From assembly GCA_028015205.1 (NCBI GenBank), contig CM051516.1:29440593-29504592 (forward strand): 64,000 nucleotides of DNA, read 5' to 3'. A program made the translations under genes and the position numbers. The notes under the pieces are model-generated. The model saw only the letters and a list, made by a program, of their open reading frames with translations. It ran no database searches and had not been told where the DNA came from. Shown one piece after another: positions 1-64,000 of the stretch. Origin of the DNA: Mytilisepta virgata (lineage: Eukaryota > Mollusca > Bivalvia > Mytilida > Mytilidae). Positions within the stretch are counted from its first letter, which is position 1. Every line of letters begins with the position of its first letter.

Positions 1-338
1 TGAAATTTTGTCAGTGTTACTGGAACCAGCTATGATGATAATTTAAAATCACACACTGACATTTTGTATGCATTTAGATAAGCATCGATTGATCCTCATT
101 TCCATGGAAAGTATTCGGCCCAGCCTCCTCAGGCAAGGTTTTTGGCTCAAATTTGTATGAACTTCACTTTTGCTGAAAGTAGGCAAGATATACATTTTCG
201 TCAACTGTTTATTTGAAAGTATACATTTTGTGTTTAGTAGATTGGGGATGCTTGTCAAACATTTTTCTGTGGTAATTGTATAGAATACATTAATTGTATT
301 TAATACATGTAATAGTTGTTACACATGCTTCATTGTAG

Positions 339-491
339 GTCTCACCTCACCTATTTACAGAACCCAATGAAATAGTGAAACATATGACAATTAGGAAAGA
401 AGAATTTCATAAACTAAAGTTTCCTAATATAGATAGTACAGACAAATCTGGAGAAAGCAAAACAGAATCAAAGAGTCAAACAAATAGATAG
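339..491 (+). CDS. Probable last coding exon of an unrecognised plus-strand gene
   Basis: A plausible acceptor (TTGTAG) at 333-338 is followed by an open frame in phase 0 that ends with TAG at 489-491. It encodes about 50 residues beginning VSPHLFTEPNEIVKHM and finishing with a hydrophilic S/T/K/Q-rich tail (ESKTESKSQTNR). Polyadenylation signals follow about 1 kb downstream, as expected for a 3'-terminal exon. The gene would converge on the CRYZL1-like gene. I do not recognise the protein. Sequence just upstream (about 85-215) could hold another exon, but no clean acceptor is visible. The alternative is a chance ORF. Confidence 0.4.
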   Translation, partial: VSPHLFTEPNEIVKHMTIRKEEFHKLKFPNIDSTDKSGESKTESKSQTNR

Positions 492-1560
492 TATTGTGTT
501 ATATAATTGTAATTTGTGCTGTGTATGGCATTTTTAAGTGCATTAGGATAATGTCCCTGATTAAACCTGTAAAACAAAATGGCTGTGTGGTCTCATATAA
601 TATTTTCATATAAAGATGATATGTAAGAGATTAAAAAAAAACTAACATGTATAGTTTTTAAGTAAGATTCTCAGGAATTTTTGTACAAAATTATTTTTCT
701 TGTACTATTATAATTGCTAATGATAAGGTGACCCTTATATCCCTTTGGTTATGTCTGTAAATTACGCTAATTCTTTACAAAGTAAAGTTGTCTGGTGACA
801 TAATTTTATCGATTGTTCTGTGAGCCTGAGCCAAATTTGGTTTAACACAGGACCATTCATGGTCGTCCTTTGATGCTACTCTTGCAAAAAAGAAAAATGC
901 ATTGCCAGTGTAAATGGTCCCAGCTTACTCAGTTACTATAGTCTGGCCACAGTGGTTCTTAGATAGAAATCATTTAGAATTTCACCTGATGGTTTTCAAC
1001 CAAGATTACTGCCACAAATAACTTAAATTTTTCTACTGGAAACTAGATTTGGACCAATTTGGCAGCAATGGAAGGAAAAGAACTTAAATTTTAAAAAAAA
1101 TGTAGAATTTGAATTAGAAAATATCTATAATTACATACACTATTTGAGATAACTTAAGTTTTTTGAGGGGGCACAAATGTGGCAGAATAGAGGAATGAAA
1201 ATGTTATGAAGTATGGTAGTGAAGTTGAAGTTCTGATATTGAAACTTACACCTCACATATTTTCTGGTTTGTTGAATTTGTAATATTTGTATACAAGAAA
1301 ATTCATATTCATATAATTACTCTACTATTTGTTAATTATTTCTTTTCCTTTTTGATGTTCTGAAAACTGTAGAATTCAGGTCTGTCTAAATTCAATGTTT
1401 GTTACATATACACGTACTGACACTTTGAATCTTTTGTATGCAAAAATAAACCACTTGATTTAAATAGAAATCCAATAAATGTCGATAAAAAATTGGAGTG
1501 AAGCATGAAAAGTACTGCTATAAAATTTGTTATTTGAATTTTACAAATAAAATTGATGTG
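492..1560 (+). other. Putative 3' UTR with three polyadenylation signals
   Basis: AT-rich non-coding sequence follows the stop at 489-491. AATAAA occurs at 1445-1450, 1474-1479 and 1546-1551, a cluster typical of a polyadenylation zone. No ORF or repeat was recognised. Assignment as UTR depends on the upstream exon being real. Confidence 0.35.
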
Positions 1561-2888
1561 ATACATGTAGCTTTATAAGTTCATTTACGGAGCAAACAAA
1601 CCATTATTGATTTTTATACAGGGCAAAAAAGTGATCTGAAATTGTGGGAATTTGTTTCTGAGTATCCACAATTATGTACATGTTTATATTTCTATTGTGT
1701 AGCAGTGTCAACATTATTGTTGTCATCATTGTCATCCAAATTTGTCTTATCTTCAAGTTCTCCTAAACCAAGGAATAAATTTCCATTAAACTAATATTCA
1801 ATAACTTACATCATTGTGCATCTCCCATATGATTATTATCAGAATGATTTTTGGGTTTCCATATCAGAACAATGGTCTTTACTGTGATAGAGACAAGTCC
1901 AATAGTCATAGATATAGTAATACATCTCTATGCGTAGGATTTGCACCTAAATTGTTATAACATCTTTTTCGTAATAATAAACTGTTCATTTGATTTACCT
2001 TGATTTTTGTGTTTGGGCCATTTTATCATGTTTTGTAATGGAAAAAAGTTATTATTAGGACTTGTATTCAATAAAATTCACTTAAGGTATCCTGACCATA
2101 ATAGATCATGATCGAAAATTGTATCTCTTTTTGACAGTGAATGGCTGAACCAAAAAATTTAAAGCAGGAGTTTTGTATATAAATTTACTATTAAAAGTTG
2201 AAACACATTTTGTTGCTTATATGCGGTCTGTAAAAATAAGTTAGTTATATTGGCATTTCTGAAGTTTGCCGATAATTACCGAGGTCATTTCAGTTGGTTG
2301 TATGGAACATCTGGGAACTTGTGAATAATCACGTGGTCATTTATGGTCCAGATACCTTAATATCAACATTTTCCTAACCATAGATTGATGGGAGTGGGTG
2401 ACACAAGTGTTCCATGGAATATTCAAACTTAAGTTTTGTCAAAAAGGAAATATTTAGTGTTTTTATTCTCTTTCTCCTCTATCTATGTACAATTTCAGAT
2501 AGGATGTACTCATATTTTATTAATCAATAAAATATATCTTTTGCAGTCTGATTTTATTATTCATGCCAGATACATGTATGTTATCTTTTGAGATCAAAAA
2601 TATCAATTGAGACATTTATGTTGAGATTGGAGAGACCAATATTGAAGTAATGATAAAAGTTTTTGACAAGTACTGAAATAGAGAAATTGAATCAGTAAAA
2701 AATTTCAGTATCAGGAGAGTAGTCTGATATTAGGTATTATTAGGTAGAAATGTCAAAAGGAAAATTCTTAAAAAATGATTACATATCCATAAAATTTGAG
2801 AGTTGATCAAATAAAACTGTATATACTTATTTATTGGGTATGAGGAGAATAGTAAGTTTATTTTCCCCGAGATACAAACTATTGCCAA
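1561..2888. other. Intergenic AT-rich stretch, nothing recognised
   Basis: No open frame with splice-site support, no RNA gene and no repeat with recognisable ends was found here. It lies between the 3' ends of two apparently convergent genes. Confidence 0.5.
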
Positions 2889-2968
2889 GGGGCAACAATT
2901 TGTTTGTTTGTTTAGTGGAGGGTTTTACACCATTTTCAGCACATTTGGCTATTTTGCAGCAGCCAGTT
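2889..2968 (-). repeat. 3' tail fragment of the tRNA-derived SINE seen at 44 kb
   Basis: The GTTTGTTTGTTTAGTGG start, the 'gggttttacaccattttcagcacatttggc' type sequence and the final GCCAGTTTTTA match the tail of the SINE at 43895-44158 in the same orientation. The tRNA-like head is missing. Confidence 0.6.
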
Positions 2969-3300
2969 TTTAGCTCACCTGGCCTGAAAGGCCATGTGAG
3001 CTATTGCCATCACTTTGTGTCCATTGTCCATTAACTTTTCAGATTTATATCTTCTTCCCCATAACCCCATGGCCAATTGAAACCAAACTTGGCTAACACT
3101 GTTCATTGGATTGTCCTCTAAAAGGTATATGTTTTTGGTTCTGATCCAAAATTCAACATGGCTGCCAGGGCCATTTATGCACTCTGATTGGTTGAAATTT
3201 AAAAAATTTTCTCTGAAACTACAAAAGCAATTGAATTGTTATATCTGCATGTGTAGTCACTATGAATAAAGAGTTTTACCACAAAACTTTTAAATAACCA
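2969..3300 (+). repeat. Family A hairpin-headed repeat, 5' part
   Basis: It begins with the foldback head AGCTCACCTGGCC/GGCCATGTGAGCT. The family-typical text follows ('CACTTTGTGTCC', 'CCAATTGAAACCAAACTTGGC', 'CAACATGGCTGCCAGGGCC'). The terminal hairpin of the family is not seen, so the 3' boundary is approximate. Other copies are at 17.6, 26.0, 41.1, 50.0, 51.4 (inverted) and 61.2 kb. Confidence 0.7.
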
Positions 3301-3630
3301 TGAAAATGAGGTAAAGGTGAAGTGATGAGTTCAAAGCTTACATGTACATTCCATAACCAACGTTTGACACAGAATGGTTCTGACCATATAAAATTACAGA
3401 GAGAGCTATAAATCACAAGTCTGTTACGTCAAAGGAATAATAACAACATCAGTGAACCATTAAAATGTTGCCAAAATTGGAATAAAAAGTGTCAACCTTA
3501 TATATATATATAGAACCTACAGAACATGGTTTATCTCAGGCATATACATGTATCTTGGTTTGCAACATTAAAATTACTTTATTGGGATTCTTTGTACATT
3601 TGTTTCATATATATGTTCCATTACGTATCA

Positions 3631-3636
3631 TTTATT
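3631..3636 (-). other. Polyadenylation signal of the CRYZL1-like gene
   Basis: TTTATT on the plus strand reads AATAAA on the minus strand, 21 bases after the TAA stop at 3658-3660. This implies a very short 3' UTR of roughly 40-60 nt. Confidence 0.55.
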
Positions 3637-3657
3637 GCACTATCATGAACTGTCCTG

Positions 3658-5060
3658 TTATGTATTGACAACAATTTTTCCTATTCTACTAGTATCCACT
3701 TCTGTTAAAACATTCACAGCCTCTTCTAAAGTTACTGATTTAGCTATCTTGGTCCTAAAAAAGAGTAAAATATTCACTACAGTTATATGGTTCATATTCA
3801 ATATTGATGTTTTGAAATTTTTAGGTAATAATTTTTGAAACTGTATTCGAGTTGACCTTACCAGGTTTTTGGTTAAACTGTTTACACCCGTTAAGTTTAT
3901 CTGAGTGTATTTTGTTTTGCAAAAAAAATTTACAAGAAGAACCTCACAGCAACTGAAAATGACATTCTAATTTTGACTACTAATTAATATTCTATTACAT
4001 GTACATCATCTACAGGAACTGCATTTAAAATTATTGCATTATTGTATTATAATGGATAATAAATTTACAATATTACTGTCAGAAAAGTGAAATACCATGA
4101 TATCCAAGTGATAAAAAATCTGATAATTCACTAATGAACAGAAGCAATGTTGCTACAATACAAAAATTTTCAACATTTTTTGGTATTTTCTCATGAAACT
4201 TCCCAATTTTCTATGTAATAAATAGAACTTTAACTAACCTTGAAGTTCAGATACAAAAATATCCTATAGTAATAATTTAATCGTGCACTAAAATGCATGA
4301 ATCGGAGGTTTTTATTTAGGTACTCAAATTTCTAGAAGAGTTATGCTCTAAATTTACATCTTTAACGGGAATAATTTTTGCATTTACTGCATTATCTCCC
4401 TTACGATGTCCATTTTTGAATTTTTGTTTCATTCTTTAGTCCAATTATTTAGTTTTCTGCTGGTGGCTTTTAGTAATTCAACAAACTTCATTTAAACAGA
4501 CAAGAAGCAGTATCTGAGAGACAACAAACTGTATCTTCCTTCATTACTGTTTGGAGCCACCCGATCACCAAACATTGCCAAATTAATTAGCAGATTTTTC
4601 GTTTGAGATTTCTGTTTTTAAGAGAAACCAGCTTAACATTCAAGAATTATCTTACCGTATTAACCCTCTTTCTAACTTGTGTATAACATCCTGCAGTATA
4701 TCTGTAGCACTATAAGGAAAAACATTACATTTGTAACCTCAGGCTAAATTCTTGTGTCAGATTGCACCAGAGGAAAAATCAAAACATAAACATGTGTTTC
4801 TTCAAAATAAAAAAAAGTCAATGGAATGCATTGTCACTGATAATTTCACATTTTAATGATACTGACACTTGTTAGTGAAATATCAAAAACATTTTTCTTT
4901 TATCTACAACTAAATATAAGAGTACAATGTACAAATATTGTAACCAAAGGATACGTTGGTATCGTCCATGTTGGGCATATGATAAGGTCCAAACATTCTC
5001 AAACAAAAAGCTGACACTAGCACCACGAAGAAATAACTGCTGACTGTCTGGTGGGTCAAG
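3658..5060 (-). CDS. CRYZL1: CRYZL1-like C-terminal exons (three)
   Basis: Exon 5060-4955 encodes LDPPDSQQLFLRGASVSFLF and ends phase 1 at donor GTATCC. Exon 4701-4656 encodes ILQDVIHKLERGLIR and ends phase 2. Exon 3754-3658 starts with one base that completes Arg and encodes TKIAKSVTLEEAVNVLTEV up to the TAA stop. The last segment aligns with human LYEAKVSMEAVQ...KKQVV at matching length, so no exon is missing here. This is the C-terminal part of the catalytic fold. Confidence 0.88.
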
Positions 5061-8000
5061 CTTAAAATAAATTACATGTCAGCTTCATACATTGTGTTTA
5101 TTGTATTGCACTATTAACATAATGTTGAAAGTTATAATATGAATTTCAAGAATTATTTTTACTTATTTTATAGACTGTGAATTTTCAAAAAGCCATGCAA
5201 GTATATATACAGAATTGACTTCAACACAATCTATTCATATTCACTTATGGTTACTGATAGATCAGCACGGTAAAGTTGAATTTTATTGGTGGAGATAGGC
5301 ATTTACAATAAAAGTTTTTTTTATCAGAACATGCTGTTTACTATTTTCTGTTCAACTGAACAACGTAATGCCGCCTCATAGTTAAATGTTGCACAGGTGA
5401 GTAACCAAAAGTTAACGATAGGGTGGCTAGTAAACAGGAATTGGTAAATACAGCAAGCCATTAATGGTAATCTTAACCGGGCGACAAATAAATTTAGTAT
5501 ACATGTTAAGTGACTTTGATTTTATGCCCATATATTTCTACATGACGACAAAACTGAAGTAACAGTTATCAGTTGGTCCAAAGATAATATGTTGCACTAA
5601 ATTTACTCCTGATAAAATTCAAACTACCTGTCACCTCGTACTTTGGATGGTCTCATTAATGTTGAAATACATGTCAGTGTCCCAGCTAGCATAAAATAGA
5701 GGGGCACAGCACCCTGCCCCTTCTTCAGTGCCCCCTCTGCCCTTCAAATCAAATTAACTAAAATGTGCAGTAAAATGCACCTCTTACATCAGATAAATAA
5801 TAATGAATGACTTTAAACTACATTTAATGAATGACATTAACTAAAGACACTATTGAAATGGCATTTAATGCTTCTTCTAAGGATATTTTAAAAAAAATGT
5901 GCCTTTTTCCACATCAAAAACAAGCTAAAGTGTCCCTTTTCCCAAAATTGTGCCCCTCTGTCCTTAAATCTCAGCTGGAACACTACATGTTATAATGACA
6001 GGCAATTGCATTTTCATACAAGTTACCACTGCAAGATAATCAAATCAGTGAAAAATTCTCCAGGTAAAACTATCTATGCTCAGATTTCTGCCCAAAACTA
6101 GAATCTGTAAAAATCAATATTCTGCTAATATTACTTGACACTGCTTTACCAAAAGAAAATTACCTGCAGATCACACTGTGATGTAATCCATTTTCCAGCC
6201 ATCCCTAGACAGGATATAACATCATGTTTGTGAAGAACTGGATATTTCCTTTTCACTTCAAACTCCTGTACATCTTCTTCCTGGGTAAACATCCTGACTA
6301 TACACAAAATGAAAATAATGTCCGAGATGATAATAGCTTTAATACAACTGTACCAGAACCATAACAATTGGGGACAACCATGCAGAATAAGTTTCCATTC
6401 TCCATAATATGGTGTTGGCGTGGCCAATGATGTGAGCACAACAATAGCCCTTTCCAGAAACTCATTTCCGGTATCATGATTCTGACTCTAAAATTATAAT
6501 TTGAAGCAAATTATTTCCCTTACTTCTGTTTCCGGCATACGAAACATTTCTTGCCTTAGTACATGTATGTAGCACAATATGGCCATATATTTGCTTAAAC
6601 AAAAAAATTCAAATCGGATTGCATAATGGCTGCCCCCATTAATCAAAGACTTTTCTAAATGACCCATGTGCTCTCTATAACATGATTGAGTTTTGGGATT
6701 AAGCCTTAAATTGTCTATCTTAGTAAATGGGTCAAAAGGGTTCTTCATTTTCTTCAGTTTACCTTTTTATTTTTCATCTGATTTTCATTGAGCAAGACGT
6801 ATGAGTGACAGCAAAACAGATTTTCCTTCATAACTGGTTGGACGGATGGATGAATTACTGTTAATCCAATGTCAGTGATTCAATGCATGTAAAGACAAGA
6901 GCATGTTTATATGATATAAATATGAACCATGCTTTGCTTTGCGGAAAATTTTAACGTGCTGGCTAAGTAAGTAAGAGTCTGCAGGAAGACATATAGATTC
7001 TCCTTCAGGTACGAGTTAGTTATGGAATTTCTCCACCCGAGATAGTTAAATTTTCGATTTTCAACATGCGAGCCTTTTAGCGAGCGTGTTAAAATATAAA
7101 ATTAAGCTATTGAGGGTGGAGAAATTCCATAACTCACGAATAAATTGAAGGAGAATCTGTTTCTCCTATGATTTTCGACAAAAACCTTAAGAAAATGTCG
7201 TTGCTATGTAGTTTGTTTACATAGACGTCATTTCGGGACTTCTCTAGTTTGTCGTTCCAATAACTGTAGAAAAAAGGGCAGAAAATTCCTCGTATAAGTT
7301 TAATCACCGGGAAGTGGTTAAAGATATTATGTATTTTATCCCACCGATTAAACACGTCAAGAATAGGAGAAATATTACCCCACCCTGACACATTATACTG
7401 AGTCAGCAGCAAGTACCAATTTTAATGTCTTTGGTTTAAGCGGAGGATTGAACCCACGGCCTTCTTCACTCAAGGCGAGAATGTTACCACGAAACCACTG
7501 GGTGGTTCATCACTGTTTGGACCTACCCATCTGCAAAATCCCTTTAAAAAAAGTAACTAAAGGATATGAAATCTGTCATTCTTTATTACAAACCAGAATT
7601 TGTAAATGTGCTACATTCAACTAACCTCCGTTATCAATAACGATATCCACACCAATGCCACCAGTTTCTTCCATCACACTACTAACCAATATGTTACTTC
7701 TGCTGCCGATATCAATTATTTGGGCTGTAAAATTATATTCCCACATTATTGTAAATAATACTTCCTTTTTGCTTGCTATAACAAATGTACATACTAACAG
7801 GGACTTCAATCATTAAAACATTGACAAGCACGAAGCTTTGAAATATTGTCAAATTTTCTGAATGTGCTCCAACAAGCCATGGTAAACCCAGTTTAATATA
7901 AAAAATGTTTCTGTTATAATTATTGGTTGAAATGTATATAATTTTGACTTTTTTTTGAGAAATTTCAACTGTTTTTTTTTTGTGAAGACATTTTAACTTT

Positions 8001-11000
8001 AATAGTGCTAAAAAATGTTTTGAGAAGGCACATAAAAATGGTCATTTAAGCAGAAACATAGGTATTTTTGTTCTTGGCCTACAAGTATGTAAAAAGAGCC
8101 TCATGACAAGTGATTGTCCAAAGTTCACGCATCAATGATAAAGGGAGACAATTTTATTTATAAATAAGATATATCTTACCAACTGGTGGATTTATTTTTT
8201 CAAGAAATGCATATTCTTCTTGATCACTGGCAGTAGCTATTACCTAAAAGAATTGAATAAAACCTGAAATATGAATTAGGGGTCACACTTCTCAGGTTCA
8301 ACTGTTTACTGAATAGTTCAATAATACCAATAATAAAATTTCAAGTTATGAATTGATCCAGAAAATTGAAATAATTGAAAGCTTATACATGTAATACAGT
8401 GATAACTACCAACAAAACAAGAACAGCTAAATTGACAACAAACTGGAATTTCCTTCATTACCGTGTGAAGCCAGCTGCCTTTCAGAAGAACATCGCTTAA
8501 CTTTTCCCCAAATGTTTTGTTGAAATACATCGTTAAAAACTTAAAATCTGAAATATATATAATTATCATTGCTTGTTTTGGTTTACATGAAACGAGTATA
8601 CCTATACTAACAACTTGATTTTGATGTTAAATTTTCTCAGAGGAATATTTCATGATACCTTGGCTCCCCACTGTGAAGCCAGCTGAATAACAACATAACC
8701 AAATGGAGTGGCTCCATCTATAACCAGTAAAGTGTCTCCTGAACAAACCCTCGCTTGATAAAACAATGCTGTATAGGCTTTCACACAATCTCCTATCCCT
8801 ACTGCAGCCTCTTCAAAACTTAATCTTTCTGGCTTTTTAACTGAAAATTAATGAGTTCCTTGTAATTTTAATCAACCATTTCTTCTTCATTCAAACATTT
8901 TTGTAGAAATAAATTTTGCTTTTTCCATTGAACATAATTAATTTGGTTTTCATTTATATCAAAACATCTCTTTACAGTATATTTTGTTAAGTTTATTTCA
9001 GGGCAATTGAAATTTTTATTAGCAAAAAAGGCTGGATTTACCAGTGAGAACCATAGGATTTAGCATAAAAACCAAAATCCTTATCAATAAAGATCAAATT
9101 GCAGCACAAGTTAGATTCTGAGCTAACAATATCAGTAATGATATTATCATTTGTAGAACTTAAGAATTATCTAGACCACTTGTCTACCAAGGACTCCATT
9201 AAAATAAGTCATTACAGATTTACCATCTACTCTTACCAACATCATATTCAGATAAACAACAAAACTCTCCACAGCCAGGATAGTAACTGTCTACTGGAAC
9301 AATACCTAAAAAAACAAAAAAGAAAATTATTATATTAGTGTTCAAGTTAGACAGGGGAGCAGCACCCTGCCAATTCTTCAAATACACCCTCTGCCATCTG
9401 CATTAAGTATAATATAATATACAGCAAAACACTTTTTAAAACAAATAACATATTGAATGAATTAAAAATGCATTAAAGGGTTAATAAAGACTGAAAGAAC
9501 TTTTAAAATGGCATAAGATAAATCAACATAATATTTCTTCAAAGTTGCCATGATCATGTTTGCCCTTTTCAGATCAGAAAATTTGTTAAAGTGTCCCTTA
9601 TTCTAACATTATGCCTCCCTACCCTTATATCGTAGCTGGTGCACTGTCTTTAATATTAAAACAACTGAATGAATAATATATCAATCATAATATGGGTTTA
9701 TATTCCAAATACATTACTGGACAAGTTTTGGTATTTTCCCTCTATATTAAGTATGATTTTAAATACATTAAAAAAAACACTTTTTAATACAAATAAATAA
9801 AACTGACTGAACTGAAAATGCATTCCTATTTGGCCAAATATATCATGACAAACAATGTGTCTGTCTCTATGATACTTACCTGCTACTGAATCAGCAACTT
9901 GTACTGTCTCTATGATACTTACCTACAACTGAATCACCAACTTGTACTGTCTCTATGATACTTACCTACAACTGAATCACCAACTTGAACTTTCTCTCTG
10001 ATACTTACCTACAACTGAATCACCAACTTGTACTGTCTCTCTGATACTTACCTACTACTGAATCACCAACTTGTACTGTCTCTCTGATACTTACCTACAA
10101 CTGAATCACCAACTTGTACTGTCTCTCTGATACTTACCTACTACTAAATCACCAACTTGTACTGTCTCTCTGATACTTACCTACAACTGAATCACCAACT
10201 TGTACTGTCTCTCTGATACTTACCTACAACTGAATTACCAACTTGTACTGTCTCGCAGATACTTACCTACTACTGAATCAGCAACTTGTACTGTCTCTCT
10301 GATACTTACCTACAACTGAATCACCAACTTGTACTGTCTCTCTGATACTTACCTACAACTGAATCACCAACTTGTACTGTCTCTCTGATACTTACCTACT
10401 ACTGAATCAGCAACTTGTATTGTCTCTCTGATACTTACCTACAACTGAATCACCAACTTGTACTGTCTCTCTGATACTTACCTACAACTGAATCACCAAC
10501 TTGTACTGTCTCTGTGATACTTACCTACTACTGAATCAGCAACTTGTACTGTCTCTGTGATACTTACCCACAACTGAATCACCAACTTGTACTGTCTCTC
10601 TGATACTTACCCACAACTGAATCACCAACTTGTACTGTCTCTGTGATACTTACCTACAACTGAATCACCAACTTGTGCTGTCTCTCTGATACTTACCTAC
10701 AACTGAATCACCAACTTGTACTGTCTCTGTGATACTTACCTACAACTGAATCACCAACTTGTACTGTCTCTGTCATACTTACCTACAACTGAATCACCAA
10801 TTTGTGCTGTCTCTCTGATACTTACCTACAACTGAATCACCAACTTGTATTGTCTCTGTGATACTTACCTACAACTGAATCACCAACTTGTACTGTCTCT
10901 GTCATACTTACCTACAACTGAATCACCAACTTGTGCTGTCTCTCTGATACTTACCTACAACTGAATCACCAACTTGTACTGTCTCTGTCATACTTACCTA

Positions 11001-14000
11001 CAACTGAATCACCAATTTGTGCTGTCTCTGTCATACTTACCTACAACTGAATCACCAACCTGTGCTGTCTCTGTCATACTTACCTACAACTGAATCACCA
11101 ATTTGTGCTGTCTCTGTCATACTTACCTACAACTGAATCACCAACTTGTACTGTCTCTCTGATACTTACCTACTACTGAATCACCAACTTGTACTGTCTC
11201 TCTGATACTTACCTACAACTGAATCACCAACTTGTACTGTCTCTGTCATACTTACCTATAACTGAATCATCAACTTCTGCTGTCTCTCTGATACTTACCT
11301 ACGACTGAATCACCAACTTGTACTGTCTCTGTCATACTTACCTACAACTGAATCACCAACTTGTATATTTGATACATCTTCACCAACTTCTACTTGTTCA
11401 GAAATTTCATGACCAACAATGTATCTGTCTTTATAATACTTACCTACTACTGAATCCCCAACTTGTACATTTGATACACCTTCACCAACTTCCACTACTT
11501 GTCCAGCTACGTCATGACCAACAATGTATCTGTCCCTAGGATTCTTCTTAAATAATTCTCCTAAGGCCTGAAAACAATGTCTTTAAGGTAAATATCTAGC
11601 CATTTCCTGTTTAGTCAATTTATTAAGGCCATGTAGTTTTAATTAACTGGTTTATGGATATTTTTTTTAAATACGGTCGGTCGGTCAAAAAATTTTTTTA
11701 AAAAAAAAGGGAAAATCATGTACAATGAAAACTGATTTTGAACAATCTTGGTTATATTGCCAAATATAACAAGGTTGCAAATGATCAGTTTAAGACTTTT
11801 TGACTGTTCATTTTGCTGTCTTAAGCTTTTTTCTACCATTTGTTTGGACTAATCACTTTGCAACAATTGCTGTTTTCACTCTGTATTCTATATTAATATG
11901 CATGTCAGATCAAATATACTATAATATTCAGCATGTACTTTATCAATTTTTAATGTTTCGATAGTACTTTTACATGTTGATACTTCAATATCAAATTGTT
12001 AAATCGCATGTTCCCTTTTTAAGGCATCCGACTCGTCAACTATGACAACATACATTTTCACTTAGAAAATGAGTGGATTCGATATCTTACGGAATCAAGA
12101 TATTCATACAAAACGAACTTAAAAGCCGCATGGATTCTATTAGGAAATTTGTTTCATAAAACTTCTTTCGGAAACTGACATCAACTTATGGCTATAAAAA
12201 GATTTTATTTTTGGATCATGTTTACAAGTATTTTATTGATGGATAATCTATTTTTAGACGAATTGGAATATAATTTTTTATGAAATTTTGATGCAAAAAG
12301 GATTTTAATTTATTTTTATTTTTTGGATGGCCGATTTCAGAGGGTCGGCAGTGATAAAAACCAAAACTTTCAGTTTTATTTTTTTTTCTTCAAATCGACA
12401 AAGGGAACAGATGGTTAACAAACCTCATGCATATGACTAGATTGTGTATCCTAGATGCTAAAATCAATCAACCATCAGAATCAATATTTCATACTTCTGC
12501 TAATTTTTTTACATGTAAGTAACATACCTTACAGTTTGAGCAGACCAAAGCACAAGACTTTATCTGTACAACTATTTCATATTTATCAGGAGTTGGTTTT
12601 TCTACCTAAAATCATAGATGTATGTAAAACATGAACTTAAAAGCTTTTAAAGAAATTAATAATTTAACAAATTACTCATTATATATACTAATATATGTAC
12701 ATTATCTGCTGCAAAAACTAAGATACTGCATTTGTTTTCATTACTTCTTTTCTTTTGAAAAGTTGTGTTTATAATGTTTGATTATAATTGGTTTACCAAA
12801 TTTTGTGTCCCGAACATATATACATATATATAGGATTATGATTATCCAGGAAAGCAATTCTTATGTTTGTATTGTAGCCATTGAAAGCATCAGAAATGAT
12901 GTTTAGAATTAAGGAAAAAACTACAAAACAGAACCCATCATATTTTTTATATATATATATATATATAAGTTTTTGTCTGCCAAATTATTTGATATCAAAC
13001 TCATAGTGTAAATTTTACCACCATCAAAATTCAAAACTACTGTAATTCCATATCAAAATTCCTGTTTGTAAAAGTAGTATAAATTTACAAAAGTGAACAG
13101 TCTGTTAATAAGACTGCATCCTGGTGATCAACCTACAAGTATTTTTATTAGTCAAATGTACCCACACAGGTAAATTTTTATTATTTTTTTTCGATATCAA
13201 AGATATATTCTATTTCTTATTTCATTATTATGCCATTTTCTTTCATTTTAGTCTTTTTCTTTCCAGTTTACTTTGCAATACCAATGACATTTTATACATA
13301 CATCTGTATCCAGCAAATACTTTGGTTGGCTTAAGGAACTAGTTACATACAAGGCCTTCATTGTCAATCTAGAAGAAAAAAACACATTTATGTTACTGGA
13401 TACGTGTATATGATCTGGCAATGAAGAAAATGTATTATCTTACATTTGTAATTAGTAATTATGTTTCACTTAGCATACTGGCCTATGAGATTGACTATAA
13501 TATTTAATTCACTGGTAATTAAATGATGACAATAACAAGATGAAGCTGGGGAAAAAATCAGTATTATTCAGAAATAGGATAAATCATATTTCATGTTACA
13601 TATCATTTACTGAATTTATGATAAATAATACATATTTTGATTTATTAGGCCATATTCTAAATATTTACCCATCTACAGTGGCGTTTTTAATTTGCTTATG
13701 TTGGTGTAATGCTCTTGCTTAGCATTGGAACTTATTGACCATTTTTGCATCTAAATTGAAGACATTTTTACAAACTGACCTACTGTCTGGACACCTCAGT
13801 TCATGGAATGGATTTTCAAAATTTTAATACCTTAGGGAATTAACATTATCTGGTTGGGAAGGGGAGGGGCTGTCATTCTGAAAGTGATTCCTGTATAAAT
13901 TTTTGATCACCCAAGTTGAAATGTATGCTAAATTTTTTATTCCCCTAATCACTCAGAAAAAAAATTCTGAGCTCCCCCCCCCCCTCCCACCACCACACTG

Positions 14001-16295
14001 TTTTAATGGAAAAAGGATTAGTCGTATGCATACATATGTAAAATTAAATTTTGTCCTGTGTGGAATATTTTCCGGCGGAAAAAATTTAATATGTAATATT
14101 ATCCACAGGATACTATTGTCTATCGAATATTGTCCTCATGTATGAAATACTTTCCGGGTGGCAAAATTGTGCTTTTGAAGGTAAGGAAAAATACACCATA
14201 AAATAATATCCAGCTTAATTATGGAAATGAACGCAACATAAGCGACTGCGGATATTGGTACTAGGCCCTATACCACAAAGGGAGAAAACAATTAAACTGT
14301 TACTGTTAAAAAAGTGTCGTACACTAAATTGGTACAAGTTTAATATAACAATTCAATATTTTTCTCCTCATGGCAAAGTTTCAAAATGCTGGTTTTCTTG
14401 TCCTTAGTAACAACAAGCCTCCTAGATTCGTCTTTTGAAATGTAATATAGATGATTGTCTTTTAGATCAAAGTCTTTAACTCTATTTCTCAATTTTCGCT
14501 TATCACTTTCGGGAAAATTATCAGGATATATATGATCCGTTATATATGTAATAATCCGATTGTATTCGTCTACCTCCATTGTCCAGTAATTTTAACTGAT
14601 TATTATTATAATAGTTAGAACCATTTTTTAAATAGTATATGAAATTACTCACCTGTAAAAAACAACTTACCTGTCCATTTAATTTTATCCGGATTTTTAA
14701 TATAGTTATAATGTCCATTCATTTAATACTTTCCGGGTTCCGAATGCATTTATTCGGAATGCACCAGTCATGATCGATACTAACATGCCCTCGGAATGAA
14801 TTTCACGACACGCCCATTAAAAAACGTCCTTTGCCGAATGCATCACTCATGATCAATAACTGACAAGTACTCGGAATTAATCTAATGATACGTCCATTAA
14901 AAATCTTCCACTCTAAGGAATAATTTTAATAAGCCCGGAAATAATATGATAATTTGATTTTTGCCGGCGGAAACTTTAACATATCAAATATTCGCCGTCG
15001 GATGAAATTAAACCCGGATGATATTATGGCTTACACATACATGTTATTCACTCATACAAAACTCACCTCACTGCAGATTGTCTATATGCACATCTGTATT
15101 TGACATGTTAGCAACTTAGCATACATTGTAGACTATATTATTAACCATTTGATCTTTTATAAATGCAAGTACTTAGAAAATTTTAAAATATGTCTACCAT
15201 ATACTGGAAATCAATCAAATATTTGAAATTTTGTTGCCTTCCTCCCAAACTTCATGATATTGGAAATACCCCATTCAGAATCATTTGAGGTATAAAAACA
15301 TATAACATTTATAAACAACTTTACAATTTTCATGTTTTCTTGGACGACTCAATAAGGTTAATTAACCAACAAAAGATTGTCTTAGTAATAATTCTAACGT
15401 TTAGACTAAAAAAAAAATGCCCAAAAAATCCATATCATGAACTAAGGTGTCCAGACAGTAGGGTCACTCTGAAAAAATCCTGTCATTGAAAACAGTGACC
15501 TATGAATATCTGTCTTATAACCTGAAACAACAAGTGGAAAACCTATTTGTTTTCAAAAGCCTGTACCTTTACTGGCAATGACAGTAGTATACAATTACAT
15601 AACCATTGAGGCATATAGCCATTTTATTTGTCCTGAGACACTGACTTATAATTTTCCCAACAAGACTAGCGGAAGAGTAATAGTCAATATGTCGAGGGGG
15701 CAAATAAAATGGCTATATCCCAAAATGACTGTTAAATAACTGTTTTATTATACCAATGTGTTTTCTTTAAGATCACGCACAACAGGACTACACCAAAGTG
15801 ATTACAGATGTTAATTGTTATTCATTCAAACCTGACACACCCATTACTGTGACGTTGTCCAATGAAGATTGCTGCTGAAAAGTGCTATTCACTGGTCGGT
15901 GAATAGCATTTGTGCTATTCACCGGTGAATAGTACTGAATGAAATTGTATTTAAACGAGAATGAATTTTACATGGCAAAATAGAGAAAGTCAATAATGAG
16001 TCACAGGGACTCGTTACAATTGACCCAGTATGTCATCTGTGACTGATCCGGCCCCGATCTATAATACCATAACATGTTATGGTATTATAGATCGGGGCCG
16101 GATCAGTCACAGATGACATATAGATCGGGGCCGGATCAGTCACAGATGACATACTGTGTCAATTGTAACGAGCCCCTGTGAATGAGTACTGTTAGTGTTA
16201 GTGTTATTTTTATGATTGAAAGATTTTCTTAACATCTTTGAATAAGTCTCCAGTTCACGGATATTGGCATTCGTGAAAATAACACCTTTAAACAT
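3658..16295 (-). CDS. CRYZL1: CRYZL1-like quinone oxidoreductase (MDR family), complete gene span
   Basis: The gene encodes a zinc-independent medium-chain dehydrogenase/reductase of the zeta-crystallin-like type, probably a cytosolic NADPH-dependent quinone reductase relative; its exact substrate is unknown even for the human protein. Ten exons join in phase: 12605-12528, 11567-11444, 9305-9237, 8840-8659, 8243-8180, 7724-7626, 6297-6164, 5060-4955, 4701-4656 and 3754-3658. They total 999 nt (332 codons plus TAA). A probable first exon starts at 16295, giving about 352 residues against 349 in human CRYZL1. Blocks recalled from the human protein align along the whole length, for example MEETGGIGVDIVIDNG, HKHDVISCLGMAGKWIT and LDPPDSQQLFLRGAS. 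It is divergent from intersectin. The junction between exons 1 and 2 is unresolved. Confidence 0.92.
4480..4620. repeat. Short sequence shared with 8400-8490
   Basis: The block 'gacaacaaactg...cttccttcattactgt' recurs at about 8437-8470 in the same orientation, with similar flanking length. It reads as a small decayed dispersed repeat in two CRYZL1 introns. The boundaries are not defined. Confidence 0.35.
5676..5984. mobile_element. MITE with hAT-like inverted ends (copy 1)
   Basis: The ends are inverted repeats: AGTGTCCCAGCT...GAGGGGCACA at the left and the reverse complement of AGTGTTCCAGCT...GAGGGGCACA at the right. The CAGTG-type tip resembles hAT termini. The interior has no coding capacity. 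A related element of nearly the same length lies at 9336-9646. A possible target duplication (ACATGT on both sides) is imperfectly placed. Confidence 0.65.
6164..8840 (-). CDS. CRYZL1: CRYZL1-like cofactor-binding (Rossmann) exons (four)
   Basis: Exon 8840-8659 carries KKPERLSFEEAA, the KAYTAL helix and LLVIDGATPFGYVVIQLA. The last is the dinucleotide-binding turn, a variant of the AxxGxxG motif of this family, and it ends with GAKV as in human GAKVI. Exon 8243-8180 encodes VIATASDQEEYAFLEKINPP. Exon 7724-7626 encodes AQIIDIGSRSNILVSSVMEE followed by TGGIGVDIVIDNG. Exon 6297-6164 encodes VRMFTQEEDVQEFEVKRKY and HKHDVISCLGMAGKWIT. Every junction is GT-AG and phase-compatible. Confidence 0.92.
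6994..7156. mobile_element. Foldback/MITE-like element
   Basis: Arms of about 43 bp (GATTCTCCTTCA...GGAATTTCTCCACCC at 6997-7039 and its inverse at about 7114-7156) flank a roughly 70-bp spacer containing 'gcgagccttttagcgagcgtg'. A decayed relative is at about 31620-31780. Confidence 0.65.
7400..7515 (-). repeat. tRNA-derived SINE head
   Basis: Reverse-complemented, the region reads a tRNA-like body with a B-box-type GGGTTCAATCC (about 7443-7458) and an upstream A-box-like AGTGGTTTCGTGGTAAC. There is no clean acceptor stem, so it is a SINE relic rather than a tRNA gene. Confidence 0.5.
9030..9210 (-). repeat. Decayed SINE copy
   Basis: 'ccttatcaataaagatc', 'ctagaccacttgtctaccaagga' and the spacing between them match the minus-strand SINE at 44 kb with many substitutions. 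It abuts CRYZL1 exon 4. Confidence 0.5.
9237..12605 (-). CDS. CRYZL1: CRYZL1-like N-terminal (GroES-like) exons 2-4
   Basis: Exon 12605-12528 encodes VEKPTPDKYEIVVQIKSCAL and ends phase 0. Exon 11567-11444 encodes ALGELFKKNPRDRYIVGHDV, AGQVVEVGEGVSNVQVGDSV and VG, ending phase 1 at donor GTAG|GTAAGT. Exon 9305-9237 encodes IVPVDSYYPGCGEFCCLSEY. This is the catalytic GroES-like half; GHDVAGxVxxVGxxVxxxxxGDxV is the hallmark of MDR enzymes. The zinc-binding residues of alcohol dehydrogenases are absent, as in zeta-crystallins. The intron after 11444 contains the 43-bp minisatellite built from this exon's end. Confidence 0.9.
9336..9646. mobile_element. MITE with hAT-like inverted ends (copy 2)
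   Basis: Same family as 5676-5984, with a matching interior ('agcaccctgcc', 'taaagtgtccctta', 'gcctccctaccctta') and inverted ends CAGTGCACCAGCT. It lies 30 bases upstream (in gene sense) of the exon 9305-9237 acceptor. Confidence 0.62.
9871..11375 (-). repeat. 43-bp x 35 minisatellite carrying a 5' splice site in every unit
   Basis: The phase of the repeat holds without indels: the first unit begins at 9871 and the last at 11333, exactly 34 x 43 bp apart. In gene sense each unit contains the last bases of CRYZL1 exon 11567-11444 (CAAGTTGGTGATTCAGT), then TGTAG|GTAAGTAT, a near-consensus donor, then a short CAGAGAGACAG-type spacer. Units differ only by substitutions (TACTACT or TACAACT; CAGC or CACC; CTCTGAT or CTGTCAT). 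The array starts about 70 bp downstream of the real exon donor and fills most of the intron. Confidence 0.95.
11343..11434 (-). pseudogene. Partial tandem duplicate of CRYZL1 exon 3
   Basis: In gene sense this reads a copy of the exon from RYIVGHEIS to EQVEVGEDVSNIQVGDSVV followed by a donor. It lies 102 bp downstream of the equivalent site in the functional exon. It lacks the exon's first part and acceptor, and it has diverged (VAGQVV became ISEQV). A second fragment of the same exon ('tcatgacaaacaatgtgtctgtctc') sits at the far edge of the minisatellite (about 9843-9868), so the array is bracketed by exon-derived pieces. Confidence 0.75.
12948..12967. repeat. (AT)n microsatellite
   Basis: About ten AT dinucleotides in CRYZL1 intron 1. 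Confidence 0.9.
12968..13900. other. CRYZL1 intron 1 sequence, nothing recognised
   Basis: AT-rich. Short ORFs have no splice or homology support. A run of C residues occurs just downstream (13973-13984). Confidence 0.4.
14352..14579 (-). mobile_element. Fragment resembling the N-terminal integrase (H2C2) region of a Ginger/KRBA2-type element
   Basis: A 79-residue minus-strand frame starts MEVDEYNRIITYITDHIYPD and continues with RNRVKDFDLKDNHLYYISKD and ESRRLVVTKDKKTSILKLCH. Such a 'rxRxKxFxLkDnxLYY...RRVVxxxEEkxxILxxCH' pattern precedes the HHCC zinc module in cut-and-paste or gypsy-type integrases and in host proteins derived from them. Only the first Cys-His is present; the frame then stops, so the catalytic core is absent. 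It lies in CRYZL1 intron 1, in a stretch with several TTCCGGCGG/TTTCCGGGT repeats. The family call is from memory of the pattern and uncertain. Confidence 0.45.
15609..15722. mobile_element. Small foldback element
   Basis: GGCATATAGCCATTTTATTTG near the left is the inverse of CAAATAAAATGGCTATATCC at 15700-15720, with a spacer of about 65 bp. This is MITE-like. Confidence 0.55.
15882..15934. repeat. Tandem short palindromes
   Basis: GTGCTATTCAC occurs twice, each followed by an inverse (GGTGAATAG), giving two adjacent hairpins around 'ctattcaccggtgaatag'. Confidence 0.7.
16001..16180. mobile_element. Long near-perfect palindrome with an internal 33-34-bp duplication
   Basis: Left arm TCACAGGGACTCGTTACAAT...GATCTATAATACCATAACATG folds on the right arm. 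The centre is ACATGT. The right arm contains an extra copy of about 33 bp ('tagatcggggccgg...agatgacata'). Both sides carry ATGAG, a possible 5-bp target duplication. It lies within 60 bp of the CRYZL1 first-exon candidate. Confidence 0.75.
16236..16295 (-). CDS. CRYZL1: Candidate first coding exon of the CRYZL1-like gene
   Basis: The minus strand reads ATG at 16295-16293 and encodes MFKGVIFTNANIRELETYSK, resembling the human start MKGLYFQQ and giving the expected distance to the KPTPDKYEIVV block. Phase-0 joining to 12605 is required, but no clean GT donor is visible after the AAG codon. GTTAAG three bases later would give the wrong phase, and GTGAAC inside the exon would need an alternative acceptor. 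The start is likely; the exon end is open. Confidence 0.5.
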
Positions 16296-16299
16296 TTTT

Positions 16300-16684
16300 C
16301 CCATTTACCACAAATATGCATTTTCAATTCATTCTGCTCAGTTGTAAGCTAGCAGACAGCTGTTGAAATAAACAGGAAGTGCTAAAACGCCTTCTTGTCC
16401 CAGAATTCACTCGATTTCCGGATTTGTTGGGGTGTACCCCGAAGAGCATAAAATTAGGATTTTAAATGTTTTAGCAGACATCTGAATATTTTTAATATTT
16501 TGTAATAGTTGGTTGTTATTTAAGTAACTAATAGGTAAATTTTTCATCTTGTAATTCGTCTTCAACTTTTATCTAACGCCATTCATACAAACTTGGAACT
16601 GCCTGCCTGTTCGAGCCATTGGCATTACAGACTGTGTCACTGACACTGTCCGGAGTACGATCGACTGATATCTTTCACATTGAA
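16300..16684. promoter_or_regulatory. Probable bidirectional CRYZL1/intersectin promoter
   Basis: The region between the putative first exons is less AT-rich than its surroundings. It carries an ETS/GABP-type ACAGGAAGTG (16372-16381), TTTCCGGAT (16415-16423) and CCATTGG (16616-16622, inverse CCAAT box). No TATA box is evident at a convincing place. ETS and CCAAT motifs are common in TATA-less divergent promoters. Transcription starts are not visible from sequence. Confidence 0.45.
16560..16684 (+). other. Candidate non-coding first exon of intersectin
   Basis: A good donor (TTGAA|GTAAGA) lies at 16685. It could be spliced to the acceptor TTTTACAG at 21147-21154, upstream of the start codon. 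The 5' limit is arbitrary. Confidence 0.35.
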
Positions 16685-16699
16685 GTAAGATCTTTAGAA

Positions 16700-17600
16700 A
16701 ACCTGAAAGATTTTATTCACAGTAAAACGACTATGGCCTTGTGCAATAGTAAGAAATGAAAGTGAAATTATTTGGGACAACTTTTAAGACTACACAAATT
16801 TCTTTTTTTGTTTTGTTTTGAATTCTACTGATACATGTGTACCGCTAATTGTGCTACTCATTTAACATTGTGACATAAATAATTTTTTGTGTAGAATTTG
16901 CTAGAAAAGGGTCAAAGTTGAGATGTCTCTTCTAGGGAGCATATGTAAGACCTTTCTGGGTGAAATAGTTTCTATTGGATATTATTTAACTATTAAATCC
17001 ATTCCTCCTTTATGAAATATTTTCTTTCTTTCAACAATGTGAATGATTTTATCTCATTCCAAAAAAACTTTCAGTATAATAATTTGTCTTTCCATTTGAA
17101 ATAGGTTCCTGAAGGAATGTCAATAGTTTTCAGTATTTAATTTTCATTAAAAGTTAGGTAGGTGTTAGGGATGATAAAATCTTACATTATCTAATTATTA
17201 AATAGTTTCCACCACATTACAGGTAAATATTAATGCAGTTGAGTTGTTTTCACTGTTGTAATTAAAAACTGATTATTAAGTTGTTCTTTATCAATCCGTC
17301 AAAATTGAAGAAGACGAATACAATCAATTCGCATGATAATTTATCCTACAGGATATGAATAACTCTTCTCTTAATTTTTCAATATAGATTTTCTGTACCT
17401 GGAAAATATTTCGTGAACAAATATTATCCAGGATAGATTTTTGAGAAAAAATATTGTGGATATTTAATAATTAGATATTTTCCAGGAAAAAAAATTTAAT
17501 AATTTTTCAAGCATTAATTTATCTTAAATAAAATTTCATATGAAAAATTTCCTGTTCACTTTCTTGCACCTATTTTCTTTCTTTTACCTGCACAAAAAAA
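16700..17600. other. Intersectin 5' intron, nothing recognised
   Basis: AT-rich sequence with scattered TTTTCAGG/CCTGGAAAAT-like words (about 17385-17490). No ORF or repeat with defined ends. Confidence 0.4.
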
Positions 17601-17610
17601 GCCCCACGTT

Positions 17611-18850
17611 TTTTTAGCTCACCTGACCCAAAGGGTCAAGTGAGCTATTCTCATCACTTGGCGTCCGTCGTCGGATGTAACTTTTTACAAAAATCTTCTC
17701 CTCTGAAACTACTTCGCCACAAGCATCATTAGGGTATCTAGTTAGAAAATGTGTCTGTTGTTCCTGCCTGCCAACCGACATGGCTAAAAATAGAACATAG
17801 GGGTAAACTGCATTTTTTGTCTTATATCTCAAAAACTAAAGCATTACGAGCAAAACTGACATAGAGTAAAAATGTTTATCAGGTCATGATCAGACGAATC
17901 GGTCAACCCTTTGTTGGATTATTGTCCCTGAATTGTTAATTTTAAGGAAATTTTGTTTATATTTGTATATTATTTTAGATAAAGACAAACTGTAAACAGC
18001 AAAAATGTTCAACAAACTAAGATCTACAAATAAGTCAATGTCAAAATTATTTATTGACCCCTTATAAGAGTTTTTGCCCTTTAAAGATGGCATACGGCGT
18101 AAACTTTCCTTTAAAGATCATCTCCTCTGAAACCACTGGGCCAATTGGGCCCAAAATTATGTCTGGCATCCCCGACTTCGAATGGATATGGCTACTGTGA
18201 ATAAAAATAGAAAAAAGGAGGGATGTATTTTAAAAATCTATGAAACTACATGGCCAATTGGAACCAGACTTGGCAGCAGTGGTCCTGAGGAAGTCCTCTT
18301 TCAGAATTTTGTCCGATATGCCGCCACAGTCAAACTTAGTTTAACATAGGACGCTATGGGAAAATTCATTTATAACATTCTTGTCTGAAAATCCTGAGCC
18401 AATTGGAACTAAAGTTGGCAGCAATGGCCCTCTTTCATAACTTTGTCTGTCAACCAAGATGGCAGCCATAGCCAAACATAGGAGGATATGGGAAAATTCA
18501 TTTAAAACCTTCTTGTCTGAAAATCCTGAACCAATTAGAACTTAACTTGGCAGCAGTGGTTTTTAGATGGCCCTCCTTCATAGCTGTGTCTGATGACCCG
18601 GACTATCAACCAAGATTGCTGCCACAGCAAAACTAAGTTTAACATTGGACCCTATGGGAAAATTTATTTAGAAATCTTCTTGTCTAAAACCACTGAGCCA
18701 ATTGGAACAAAACTTGGCAGCAGTAGTCCTTGTATGGTCCTCTTTTAGAAGTGTGTCCGAAGACTCGGACTGTCAACCATGATGGCTGCCACAACCGAAC
18801 ATTGTTAACATAGGAGCCAATGGGAAAATACATATAAAATTCTTCTTATT
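17611..18850 (+). repeat. Family A hairpin-headed repeat with degenerate tandem core
   Basis: The head AGCTCACCTGACCCAAAGGG...TCAAGTGAGCT is followed by CACTTGGCGTCCGTCGTCGG. The body has about four diverged units, each containing 'CCAATTGGAACxxxACTTGGCAGCAxTGG' (about 18255, 18395, 18535, 18700) and 'CAACCAAGATGGCAGCC'-like text. The 3' end is not clearly delimited. Confidence 0.7.
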
Positions 18851-19014
18851 GCGGACCTGTTTCTGTATTAATTTGTATCTAAAATCAGCAAAGACCAATG
18901 AAACATCACTGGATACAAAAATTTAATAACACATTTAGATATTTGGATATTTTGGCTGTCAATAATGACTACTTCAGTATGTTTACAAAAGAGATTTTTA
19001 CTGTTGAACTTACT

Positions 19015-19930
19015 TTAAATAAAGCTAATACACGTTGGCGTCCGTAGACAGGTAGGTTTGCGCTCATTTAATTTTGTTCTATGGAACGTATCCATATGAT
19101 ATTTTACCACAATGGGAAATCTGGCCCCTCCCGTTGTATTTCTGGAGGTCATTAAGAGTTTTTTGATAATTTTAGTGTAACGTTTTACTTTATTATCTGA
19201 TTTTTGGTTTGATAAAAATAAAAAACCTATAGAGGATCCATTTTTCACTATCTCTTACTGTTTTAGAGACAAAAAGGGACATACCTTAATTTTTGAAACT
19301 TTTTATTTCTATTCCGATTTTGATGTTTTTTTTGGTTCGACATAATACAATAAATGGTACTTTAGGCCTTTCTGTGTAATTTTTGTCATTGCAGAGATAA
19401 AAGGGATTAAAGGGACCAAAATTATGCATTTTCCAGGAAGTCTTAAATTTTTTTTATTTTCATCCAGTTTTAATGGAAATTTTTTCTTTTAATTCGTCTT
19501 GATGAGTGTTTCCAGTATATCTACAGATAATTTCTATCTTTTACGGTTTTTGAGATGTAAGGGGTTAGAAGGGTAAAAAAAGCTATGTGTCTTGATATGT
19601 AATTTTTTTTTAAATTTTTCATTTTATTTTAATGGGGATTTTTTTTTCTTTTAATTTACCTTGGTGAATGATTTCTTAGCATTTCAACAATATTTTTCTA
19701 TCTTTTATTGTTTTTAGATACAAGGGGTCAAAGTGAGCAATTTTGGAGGAACCATAAAATTTATATTTTTTATCCCTTTTCAATAATTGAGAATTTTTCT
19801 TTTAATTTATCTTTGAATACTTTAATTATTATGTCAAGAAAGTTTTACTATGTTTTACAGTTCTTGAGATACAGGGGGATGAATGTGCCAAAAAAGCATG
19901 TTGTGGTCGCATCATGCTCCGCTTAGCAAA
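19015..19930 (+). repeat. Family D repeat with about 158-bp tandem core
   Basis: Diverged units of about 158 bp share 'TTTTGAGATACAAGGGGTxAAAGxG' (about 19390, 19548, 19705, 19865). The stretch ends with 'GTCGCATCATGCTCCGCTTAGC', which resembles the end of family B (GGTCGTATCTAGCTGCGCCC). The organisation parallels families A-C. Confidence 0.55.
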
Positions 19931-21154
19931 GCCAGTTATTTATTGTCAGTTGCACTTTGCACCTAACAAAACTTAGTTCATACATGTAATGGTTTATCTT
20001 TGCAGTTTTGTCTTCTTTTTTTTTGGTCACAAATTTTATAGTACATAATTTTTTTCATGAAAAGAGAAAAATGACGCAGAATTGTAATGAAAACAGAAGT
20101 TGAGACCCCTCCAATACAACTCCTATTTTGTTTGATTTATCTTGCTCATGAAATACAGGCACTAACCTGAACTGTGAAATTGATTTTAAGCTGACAAAAA
20201 ATATCAAAAATGTCTTTTAGGTGAGCAGCTTAGCATTTCAAAGTGAAGAGAGGTCACTAAGAAATTATAGGAAAGGGAAACAACTCTTAATCATTTGTTT
20301 GCAGCAAGTCATAAACAAACAAAATAGAGCCAAAGTTTTATCTGTGTCATTTCCTTCCTTCCATTTTGATAAATACTTTAGATTCAGATGAAGCCATGTG
20401 ATAAAAATATATTTACATAAAAAAGTAAGTTTGATAATCTCTTCATAAAAATATTTTAATAGGAATTTAATAGCAGAATATGTCAACAGGAAAAATGAAC
20501 ATGATCATGTCAATTGTGAGTGATTAAATTTGCATTCAAACCTTCTACCTGCTCTTGTTTGGATTAGTTTTAAAATTATCAAAACTTTGTTAACCATAGA
20601 GGTTCAACATGCACAATTTTACAATGTCTTTGGCTAATTGATTATGGGCTTCACATCCCCTATGGGAAACAAAAGACATGTCCAAAACAAAGTTTAAACA
20701 GAAAAAAAAAGATAAGAATGAGTCTCAAAAAAGGAAGAATCAGGAAAATTCATTGAAATAATGAGACGAGAAAGCTCTAACTGACAAATATGATACCAGA
20801 ATTTGTCTTTCTAAATGTCATTTATTAATTTCTCATTAAGACTAGAATGGCTAGTTACAGCCATTTATCCTAATGTGAGTCCTAAAGGTGTTAAAGGCAT
20901 ATCTATATGCTGACATGAACACATTACAGTGATTCCTATCATCTCCCTGTGGGCACTTCACTTCTTTCTATTTGTCCAGAAGGGGAACTCAATGCTTCCT
21001 AAAATTCTGAAGTGGGAGATCACCGACGAGCAAACTTGGTCACAGTATGAACACTGAGACATCAAATGAATGCACTGTATCTTGTTATCTTGTGCATATT
21101 TTTTTAGATTTAAGAGAGGGATCGGGTTGTGATAATTTTTTATTTATTTTACAG
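19931..21154. other. Intersectin 5' intron, no gene recognised
   Basis: AT-rich non-coding sequence that ends in the acceptor TTTTACAG at 21147-21154. Confidence 0.4.
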
Positions 21155-21191
21155 ATGTAAATAGTTTCCTATACTTTCTTTTCAAGACAAA
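21155..21191 (+). other. Intersectin 5' UTR segment with a start-stop uORF
   Basis: After the acceptor at 21154, the UTR begins ATGTAA (21155-21160), an AUG immediately followed by a stop, 37 nt before the main ATG at 21192. Confidence 0.5.
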
Positions 21192-23171
21192 ATGGCTGGA
21201 GCCAGTGGTAAGTGTCTTTAAGTTCATTAGCAGTTTATATACTAGTAGAAGCTTTTAGGGTTGGCGATGGCCATTGGTATAGGTGGTTCATTATTACTAC
21301 CTATTGTCACTACCTGTCAGATCTGAGGTTGTGGGTTAAATCTAGCTTATGGCGAGCTAGTTTTCCCCTCCGATCTAAATTGACCATGTTTGCCATTGTT
21401 CGTGTTGCAGGTCAATGGTTCTCTTTGGTACACTGGGTTGAACGTTCACAAGCCAATATTAAATTATGAAAACCCCTAAATAACCATATCATTTTATTTG
21501 TCATAATTTTTGGAGATAAATAGAACAGGAGTACGTACCCTTGTTATCCCTCTAATTTTCAGTCAAATTTTGTTTATTTTTCAGAAGAAAACTCTGAATG
21601 ATTCCAGAAATAATTGTACTTCATAATAGCATAATAGAACAGTATAAGAGCATGAAATTGTAAAATATGTCTAATTTTCTGAGTGTTTCAACACCAAATT
21701 ATATCTTCGAATCCTGGCGAAATTTATCTTCTTATTCAAGTCATATTTTTAAAAAAAACAATTATGTAGGTGATTCATAGGCAAAAGAAACACACAGACA
21801 ATTTGCAATGAGAAGTACTTAGTAATGCAATAAAATAATAATTATTTAGTATTTGGGAGAAATAAATCTGTTGGAATTCATAAACAGAACAGGGAAGATA
21901 ATTTGTGATCCAGTTAAATTTTTTTAATTCCGTTTCATGCAAAACCATGAAAAATGTATAAAAATATTTACACTTTTACACCTACTAGTCCTAGAATCAC
22001 CATTACAATAACAAACGAGCATGAATCTTACCTTAAAATGGTTTTCACTAAGATTGCATTTAATTAAAGTGTCATACATAGTATCTAATTCTAATGATAT
22101 AGATTATCATGTCTATTTCAGGTGGTGATGCCTGGAGAATATCAGGTGAAGAGAGAACAAAACATGATTCTCAATTCTTCCAACTCAAACCAGTAAATGG
22201 TTACATTACAGGTAACGAAGATATATATTGTTATTATCGATTGGTTAAAACACAAACATTAATTAAAAAAAAAAATTTTTTGTCTTTGTAATATTGAACA
22301 TGAATTGAAAGGTGCTTATGAATGAAGTTTTAAAGTAAAAAAAATCATTGTTCAATTTGTCAAACAAAGTTAAATCAAGTAATTTATAAACCTTCAAAGT
22401 CCTATAATGAATAATAAATAGTTATCCCATCTGTTAAATTTACATGTATATTATTTATAATGCAGTTTGTTTAAAGATATTTAATTGTTCGATTTTCTTA
22501 ACCAGGTGAACAAGCAAAGGGATTTTTCATGCAGTCTGGTTTACCAACACCTGTACTTGGGCAGATCTGGTAAGTTTGTTTTCTGTACATTTGTACATAC
22601 CGCTGAGTACGTTTTGTTATGTTAAGAAAGTAATAATACAGCAAGATAAGAACTAGATGAGAAACATTGTTAAATACAAGTATAGTCAAACATGCTTTAA
22701 AGGGCTTTATAGGAAATCAAGGGCATTGTGAAAATGTCCCTTTTATGAACAAATCTTGTATAAAATTAACCCCTGTATAAAGGTGCCTGCTCATAAAGGA
22801 CATATTTCTGTGGTCCCATGGGTGCCCTTTATACACAGGTTTGACTGTACAATGAAATCTTGATAACATTATGATAAAAGTGACGAATCCTACATATCTA
22901 AGTATTTAAAAGCAGTTTGTGTTTATATAAAAGAGGCTAGGAACTATAAACAGACCTTGTAGAACATATGAATGATTATGTTTTAGGACTCTGGCAGACA
23001 TGAATAATGATGGGAAAATGGATAAAAAAGAATTTTCAATAGCTATGCATCTCATCAAGAAAAAACTTCAAGGTTTTGAACTCCCCAAGGCATTACCACC
23101 AAGTCTGAAAGCTGACCCTTCACCCATGTCAGTTGGTATGGTTCCTCCAATGGGAATGAGTATGGTTACAG
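21192..23171 (+). CDS. ITSN1: Intersectin exons 1-4: EH domain 1
   Basis: The start ATG (context CAAAATGG) begins [20 protein letters not shown] and continues [16 protein letters not shown] and [16 protein letters not shown], matching human VEERAKHDQQFHSLKP...FFFQSGLPQPVLAQIW. Exon 4 holds the EF-hand loop [13 protein letters not shown] (residues 61-73) with a regular Ca-binding pattern (D-N-D-K-D-E). It then reads [22 protein letters not shown] domains bind NPF motifs of endocytic adaptors such as epsin and stonin. The domain spans about residues 8-100. Human ITSN1 has a slightly longer N-terminus. Confidence 0.95.
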
Positions 23172-26100
23172 GTATGACAGTCTATAAAGTGTAAACAAAT
23201 GCACTTATATTATTAATAGCTAAAGTTGAAATTTGTGACTCTTTACTGAAGCATAGTATTCTTTGTTGAGAAGGCTTTGCCAGTTGTGTAAGGTTGTTGG
23301 TTTACTGTGGGTATTCCAGCTGCCTCCGCCAATAAAAACTGGCCACTAAAATACAGCCAATTGCTCAGAAAGACCTGTACAACCTGAAAATTGAAATTTT
23401 TTGATACAATAAATTACTTCCGTGGATTGAAAGTTAAAATGGAAAATTTTTTTCTTTTATATTCAACATTAATATTATGCGATTGGATATATACCAAATC
23501 ATGTAGGTGTGGTATGTAAAGTTCTATTGTTTTCATATTTTGAAAATAAAATAAACATTAATACCAGAGTGAATTATTATTAATATACATGTTTTAACTG
23601 AAAGTTAGCTCAACATGCTCTTTTTGAGAAGAACTTTATGTATAGACATAATGAAGGAAGTTTTGATAAGCGGAATGTAACAGAAGACTTAGAGCTTGCA
23701 GTGTTTTGTATACTTGTCAGCCTGTTGTTCCTTTCAGCTGGAATTTTTAGATATATTAGTTTAGGTTATTACAAAATTGTTAACATCAGTTAGAAATTAT
23801 ATTATATTTCAACTTTGTAAGATAAAAATTATTCATATGATTACTATAACTACTTATGAAAATGAACTTTGACAATAATAATGATTGATTTTTTTGTTGG
23901 TTGCATTGAATGTACATACCTTTCAAATCTCAGATTATTTACATTTGTCTTCATTTTCTCTTTGAAGGAATGCCAATGATGAGTGGTATGGCCCCCACAA
24001 ACATGGTAGCTAGTTCAATGGCCATGCCAATCATGTCCAATGGTGTTGCTCCACACATGGGGCTTATGGGTAGGTGTCAATTTAAAAGATGGATCATTGC
24101 AAACTAAGTAAAAAATCGATAAAAACATATGAAAAATTTATAGGCCAAATTTGAAGCTCAGTTTTCAGACCATCCCACTTTAGGGTATATTCCTTGTTGT
24201 TAAGCTCAGTTGTACCATATTTTATTAGTGATGCAGAATTTTATAGACATAGTTTGTTCACAAATTTGCGAAGCAGAGTTCTATTCACTTAAGACCAAAA
24301 TTCTAATCCTTGTACTATAGCAAGTAGGATGTGAAAAACGTGTCAAAAGCGTAACAGTTATGAGTACAATTAAACTTTTAATAGGTGGACATGCAATGGG
24401 AACAGCTGGTGTTATGGCAGAAATTAAACCAAGGACAGGCTCTTTTGGTCCAGCACAAGCAAGGTAAATCAGTTGAAATACTGTCTAACTTAACTTGAAA
24501 ATACTTGTCATGTTTTTACAAAAAAGTAATGTAATCTGATGTTATATTTTCTAAAGCAAAAGATAAAATGATTTTGTAGTATAATTTTGAGTTACTGTCA
24601 TATGGATGTATATTTCTGTGTATAACCACAAACAAATATGTTAAAACTTTGGTGCTTGATCTTAAATTTCTTTTTGAAGGAGCTTATTCAGCTGTTCAAT
24701 GGCTTGAATTGTTTTTGTCCATACATAAGGTGTAAGAGTGACCAATTGCAAAGATCTTCTGTAATCTAACAAAAAATTTAATTTCAGTGCACCTGCACCA
24801 GGAAGTTTTGCTATGCCTCACAATTCAAAGTTAAAACATACACAGACATTCAATACAAATGACAGGAACAAACGAGGACATCTAACGGGTAAGTGATAAT
24901 CTACCTATATTGGACTTCAGTCAATCTAATTAAAAACCGATCTCTCATCGCTCCCGTTTTCTGATATGTCGCGTGGGAGATCTAACGAAATCCGCTTTGA
25001 GGTCACATGTGAGTGAACTGGAACTTATGAATTTATAATGACATGCAAATGAGTTGACTTCCTATCAGTAAGCCAATCAAAAAAGTTTATGAATTCTGGG
25101 GACTGACGATTTCTTCGTAATCAACTTACAAGATCGCGTAAGCCACAATTTCATTGGTCGAACAGGACACACCTACGAGGTCACTCACATGTGACCTCAA
25201 AGCGGGTTTCATTAGATCTCCCACGCGACATATCAGAAAACGGGAGCGATGAGAGATCGGTTTTTAATTAGATTGGACTTCAGTGAAAAAATCTTTGTTT
25301 GATTATGTCCCCGAAACAAGGTACAATATGGGTTCAAAGGGAGATAATTTCATATTTGTGTATTACTACTTGAATGCAAACTACAGTTTTGTACAAAAGT
25401 CTAGGGTGTTTTCCCAAAAATTATTTTAATAATTGGTAGACAATCTCTATTTTTAGAAGCATTGCATACTGAGTTTTGATTACTTTTGTGTTTTATTATC
25501 TGAATGAAAACTTAAACTTAAATTTAGTGTAAAAAGATCATAACTGTGAAAATTAACACATATAAGAGAAATTAAACTAATGGAAGACAATTCCATAAAT
25601 ATCCTGATTTTAGGAAAATCCAAAAGTTATACTTCTGTATTGGGTAATGTAGCAATTTTGCCAGCGAAACTGTATGTGTTAAAAACAGACTGCAAAGGCA
25701 TGGGACACTTTTCTTCATGTTATAACTGAAATTTAATACATCATAAGTGTCATATAGTGGAAAAACGTTTTGGAAAATATTTTATTTGGTTTAAGATCAT
25801 CAATTTATGATGTGATATGAAAAACTGAAGAAAACTGTTGTGTGCAATTTATCAATATTCAATTTGAAATGATCTCCCCGCTTGCAGCATATGTTAAACT
25901 TTTCAAGGGAGATAATCCAGCAAATCATTACAGTTATTTTCAGATCTATTTGTGAATTTGATATAAATAAAGCTCGCAGGCCATTAACATAGTGTTTTCC
26001 TTTGTTAAGTCTTTTTAGCTAGTATAATTTTTAGCTCACCTGGCCAAAGGCCATGTGAGCTTTTGTCATCACTTGGAGTCCATCGTCGTCCGTCTGTCTG

Positions 26101-29100
26101 TAAACTTTTACATTTTCATCTTCTCTCCTCTAAAACCCCTGGACCTATTGAACTGGCCTGTAGCTTCTATGGAAGGTACTTTACAAAGTTTGCAGAAATC
26201 ATCCCAGTCCGTGAAACAAAATGGCCTTCATGAGCATTTACATGTTCTGATTGGTCGAAATTTAAAACTTCTTCTCCTCTGAAACCATTTGGCCTATGAA
26301 CTTATACTTGGTATGAAGCATTTATAGAAGATCATTTACAATGTTTCCAGAAATCAATCTAGTCTGTCAAATCAAATCAAAAGTTTGTGACTGCCAGGTG
26401 AGCGATACAGGCTCAGCCCACTGAGCCTCTTGTTTGATTTTATTGCTAGTACCTATTGCATTGGAAGTTGATGTTAGGCTAGTGAAAGTGTTGTTACTTG
26501 AACTTTTGTAATATTCATGTCAAGAATCAATCAATCATATAACTTTATTTTCCTATTATATAGTATCCTTTAATATTTTAGGTGTAGAAGCCAGAGCCTT
26601 GTTGGTACATACAGGATTACCACAACCAATCCTAGCTCAGATATGGTAAACTTAGTATATATACTGTTTTGTTGACCTGTTTTTATACGACCGCAAAATT
26701 TTTGCGGTCGTATATTGGTATGACGTTGGCGTCGTCGTCGTCCGTCGGAGTCTGTAGACATTTGGTTTTCGCACTATAACTTTAGTATAAGTTAATAGAA
26801 ATCTATGAAATTTAAACACAAGGTTTATGACCACAAAAGGAAGGTTGGGATTGATTTTGGGAGTTTTGGTCCCAACAGTTTAAGAATCAGGGGCCAAAAA
26901 AGGGCCCAATAAGCATTTTTCTTGGTTTTCGCACAATAACTCTAGTATAAGTAAATAGAAATCTATGAAATTTTAACACAAGGTTTATGACCACAAAAGG
27001 AAGGTTGGGATTGTTTTTGGGAGTTTTGGTCCCAACAGTTTAGGAATTAGGGGCTAAAAAAGGCCCAAATAAGCATTTGTCTTGGTTTTTGCACAATAAC
27101 TTTAGTATAAGTAAATAGAAATCTATGAAATTTAAACACAAGGTTTATGACCACAAAAGGAAGGTTGGGATTGATTTTTGGAGTTTTGGTCCCAACAGTT
27201 TAGGAATTAGGGGCCAAAAGGGTCCAAATTAAACTTTGTTTGATTTCATCGAAAATTGAACTATTGGGGTTCTTTGATATGCCGAATCTAACCGTGCATT
27301 TAGATTCTTAATTTTTGGTCCCGTTTTCAAATTGGTCTACATTAAGGTCCAAAGGGTCCAAAATTAAACTTAGTTTGATTTTAACAAAAATTGAATTCTT
27401 GGGGTTCTTTGATATGCTGAATCTAAACATGTACTTAGTTTTTTTATTATGGGCCCAGTTTTCAAGTTGGTCCAAATCGGGGTCCAAAATTAAAGCTAAA
27501 AAAGGGGTAAATTATTTTTTTTGGGGGGTGGGGGCAATTCTCCACAGCATATTGTATCGCACAAGAATTCAAAAATTGAATATAAATTCAAATCATATGA
27601 CCAATTCTAAGTTCTTTATTTCAGTTATTCTGTTTTAGAAACCTATTATGTGTCAAATATTTCAAGAAATTTTCAATTACACAGTATTGTGCAATAGCAA
27701 GAATCAGTATAATTTAAACCAATTTACATTATTTACATTACAATTAAAGGATAACTTCAGTAACACCCAACAATGACTTCAATCCAAACATATATATTGA
27801 ATAAACTTACAAATCAGAAATTTTAAAATTATATGATACTAACATACATACTACTGCTAACAATTAAATATGACTTAGAGCAAATATGACAACATGATTA
27901 TAAAAATATGTACAAAGAGGGATAACTCTTTTTTTTATCTCAAATTTTGAATATGTGCTGATGAAGCTTTTTTGTTTATCTCATCTAAACTGCTTTTAAA
28001 TTATGCATATTTAAAATTTGCCATCCATGACTATGATGTCATTTTCTATTTTAATACGTTATGGTGTATTTAAATGGGCTGTTATGGTTGCAAAGTATCA
28101 AGAGAAATGGGGGGGGGGGGGTGAAAACAAAATTTAGGGGGGGGGGGGGGGAATGAGAAATTGGGGAGGGGGCAATTTTTTTCTCATTTCATAATTCATA
28201 AATTAAAAAGGAAATTTCAAATTTTTTTTAGCAAAAAAGGGGGGGTTACAATAAATTTTATTGTTTTTTGTTGTTTTTTTTTGGGGAGGGGGAGTCAATG
28301 TGCAACTTCATAGTGTATTGCACAAAAGCTAAAAAAGGGGTAAATTTTTTTTTTTTTTTTTTTTGGGGGGGGGGGGCAATTCTCCACAGCATATTGTATT
28401 GCACAAGAAGCAAAAAATTTAATATAAATTGAAATCATATGACCAATTCTAAGTTCTTTGGTTTCAGTTATTCTGTGTCAGAAACCTATTATGTGTCAAA
28501 TATTTGAAGAAATTTTCAATTGCACAGTATTGCGCAATAGCAAGAAATTGATATGTGTGCCCAATTTTAAATTGGTTATTTCTGATTTATATATAAAAAC
28601 AAAAAATACTGATATGGTTTGAATAGGTAAATTAAAAATTTTTAAGTTCTTAGACAACATTCATTCTGTGTCAGAAACCTATGCTGTGTCAAATATTTAT
28701 TCACAATCCAAATTCAGTATTGTATCAAGCTTGAATGTTGTGTTCATAATTGCCCCAACTATTCAGGGTTCGACATCTGCGGTCGTATCTAGCTGCGCCC
28801 AGCGGAGCATTTTATTACTTTTGTGGAGTTGCTGGTTCTGAATTCTCACATATATTTTCATGTAAAAAAATCCTCCAAAAACCGGCCGCTCTGAATTCTG
28901 AATACCGGACATAATTTGCGGCCCTAAACATATATATTCCTGTCAAATACACCTCTAAATGCCGGTCCAATTTTACGGTCCGATAGCTGTTCAGTTTACA
29001 GAGGTTCCACTGTACCAAAAATATAGACACATTATAAATGAAATACTTGTATAGTATAGATGATAATTAATGCATTTAATGTCATCTAGGTTTTGTTTGA

Positions 29101-32100
29101 ATGCAACGTCTTTTCAAAAATTATTTATATATTGAGGATTATTAGCATTTCATCTTTCCATCTTTTCTAATATGTTGTATATAAATTTTTTAGATTTTAT
29201 TATCTTGTTTATTATACCTATTTAACTAATAGGAGTTTAGCAGATTTTGACAATGATGGGAAATTAACCTGTGATGAGTTCTGTATAGCCATGCATTTAG
29301 CCGATTTAGTTAAAGCAGGCATGACATTACCTCCAAAATTACCACCAGAATTATATCCTACCAAAGGTAGAACAGGAAGTCTAACTGGTACCACCCCTCC
29401 ACCACATCAACCTGGTATGTATCAAATACATTTTAAAAGGAAAGTAGGAGATATTTTATCATTCAGAGTGTATTGGTTATTGAAACTCTTTTAAATTACT
29501 TGCAGATTAAAGCAAAAATTTCAAGGGCTTGATAGCACTTCGATTCTAAAAGAAGACTTGAAAGTCCTTGTCAGGTGGAAATGCTGAACAAGCTTCAGGG
29601 CTCACCAAACTGGGCGATTAGGGCGATTAAGTCGCCTAATGCTCGCCAATGTCGCCCTGTCATCGGCTCCAGAGCGACAAATGAGTCGCCCTGTGTTTTT
29701 AAGTAAGGCGCCTCCGAACAACATACGTAATCAGCTGCAACTGAAGGCCGTTATTTTCATTAAAAATCTCGAGCCGCCATTTTTTGTTTTCTTGGAGGAA
29801 GGGGAAAGAAACGACAAAAAGTAAGCTAGAAAATGAAATGGCGGCAATCGGAATTCTCGTGATTTTTCATTGGTCACGGTGTTTTTTACCGACCGTTTAC
29901 AATATGTAGACCTTATTTAAAAATAAATTTAGCAGATTTTGACATATCTATGCACAAATGGAAATTTTGTCAATATATGTATTGAAAGGTGTTCAAGTAA
30001 GGTGAATGGGAAGATTTTAAGAGTATGTTTGAGAAAAAATAATAGTAAAGAGTATAGTAGATAAATAAACATTAAAAAATAAAATGGCAATAATAAATAA
30101 GTTGTGTCAAAAGGTACAAATATTTTTGCTCATATCTGTAACAGAAATTTTCTTCCAAGTTCGGAGCACCACTGCATAATTTCATTTTTTTATATTTTTT
30201 TTATTTCAAATTATATTCGTCAGTATTTTAAGGCAGCACATGATTTAAATTAAACTTTAACAATAGTACAATAGGCCTACCATGGTCAAAATCATGCAGC
30301 AATGTACGTTAAAAAAGTGGTGATGAGTCCTGGGACTGGGACTCATCAAAATCAGCTGGGACTCACCACTCTGAAAAATGATGAGTCTCAGGACTCATCA
30401 TGAAAAAGTCTCAAAGGATATTGATTAAATGCACATGAGACAAAATCTCACATTATGATTAAAATGGAAGGATATGGAGTAAATGTAGATAAAATCTCAA
30501 ACAATACAGGATAAAACACAATAAAGGAATGTATAGTATACACTATAAGACACAAAATAACAGGCACAATGTATTTACTCAACAGGCGACAAATTGGGGG
30601 AAAAAACACAGTCTCTCTGGTAGACCTGGAAGTCTCCCTGTCATGCCCTGAAGTCTCTCTGTTGCTACCCTGAGGGAGACTCTGAGTCTCCCTGTTATTT
30701 TCAAGTGTGGTGAGCCCTGAAGCTTAGTCTTAATTGTACATGATTATTTCTTGAAAATTGAAATTTTGGATTTTGAAAGGTGCGGAAAAGTAATTAAATT
30801 TTAGGACCAAAAACAGCATTTCAGGATTTATGGTAATTTAATGAGTTACCTCCCATAGCTGAAAGCTTTGTAGAACATTCTATTGAATTTTTTTTATATA
30901 GACCAGAAGAATGATAGTTATTGTTGTGCATAATTAGGCTTTCTGAATGCAAATCTTTGTTCAAACATTTTCTTCCTGGCTATGAATAGTTGTACATGTA
31001 CATGTATGTAGAGATTTTTATGTCTAGAATTAATCAATGGTATTCCATCTTTACTGTGATGACATTCAACATTAGTCAATCAGAAAGATTATTCCTAATG
31101 CCTCATCTTAAAGATTTCTCACCATTCATTGAGATTACATATCTAAATATATAGAAAGAAAATATATTTTATGGTTTTAGCTCAGCAAAAACCTGATGCT
31201 TTTGGTGACTTGTTAGGTGGTATGGTAATGCCACAGCCAGTAGTACCACAACCTGCTGCTCAACCAGAAAATATAGTTGAAGAGCTTCATCCAGGTATAA
31301 AACAATTATTATGATGTTAGTTCAGGACACGAACAGTTTGATATACATGTATGTAGTAATAGTCACAGGTCTGCTCAGTACCTTTCAAATAGTGTAAGAT
31401 CTCATTCATATACCATCCATGAAACTATAAATGTGAAAGTATTTGATGTAGTTTTAAATTATTATTTTATATATTTATGCCATAATATTTGTATCTACTT
31501 GCTTGTATATGCTTATGAACCGTATTTGACAAAATTTGAATTATTTCTTTGCTATTACAATTTGAGTTTCTTGTGTGTGATAACTATATACAGGTGTAGG
31601 CTTTCTTTCTGTTGCAAGTGGGTTTCAATATTTCTCTACTTAGGTTGTATTTTAGATTTCTTACTTGTGAGGTTTTAGCGAGCATGTTTAAAATAAAAAA
31701 TTCAACCCTAAAGAGTAAAGAAATATTGTGAACTATGATCAAATAGAAAGATAATTTGTTTCTCCCATTACAACTTAATTTTTCAAAGTGGAAAAATTTG
31801 GATTTCTATGTGACCATTTGTTCATATACATGTATTGTTGCCAGTTACTTTGCTAACAACATTACACCACAAATCAGTTTCTTATCAATGAGAATTCTGA
31901 ATATTTTTTGATACTCCATAAGGCAAATTAATCTTGTGGAGAATAAAAAATTTTTTAACTACCTGTCTAAGTGATGTGGATATGGCCTAATAATGAGAGG
32001 AACATAATTATATAAATGTTTAAACATAGGTAGGAGGATTCATTAAATGTCATGCTTAGCTTTTACAATGTCATTATCTTGCTTTTTTACAGATGATTTT

Positions 32101-35100
32101 GAAGGTATAGTTGAAACTTTCCCAATGTGCACAAAAGTTGGCAGATTACTATTGTCTTTTGTAGATTTCTTTCATAACTGTAGTCAAGTTTGACTCAATT
32201 TCATTTTTCAAAAGAAGGGGTGGGGCATTTTTAAAAACAAAAGGGTAATTAAAAAGCAAAATATAAATGCATGTTGATGTTGTGTTAGATTTAAAAAGTC
32301 AATACATCATCACAAAATCTTGGAAAAAAACATACAGTTCTTTGTAGGCATCGGTTGAATTATTGTCCTAAATATTAACCTATTCACTTAGCACATGACC
32401 TATGTTTCATCATGAATTGATCACAACTGTATGTTTTCACTTCATTGATCACATTGTTTGCATACATAATTTCTGTTGTTTTGTTTCCGTGTACGTAGTT
32501 TGTACCTAACAGCCAATTACAGGTGTTGATTTACTGCAGATCAAAGTAAAGCTTGCAGAATTTAGTATTTGCATAGCATTGTATTACTATTTTATGTGTC
32601 AGTCAGATCGAAGACAAATGAATGTAAATTTTATGCTAATGGCCTAATGTATGTGAATTTGATGTTGACAGTGGAAATGTTTTTATATTTCATGCACTAT
32701 TTATCATCCAGCTTAATAACTTTGTTTACACCTGGTGGCTTGAAACAGAATTACACCATCATTTTATTTGTATTATGTGATCAAATACGAAACTGAGATA
32801 TATATTTTTTTAATAGCCAAAATACCATCAATGTCACAAAATAAATAATATTTTCGTATGTTTTTTTTTACTTGCTTTTTCAGCATTTTTTATTGACAAG
32901 CTAAGGTTTTCTGACCAGCGACCTTTCACATGTAGGTGATTGTAAAATTTATTTTACAGTAACATTTGAAGACAGAAGAAAGGAGAATTTTGACAAAGGT
33001 CAGGCAGAATTAGAACGTAGACGACAAATGTTACAGGAACAGATGAGACAAGAACAACATGCCAGATTAGAAAAGGAAAGACAAGAACAAGAAAAAAGAG
33101 AACGTGTCAGGTTGGTTTGACAAATGGAGATGGCTGTCAGTTTTTTCAAAATTAATTTGAGCTAACAGGAAATATGATATATTAGGAATGAATATTTATA
33201 GTGCTTAGGCCATATAAACTTAAATATTTGGTTCTCAGACACCACTGCCCCACTTAAAAACTTCCAAAAGGAACAGGTTTGATTTCTGGAAAAAAATAAA
33301 CTTAAATTTGGCATCAAAAGTACTTTTCAAGCATCTGCCGACCCAGACTCGGTGTTATCTGATATTGATCAAGTCCAATCGAAAGTAAACAAACAGCCGA
33401 TAGACGATCATGGCAGTGAGTTTTACTTCAATATTTGCTCCAAACAATTCATTCCATGGACAATAATGTTTGTTCAGTCTACAATTACTGTGCTATGCAA
33501 ATACATTTGTACAATCAAAACATCATAAAAGTACATGGATTCAAACCCGATTTGTATGTTGCCAAAATAAACTGAAAACTGAAAATCCCTTTCCTCTTTT
33601 GACAAGAAATAAAACTGAAAAGTAAATTCCCTACTGTGCCATTTTTGCAAAATCAATTGTTGGAGAACCAGATAATTAATTTTAGGTGGCCTTAGTTTTA
33701 TCTTTGGACCAAAAATTTCTTTAAGATATCAAGAAGTTACAAGATAAAAGAGTCTGAGATAATGACAGTCAATCATTTTATATTTCAAATTTTTCAAGGT
33801 TACAGTCAATCTAGATTTAAAAGGCACATCTGCATGAATGTAGTAATTCACATGCTCCTTAGGTATATTTGTCCTCTTTATAAAGGGAACTGTGTTTGTG
33901 TACACTCACTTTGGCTAAAGGTTTGTTAAATGAATCTTACTTATTTTGCTGTTTGTGAAATTTTTCATACAAGTTCAAGGAATTCATTTTGATGTTTGTT
34001 TCAATATAACAGACAGGAACAAGAGAGGAAAAGATTAATGGAGTTAGAAAGACAGATGGAAAAACAAAGACAGATAGAAAGAGAAAAAGAACAACAGAGA
34101 CAGAAAATGTTAGAGCAGAAAGAGGTAAATGTCATATTATTGCATTTAAGGATTATGGACCAATTTGAACCCAGTATCAGAATATGTGAATATATGGAAA
34201 TTTGGGGTACTTGAAAATGAGACAATTTTCGAAATAATATAAAAACCTACAAAAAGATGTAGTCATACAGCCCTGAGTGCCTACACTGCCTGAAAAGCTC
34301 TTTTGGTCCTTTTTAAAACATTGAGAAGAAAATCAACCAAAACAACAAAATACATGTATATGAAGTTTTACATGTTATTGTCAGTGTCGTAATGTCCACA
34401 AATAAAATTAAATAAGAATCCATCAATTTACTTTCAAAACTCTATACTGGAATAGATAACACATGTACTGAATTACATGATTATGCATGTTCTAGGATTA
34501 TTTCTAAAAATACTTTTGGCAGGCTGCCAGGAGAGAATCAGAAAGACAAAGACAGATGGAATGGGAAAGACAGAGGAAAGAACAGTTACTGGCAGAAAAA
34601 GGAAGAGAATATGAACAACTCGGTGCTGCTAAATTAAAATCAAATAATTTGAAGTGTGAATTGGAATCTTTGGTAAGTTTACAGCAAACAAAACTGAGCA
34701 TACATTTGTTTTCACATAAGACTAAGTATTGTTTCAAAAGAGTTTTCTTTCCTTCCAGGTATTGTTTTTGGATGAACTCTCCTATGATGAGTTTGGGATG
34801 TATCCAAGAAATATATATAATGGATATGTATTAATGTCAAAATAGAAAGCATAAATATTTTATAATTTATCATTAATAATTGTTATCAAATAGTAGTAAA
34901 CAAAAAAAAACCTGGAATAAGAAATTTCCCTTACTTTATAGTGACTTCCTGTTTATATAATATTGAAAATATTTTTATTAAAGTTAATGTCAGAAAAGAT
35001 GACTTTATGTCTTTAAATATAAAGAGAACTAAACACTGAATATAGATTCAAACTTTAGAAGTTGTTTGATCAGACCTGTTCATGGTATTGTATCAGAGCT

Positions 35101-38100
35101 AATTATTGTGAATATTTATGAGATAACAGTATTGTATTTTAATATTTGCTGGTATCATTGATTTTATGGTTACAATTGAGTTTACTGGTAACCTTTAGCA
35201 GAGCCTGTAAATGGATAACAATAAAATAAAAATTGATGCCTGTAAACATTAAAATTCAATACTGTTATCTCCATTCAAATGCAAGTATAAAGATTTTAAA
35301 TAAAACAGGAATTTTTTAACTCCAGTGGTGATGCTTTGCATGTGCCTTTAACTTAGAGGACATCAATTACAGAATTAATGGTCTCAAATTTTCAACTTTA
35401 TCCAATGAAAATCAACATTGCATTAGAATTACATATTGATTTACTTCTTTTGGATTACTCTCCAAAGTATTTTTGTCAGTGTATCATTGAATGCATACTG
35501 TGTTGTTTCAGCAAGGAAAAAAGACAGAAATTGGACAGAAAATAAGCCAAGTGAGAAATGGTGTGACAGATTTTACCTCCAGTATAGAGAGCATGAGAAT
35601 TACAAGGGATAACAAAAATGCTGAGATAGAAAGACTGCAAAATGAAATAAAGGTAAGATCAAACCTTTAGGTACATTTAAAATTTCTGACCAAGATCTTG
35701 ATTCATGTCAAAAAATATATTAAAAAAAAAATTTTGGTTTGATATTTTTTCAGTGAGCATTTGGTAAATATGATAAAATGCATCCTTTTTCTTTTATAAG
35801 AAATTAGTTAAAGAAATATTTTGGTTGGTTATGGAGGATTAACTGAATGTTCTAGTAGGAAAGTATCTTGTATTATTTGTGTATAATAGAAAATTTATAC
35901 CTGTACTGGATATTTATGTTTCAGACTTTGGACCAGAAATTTGCCAAATTAAAACAAGACCAAGAATTTTTAAATGTTAAAGTACAAACTACGATACAGA
36001 GTAACCCCATGGGTAAGATATATAGTTGGTGGGAAAAAAAGACACCTATAATATGCTAGTCCATCTCATTCATAGATGAAAATAGAATTGTTAATTTTCA
36101 AATGTACTTGTCATTAATGTTGTAATGAGTGTTTACTTATATCAAAGCCCCGATTTATAATTAATGAAAGCAACCAATTTTCAGTTGACTTACAAGCAAT
36201 AATTTTTTGTCCAGAGATAAACCTTACAGAAAAGTGAACTTTTGGGTGCAGGATTGTACAAAACCAATTTGAAAATTGTTTAACCTTAATCCATGAATAT
36301 AATGAGAAACCAGAGTGAGTTATATTTTCCTAACCAATGTAGGTAAGGGAGATAATAAATTTGTCTCCCTTTTTGCCTCAGGACAAAAGGGAGAGAATTT
36401 AATGATCTCCCTTACCTACATTGGTTAGGAGAAGATAACTCACTCTGGTTCCTCATAAATATGATTCCAATTTCTAGCTGAAACATACAGAACAGTTATG
36501 CATAGTGTTGAATTAAAGAAAACCACAATACAGAAGTTGAAAAAGGAATTAGAACAAACGGAGAGAGATACGGAGACTAGATTGGTGGAAATAGATACTG
36601 CTAATGCAGAATTAACGGTATTTACAAATATATGTAAAACATTCATTTTAGCTAATGTTTGTTTTTGTTGGAAAGATTTTAATGTTGTGAGAATCAGTTT
36701 TGGAATATCTCATTTTATTGTACAGCAACGTAATATTCAAGTAGAAGGTAACAAAAATTTAGCGTGTAATATTATGCAGTATTGCACTCCATGCAATGAC
36801 TGAAGGTTTCCCCTAATCAGTACCTCTAATGAGTTTGATAATCAGAAAAATCTGAAATGTGGAACCACTTTTATTTGAACGGTAATATATTCTTGTCACC
36901 TGGTTAGTCCCTTTATAATTTTTGTTCAATTCCCTTTATTTTTGAATGAAGGTTTCGATTCAACAAAATATGTTCCAGAAATAATTTAATGCAAGTCATA
37001 TGTTATTGTAATCCAATACTGATTGTAACGTCGATTCTGATTGGACAACGTTGAAAATATATGCACAATTGATGCCATGAAATGATTTTGCATGTGCAGA
37101 CGTTACTTCCGACATTTTGAAAATTTCCGTTTTAAAGCGATATTTTGACATCTGCATTACAATGGAGATAACACTATTGTATTTTATTATTTGACGGCAT
37201 CAATTGATAATTTGATGGTCGGAAATATCCGTTTACTGGCTCCACTAACGCATCCCCAGTAAATTCAATTTCCAACCATCAGATCATTCAATTGATGCCG
37301 TCAGATAATAAAATACAATATTGTTATCTCCTAATTTACATATAAACGCTTTTATACTATAGAATCTGAAAACAAAGTTAGAGGATATACAGAAGGAACT
37401 GGCTAAAGCCGAGAGACAAAAACAAGACATGAAAAATGAAATTAACTTGAATGCACAAGCTCAGAAAGAAAGGTAATGTAAATAGAAATTAAATTCGTAA
37501 GATAATCATTCTAATTTAACAGGTAGACCTAAAATTTGTATAGAAAACTTACTATTGAGTCAATAATTGAATTATTTTGAAATTAATATTCGGACAAAGT
37601 AATTTCCATTTTTATGCAATATCTTTAAGCAGTGAAGTATTCTTGTTTCTTGTCAGATTTTGGCCAAGACAGCTCATGTATATTTTTTACATTTTTATCA
37701 TTACTCAGTGACATTTGGTCTGACTAAAAATGTGCATGTTTCAGAGAATTTCTTTTATATAATATTTGTCATTTGTTATTATATAATATGAAAATGTTTT
37801 TCTTATTTTGTGTCTTTGATTCAGAGAAGAGCAAGAAAAGAAAAGGAAAGAAGGTGGGTTTGAAAATCAACACTTTTGTTAACTTTTTATGTAAATTGAT
37901 ATTTATTCTATTACGTCATCATCACTTCGGAACCCTATGAGATGCATGTTGCCCAGGTGTAGCTTCAGTGTGTTGTCAACGCTCAGTGAAGACGGACGTG
38001 GTCTGTCTTTATGTGTAGCTTTTTTCCATTGACTATTTATTTACATGTTTCTACGATGTAGAAATGAGTTTACATTTATTCATTATTATATATTTCTCTT

Positions 38101-41100
38101 TTGATATTATTAAATTTACCTGTATAGGTATTTTTGTTTATTTCTTGTTTGGCGAGAATTTATGAGATTTGGAAATTTTTTGAAAAAATGGTTGACGATG
38201 CCACTGCCATGTCTCTGAAAGAGAAAACTCCAGCTAAAAAAGGTATTAAATCTGCCGAAAAACTGGACACAAAGTTAAGGAAATCGTCAACAAGAGACGA
38301 TAAAAATAAATTATTGGTTGGTAAGAGTGTTTCGGCCGACGTGACTATTGAAACTGTGTACGACGGCCCTGCTTTAGATAGACAAGCCAATGTTGATATT
38401 GAACATTCTCTCCCGGCTGGCGTGGCCGGTCCCACAAGTTCTGTCTCAAAGCCTTTTCTTCTTTGTGTCCCAGTTGAAATATGATTTGTATCACTCAGAA
38501 CTGTAAATTGCTAATAAAATCTTTAATTTATATAAATACTTTAAAATATTTCTCAAAGTGATAGGTACTCAAAACAGACCTGAATAGCTAAGCCCTCACT
38601 TATCAAATATGCAAGATCTATCCTTGCTGATGAATAATGTTGCAGCTTACTATGTCCACTGATGCTTTGAGTTATAGTTTTGAAATGTTTAAAAATCAAA
38701 ATATGAAATTTTTGGGTAAAAAGTGGCATTATTATGTCTTTGTCAGTTAAAGTTATTAAATAAATATGACACATTGTTGTTTGCTCAAAGTCAAGTCCTT
38801 GAATACACCGATGTAGTGTTATTGACATTTTAGCACAGATTTTACTAAGCTGGTGCTAAAAGCTATTGAGATGCAGGAATAAAAAGTAAACAATTTGATT
38901 GGAGTTGTTATGTTGAAAGTGAAATTCTGAAATTAATTTCCAAATAATTGAAGAAGGAATAAAAGACAATATTCATATACAGTGACAGTAGTATCTTCTC
39001 ATATTTCTTTCAGAAGCAGCAAAAATTGCCAAATTAGCACAGATATCTCAACAAGCCAAGCCATCACAACCAACAACAACTATAACACAACAAAATAGTG
39101 ACAATGCATGGTTTGCCTTTGATAACCAGCCAACCACGACATCAAAATCAGATGATATATGGTCAGCTGCTTTTAGTGAGGCTGCAGTTTCCTCTGCTGG
39201 ATCACAGGATATATGGGCGAGTTCATTTCCTAGTCAATCAAAAGGTAATTGTTTACAGTATCACAATGGAGACAATCATTCGAAACAATGTTAATAAGGG
39301 GAGATATTAATAATTTCCATAGCTCTGATGACCAGAGGGGACAATTTTGAATTATCTCCCTTTAATGACGTTTTAAAATTTTTAAAGTGAAAAATATTTT
39401 TGTCTGCATTATTTCAGATTTGCTGTTCACTGTATTGATTCAATGTAACCAGATTTCTTTGTGATATATAAAAAATGATGGGTCACATAATCTCATGAAA
39501 GTTTTGGTTATGAAAAATATCAATGTACATTGACAATGTAATATTTTTTATTAATATTTAAGCATATTTGGAATTTTGCCTCTGTGGTTTATTGAAAATC
39601 ATTTAAGGTAGTAAAAATTGGCCTCTGTTTATAGCAATCACTTGTATATTTTATATTTGCAATTTGTTTTTTGCAGAAACCATTAAAACAGATACTCCGT
39701 TGCGGACTAAGGTTCGAGCAATTTACCAGTTTGATGCAAGAAATCATGATGAATTAACACTAATGCCAGGTGATATTGTCTTGGTAAGTCTTGTTGATGT
39801 ACTTGATTAGTACAAAATGTTTCATGTGTTACCGGAGATTTTGTGGAAATAAAATATGGGGTAATAATGAATATCTTAATGACTTAAAGAAAAAAGTGGT
39901 TTAGATGTGATTGAAATAAAAGAAATTATATTTCTTAAGTTTGATTTGTTTGTTAAGAGGGGAACCGAGAAAAAAATAAAAATTAAAAACCAATTATTGG
40001 AAATTTTGATTATTTTCTTAGAATCTCAACTTGACTTCTAACAAAGCAAAAACTAATGAATGAAATATTTAGTTGTGATATGATTTATTTCAGTTATTAG
40101 CTGATCAAAATGGTGCAGAACCTGGATGGTTAGGTGGTGAGAAAGATGGAAAAAGTGGTTGGTTCCCTGAGGCATATGTAGAAAAGCTTGATTCTAGTCA
40201 AACCAATTCATTCGGGTATGTATATTACAAAATATTACTATGCAATTCTTACCATGCATTGAACAGGCCAATCTTTAAGAATTTAACAATGAAAGCTTAA
40301 TGTTTGAACGTTTGCCAGTTTACCTCTATATTAAGTCTTTTTTATGATAAATTTCAATAAATGTGGATTGAGAATAAAATATTTAGACACGTTATATCAT
40401 CAGCTTTAATGTCTTTTTAATAAAAATATATAGTACCAGTAAAATTGAACTACGGGTATTTGGATGTTAATACCTTTTACTTATAAATTTAGTGGTGCTC
40501 CTACAATGGATACTGAATATTCCACACCACAACAGGCACAAGAAGTTAGGATTACCTCCCCTACTTCTGGACATGTAAGTTACTGTTTATCCAAATTACT
40601 GCTTAGATATGAGTGACATTATTTCTTTCATGTGGATATCTGGCTACAAACTACCAGATGGAAGGAGATTATTCTGAGATATAGGTCCTTAATGGTAATT
40701 GATGTATTTAAGGTTGACAATTTAAGTGTTTAAAAGTTAATTAGTATGCCTGTGATATTGCATGCTTTTGAAATAAGACTCAAATTTCTGTTGAAAGTTT
40801 TTTTCCACAAAATTGTACAAGCTTACACTCTGAAATTCATTAAATACTTCTACGATTCAACATTTTATAATTTATGAAATCTGACATTTGAAAACTATAG
40901 ATATCATTGGTACATTGGTTATCAAATTATTATCAGTTTGGGATTAATAACATTTGCTGTCAGTAAGCTGTCTATCATAACATAAAATCATAGGTGAATT
41001 GTTTTCTGAGTGTAGAAAACTAAACTTTGATATTATAAAAAAGAAACATTGGTTAATATGTACGTGTAGTTGTTAGATGAAGCAAACTTATCTGTTTTTA

Positions 41101-44100
41101 GCTCACCTGACCCAAAGGGTCAAGTGAGCTTTTCTCATCACTTGGCGTCCGTCGTCCGTCGTCGTCCGGCGTCGTCGTTAACATTTTACATTTTGAACTT
41201 CTTCTAGAGAACCACTGAATGGAATGAAACCAAACATGGCATGAATGTTCCTTATGAGGTGCTGACCAAGTGTTGTTACTTTGTAGCCGATCCATCATCC
41301 AAGATGGCCGCCAGCGGGGAACTTAGTTTAACATAGGACCCTATGGGAAATGCATACAAATGACTTCTTTTAGAGAACCACTGAATGGAATGAAACTAAA
41401 TCTGGCATGAATGTTCCTTATGAGGTGCTGACCAAGTGTTGTTACTTTGTAGCCGATCCATCATCCAAGATGGCCGCCAGCGGGGAACTTAGTTTAACAT
41501 AGGACCCTATGGGAAATGCATACAAATGACTTCTTTAAGAGAACCACTGAATGGAATGAAACTAAATCTGGCATGAATGTTCCTTATGAGGTGCTGACCA
41601 AGTGTTGTTACTTTGTAGCCGATCCATCATCCAAGATGGCCGCCAGAGGGGGACTTAGTTTAACATAGGACCCTATGGGAAATGCATACAAATGACTTCT
41701 TTTAGAGAACCGTTGAATGGAATGAAACCAAACATGGCATGAATGTTCCTTATGAGGTGCTGACCAAGTGTTGTTACTTTGTAGCTGATCCATCATCCAA
41801 GATGGCCGCCAGCGGGGAACTTAGTTTAACATAGGACCCTATGGGAAATGCATACAAATGACTTCTTTTAGAGAACCACTTAATGGAATGAAACTAAATC
41901 TGGCATGAATGTTCCTTATGAGGTGCTGACCAAGTGTTGTTACTTTGTAGCCGATCCATCATCCAAGATGGCCGCCAGCGGGGAACTTAGTTTAACATTG
42001 GACCCTATGGGAAATGCATACAAATGACTTCTTTAAGAGAACCACTGAATGGAATGAAACTAAATCTGGCATGAATGTTCCTTATGAGGTGCTGACCAAG
42101 TGTTGTTACTTTGTAGCCGATCCATCATCCAAGATGGCCGCCAGCGGGGAACTTAGTTTAACATAGGACCCTATGGGAAATGCATACAAATGACTTCTTT
42201 TAGAGAACCACTGAATGGAATGAAACTAAATCTGGCATGAATGTTCCTTATGAGGTGCTGACCAAGCATTGTTACTTTGTAGCCGATCCATCATCCAAGA
42301 TGGCCGCCAGCGGGGGACTAAGTTTAACATTGGACCCTACGGGAAATGTATACAAATGACTTCTTTTAGAGAACCACTGAATGGAATGTAACAAAACATA
42401 GCATGAATGTTCCTTATGAGGTGCTGACCAAGTGTTGTTACTTTGTAGCCGATCCATCATCCAAGATGTTTAGAAGTCTATCAGAAAATTGTAAAAAAAA
42501 TTCTGAATGGTCACAACTTGACCACATATTCAAAAATAATAATGATAAGATGTCTTCAATAGCTATTGTAAGACTACACTAAGATGACCTGTTTTTAATT
42601 TTAAATACTGTGTCAAATTAAACCAATCTTGGTCTCAATCATTATATAATTTTACATAATTTCCAAAATCACATTAGATACAGGTGAGCGACACAGGCTC
42701 TTGAGAGCCTCTAGTTTTTTGGTGGCTTCAAATACCGTAAATTAAGAGTTATTTGCTATGGGTTATATTTTGGTTTATTTGGCGTCTGTTGTAAACTAGC
42801 CAAAATTAATCAGGCTAAAATAAAATTCAAATTCTTGTAATCTGGAAAAGTTGTTAACATTGATTATAGTTACAATGCTTCTATTGAAATTAATTTGGTG
42901 AAAGCTAAACTACTGTAATCATATTTGTTAGAATAACTGTTATTAATTGTCTTTCATGACAGCTGGTAGTAACAACATTATTGCAATTACACAAGACCTT
43001 ACCAATCAAACAGTTTATCAAATCATAACCTCATAACACAAAATTTAAAAATAATTTTTATCTGAAAGTGCCACAATTAAACACAATTCTGATGAAAAGT
43101 GCCAAATTGTAACACACCAAAATTTAACTTCCATGCTTTCAGCAAAAACCGCCAAATTATTCCTACACCAAATTATCTCAATTTATAATAGTAATTAACG
43201 AAAATCTGATTTGCTGTCACTTTGACGGGTCATTTGTTGTCATACTACATGTATATTTTAGGGAGACAAAGCTCCTGATGGGTTACAAGCACAGGCTCTG
43301 TATCCCTGGAAAGCAAAGAAAGATAACCATTTGACATTCAACAAGGGAGATGTTATAGTTATAAAAGAACAACAAGAAATGTGGTGGTCAGGGGAGCTTA
43401 ATGGACAGGTATCTATCATGATTATATGGTTTTACCATTTATTGATCTATTTGATGACAGTCAGTTGATGTCTTATTTTGGTTGACATTACCAGTCTATA
43501 AACTTCAGTTGGTAGGAATAATTATTCTCATCTTGAAATTCTACAGGCTAGAATAATTGTTGGTTTATTAACCATGGTGAGTTGTCCAAGACCATTGTTT
43601 ATAAAGGGGATATTTTTGTTTCCTAAAATATTGGTGCCCTCTGGGGATGTAATACCTGATTTGATATAAATCCTACGAGAAGATTTATCTCCCTTTTATG
43701 TTGAAAATTACACAGGCCAAATATCTCTGAAAGAATCACTTAAATTGTTTTAGTTCAAACTGGGCTAATTGTAACTCAGTGATAAGCCAAGCGATAAGTC
43801 TGATTACTCAGACACCTAAATAATGAATGTTTCAGACTGAAGCATGACTATGCTCTTACAAACAATGCTGAAAAATAAAAAGCATATAAATAATGTTTGT
43901 TTGTTTAGTTGGGGTTTTACATCGTTTTCAGCACATTTTGGCTTTTTCACGGCGGCCAGTTTTTATTGGTTGAGGAAGCCGAAGTACCCGGGGAGAACCA
44001 CTGACCTTCGGTAGGAAAATTGGCAGTCTTTGTCAATAAAGATCCGAGGCGAGCACACCCTGCCACAGGTGAGATTCGAACTCACAACCTCAGCGTTGCC

Positions 44101-47100
44101 AGTTCTATTCATTAGTAGTCATGACGAACTACCTAGACCACTCGGCCACCAAGGCCCCAAATAAAATTTTGCAAAAATATTTATTCATTATTGAAAAATT
44201 TGCATTTTGCAAGTGTCCATCACAAACCAAGAGATGGTACTACCAATCACTTATGTGTTTTATATTTGGAATACTCTGATAATTAGGACTTTTTGTGAGT
44301 TTTGTTGTATTTCTGGGACCATTTGGTGCTTGCCTAGTAGTGTGCAGTTTTGCTCATTGTTAAAAGTCAACACAGTGATATATGTCTTGTTGTACAGTAT
44401 ATCTCATTGACACATATCCTTTCTTATTCTAATATGTATTTGAACATTCCTAAAGAAAGATGCTATCTTATTACAGATTGGATGGTTTCCAAAGTCGTAC
44501 GTTAAATTGATAGGTGGTGTGGCCACTAATACATCACAGACTAAGTAAGTTTGTATTCAGAGTAATTAACACAAATTGACTGTATTTATAATCTTGTTTT
44601 TCACCTACATATTTTGTCAAATATCAGCCTTAAATTTGAATATTAAGGTCTTTTTATGAGTATAGCAAGAGAAAGCTAAATGCTTCATACTTAGTTGAGC
44701 AGACGCTGTTTGGCAGTGTAAGGGTTCATAGAAAAATGATTTATTTTCAATGGAAACTTAGTCGGTGTAGTTGGGTTAACTATACTCTGAAAGTATAAAA
44801 TCAATATGGCTAAGCAAGTTTTGTCATCAGAATTTCATAGGCTTATTTGTGACTTCAGTGATAAGGCCTTGTCAAGTATAAGTTCAGTTGTCATGGTTTC
44901 ATAGTGCTGGGATACTTTAAGACTGGGCAGACAGAAATATGATAGAAGCGGGATAATTACTTGTGTTACTAAATTTATGAAAGTTATGCAAATTCTTCAA
45001 TATAATATGGCCAGCTTTATGGTTTATAGTGTTTTTTGTTGGAAAAATAATATTTAAAGCTAACTTTTGTAAATGTGGCACTGTTTATGCTAATTATGTC
45101 TCCCAAACGAAGTTTGGAGACATGTTGTTTTTGCACAGTTCTTATTATTCTTATTATTATTATTTTTCTTCTTTCCGGGCGCGTTTTTTCGAACACTTGT
45201 GTGCACCGTTTCTCATAAACCAATAGACGGAATCGCTTGATATCATACGACTTGCTAGGCCCATATTCCTAGATGTGCCTCCCGAAAAAAAATTTTCAAT
45301 CTGTGGGAGGGAACATATATTTTGGGGGTCTCAAAAGGGGGTGGGGTTTTGCAAAATTTTACTATAGAAGTCTATGGGAAAAGTGATATAACTTGATCAT
45401 TTGTGATCTTAACTTGGAAATACTACCTGTTACCTTGAATATTTAAGTTTTTATACCCCGCCAAACAAAGTGGCGAGGTATTATGTTATACCCTCCATTT
45501 CGTTGTCTTATGGGGGGTCATGCCCCACCCCCTCAAATAACAAAATACTTAATATTTTGAAAACCATGGTGATCCCCACCCTATAACCATATATATTATT
45601 ACTCCTTATGATAAGACAAATCATTTGGTACCATAGGGGGGTCTGAGGGGGGTCATGCCCCACCCCCTCAAATGATAAAATACTAAATATTCTGAAAACC
45701 ATTGAGATCCCCAACCAATAACCATATATATTATTACTCCTTATGATAAGACGAATCATTTGGAACCATAGGGGGTCTGAGGGGGGGTCATGCCCCACCC
45801 CCTCAAATGACAAAGTACTTATTATTCTGAAAACCATTGAGATCCCCACCCTATAACCATATATATTATTACTCCTTATGATAAGACGAATCATTTGGTA
45901 CCATAGGGGGTCTGAGGGGGGGGGGGGGGGGGGGGGTCATGACCCACCCCCTTAAATGATAAAATACTTATTATTCTGAAAACCATTGAGATCCCCACCC
46001 TATAACCATATATATTATTACTCCTTATGATAAGACGAATCATTTGGTACCATAGGGGGTCTGAGGGGGGGGGTCATGCCCCACCCCCTTAAATGATAAA
46101 ATACTTAATATTTTGAAAACCATTGTGATCCCCATCCTATAACCATATATATTATTACTCCTTATGATAAGACAAATCATTTGGTACCATAAGGGGGTCT
46201 GAGGGGGGTCATGCTACACCCCCTCAAATGATAAAATGCTAAATATTCTGAAAACCATTGAGATCCCCACCCAATAACCATATATATTATTACTCCTTAT
46301 GATAAGACGAATCATTTGGTACCATAGGGGGTCTGAGGGGGGGTCATGCCCCACCCCCTCAAATGATAAAATACTAAATAGACGGAAGTTTTTATACCCC
46401 GCCACAAGAAGTGGCGAGGTATTATGTTATACCCTCCATTTCGTTGTCTTAGGGGGGGGGGTCATGCCCCACCCCCTCAAATAACAAAATACTTAATATT
46501 TTGAAAACCATTGTGATCCCCACCCTATAGCCATATATATTATTACTCCTTATGATAAGACAAATCATTTGGTACCATAGGTGGTCTGAGGGGGGGTCAT
46601 GCCCCACCCCCTCAAATGATAAAATACTAAATATTCTGAAAACCATTGAGATCCCCATCCTATAACCATATATATCATTACTCCTTATGATAAGACGAAT
46701 CATTTGGTACCATAGGGGGGTCTGAGGGGGGGTCATGCCCCACCCCCTTAAATGATAAAATACTAAATATTCTGAAAACCATTGAGATCCCCACCCTATA
46801 ACCAACTATATTATTTCTTCTTATGATAAGACGAATCATTTGGTACCATAGGGGGGTCTGTATATTTTTTATTTATATATGTTGGGTGGAAAGGCATGGC
46901 TAAAGGGGAGGTGGAGGCCATTGCACCTTCAATAATAAAATATTTTGATAAAACATCTGTTAATCATGTTAATACCGATTACAACATATAAAACTGCAGA
47001 TATTGAATACCATATATCAAACATTTTGCATATACTCAATCTCTTTGTACACTTGCCCAGTATTTCAAACACTAGGAATTCCAAAAATACCCTGAAATAG

Positions 47101-50100
47101 AAAGAGCTTCGTTTGGGAGACATTCGAAACTGCATCCAGTTTCAATTATACTTTGTTAACATAATATTTATACTTTACATTCAGCTCTAGATCTGAAACA
47201 CCAAACACTGATGTCAATAACCAGCCAGAAGTAACACCATCACAGCCAATAACTACAGATGATACATCTCAAAACCAAGCAATTAACAGTGCATTGGCCC
47301 AGTTAAATATTGGTAGTGGCAAATCGACTCCCGTACATATTCAAAATGTAGACAGTGCCAGATCTACTCCATCTGTACTAGAAAAACAAGAAGGAGGTAT
47401 GATTGTTATGAATTTGAATTGTAACAAGTAAATATTGTGGATTGTCAACAAATTACTTTAAAATATTACACTCCAAAGGAAACTGTTTACATGTATTTAT
47501 CATCTGATTGTTAAATACTTTCAACAATTTCGACAGCTTTTCTTTGCAACATTTTTTTTACATGATTCAAAATCCACAATTAAGAATGCAGAAATGTGCC
47601 TTTTTTCCCAAATCCACAAAGATTGATGTCCACAATTTGCAGTTAGAGTTTGAGGCGACCATAGTCAATTATACCATAAAATCTAGATCACTCAAAGGTG
47701 GACAAATTTAATGCAGTGGGTATCACAAATAGCTTTTAGAGTCCTTGCCATCAAATCTTTGTTTTTTAAGAACTTTGATAACTTCAGGTTTTTTCTTGGT
47801 ACTTGAGGTATTAAAGCAACCAAAGCATGTTGATAATGAGAAAAATTATTCAGTTATCTCCCTTTTAAAGTTACGTAAGGGAACTAGTCCTGGCACTTTA
47901 CAATCTCTAATTGATTTCATGGATAGAAGGGGTAACTAATTTTTCTCATTGGAATTGAAACATGGTTTACATATTGAATAGATAATCAAATAAATACATA
48001 GATATTCAGGATTCAATTTGATTTAGCCATGCTTGAAGGATTAGAAATAAGCTCTTGACATTTTCATGGTTTTTTAGACTTGTCAGTTTCACATTTATCA
48101 ACATGTTATGCTAATATGATATTAATATGTTATTTCAGAATGTTATGTAGCAGTTTTTACATATACCTCACCAGAACCAGGTGATTTGAATTTTTCTCAG
48201 AATGAGGTCATCATGGTAACCAAAACAGATGGTGATTGGTGGACAGGGTGTATAGGAGACAGAATAGGAATATTTCCTCATAATTATGTTAAAAAAATGG
48301 ACATTCCACAGGTATGTGCATGTATTTGAATAAATTGTGTGTAAATATAATTTTTAACTAGACTACAGTGATTTTCCTTGGCAGAAAAAGAGGTGGATGG
48401 GGTATAAATCTGCATCTAAAATTATAAAAGCACATGAGATGAGTAGACAGAAAATTTTTATACGACCGCAAAATTTTTGCGGCCGTATATTGGTATGACG
48501 TTGGCATCGTCGTCGTCGTCCGAAGACATTTGGTTTTCGCACTATAACTTTAGTATAAGTTAATAGAAATCTATTAAATTTAAAGACAAGGTTTATGACC
48601 ACAAAAGGAAGGTTGGGATTGATTTTGGGAGTTTTGGTCCCAACAGTTTAAGAATAAGAATTAGGTTCCAAAAAAGGGCCCAATAAGCATTTTTCTTGTT
48701 TGGTTATTATCTTGGTGTAAGGGAGGTAATCCAAACACATTTAAAGTAAAATGTTGTGTATGATTCAATTACCTCCCTCACACTGCTTGTAAATTATGTA
48801 TAAAGAAATGTAGATTGTCTTGGGGTGATTTATAGCTGTCAGTTTATTTTTAGAAGTTACTATTAATTAATATTAATTTTGTCCATATGTCATTTTCTAT
48901 TTTAAGACTTTTATGATATATTTAAGTGGATAATTATGTTTTTAAACTCCATGAGAAATTTGAATAGGGATTATGACCATATCTTGAGGGAAAGAATTTT
49001 TTTTTTGGAAAAAGGGAAAGAGGGGGGGGGGGTAAATAAAAAACTGTGGGGGGAGGGGGGCATTTTTTTCTCATTTCAGATTTCAAAAATTAAAAAGAAA
49101 ATATCTTAAAATTTTTATTTTGCAAAACAAAGGGTGGGGATGGGGGGTACAATGATTTTATTTTGATGGGAAGGGGGGGGGGGGTCAGTACGCAACAGCA
49201 TAGTGTATTGCAAAAAAGCAAAAAAAGGGGTTAAATTTTACTTTTGGGGAGGGGGGGAGGGGTCAATTCGCAACAGCATATTGTATTGCACAAAAAGCAA
49301 AAAATTGAATATAAATTCAAATCATATGTCCAATTCTAAGTTCTTTGACTACAGTTATTCTGTGTCAGAAACCTATTATGTGTCAAATATTTAATTACAA
49401 TCCAAATTCGGACCTGTATCAAGCGTGAATATTGTGTCCATTTTTGCCCCAACTGTTCAGGGTTGGACCTCTGTGGTCGTATCCAGCTGCGCTCAGCGAA
49501 GCAATTAATTTGGAATATAATTGGAAATTTACTTTTTTGATACTTTTTGAAGGGATTGAAATGCAGCAGGAAATCAAAAAAAAATAACCAAACCAACCAA
49601 CAAAATACAAAATAAAGACTTTTTTCTCTAGTTAAAAAAAATTATCAAAATGTTTTAAGAGTAAGAAGAAAAATTTAAAGGAAAATGTCAATCATCACTT
49701 CAATAATATACATGGACTTGATTAGATTTTCTGCATACTCCAGTATGGTCATAATACTTCTTGTGTTTGATTTTAATTGGGTGAATCAGTCAGTTTAAAA
49801 GGAAGATAACTCTAGTTTGTATATGTTTAATGCATGGCATGCCTTTGTAGTGTACTAGTTTTCATAATCATATCCTTGCTTCATAGACAGTAACTTTGGT
49901 AAAACTATAACAGAATCCACTATATCACTTAATATGTTTATCTGTAATTCTTTTGTTTTATTTTTTTTTAGAAACAATTATTTATTAAATTATTTTCATT
50001 TTTTTTTTAGCTCACCTGGCCTAAAAGGCTATGTGAGCTTTTGCAATCACTTTGTGTCCGTCGTCTGTCCACATTTCACATCTTCATCTTGTTCTCTGAA

Positions 50101-53100
50101 ACCACCAAATTGAACCAAACTTGGCAGGAATGTTAATTGGATGGTTTTGTACAAATGGTATGTTTTTTGTGCCGATTGGATATTCAACATGGCTACCAGG
50201 GGCAGATAATTCATTCTGATTGGACTTATCTTCAAAGCTCTTCTTGTCAGAAACTACTGAGCCATGAATTGATTTGTTGCATGAATGATTCTTGGATGAA
50301 CCTCTACAAAATTTATGTTTTTTGTGCCGATCGGAAAATTCAAGATGGCCACTAGAGCCAGACTAATTTTTTACAAAGGTCTTCTGGTCAGAAACTACCA
50401 AGGCAATTGAAATGTTTTTGATGTGTGAATGATCATTCGATAGACCACTGCAAAATTTATGTTTTATGTGCTGATCGGAAATTCAATATGGCTGCCACAG
50501 CCAGATTTGGTTTAACATTGAACCCTATGGGAAATTTGTACAAAGGTCCTCTTGTCAGAAACTACCAAGCCAATTGAAAAATTTTTATGTAGGAACAAGC
50601 ATTGGATGAACCTCTACAAAATATATGTTTTTTGTGCTGATCAGAAATTCAAGATGGTTGCCACAACCGGACTTAGTTTAACATTGAACACTGGGAAATT
50701 AGAACAAAAGTCTTCTTGTCAGAAACTACCAAGCCAATTAAAATATTTTTATGTATGAACAAGCATTGGATGAACCTCTACAATAGCAGGGACCTCCCTG
50801 GGCTTCGCCAATGTTGCCAAATGCGATTTTTTATTCAATCTGTCGACAGTATTTTATAGTTGGCAATTTTTTTTTTTTTTTTAAATCTGTCACTTATGTG
50901 AAAACATTTTTAAATGGTGACTAAGAAACATCATTTGTAAGTTTTATATAATTATCTATGATAACTGAACAGTTTACATCAGGCCAATAAACACAGCAGG
51001 TGTTTCAACAGTAAACAAAAACAATCAATAACTCGCACGTGCTGAGATTGCGTACACTTGATTGCTCAATTGATTGACCACTCTGAGGACAATTCAATTT
51101 ATACACTGATAGTATTTATATTATCTGAATTTTTATTAGGTAATTTCATTAGTCATGAAACTAAATATGCATGCTTTTTTACACCTTTAAAAGGTGTTTA
51201 AAAGGATTATATCAAAATTTCCAATCTGCAAAGATTTTGATGTCACTTCCAGTTTAACATCAACAAACACATCTGGAACAATCAATGTTTTATTAGGCTT
51301 GCGGTCAAAATAAAGGTCATTTCAGATGAAAGTTAACTGTCATTAAAACATTTCATCAAAAATACTTTTCAGGCCATGTTATTTCAAATAGTATTGAATA
51401 AAAGAACAATCATATTTCCAAACCAGAGACTCCATGGAGCATGAATTGCTCACCTGGATTTTAGGTGACCACAACTGACAAAGCGCTTCTACATAAGATC
51501 TGTAAGGAATTCTTCCGGTGTCCAATGTTAAACTACATAAGTCCAACTGTGCCAGCTAGCTTGGATTCCCATCGGCACAAAAACATACCTTTTGTAGCAG
51601 ACATTTATCCAAGGATCTTCGTGCAACAAAAATATTTCAATTGGCTTAGTATTTTCTGACAAGAAGACCTTTCTACAAATTTCCCAACAGAGTCAAATGT
51701 AAAATTAATCTTGAATTTCAGATCGGCATAAAAAAACAAAACTATTCACGGGTTGCCCTGGCATTCAAAAACTTGTTGCCAAGAAAATCGCCAAAGCATC
51801 ATTTTTGTTGCCAGTTTCAAAATTTGTTCGCCAAGTCACCCTCCCCCTTTTGGAAACATTCTGCCATACATTATGGTTTTCATAATCTGCTATAGATTTT
51901 GAAAAAATCCTGAATAGTAGGATATGATTACACTGTATTTAATTCAAAGAAAACTTTAGTATTTTTTCCTACAAATAAATATTTACATGTTAGAACACTC
52001 AATAATGTTATTTTTCCATGATTGACCCCAGGTAGATAATTCCCTCATTGGACCAAGTTAGATAATTCACACTTAGATTGAAAGTGGACATTTATCTATT
52101 TAAACACAGAAAGTTTTCCATACTTGCATCTGAAGCAATAACAGTGAAGTCAGAAAATAATAGGAAAAAATCCATAATCTCTATGAAATATGTAATAAAC
52201 GTTTAAAATGCAATCTGGAAAATGTAAACATTTCAATATTGTGACAAAGTGGTGTAAATCTTCCTAACAGGTGTCGCCACCAAGTGTCGAGAGTCTGCTG
52301 TCAACACAAATATCCAGTATTGATTTATTGTCAGAAGGAATTAATTTTAACCCTGTCCAGTCTCATGCTGGTCCCATTACAACTCCTTATCCAACACAAA
52401 ATGAAATAACTAGTCCATCAGGAGTGATCCCAGTTGTTACTAATTCAGAAATAAAGGATACCGGAACTGGAACTTTTTTTTCTGTTGACCCCGTTGATGA
52501 CAATTTTACACAAAGTAAAATTTTCCCTGGATTTGATCAGGATCCATTTATATACCAGAACACTACTTCAGGAGATACCCAGACTGCTTCATCAGTGTCC
52601 AGTACAGATCAGTTAGATGGTAATCCCTCTGGAAATATTTATGAACAAGATTTCTTTGCAAACTTTAATGCACAGTATGGAAATGTGGATGACAGCAATG
52701 TTTCAGAAGTTTCTAAAAATATTGAATCAAAAACTGAAACAGCAACAGGAGAACTAATCCAAGGTTTAATACCAGCATCTCCAGAAGTTAATAACAATGA
52801 TAAAAATGTTCAGTCAGATAATACTAGAACAAAACAAAAAAAGTCTTTTTTGAACTTGTTTAGAAAATCACCTGGTGATAAAAAGCCCACAGTTCCTAAA
52901 CCACCTAAAGAAAAGAAAAAGAACTTGAAAATTAAAGATAAAAATGATCCCAATGAATACAAAGATATACCACAAAGTCCTGTAATAGAAAGTCCAGAGA
53001 GTGACCCAGCAGGCTTTGGAGAACTGGAAAGCCCTCTTTCTCCCTCTTCTCTGACAATTGATTTGGGATTATCCTTGAGTTCTGGTTGGGAATCGAGTGT

Positions 53101-56100
53101 AGACAACAATCAAGCCACCTTTGAACAGTTACCTGTTAGCTCATTTCCTGCATTTGTCGACAATGCTACAGTTTCTGATCAGGTATTGGATACTTCAGAT
53201 ACAATTAGTCAGGATATTCATAATGACATACAACAAATGTCATCTGATGTTTATCAGAATGAAACACTTTCCTCTGATTTGAGTTTAGTAGCTGAAAATC
53301 AGTTGTCTGAAAACAGAACTTACACAAACACTACAGTATTTCCTTCATCAGACCCAGTCCCCATAATGTCTGGCCCAGCATTAGATGTAATGCTTGATAA
53401 TGCAGGCAGTAGTGTTTTTAAAATAGAAGTAAATGAAGCAGAAAATAAATTTGCAGAAATTTCTACATCCATATCAACAGTGACTACCAATACAATTCCA
53501 AGTTGTACTGAAAGTCAGGCTGAGATGTTTGAGCCAGATTTATATGAGGAAGTCATTCCAATAACACCTCCAAAACCAGTTGAGGAAGTTCAATGTGATA
53601 TTTATGAAGATATTTCTGATCTGATTGCAAAGTGGGATAAACCTGAAATTAAAAGTCCTGAAACAAAGAGCAAGGCTAGTATTCCTGCAAGACCTCTTCC
53701 ATTGAAGAAAAGAGTGCGATTTCAGCTAGACAATGAAAACCATGACAATGATTCAGTGACTGAAACATCAGCAGATCAAAAGGATATGCCTCCACTTCCT
53801 CCCAGAAGGCCAGAAAGGAGGAGTCAGAATAGTAAAGAGTTGTCTTCCATGGAAAAGGATTTATATGCAGATGTTAGAAAAGTTGAAAATCAAGACGATT
53901 TGTCATTTGACATTCCTGATGAAGAAGCACCACCTGTAATACCTGAGAGAAACAAAAAGGCCAAAAATTACAAAGAAAAGAAAACCAAAGAAAAACCAGA
54001 AAAGAAAAAAGAAGCAAAAATAGAGAAAAATGCTGACTTGTCTACAGTTTCAGATGATACAAACAGTCCTGTACCAAAAGGTAGAAAGAAGAAAAACAAA
54101 GAAAAGTCAAAATCAGTTGAAAAATTAACAACTCTTGAAGAAACAAAGGTCAAGGGACTAAACAAATCATTCTGGCCATGGAAAAAGAAAAATGAATTAG
54201 GTTCAATTGATATTTCTAAATCATGTGAAGGCTTAGGCCAGTCTGTATTTTATGAAGAACCAGTTTCTGGTAAACCAGATCAGATAGAAATGACTGGGGA
54301 TTTTTATGAACCAGTTGGAAGTCCGAAGATGGCTTTAACACCCAGTGGTAATTTATATCTTGAACTTCCCACTGATTCTAACCTTCCAGTTTTTGAACCT
54401 TTCGTGGAAAGCAGTCTTGCGGAACCTGATGGAACACAAACATATGATGACTTTCTGGGAGTGGGTGGAGGAGATTCACCAGGTCTGACAAGGAAGAAGA
54501 TAACAGAGTCGGACAATATAGTTGTGGAACAGTCCATCAATTCAGAATTGATAGAACCAGATGGAACACAAACTTATGATGACTTTCTTGGAATTGGTAG
54601 TAAAGACTCACCTGATTTGCCAAGGAAGAATGTGCCAAAATATGCAAATGTGAAACCATCGCTTAATTCTGAATTGAGTGAACCAGAAGGAACACAAACT
54701 TATGATGATTTCTTGGGAATAGACAGACAAGAATCATCACCTATTCTTCGAAGGTTGAATGACAACAAAACATCAGAAGGGGGATATGGTTCTTCAGAAA
54801 TGGCAGTGTCGGGCACAGGGATTTCTGATATTGAAACCATGAATTCATCTTTAAATATGACACAGGACTTTGAACCAGGCCTGTATGATGATCTTTCCAC
54901 TTCTGAAGGACAACTTGTCAGTTCAGATAGTCATATTGAGACAGACATGGCTTCAGGTTCTTTAATCAATAGAAACACAAATGTCATCAGTTTTGATTTG
55001 GGTTCTGCTGACGAAGCTGTTAATAACATAAAAAAATTGAGTATAACTGATCCCACTGACCTTATAAGTGATTATGAAAACTTGTATGAAGAAGTAGGAT
55101 CACCACTGAGAAAGAAAATGGGAATGGAAACTGCTATTGGTGATCAGGTTGATGGTGAAAAACAGCTCTCAGAAAATGTAAAAATGTGGAATGATCACAA
55201 TTCCATATCATTAGAAAGTAGTCATGGGACTGTTCTTGAAGAAAAGGTACCAGCAGGTGAAGTAAATCCAGAGTCAAAAGAAGTACAAAAAGAATATGAC
55301 TCCACTTGTTCAACGTCCAACCAGTCAACAGCTGTTATACCAGGGCTAGAGGTATCAGATTCTATTTTCACCTCCATTGCATTGCAATCACATTTCCAAT
55401 TTGCTAGTCGCACAACCAGAATTCATCATAACCATCATATGCGTTGCATCCTGCTAACTCCTTTGGCTTGAGCAGTCCTATGTGTCACTTTTACCAAGGA
55501 CTAATGGAGTTAATTGTGTTTTTTCAGGGTAGCATGTGGCTGAATTAATATGTGTTGTTTTGCTTGTTCTTGGGGCCAGCATGAGTATTACAGTTTCAGT
55601 ACATTCACAGAGTTATGCAGTTCATTATTAAGACTTAAACCTGCCAAATAGTATTAGTTAACATCAGGAATTTTCAACTTAATTGATGTTGATTGATTTA
55701 TATTTCAAAACTATTTTTGTCATTGTTTTTTGCCTGCTTCATTTAAAATGAAGACAAGATGTAGGTATGCTTTTTTAGCCGTTGCAACTTTGTGGTAAAA
55801 TTTTAAAATAAGCTTCATTTCTCATTAACATTGCATTATTGAGTAGTCATATTTGGTCCAAACATTTACCAGAGAGTGAGCAATTCAGCTTTTAATTCAT
55901 GGGTAAGTGACATAGTGATAAGCTCACTTTATTAGAGCATCCATCTTTGGTGCAGACATTCTTAAGGAGATGATGTTCATCTCATTTTCATAGATCACTG
56001 ACATTGTTATGTTAATATTAATGGCATTATAATGAGAGGGGCTTCGTCTTTTGGTAACTATACCACACAGAGCACTTTTAGTCAGGGAGTATACATATAA

Positions 56101-59100
56101 GCTCAAAACACTTGATGTTTTTTGATAAATTTTTGTCTGTTAGCACATTACACAAAGGCAGGCAAGACATATTTATGTGTCAACTTTTGTTTTAAAATAT
56201 GGAGAGAAATTATTGAAAAATAGTAGAAAAATCACCATATTTAACTGATTTTTATGGGATATACTGTATTATATTTTGTTGTTAAATATTTTTTGATTAT
56301 AATAAATGATTTGTAAATAATCTCAGTGTAGATTGTGTTTATATTATAAACATTTACAGGGCAGGGTTTATAAAATTCATACGTATGATTTGGTCATTGC
56401 TATTTCCTGTTTGCTGAAGTAAGTTTTGTCCAATCTGATTTGATTTTTCAGCATAACATTAAAATGATATAGATATAACTGTGAATTTATTATTTTCTGT
56501 GATTTTATTTTTCATTGTTAACCTTTTCTGCTTTCTGTTTTATTATTTGTGTACTTATTTCATTGTTTTTGAACTTCAAAAAAAGATATAAGAATGAAAT
56601 GTTAAGAGCAAGCTAAATCCATGACCTAATTTCACACTGCTTTGAAATTTTTGAGCTTTGTCTTACTGTTATATATATATATATATATATATATTCTGAA
56701 GTTGCACACATACAAAGTTAACATAGTATAATTTTAAAATCTTATTTTAATTATCCAAAAATTACAAAATATATGTTTATTGCAGATTTAATTATCACAT
56801 AGATTAACATTTTGGGGCCTGTTATTTTTATTCATCCAGTTCAGAAAGCTGTGAATTTCAATATTTTCAAATTCTTTCCTTGGCCCACCCTTATGTAAAA
56901 TCAAATGGTTCTTTGTTATTTTATTATATGGCAACATGGGTTGTCAATTTGTAAATATTGAAGATACTCATAATTATTTTATTATGTATGCTTTATTTGC
57001 ACACATTAAATTATATTTGAATAATTTCATACACTGTAGACAATTTTATTGTTTACTATCAGTGAATAAACATCATTATAAAAGTGCTAGTTTTCAAATT
57101 TTGCAAGGCCAAAACAAAAAATAATTGAGATTTTAAGATAATAACACAGAAAATAGTGCAAGTATAAAAGCTAATATTTGTTTAATTTTTATGAGGACAG
57201 TTATATTTGAAATATATTCTTTTGGCCTTTAAGTAAACAGTTTTGCTGGTATCATATATAAATGTTCACTTAGTACAGTTCTGTATATTTCAGAAATCCC
57301 AACAACCATCTCAAAAGACAGGAACTGTTAAAAAACCAGGTAGTTACAATTTTTTGTCACATAAAAATTAAATACAGTTGTTTTAAAAAATAAACGTTAT
57401 TGAAAACGTTCCTGTTTTATGAAATTTTTAGCTTTTTAAAGCTTTTGTTGTTGAATAATTTTAAATATTAATGAATGAATTATTGAACTGAGGAAGAAAA
57501 TGTGGGAAAGAAAAATGAACTGTTTGCTTTTGTTTTCTGTTTCCTCATAAACACAAAATAGAAATTCTATAATTTAAAAGTTTTTATTTATTGTATTAAA
57601 AAGAATATTTTATTGAACTTGTAACATTAGATTTTATTACAGCATTTTATTACATTTCTTCCCTTTAAATTCAATTACAGAGATAGCATCAGTTATAGCT
57701 CCTTACACTGCCACAGGTCCTGAACAGTTATCTCTTCAACCTGGTCAGGTCATCCAGGTTCGCAAGAAAAGTCCCAGTGGCTGGTGGGAAGGAGAATTAC
57801 AGGTAATTTTATATAAAACAATTTTTTTTTTTTTGGTCTGAATGTGGAATTATTTTGATTTAGTTGTAAAACCCTTCCTACTTGTTTAAAGAAATTTCCA
57901 TCAGAATGTACCCGTTCATTTTGATTTTTTTTAGCATTCAAAAAAGATGATCCCTTTGCCTTTTTTTATTTTAGTTAAAATCTCAGAAAAAAAGGAAATA
58001 TTGTGAGGATTTAAAAAAAAAGTTCTTTCTGATAAATACATGTATCATGTTAAACTTGTATGATTGAATTTTATTTGATATTTAAAAGCTACTAAAATAA
58101 AGACTTGTCATGAAATGTTGATTCAGGTAAGATAATATTTCATTTTATTTTCCTTTCAGGCTAGAGGTCAAAAGAAGAAAATTGGATGGTTTCCAGCCAA
58201 CTATGTAAAACTTCTTGGAGGATCTCGTTCAACTCCCGATAGTTCAAAATCAACACCTGACAATACTCTACAGAGACCAGTACAAGATCGTTTGACACCT
58301 ACTCCTGCTGCCACAGCAGTAAGTTTGTCATGCTATTAAGAGAATGTTAGAAGTTCAATAATTTAGACCCTGTTGGCTGGAGGTTTGAGTATTCTTTCAT
58401 TGGTATATCAACCACAATTCATTTCTATTCTCTGTCTTTTGTACTGTTTGAGTTTAATGTTTGGTTTTTTTTGGGGGTCTTTAATTACCATCACTAGATG
58501 CCTCACTAATAGGTTCAAAATCTGCACTTTGAAGGTCAAAGTTAGAACTTTAATTTTAAATCTGCATACCTTATATCCATGTTTACAAGTTGATTTGGCC
58601 CTTTAAAGAACTTCTTGGAGTTAAAAGATGATACTGTATATGATTGATTACCACAAGTAGAAGATTTGTTACAAATATGTTCGAGTCATCTTTGAAATAG
58701 GTTGAAGTCTGATCCTTGAAAGTCACGGTCACAAACATCTATGGTAACTTACCCATTTACAGTCAGTGACCAAAACTGTGCCTTCCCTGTATCCTTAAAT
58801 ATCACTTTGACATTGATAATGAATTGTTGATTGTTTACCGCCATTGTCAAATATGTTACATGTAAAGTAAACTATATTTGCAACCATCAAATCTACTACT
58901 GATGTTGGCAAATATAAAAGTGTTATCTCTTAATGACAAAAATGAATTAATTGCATTAATTAATCTCACAATATTTTCTGTAAACGAAGATTTCCAATAA
59001 AAATACATGTTCATATTATTGTGAATGAATCCTGGCTTAATTTTAAACTAGGCAAAAATGCTGACCTGGATTTATGTTATTTCTGCTGGACACATTATCA

Positions 59101-61705
59101 TCCTTATTTAGATACAATTTTAATTCCTAGAGAATTAAAACAAAAAATAACCAAGTGTGTGGCTTTATTCAGCTTGGGTCAAAACAAGAATCTGATATAA
59201 TTTTTACTCAAAGCGAGCAGCATTTGAACTGAAATATACAAAACAATTGAAGCTTGCTACATATCAAGAATACTAGTTTCTCTCATTACAAGGGGTTGAA
59301 GACAGCTTTTGCCAGTGTAAGAAACCCATGGTGAATATCCTTGTCTTGCATCACATGACACAGAACTTCACGTCACAGTATATTTTGCTGACATCATAAT
59401 GTAAAAACTTAAGGAAAACAAACTTGTCCTGATTTAACAAAAATATTCAAAAAGAAATTACTTCTAAATAGACAACTACTACCTCGTGTCTGACAGAACT
59501 ATGTGACTTCACAGTTGAATTCCCCTATGTATGAATGGTCGTTATAATCTGCATATAATTACTTTAATTTTAACTTGTTGTTTCAGTCTGGTACATCTCC
59601 TTCAGTAACACCACAACCTCAACAGTCATATGGTATGTATAACAGTGGATAGAATTCAATTGTTAAACAAGAGATCCTTGTACCCATTGGTACCCATTCA
59701 CCTGTTTACACCAGTTTCTGTGAAAATTTTAGTAAAAATAGTTTTTATTACTGTTCATCAAAGTCTCAACTGTGAAATCATACTATTCTCAATGACCTAA
59801 AAACATATTTTCATGAAATGTTATCATCAGAAGCTAGTATTAGGGAAAATAATCAGAGTAAAAGGTTAAAGGGGAATTTTACAAAGCAGTAAAAATGTTA
59901 CCAATACTTATCTTAGCCTTTGTATAAGTATGAGTCTTTCATTATACTGTGGAAGTAAGAGATTATAGGGAAAAGAACTTACAAAAAATATTCTTTTACT
60001 TTTTCTGAATGAAAAAAAAACGTACATAAGATGTGCTGAATTTATACAAAATTATTTAGTGGTATATATCTGATTTGAATTTTTCAGTTGAACAGGTGAT
60101 AGCAGTGTACCCATATAATGCACAGCGTGAAGATGAATTAACTTTTCATAAAGATTCCGTTATAAATGTTTTAAACAAAGAAGATGATAATTGGTGGAAA
60201 GGAGAAGTGAACGGACAAGTCGGAATGTTTCCATCAAATTACGTAGGACCATTAGTCAAGTCACCGCCTCAAGAAAATACATGTGAGTAGCTAAAATAAA
60301 GCTTTTAATATTGGTTTCGGGTTTTAAAAATAGATTTTGTTTTCTTTAGCTTTTTTTAAGAACTTTAGAAATATTTGAGGCCCTAATGCTGTGTTTTATA
60401 CTTTATCATTGCAGTTTATTGCCATTTCTAAGTGATGGAATATTGAGGCCAATAATAATTTTTTGGATAATCTCATTAATCCTACCTAAAACTTTCATTG
60501 AAACCCAATTTTATTTAATGGAAATTGATGGAAACCATTAATTTGTATATAATTTTCATTTTATGGGAATATATTTCTTCGTAAAAAAATTATTTACAAA
60601 AAATATTTTCCTGCCTTTCCAACATGTCAAGTCATCAGATCCTCCTTGAACCAAATTATTTTTTTTTCTGAGCCCATATTCTGAAGCTGGAATTTTGCAT
60701 CTTATTCTGATAAGATTTCTTTATTAGATAACTTTAGGTTGAAAACATTTAGTTAAAGTGGCAAGTCATATGAGATGAAATAGACCACAATTTTGAAGCA
60801 TGAACAAATGACATTAAATTTATCACCTAAAATATAAAACTTTTTTTTTTCTTCTGTAAATGCCTGTTTTAAGTGGGAGATGACCCATGGAAGATTTTTG
60901 CATCTATCTCCCACTGTTGTGATGTCCAATCAGAATTCTTTTGTCATACCTTTCGACCAAGCAGGCCATATGTTATTTAACTTCATAGCTCAATAAATTT
61001 ATATAGGTACAGGAAACCTAAAACTGAAGTATTTACGGAAGAAATAGATATTTATACTCATTCAAATATGAAGAACTGGGAAATCTTCAACTCGTTTTTA
61101 AAATTCAGCCTCTTTCCCGTCGTTCTGCTGCGCTCCACTCATGGAAAGATGTGAATTTTAAAATCTTAAGATTTTCTAGTCTTCACTTTGAACTCGTGTA
61201 AGAACCTAAAGGCCCATGTGAGTTATTGTCCTCACTTGGCATCTGTCATTTGTTGTCCTTCATTTTCTGGTGTAAACTTTCCTTTAAAAATCTTCTCCTT
61301 AATCCACTGGAAAAATTGAAACCATATTTTGGTGGAATGGTCTATTGGTGGTCCTACTGTAAAAGTTTATCATGAGGTCGAAACCTACAACCAATATGGT
61401 TACTGTTACCAAAAATAAAAAAATTTCAAATTTTTTTAAAAATAATTTTCAACCTTTAAACCATTTGAACACTGGACCAATTGGAACCAAACTTTTCCTG
61501 TGATCCCCTTGAAAATTGTGTGTGGGGATGCAGACATCCAACCAATATGGCTATTGTTTCTAAAAAGGAAAAAAAATAAAACTAAAGTTCCAACTGAGCA
61601 ATACAGACTACTGGGAGCTTCTAGTTTCTTAATGTTTTTGCCTCTTCCTGTGTTGTCTTTCATTTTCTTTCTCTAACATGCTTACCTCCCTTTATATTTT
61701 CAGAA
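21192..61705 (+). CDS. ITSN1: Intersectin (EH-SH3 endocytic scaffold), short-isoform coding span
   Basis: Thirty-two coding exons join in a single frame of 6711 nt (2236 residues). They are: 21192-21207, 22122-22211, 22506-22569, 22987-23171, 23968-24069, 24385-24463, 24788-24888, 26582-26645, 29233-29414, 31181-31294, 32960-33110, 34013-34124, 34523-34672, 35512-35652, 35925-36012, 36478-36617, 37363-37472, 37825-37853, 39014-39244, 39677-39783, 40094-40215, 40493-40574, 43262-43408, 44477-44544, 47185-47396, 48139-48311, 52271-55351, 57294-57339, 57681-57802, 58160-58318, 59587-59632 and 60088-60282. The TAA is completed at 61704-61705. Domain order EH-EH-coiled coil-five SH3 is that of intersectins. 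Without exon 27 the product would be 1209 residues, close to human ITSN1-S (1220). It acts at clathrin-coated pits and in Cdc42/Ras signalling. Orthology to ITSN1 versus ITSN2 cannot be separated in a mollusc. Confidence 0.96.
21240..21480 (+). repeat. Decayed tRNA-derived SINE
   Basis: 'GGTGGTTCATTATTACTACC...GATCTGAGGTTGTGGGTTAAATC' has A/B-box-like spacing, followed by 'CGTGTTGCAGGTCAATGGTTCTC', similar to the body of the 44-kb SINE. It begins just after the exon 1 donor. Confidence 0.45.
23230..23350 (+). repeat. SINE 3' fragment
   Basis: 'GTGGGTATTCCAGCTGCCTCCGCCAATAAAAACTGGCC' corresponds to the SINE body seen at 43.9-44.0 kb, in the opposite genomic orientation. Confidence 0.5.
23968..24463 (+). 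CDS. ITSN1: Intersectin exons 5-6: Met/Pro-rich inter-EH linker
   Basis: The exons encode [24 protein letters not shown] sequence (residues about 119-178), low-complexity and rich in Met, Pro, Ala and Gly, ending GSFGPAQA. The vertebrate equivalent is a Pro/Val/Ala-rich linker. It is probably disordered. Confidence 0.9.
24788..29414 (+). CDS. ITSN1: Intersectin exons 7-9: EH domain 2
   Basis: Exon 7 reads [22 protein letters not shown] (human [22 protein letters not shown]). Exon 8 reads [20 protein letters not shown]. Exon 9 carries the EF-hand [20 protein letters not shown] and [10 protein letters not shown]. The domain spans about residues 190-276. Intron phases match those around EH1 (TG|G inside the Trp codon in both), which suggests the two EH domains arose by exon-set duplication. 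Confidence 0.95.
24922..25275. mobile_element. Mutator-like MITE with about 96-bp inverted repeats
   Basis: A 354-bp element has terminal inverted repeats of about 96 bp starting CAATCTAATTAAAAACCG and differing at only a few positions. It is flanked by a perfect 9-bp direct repeat GACTTCAGT (24913-24921 and 25276-25284). Long TIRs plus a 9-bp target duplication are the signature of Mutator-like elements. No transposase is encoded. Confidence 0.88.
26030..26437 (+). repeat. Family A repeat, short complete copy
   Basis: The head hairpin is AGCTCACCTGGCC/GGCCATGTGAGCT. The tail is AGGTGAGCGATACAGGCTC, a short loop, then GAGCCTCTTGTTT. About 0.4 kb, so only one or two core units. It lies 145 bp upstream of exon 8. 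Confidence 0.8.
26685..28810 (+). repeat. Family B hairpin-headed repeat, long copy
   Basis: The head is the perfect palindrome ATACGACCGCAAA/TTTGCGGTCGTAT (26685-26713). A core of three 160-bp units follows ('GGTTTTCGCAC' type starts at 26763, 26923 and 27083), then diverged sequence with G-rich tracts (28111-28165, 28363-28376). It ends TGCGGTCGTATCTAGCTGCG-CCCAGCGGAGC, which repeats the head stem. It starts 40 bp after exon 8. A shorter copy is at 48459-49504. Confidence 0.82.
29591..30723. mobile_element. TIR element of 1.13 kb with internal palindromes
   Basis: The ends are inverted copies of AGCTTCAGGGCTCACCA. The left part has GC-rich 'gggcgattagggcgattaagtcgcc' repeats and an unsupported 61-codon frame (29639-29824). 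The right part has several inverted motifs around 'gatgagtcctgggactgggactcatc' and 'gagggagactctgagtctccctg'. No transposase is seen. A target duplication is not clear. Confidence 0.6.
31181..31294 (+). CDS. ITSN1: Intersectin exon 10: acidic/Pro linker
   Basis: It encodes [20 protein letters not shown] then [18 protein letters not shown], between EH2 and the coiled coil. [11 protein letters not shown] is reminiscent of DAFxxLL-type clathrin or adaptor-binding motifs, but this is only suggestive. Confidence 0.9.
31620..31780. repeat. Decayed relative of the foldback at 6994-7156
   Basis: 'gaggttttagcgagcatgtttaaaataaaaaattcaacc' and the trailing 'tttgtttctcccatt' match the core and right end of the element in the CRYZL1 intron. 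Confidence 0.5.
32093..32104 (+). CDS. ITSN1: Candidate 12-nt microexon of intersectin
   Basis: TTTTTTACAG|ATGATTTTGAAG|GTATAG lies between exons 10 and 11. Being 12 nt in phase 1-1, it would insert DDFE without changing the frame ([14 protein letters not shown]). Splice sites are good. Its use cannot be proven from sequence. Confidence 0.4.
32960..37853 (+). CDS. ITSN1: Intersectin exons 11-18: coiled-coil (KLERQ) region
   Basis: The region starts with the conserved [20 protein letters not shown] (human VTFEDKKRENFERG). It runs through highly charged E/R/Q/K heptads (residues 333-640). Exon 13 gives [20 protein letters not shown], matching ELERQRQLEWERNRRQELL. Later exons include [16 protein letters not shown] and [20 protein letters not shown] (human EVEKETRSKLQEIDIFNNQL). 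Exon 18 is only 29 nt. In vertebrates this segment mediates self-association and Eps15 binding. It contains no Pro or Gly breaks over long stretches. Confidence 0.95.
33111..34012. other. Intersectin intron, nothing recognised
   Basis: No repeat with clear ends. A slightly GC-richer patch (about 33330-33420) has no supported ORF. Confidence 0.4.
35120..35272. mobile_element. Decayed MITE, 'GGAGATAACA' family (copy 1)
   Basis: GAGATAACAGTATTGTATTTT at the left is the inverse of the right end (AATACTGTTATCTCC). The better-preserved copy is at 37164-37331. Confidence 0.6.
36302..36457. mobile_element. Foldback MITE abutting the exon 16 acceptor
   Basis: Arms of about 70 bp (GAGAAACCAGAGTGAGTTAT...TAACCAATGTAGGTAAGGGA) are inverted with few mismatches around a short loop. 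The right arm ends about 20 bases before exon 16 (36478), so it occupies the zone where the branch point should lie. Confidence 0.78.
37164..37331. mobile_element. MITE, 'GGAGATAACA' family (copy 2)
   Basis: GGAGATAACACTATTGTATT...TTATTTGACGGCATCAATTG at the left inverts to CAATTGATGCCGTCAGATAA...TGTTATCTCC at the right, with arms of about 65 bp. No coding sequence. Confidence 0.8.
38134..38484 (+). CDS. Unrecognised intronic ORF, about 98-116 residues
   Basis: An open frame lies in the intron between exons 18 and 19. It has a likely internal start at 38188 ([20 protein letters not shown]) and a Lys/Ser-rich middle ([15 protein letters not shown]). It ends FLLCVPVEI and TGA at 38482-38484, with AATAAA 25-30 nt later. 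Base composition is more GC-rich and more codon-like than the surrounding intron. It has no introns of its own. It could be a retrocopy, part of a mobile element or an alternative 3' exon. I cannot name a family. Confidence 0.35.
   Translation: MFISCLARIYEIWKFFEKMVDDATAMSLKEKTPAKKGIKSAEKLDTKLRKSSTRDDKNKLLVGKSVSADVTIETVYDGPALDRQANVDIEHSLPAGVAGPTSSVSKPFLLCVPVEI
39014..39244 (+). CDS. ITSN1: Intersectin exon 19: DxW/F-rich linker
   Basis: Residues 640-716: [20 protein letters not shown], then [32 protein letters not shown] and [12 protein letters not shown]. Repeated DIW/DNAWFAF motifs resemble the acidic-Trp/Phe motifs that bind AP2 or clathrin; human ITSN1 has similar NNWADF/DNWDAW motifs, but located after SH3-A. 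Confidence 0.92.
39677..40574 (+). CDS. ITSN1: Intersectin exons 20-22: SH3-A and linker
   Basis: [20 protein letters not shown] then [20 protein letters not shown] and [16 protein letters not shown] form a complete SH3 fold: ALYDY-type start, E-L acidic loop, WLGGE with binding Trp, and GWFP/Y end. It matches human SH3-A ([20 protein letters not shown]...GEPGWLGG), including its unusual long loop. SH3-A binds dynamin, SOS and N-WASP in vertebrates. Exon 22 is a Ser/Thr/Pro linker. Confidence 0.96.
41097..42720 (+). repeat. Family A repeat with homogenised tandem core (complete)
   Basis: The head hairpin AGCTCACCTGACC/GGTCAAGTGAGCT (41099-41130) is followed by CGTCGTCCGTCGTCGTCCGG and the tandem core (41206-42470). 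A unique trailing part follows, with the tail GGTGAGCGACACAGGCTC then TTGAGAGCCTCTAG (hairpin followed by CTAG). Several TTTAGC/TTTTTT bases flank the element. Head, core and hairpin tail are like the non-autonomous, Helitron-like 'pearl' class described in bivalves; this classification is inference. Confidence 0.85.
41206..42470 (+). repeat. 166-bp tandem repeat, 7 full units plus a partial
   Basis: AGAGAACCAC recurs at 41206, 41372, 41538, 41704, 41870, 42036, 42202 and 42368, each exactly 166 bp apart, with very few substitutions. Seven unit boundaries carry CATCCAAGATGGCCGCCAG. The near identity implies recent expansion or gene conversion, unlike the degenerate cores of other family A copies in this window. 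Confidence 0.95.
43262..44544 (+). CDS. ITSN1: Intersectin exons 23-24: SH3-B
   Basis: [40 protein letters not shown] and NGQ then [14 protein letters not shown] are nearly identical to human SH3-B ([19 protein letters not shown]...[11 protein letters not shown]). Residues about 826-880. The intron position after NGQ is conserved in style with SH3-D. Confidence 0.97.
43895..44158 (-). repeat. tRNA-derived SINE, full length
   Basis: The minus strand begins GGCCTTGGTGGCCGAGTGGT (A box TGGCCGAGTGG), has AGTTCGAATCTC (B box) and a type II-like long variable region. A non-tRNA body follows ('CCGGGTACTTCGGCTTCC', 'CCAATAAAAACTGGCCGCC'), then the tail AACTAAACAAACAAAC. Fragments of the same family are at 2.9, 9.1, 21.3 and 23.3 kb. 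Confidence 0.82.
45098..47123. repeat. Family E element with hairpin head and matching tail, hosting family C
   Basis: The left end is the hairpin GTCTCCCAAACGAAGTTTGG-AGAC. The right end CTTCGTTTGGGAGACAT is the inverse of its first half. The middle is interrupted by the family C array (45451-46860). Gly/CG-rich 'CTTTCCGGGCGCG' and poly(TTA) follow the head. Confidence 0.65.
45451..46860 (+). repeat. Family C element: two heads and about nine units of about 135-150 bp
   Basis: The head TATACCCCGCCA...TGGCGAGGTATTATG occurs at 45451 and again at 46391, each followed by CCCTCCATTTCGTTGTCTTA. Units containing ATCATTTGGTACCATAGGGG recur at about 45620, 45755, 45890, 46039, 46177, 46311, 46564, 46699 and 46835. 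Length differences come mainly from the G tract (up to about 23 G at 45915-45937). Confidence 0.82.
47185..47396 (+). CDS. ITSN1: Intersectin exon 25: Ser/Thr/Gln linker
   Basis: [20 protein letters not shown] then [20 protein letters not shown] lies between SH3-B and SH3-C (residues about 893-962). It has repeated S/T-P sites. In human this linker is shorter and Ser/Pro-rich. Confidence 0.93.
48139..48311 (+). CDS. ITSN1: Intersectin exon 26: SH3-C
   Basis: [40 protein letters not shown] and [18 protein letters not shown] form an entire SH3 in one exon, residues 963-1020. Human SH3-C is [20 protein letters not shown]...[20 protein letters not shown]. The WW pair and FPxNY are intact. The exon ends in phase 0, permitting the in-frame insert that follows. 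Confidence 0.97.
48459..49504 (+). repeat. Family B repeat, shorter copy
   Basis: Head TACGACCGCAAAA/TTTTGCGGCCGTA, one core unit (GGTTTTCGCACTATAAC at 48531), G-rich tracts (49021-49032, 49165-49182) and tail GGTCGTATCCAGCTGCGC. It lacks the extra units of the 26.7-kb copy. Confidence 0.8.
50005..50790 (+). repeat. Family A repeat, degenerate core
   Basis: Head AGCTCACCTGGCC/GGCTATGTGAGCT, then about four diverged units with 'TCTTCTTGTCAGAAACTACC' and 'CTACAAAATTTATGTTTTTTG'. It breaks off near 50790 without the tail hairpin. Confidence 0.75.
51436..51745 (-). repeat. Family A fragment, inverted
   Basis: Read on the minus strand it gives 'GTCTTCTTGTCAGAAAATAC', 'CCAATTGAAATATTTTTG' and the tail CAGGTGAGCAATTCATGC-TCC. 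With 50005-50790 it forms a large inverted pair about 0.65 kb apart. Confidence 0.65.
52271..55351 (+). CDS. ITSN1: Intersectin exon 27: giant exon encoding a 1027-residue disordered insert
   Basis: The acceptor CTTCCTAACAG precedes an uninterrupted 3081-nt frame (phase 0 to phase 0) that ends at GGGCTAGAG|GTATCA. No globular domain is recognised. It is rich in Ser, Asp, Glu, Asn and Lys. Visible elements include FDQDPFIY (DPF, AP2-binding type; about exon residue 90), Lys-rich blocks (about 190-235, 560-595, 600-645) and [11 protein letters not shown] (507-517, class II SH3 ligand). Acidic tyrosine motifs include LYEEVIP 425, IYEDIS 445, LYADV 532, FYEEPV 661, FYEPVG 679, LYLEL 696, LYDDL 872, DYENLYEEV 935/939, and TYDDFLG three times (725, 769, 811). 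It lies between SH3-C and SH3-D (protein residues 1021-2047). The frame continues to a TGA at 55469-55471 if the donor is not used. The insert could bind SH2, SH3 or AP2 partners, possibly including its own SH3 domains. Confidence 0.93.
55352..57293 (+). other. Intron 27 with a possible alternative 3' end
   Basis: If the donor at 55352 is skipped, 39 further residues lead to TGA at 55469. A candidate polyadenylation site follows: AATAAA at 56301-56306 with GT-rich sequence downstream (about 56327-56342). The rest is AT-rich, with an (AT)12 tract at 56671-56694. No other gene is seen. Confidence 0.4.
56671..56694. repeat. (AT)12 microsatellite
   Basis: An uninterrupted AT dinucleotide run in the intron after the giant exon. 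Confidence 0.95.
57294..58318 (+). CDS. ITSN1: Intersectin exons 28-30: SH3-D
   Basis: Exon 28 gives [15 protein letters not shown] (human GKTGSLGKKP). Exons 29-30 give [40 protein letters not shown] and [20 protein letters not shown], almost identical to human SH3-D. Residues about 2063-2125. An Arg/Ser/Thr/Pro linker follows ([20 protein letters not shown]). The return to conserved sequence right after exon 27 shows that the giant exon is an in-frame insertion, not a gene fusion. Confidence 0.97.
58319..59586. other. Intersectin intron, nothing recognised
   Basis: AT-rich sequence without a repeat of defined ends or a supported ORF. Confidence 0.4.
59587..60290 (+). CDS. ITSN1: Intersectin exons 31-32: SH3-E
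   Basis: Exon 31 is a short [15 protein letters not shown] linker. Exon 32 gives [40 protein letters not shown] and [20 protein letters not shown], matching human [20 protein letters not shown]...[21 protein letters not shown]. Donor ACAT|GTGAGT lies at 60283. Reading through it gives TGT GAG TAG (stop 60288-60290, C-terminus QENTCE). Splicing to 61704 gives TAA (C-terminus QENT). Splicing to distant DH-PH-C2 exons would make a long isoform, which would lie outside this window. Confidence 0.95.
60301..61204. other. Final intron, nothing recognised
   Basis: AT-rich sequence without recognised ORF or repeat ends. AATAAA at 60295-60300 lies five bases after the read-through stop. Confidence 0.35.
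61205..61627 (+). repeat. Family A repeat, decayed copy
   Basis: 'CCTAAAGGCCCATGTGAGTTATTGTCCTCACTTGG' corresponds to the head's second arm. The tail 'GAGCAATACAGACTACTGGGAGCTTCTAG' matches the hairpin-CTAG end of the 41.1-kb copy. Confidence 0.65.
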
Positions 61706-62045
61706 TGAAGATTGAAGGTGCTGGTGGTGTCTGATCTGGCTGTTTTAAACTATTCTTAATCTCTTATATGCCAGTATATTTTGTTGCTCTGCTTTACCAT
61801 GCTTCAAATAATTTTTGGGGGAATATTTGTAGATTTATTTGCATGAATATTCTTACAACTGTCGGGAAAATCGTAAAAATTGTGTTTTTCAGTGAATTGC
61901 ATGTATTAAAAATTTTTGCCGCATGTTTGTGCAATTAAATAATTTTGTGTCTTGAAAAGGCAAAAGTTCAAAGGAATTTTTATAAAACATTTATAAGACT
62001 TGCATCGAATGTCCAGTGCTGAAAAATAAAAGAACTGATGTTAGA
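61704..62045 (+). other. ITSN1: Intersectin short-isoform terminal exon: stop completion and 3' UTR
   Basis: TTTATATTTTCAG|AATGAAG: joining the T at 60282 to AA makes TAA, so this exon is almost entirely 3' UTR. AATAAA at 62025-62030 lies about 320 nt downstream. Vertebrate short intersectins likewise end soon after SH3-E through alternative splicing. Confidence 0.6.
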
Positions 62046-64000
62046 TTGTGCTTGATATAATCTTGTCAAGACTGTCCTTTACTAGCTTGACAGCGAGAAG
62101 CATGGTAAAACAAGAGTTACCAAAAGAGCTTATTACCACAGATTAGTCATATGACAGTGTTAACAATTCATTGTAAATAGTAATATGCTTGTGGGTAATT
62201 TTATGGTGGGTCAACCCATACAGGGGAGATAATTCATTATGTAAGCAATATGAATTAATATAGATAGTGCAATGAATGAACTGATTGTTAGATATAATAA
62301 TATTTTTAAAAAATGTTTTGACCAAAACACACAACTTAAGGGAATGTGCAATAAAATTTACATTAGGCATCTAACGAGGGAATTTGTTAACAGTGTCAGT
62401 TGACGGTGTGGGTCAGACACCAGCTAACCTTTGACTTTTCACTCTAACCTTTTAAATTTCTCACTTGCATATTACCATATATAATATATTGTTCTGATGT
62501 TCATATATATATTGTTGACTGTTGATATTACAAATAAACAATATTGTGACTTTCGTATAGTTAATTAACATGATACATTTACATTATAAGATTTTTTGCA
62601 TACCTGTTTATGAAACAATCAGTTATGAAAAAAATATGAAGCTTTTTTTCACAGAGTCAGAGAAAGGAATGAGCTTAAAAGCTTCATATTGTGTCAGATG
62701 GCACATAGGTTACATTATGCTGATTTGACCTAAAACTTTGGGTTTTGATTGGTTAAAACTGACATCATAAATTTTTTATTAAGTCAATTCAATTCAGGAT
62801 ATATTTTATACATGGTGCACTATTGTATGAATATGAGGATTCAACAAGTCATTAAAATTCATATTGCGCTTAATAATGCATAACCGGAGTTGAATTTTAT
62901 TGACCTGATAAATCCCCATATTAGGACAATAATACACTATGTAACTTATAATATTTACATAAGGAAAATCAGATAGTGAATTTATCATATGTTTACAAGC
63001 TAGTTTATAATCAGATGTATAGCTATTCAGTGTTTTTGAAGCTAACTGGAAGTGCTCTTGGTATACTGAGGTTGTTGTTGGGTCAAACGATATATAATTG
63101 AGTCTGTTAATATTGAAATCAGTAACAGCATCATAGTGCTACATCATAGCAACTGATTTTCATCAGATTTTTTCTTACCTGTGTTGTTGTTTGCAAAAGA
63201 ATCACACCATGTGAACACAAAAATCATGTCTGTAATTTTGAAGTGCACTCTAGTTTCAAAATTAGTCTTGATAGCCATAGTAAGTATGCTAAAATCATGG
63301 CATATCCTGTAGTTGATAAAGATTTAACAAATGTTGGTTTTTTTTCCATATTGGAAACGATTGTTATTTCTCTGTGATAAAAGATTTGAAAGTTTCAGTC
63401 AGTAATCTGGATATTGCTGATTTAAAAGTGAATTTTCCATTCCTTGAAATGTATAAGGCAAATTTGGATGCTTGTCCTGTTAAAACTTTATGTACTGCAT
63501 TGTTGAGCTATGCAAGTGTCTTATGCATGATTTGATTGATCAGTGAAGTGATGAAAAATATCACTTTAAACTAGGATAATTTTAAAATCACCAAAATGTG
63601 ATAGTATTCAATGAGAACTAGAGAGATTGATTGTTAAAAATGTAGTTAAATGTCATCATTTTTTTTTTCATTCAAAGTCTTTTTAATTTTTTTAACTATT
63701 GTTTTTTTCAAATGTAAGCTAATATCTGTGAAAAGAGTTTTTTCCACTGCAGCAGGTTCTTGCACACTTGAAGTTATAATCATTGATGGGTAGGATATCT
63801 ATGTGTACTATATTTACTAAATAAGTTTTTCCAATATAAATTGACACAGTAGTTAAAGAATATACAGTAAAACCTTGTTTCTGGAATAAATGTCAGTCTC
63901 TGCGAAATCATTTTTTTTTCACTGGACATTTTGTCTGATGTCATCACTACTTTTAGTGGACCAAAGAAGAAATTACTAGCTCAAAATTTTTTTTTTAAGT
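62046..64000. other. Downstream sequence, no gene recognised
   Basis: No DH, PH or C2 coding similarity and no supported ORF. A small inverted repeat lies around 62636-62690 (ATGAAGCTTTTT...AAAAGCTTCAT). This could be intergenic or the first intron of a long-isoform extension. Confidence 0.4.

Follow-up and report, generated by a model that had tools for sequence, protein, structure and literature searches.

What does a stop-free stretch of 3,081 nt contribute to the middle of an intersectin gene? Intersectin has a central part in organising clathrin-mediated and synaptic endocytosis, and accounts of it usually name its EH domains, coiled coil and SH3 array. In the 64,000-nucleotide stretch of Mytilisepta virgata DNA analysed herein (the window), the M. 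californianus protein P0004 is collinear with the DNA from 22127 to 60281, its tblastn matches following in order, and exons matching the DH/PH part of P0004 come afterwards, in L010 and L011. This collinearity, with EH domains, a coiled coil and five SH3 domains in order, identifies the gene as an intersectin. The SH3-C exon (48139..48311; this and all features below are on the plus strand) is 79% identical to P0004 residues 978-1035 and ends in phase 0 after ...NYVKKMDIPQ. Downstream lie a small exon, KSQQPSQKTGTVKKP (57294..57339), to whose counterpart SH3-C is joined directly in Mytilus forms that skip the stretch, and two SH3-D exons (57681..57802 and 58160..58318) and an SH3-E exon (60088..60282) that all match P0004. 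The SH3-E match ends at P0004 residue 1224, and the SH3-D region matches PDB chain 6gbu_B, Intersectin-1, at E 1.1e-30. A preliminary description of this DNA had the stretch flanked by SH3-C and SH3-D exons; the flanking domains were confirmed, although the SH3-D exon proper starts at 57681.

The stretch itself, at 52271..55351, is a genuine coding exon of intersectin, lying in frame between those for SH3-C and SH3-D. It runs for 1,027 codons without a stop (3081 = 3 x 1027 nt), and no stop-free frame in the window other than the enclosing one (52268-55468; 1,067 codons) reaches 150 codons. The longest such frame in 60 simulated 64-kb sequences, generated by a first-order Markov model with the same composition, was 169 codons. 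A codon model trained on 771 codons from 18 other exons of the gene, with the giant exon excluded, scored the frame at +0.34 bits per codon, compared with at most -0.13 for its other five frames and at most -0.28 for 396 overlapping intronic frame-windows. SH3-C ends in phase 0 at 48311 and the next exon begins in phase 0. The preliminary description was right to call this a coding exon with phase-0 boundaries. Both its splice sites, the acceptor at 52271 and the donor following 55351, are weak though usable, and each beats 4 of the 21 scored sites of the gene; of three phase-0 donors compared close to the 3' end (55246, 55261 and 55351), the last is the best. A mobile-element or duplicated origin was rejected, as the exon protein has a single matching place in the 1.03-Gb genome and a protein search finds M. 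edulis alone among the candidates scored.

That search was directed at the insert, considered sizes of about 878-2793 aa and scored the 7,987 candidates that shared most words with it. The only relative found, M. edulis P0002, is identical to the mussel exon at 66 of 128 positions, and the homologous stretch runs straight into the KSQQ exon, the same downstream exon as in the mussel. Because the P0002 model starts within the insert, the junction between SH3-C and the insert is present in no Mytilus record. According to the preliminary description, transcripts that always splice past the exon would speak against it. Skipping was indeed found in the four M. californianus and M. galloprovincialis proteins among the matches listed, which are representatives of 90% clusters, and in an unlabelled mussel-like protein, P0021, from a 3,704-base contig; M. 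edulis, however, includes the insert. In Mytilus, the skipping forms and the including partial model come from different species.

Could the giant frame instead be the first or last exon of an alternative transcript, or be translated from an internal start, and so yield a truncated intersectin with no inserted cassette? The position at which the P0002 model starts would fit such a form, as would the weak donor and a frame that, in the window, runs past this donor to a stop after 55468, with AATAAA or ATTAAA following at 56301, 56458, 57005 and 57065. Yet the exon is phase-neutral with splice sites at both ends, in M. edulis the insert continues into the KSQQ exon, and 13 other molluscan proteins are annotated with an insert between SH3-C and SH3-D in one protein. 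We regard a truncated product as quite improbable.

The insertion site is not private to the mussel and is likely a molluscan cassette, because at least 13 other bivalve and gastropod proteins among the matches listed have SH3-C/SH3-D gaps of 216-562 residues and because five species are annotated both with and without the insert. The count of 13 omits P0006, P0021, P0035 and P0132, which were mis-anchored in the gap or linker, and P0002, which has no SH3-C. In the five species, the two forms differ by one block (529 aa in Mya, 470 in Dreissena, 308 in Haliotis asinina, 278 in Physella and 337 in Babylonia) that is split off 6 residues past the SH3-C NYV. The mussel split falls 7 residues past it; the mussel insert has this placement, 6-7 residues past NYV, and is phase-neutral, the phase being known for the mussel window alone and the other molluscs having been compared as proteins. 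A long insert is also present in a Solemya protein, and the mussel insert is the longest seen. Among the matches listed, no large insert was found in oyster, pearl oyster, chiton, Sinanodonta, Lottia and Littorina proteins. The absence of large inserts may reflect skipping forms only. Of 154 proteins that either bear a vertebrate name or have no label (one is from an octopus), 148 have a gap of 11 residues, in agreement with the short vertebrate linker given in the preliminary description. Its suggestion of a lineage-specific addition holds for the sequence, detected in M. edulis alone, but not for the site, which the other molluscan proteins share.

Kinship between the mussel exon and the other molluscan inserts rests on position, and its sequence can be traced to M. 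edulis only. Attempts to extend its homology by sequence to the inserts of other molluscs failed: z was at most 2.7 in pairwise shuffles, with only M. edulis significant, and HHalign gave a probability of at most 2.1%. Among the other groups, the best HHalign value was 20% (Pecten with pond snails). These results would be expected if exons had been gained independently in the same intron by mytilids, heterodonts, scallops and gastropods, with no single molluscan cassette, and the listed proteins without a large insert fit this too. Independent gains would not, however, predict the same junction in every pair compared, an insert in both bivalves and gastropods, including Solemya, or the motif classes common to these groups and the weak scores between them (such as z of 4.9 for Mya with Haliotis and 4.7 for Mya with Gigantopelta). 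We consider them somewhat unlikely. The long-insert Intersectin-1 proteins of other molluscs (Mya P0037, Dreissena P0041, Pecten P0024, Haliotis P0130/P0131 and Patella P0103) resemble the mussel protein in that the insert lies in the same gene, at the same junction, and is large, acidic and Ser/Thr-rich. The mussel insert differs in having about double the length of the longest among them, in being Tyr-rich rather than DPF-rich, and in lacking any detectable common sequence.

Whereas the preliminary description spoke of an inserted domain, a folded domain in the exon was rejected: Pfam returned nothing over its cut-off (best E 0.095), a PDB search gave no match at E up to 1, and a single-sequence AlphaFold2 model, weak evidence alone, had 0 residues with pLDDT >70. 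Pfam likewise found no domain in the inserts of P0037 and P0130, the two scanned. Simple disorder indices scored an SH3-D control like the inserts and hence were indecisive. The prediction that the 1,027-residue insert is disordered is based on its composition, on the AlphaFold2 result and on the absence of any matching protein family.

Short motifs in the exon were sought with regular expressions for DP[FW], YxxPhi, PxxPx[KR] and Src-type tyrosines. Relative to composition-matched shuffles, whose p-values are uncorrected for the number of motifs tried, there are 12 acidic Tyr motifs (0.4 expected), seven Src-type tyrosines (0.13), six PxxPx[KR] (0.6) and four TQT (0.19). The tabulated acidic Tyr motifs include YEEV (Y425; 53543..53554), YEDI at 53603, YADV at 53864, and three whose tyrosine is retained by M. 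edulis in each of the two alignments, namely YEEP (Y661; 54251..54262), YEPV at 54305 and YLEL at 54356. A pair, YENLYEEV (Y935 and Y939; 55073..55096), is absent from M. edulis in the alignment covering it. An SH3-ligand-like proline-rich segment, PPLPPRRPERR, was read from the translation at 53789..53821, and the motif scan placed the fourth TQT (in SGDTQTASS) at 52577..52585, outside the repeats described below. The excess of acidic tyrosines marks the exon as a candidate SH2-docking region, with phosphorylation and SH2 binding predicted, and several TQT in a predicted disordered chain mark it as a putative LC8 partner, TQT being the anchor of LC8-binding motifs in passages of PMC10046861. 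All binding partners named here for the inserts are assigned by motif matching. DPF shows no enrichment (1 vs 0.3 expected), and NPF, FxDxF, WxxF and clathrin-box gave zero matches in the exon; a DPF/AP-2 code was therefore rejected as the exon's own property, and an AP-2/FCHO role is not transferable to it.

The 88-nt repeat family D2 contributes three cores to the exon, EPDGTQTYDDFLG at 54422..54460 and again at 54554..54592, and EPEGTQTYDDFLG at 54680..54718, at in-frame spacings of 132 and 126. Gene conversion among repeats could raise the likeness of such cores. Compared with one another, the 13-codon cores differ almost only synonymously (pS 0.33-0.56, pN 0-0.066) and the 15 codons immediately upstream have pN of 0.36-0.64, showing that the repeated 13-residue core is under constraint. 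In the alignment with M. edulis, identity is seen in 25 of 32 columns belonging to the Tyr motif Y[^P].[LMVIFP] and in 67 of 194 columns elsewhere (p = 4e-6); with a looser gap penalty p was 0.0024, or 0.034 without the repeat cores. The tyrosine itself is kept in five of nine aligned cases (6 of 10 with the looser penalty).

These patterns bear on whether the exon, though real and translated, is mainly a passive, fast-drifting disordered spacer that adds length between SH3-A/B/C and SH3-D/E, its motifs mostly incidental. Three observations are what a spacer would show: gaps as short as 216 and as long as about 1,040 residues, no fold in the AlphaFold2 model, and no conservation detected between the mussel exon and the inserts of other molluscs. 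Motif enrichment over composition-matched shuffles, mostly synonymous drift of the repeat core and the better retention of Tyr motifs than of other positions in M. edulis would be unexpected of it, and we think a mainly passive spacer unlikely.

We instead favour, with roughly even confidence, an optional exon that when spliced in would place a predicted disordered docking strip of about 1,000 residues between SH3-C and SH3-D. The coding signal, phases, single copy, core constraint, M. edulis relative, and shared position with annotation of forms with and without the insert support this exon reading. The short form would be an SH3-only scaffold, and the long form would also carry docking sites of its own. 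In the mussel these would mainly be Src-type tyrosines (DLYEEV, DIYEDI, DLYADV and TYDDF) that could be phosphorylated by kinases and then read by SH2 domains; the adjoining PxxP sites could serve SH3 domains of partners or of intersectin itself, and through the four TQT motifs the LC8 dimer may hold two chains together. Splicing would thereby switch the partners of the scaffold and also part the SH3-A/B/C block from SH3-D/E. The mussel exon resembles in its motif pattern the multi-tyrosine Src substrates (p130Cas and ADAP, for example), which carry acidic Tyr arrays and adjoining proline-rich SH3 ligands in a disordered region. The giant neuronal exons of ankyrins also lengthen a scaffold by a disordered segment encoded in one very large exon, but the genes are unrelated and the neuronal use is known of the ankyrin exons.

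In clams and the scallop, by contrast, an insert at this position would use its DPF motifs to recruit AP-2 and FCHO. DP[FW] falls within the linker in 17 of 17 cases in Mya, 15 of 16 in Pecten and 5 of 5 in Dreissena, the inserts of Mya, Pecten, Dreissena and Ruditapes qualify as DPF arrays, and none occurs in the three vertebrate ITSN1 counted. Some non-molluscs have DP[FW] outside the insert (Patiria 3, Lingula 1, Neodiprion 1). Passages of PMC4921775 describe Eps15 DPF arrays binding AP-2 and FCHO1/2, and the clam and scallop inserts resemble this C-terminal DPF region of Eps15/Eps15R. The close DPF triad of Mya, DPFKNSDDPFIGSDDPF, can be set beside that of Eps15, DPFVGSDPFKDDPF; the spacings are 4 and 4 in Mya and 3 and 2 in Eps15, where the same passages indicate that spacing matters. 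The arrays differ in position, at the C terminus in Eps15 and within the SH3 array in intersectin, and unlike Eps15 the mussel exon has one DPF. We tentatively propose an ancient splice-switched cartridge in bivalve and gastropod intersectins whose code has been rewritten, with DPF (AP-2/FCHO) in clams and scallops and Src/SH2, SH3 and LC8 motifs in mussels. If so, one exon would decide whether an endocytic scaffold recruits coat or signalling, a motif-rich, disordered cassette that lengthens the SH3 array by hundreds to a thousand residues would constitute an isoform axis, and the system would offer a natural experiment in how such a region may stay at one position within a scaffold and yet change its code for binding.

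Among the titles and abstract openings on intersectin and endocytosis that were searched, no description of an SH3-C/SH3-D insert was found. A parallel in the same family is vertebrate ITSN2, which, in passages of PMC3723668, gained interdomain tyrosines that SH2 domains read; as there, tyrosine sites for SH2 docking would have been acquired in intersectin linkers, but the ITSN2 sites are experimentally shown whereas those of the mussel are predicted only and concentrated in one giant exon. Passages of PMC3645719 have the SH3A-B linker of ITSN1 bound by AP-2. Data on fly Dap160 SH3CD (passages of PMC8321554) were set aside as evidence on the mussel junction because, judging from the primer ends, fly SH3-C/D appear to be SH3-D/E here. 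Finally, the translation of the mussel exon contains two basic-aromatic patches, KQKKSFLNLFRK at 52832..52867 and KSFWPWKKK at 54164..54190.

Most of one intersectin gene is contained in the window (C9:29440593-29504592, from a genome of 1.03 Gb in 109 contigs). Using tblastn with the M. californianus intersectin-1 protein P0004, we identified collinear matches running from the EH domains (22127) to SH3-E (60281), and exons matching the DH/PH part of P0004 continue downstream of the window (L010-L011). Among the matches listed, Mytilus species are the nearest named relatives over the SH3-D to SH3-E part, with 80-83% identity versus at most 70% for oysters and pearl oyster, which marks the host as a mytilid-like bivalve. 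The exon ahead of SH3-A (39014-39244) encodes WFAF, a WxxF motif, and the two WxxxF motifs WSAAF and WASSF, which we take to resemble AP-2-binding sites. An intronic open frame of 118 codons (38128-38481), outside the intersectin model, contains MVDDATAMSLKEKTPAKKGIKSAEKLD.

The SH3-C exon (48139-48311) ends in phase 0 and is followed by a stop-free giant exon of 1,027 codons (52271-55351) and then by a 46-nt exon (57294-57339; the KSQQ exon). The giant exon sits in the sole stop-free frame of at least 150 codons within the window, the longest such frame in 60 simulated windows being at most 169 codons. Only this frame scored positively for codon usage under a model trained on the other exons of the gene, splice sites are present at both ends and are weak, each outranking 4 of the 21 scored sites of the gene, and the encoded protein has one matching place in the genome. 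Frame, codon usage and splice sites thus confirm the preliminary description of this stretch as a stop-free coding exon of intersectin. The intron upstream contains a diverged repeat array with 144-166 nt spacing (50118-50811 and 51628-51711), one arm of which has an inverted copy downstream; this array looks like a dispersed element.

We compared the SH3-C/SH3-D site across 214 distinct proteins representing 90% clusters, including the M. edulis insert-bearing model P0002; two further protein searches contributed their best 120 of 983 and best 120 of 697 matches. The gap is 11 residues in 148 of the 154 vertebrate-named or unlabelled proteins (one an octopus). Among the matches listed, 13 of the remaining 60 have gaps of 216-562 residues, including the constitutive linker, which spans 5-45 residues where a species also has a form that skips the insert: Solemya (216), Gigantopelta (227), Biomphalaria (242), Bulinus (252), Physella (283), Ruditapes (301), Haliotis asinina (313), H. 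cracherodii (325), Babylonia (342), Dreissena (515), Pecten (530; flagged as low quality in its record), Patella (535) and Mya (562). With the giant exon the mussel gap would be ~1,040 residues, here the largest insert seen at this site among the matches listed and one with an unusual, tyrosine-rich code. The proteins listed for the following animals have no large insert: oysters and pearl oyster (gap 35-51), octopus (5 or 64), chiton (46), Mactra (40), Sinanodonta (10), Lottia (12), Littorina (18), Pomacea (19), other scallops (15-17), Lingula (30), nemerteans (33 and 113) and a sawfly (99). The octopus linker is 12 or 71 residues (P0026/P0028 and P0031) and Babylonia X4 (P0122) carries an alternative piece of 13 residues at this junction, so the site accepts small optional pieces too.

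Annotation records for Mya, Dreissena, H. asinina, Physella and Babylonia include forms with and without the insert; in each species the two forms are set apart by a single block beginning 6 residues past the SH3-C NYV. The preliminary description had named transcripts that always skip the exon as the case against it: it is skipped by all 4 proteins listed for M. californianus and M. galloprovincialis and by P0021, an unlabelled mussel-like protein from a 3,704-base contig, and M. edulis P0002 carries a homologous insert. P0002, a model that lacks the part preceding the insert, passes from the insert directly to the KSQQ exon and SH3-D; it was the sole match at E ≤ 1 among 7,987 candidates scored with the insert as query (66/128 identical). 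The exon of the proposed "lineage-specific domain" stands; its site is common to bivalves and gastropods, and the "domain" is better described as a likely cassette predicted to be disordered, with all 1,027 residues below pLDDT 70 when AlphaFold2 was run on the giant exon alone.

Neither pairwise scores nor HHalign detected sequence homology between the giant exon and the non-Mytilus inserts, so a single origin of the molluscan inserts rests on position and motif class. Pair scores among the other groups are weak (Mya with Haliotis, z 4.9; HHalign at most 20%). The Patella insert (P0103) contains RA(Q/K)SADI(L/F) three times and the linker of the nemertean Lineus (P0022) contains RTQSAD, possibly an element common to limpet and nemertean, outside bivalves.

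The inserts are acidic and Ser/Thr-rich, and whole-protein scans of Mya P0037 and Haliotis P0130 returned the known intersectin domains and nothing else. Motif excess was judged against 2,000 composition shuffles, without adjusting the p-values for how many motifs were tried, and some excesses are single occurrences. Of 15 inserts, nine have an excess of DP[FW] (Mya 17, Pecten 15, Dreissena 5, Ruditapes 4, Patella 3; Babylonia, Physella and the two Haliotis 2 each); the window exon (1) and the inserts of Solemya, Bulinus, Gigantopelta, Biomphalaria and M. edulis show no such excess. Six inserts have more of the acidic Tyr motif Y[DEA][DENP][VILFP] than expected (window exon 12 versus 0.4, M. 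edulis and Gigantopelta 4 each, Patella 2, each Haliotis 1), and the other nine have none. Both motifs are absent from the three vertebrate ITSN1 proteins examined and from the exon-skipping P0004. The window exon also has six PxxPx[KR] (0.6 expected) and four TQT (0.19 expected; M. edulis 2; Ruditapes and H. cracherodii one each, not significant), and no NPF, FxDxF, WxxF or clathrin-box pattern.

A unit of ~44 residues occurs three times in the giant exon, its copies lying in frame 132 and 126 nt apart. Between copies, the 13-codon cores EP[D/E]GTQTYDDFLG differ by 0.33-0.56 per synonymous and 0-0.066 per nonsynonymous site, compared with nonsynonymous differences of 0.36-0.64 over the 15 codons just before them. 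This pattern suggests that the motif is constrained at the protein level; gene conversion among the copies may add to it. In the M. edulis alignment, Tyr-motif columns are identical in 25/32 cases versus 67/194 elsewhere (p = 4e-6; 0.0024 under a looser gap penalty and 0.034 when the repeat cores are also removed), and 5/9 aligned tyrosines are retained (6/10 under the looser penalty).

From motif content and precedent, we infer that the insert is likely a disordered docking strip within the SH3 array, its presence controlled by splicing and its partners predicted from motifs. Clam and scallop inserts would dock through DPF motifs as does Eps15, which binds FCHO1/2 with a spaced triad of DPFs and AP-2 with single ones (PMC4921775). 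The mussel insert would instead parallel vertebrate ITSN2, whose linker tyrosines are phosphorylated and then read by SH2 domains (PMC3723668), and would also carry PxxP ligands together with an array of TQT motifs like those that bind LC8 (PMC10046861), a predicted partner. SH3-E, which autoinhibits the DH domain of vertebrate ITSN1 (PMC2892021), is located after the insert, so this switch need not be affected. Two alike basic-aromatic patches in the giant exon, KQKKSFLNLFRK (52832-52867) and KSFWPWKKK (54164-54190), are possible membrane or calmodulin contacts.
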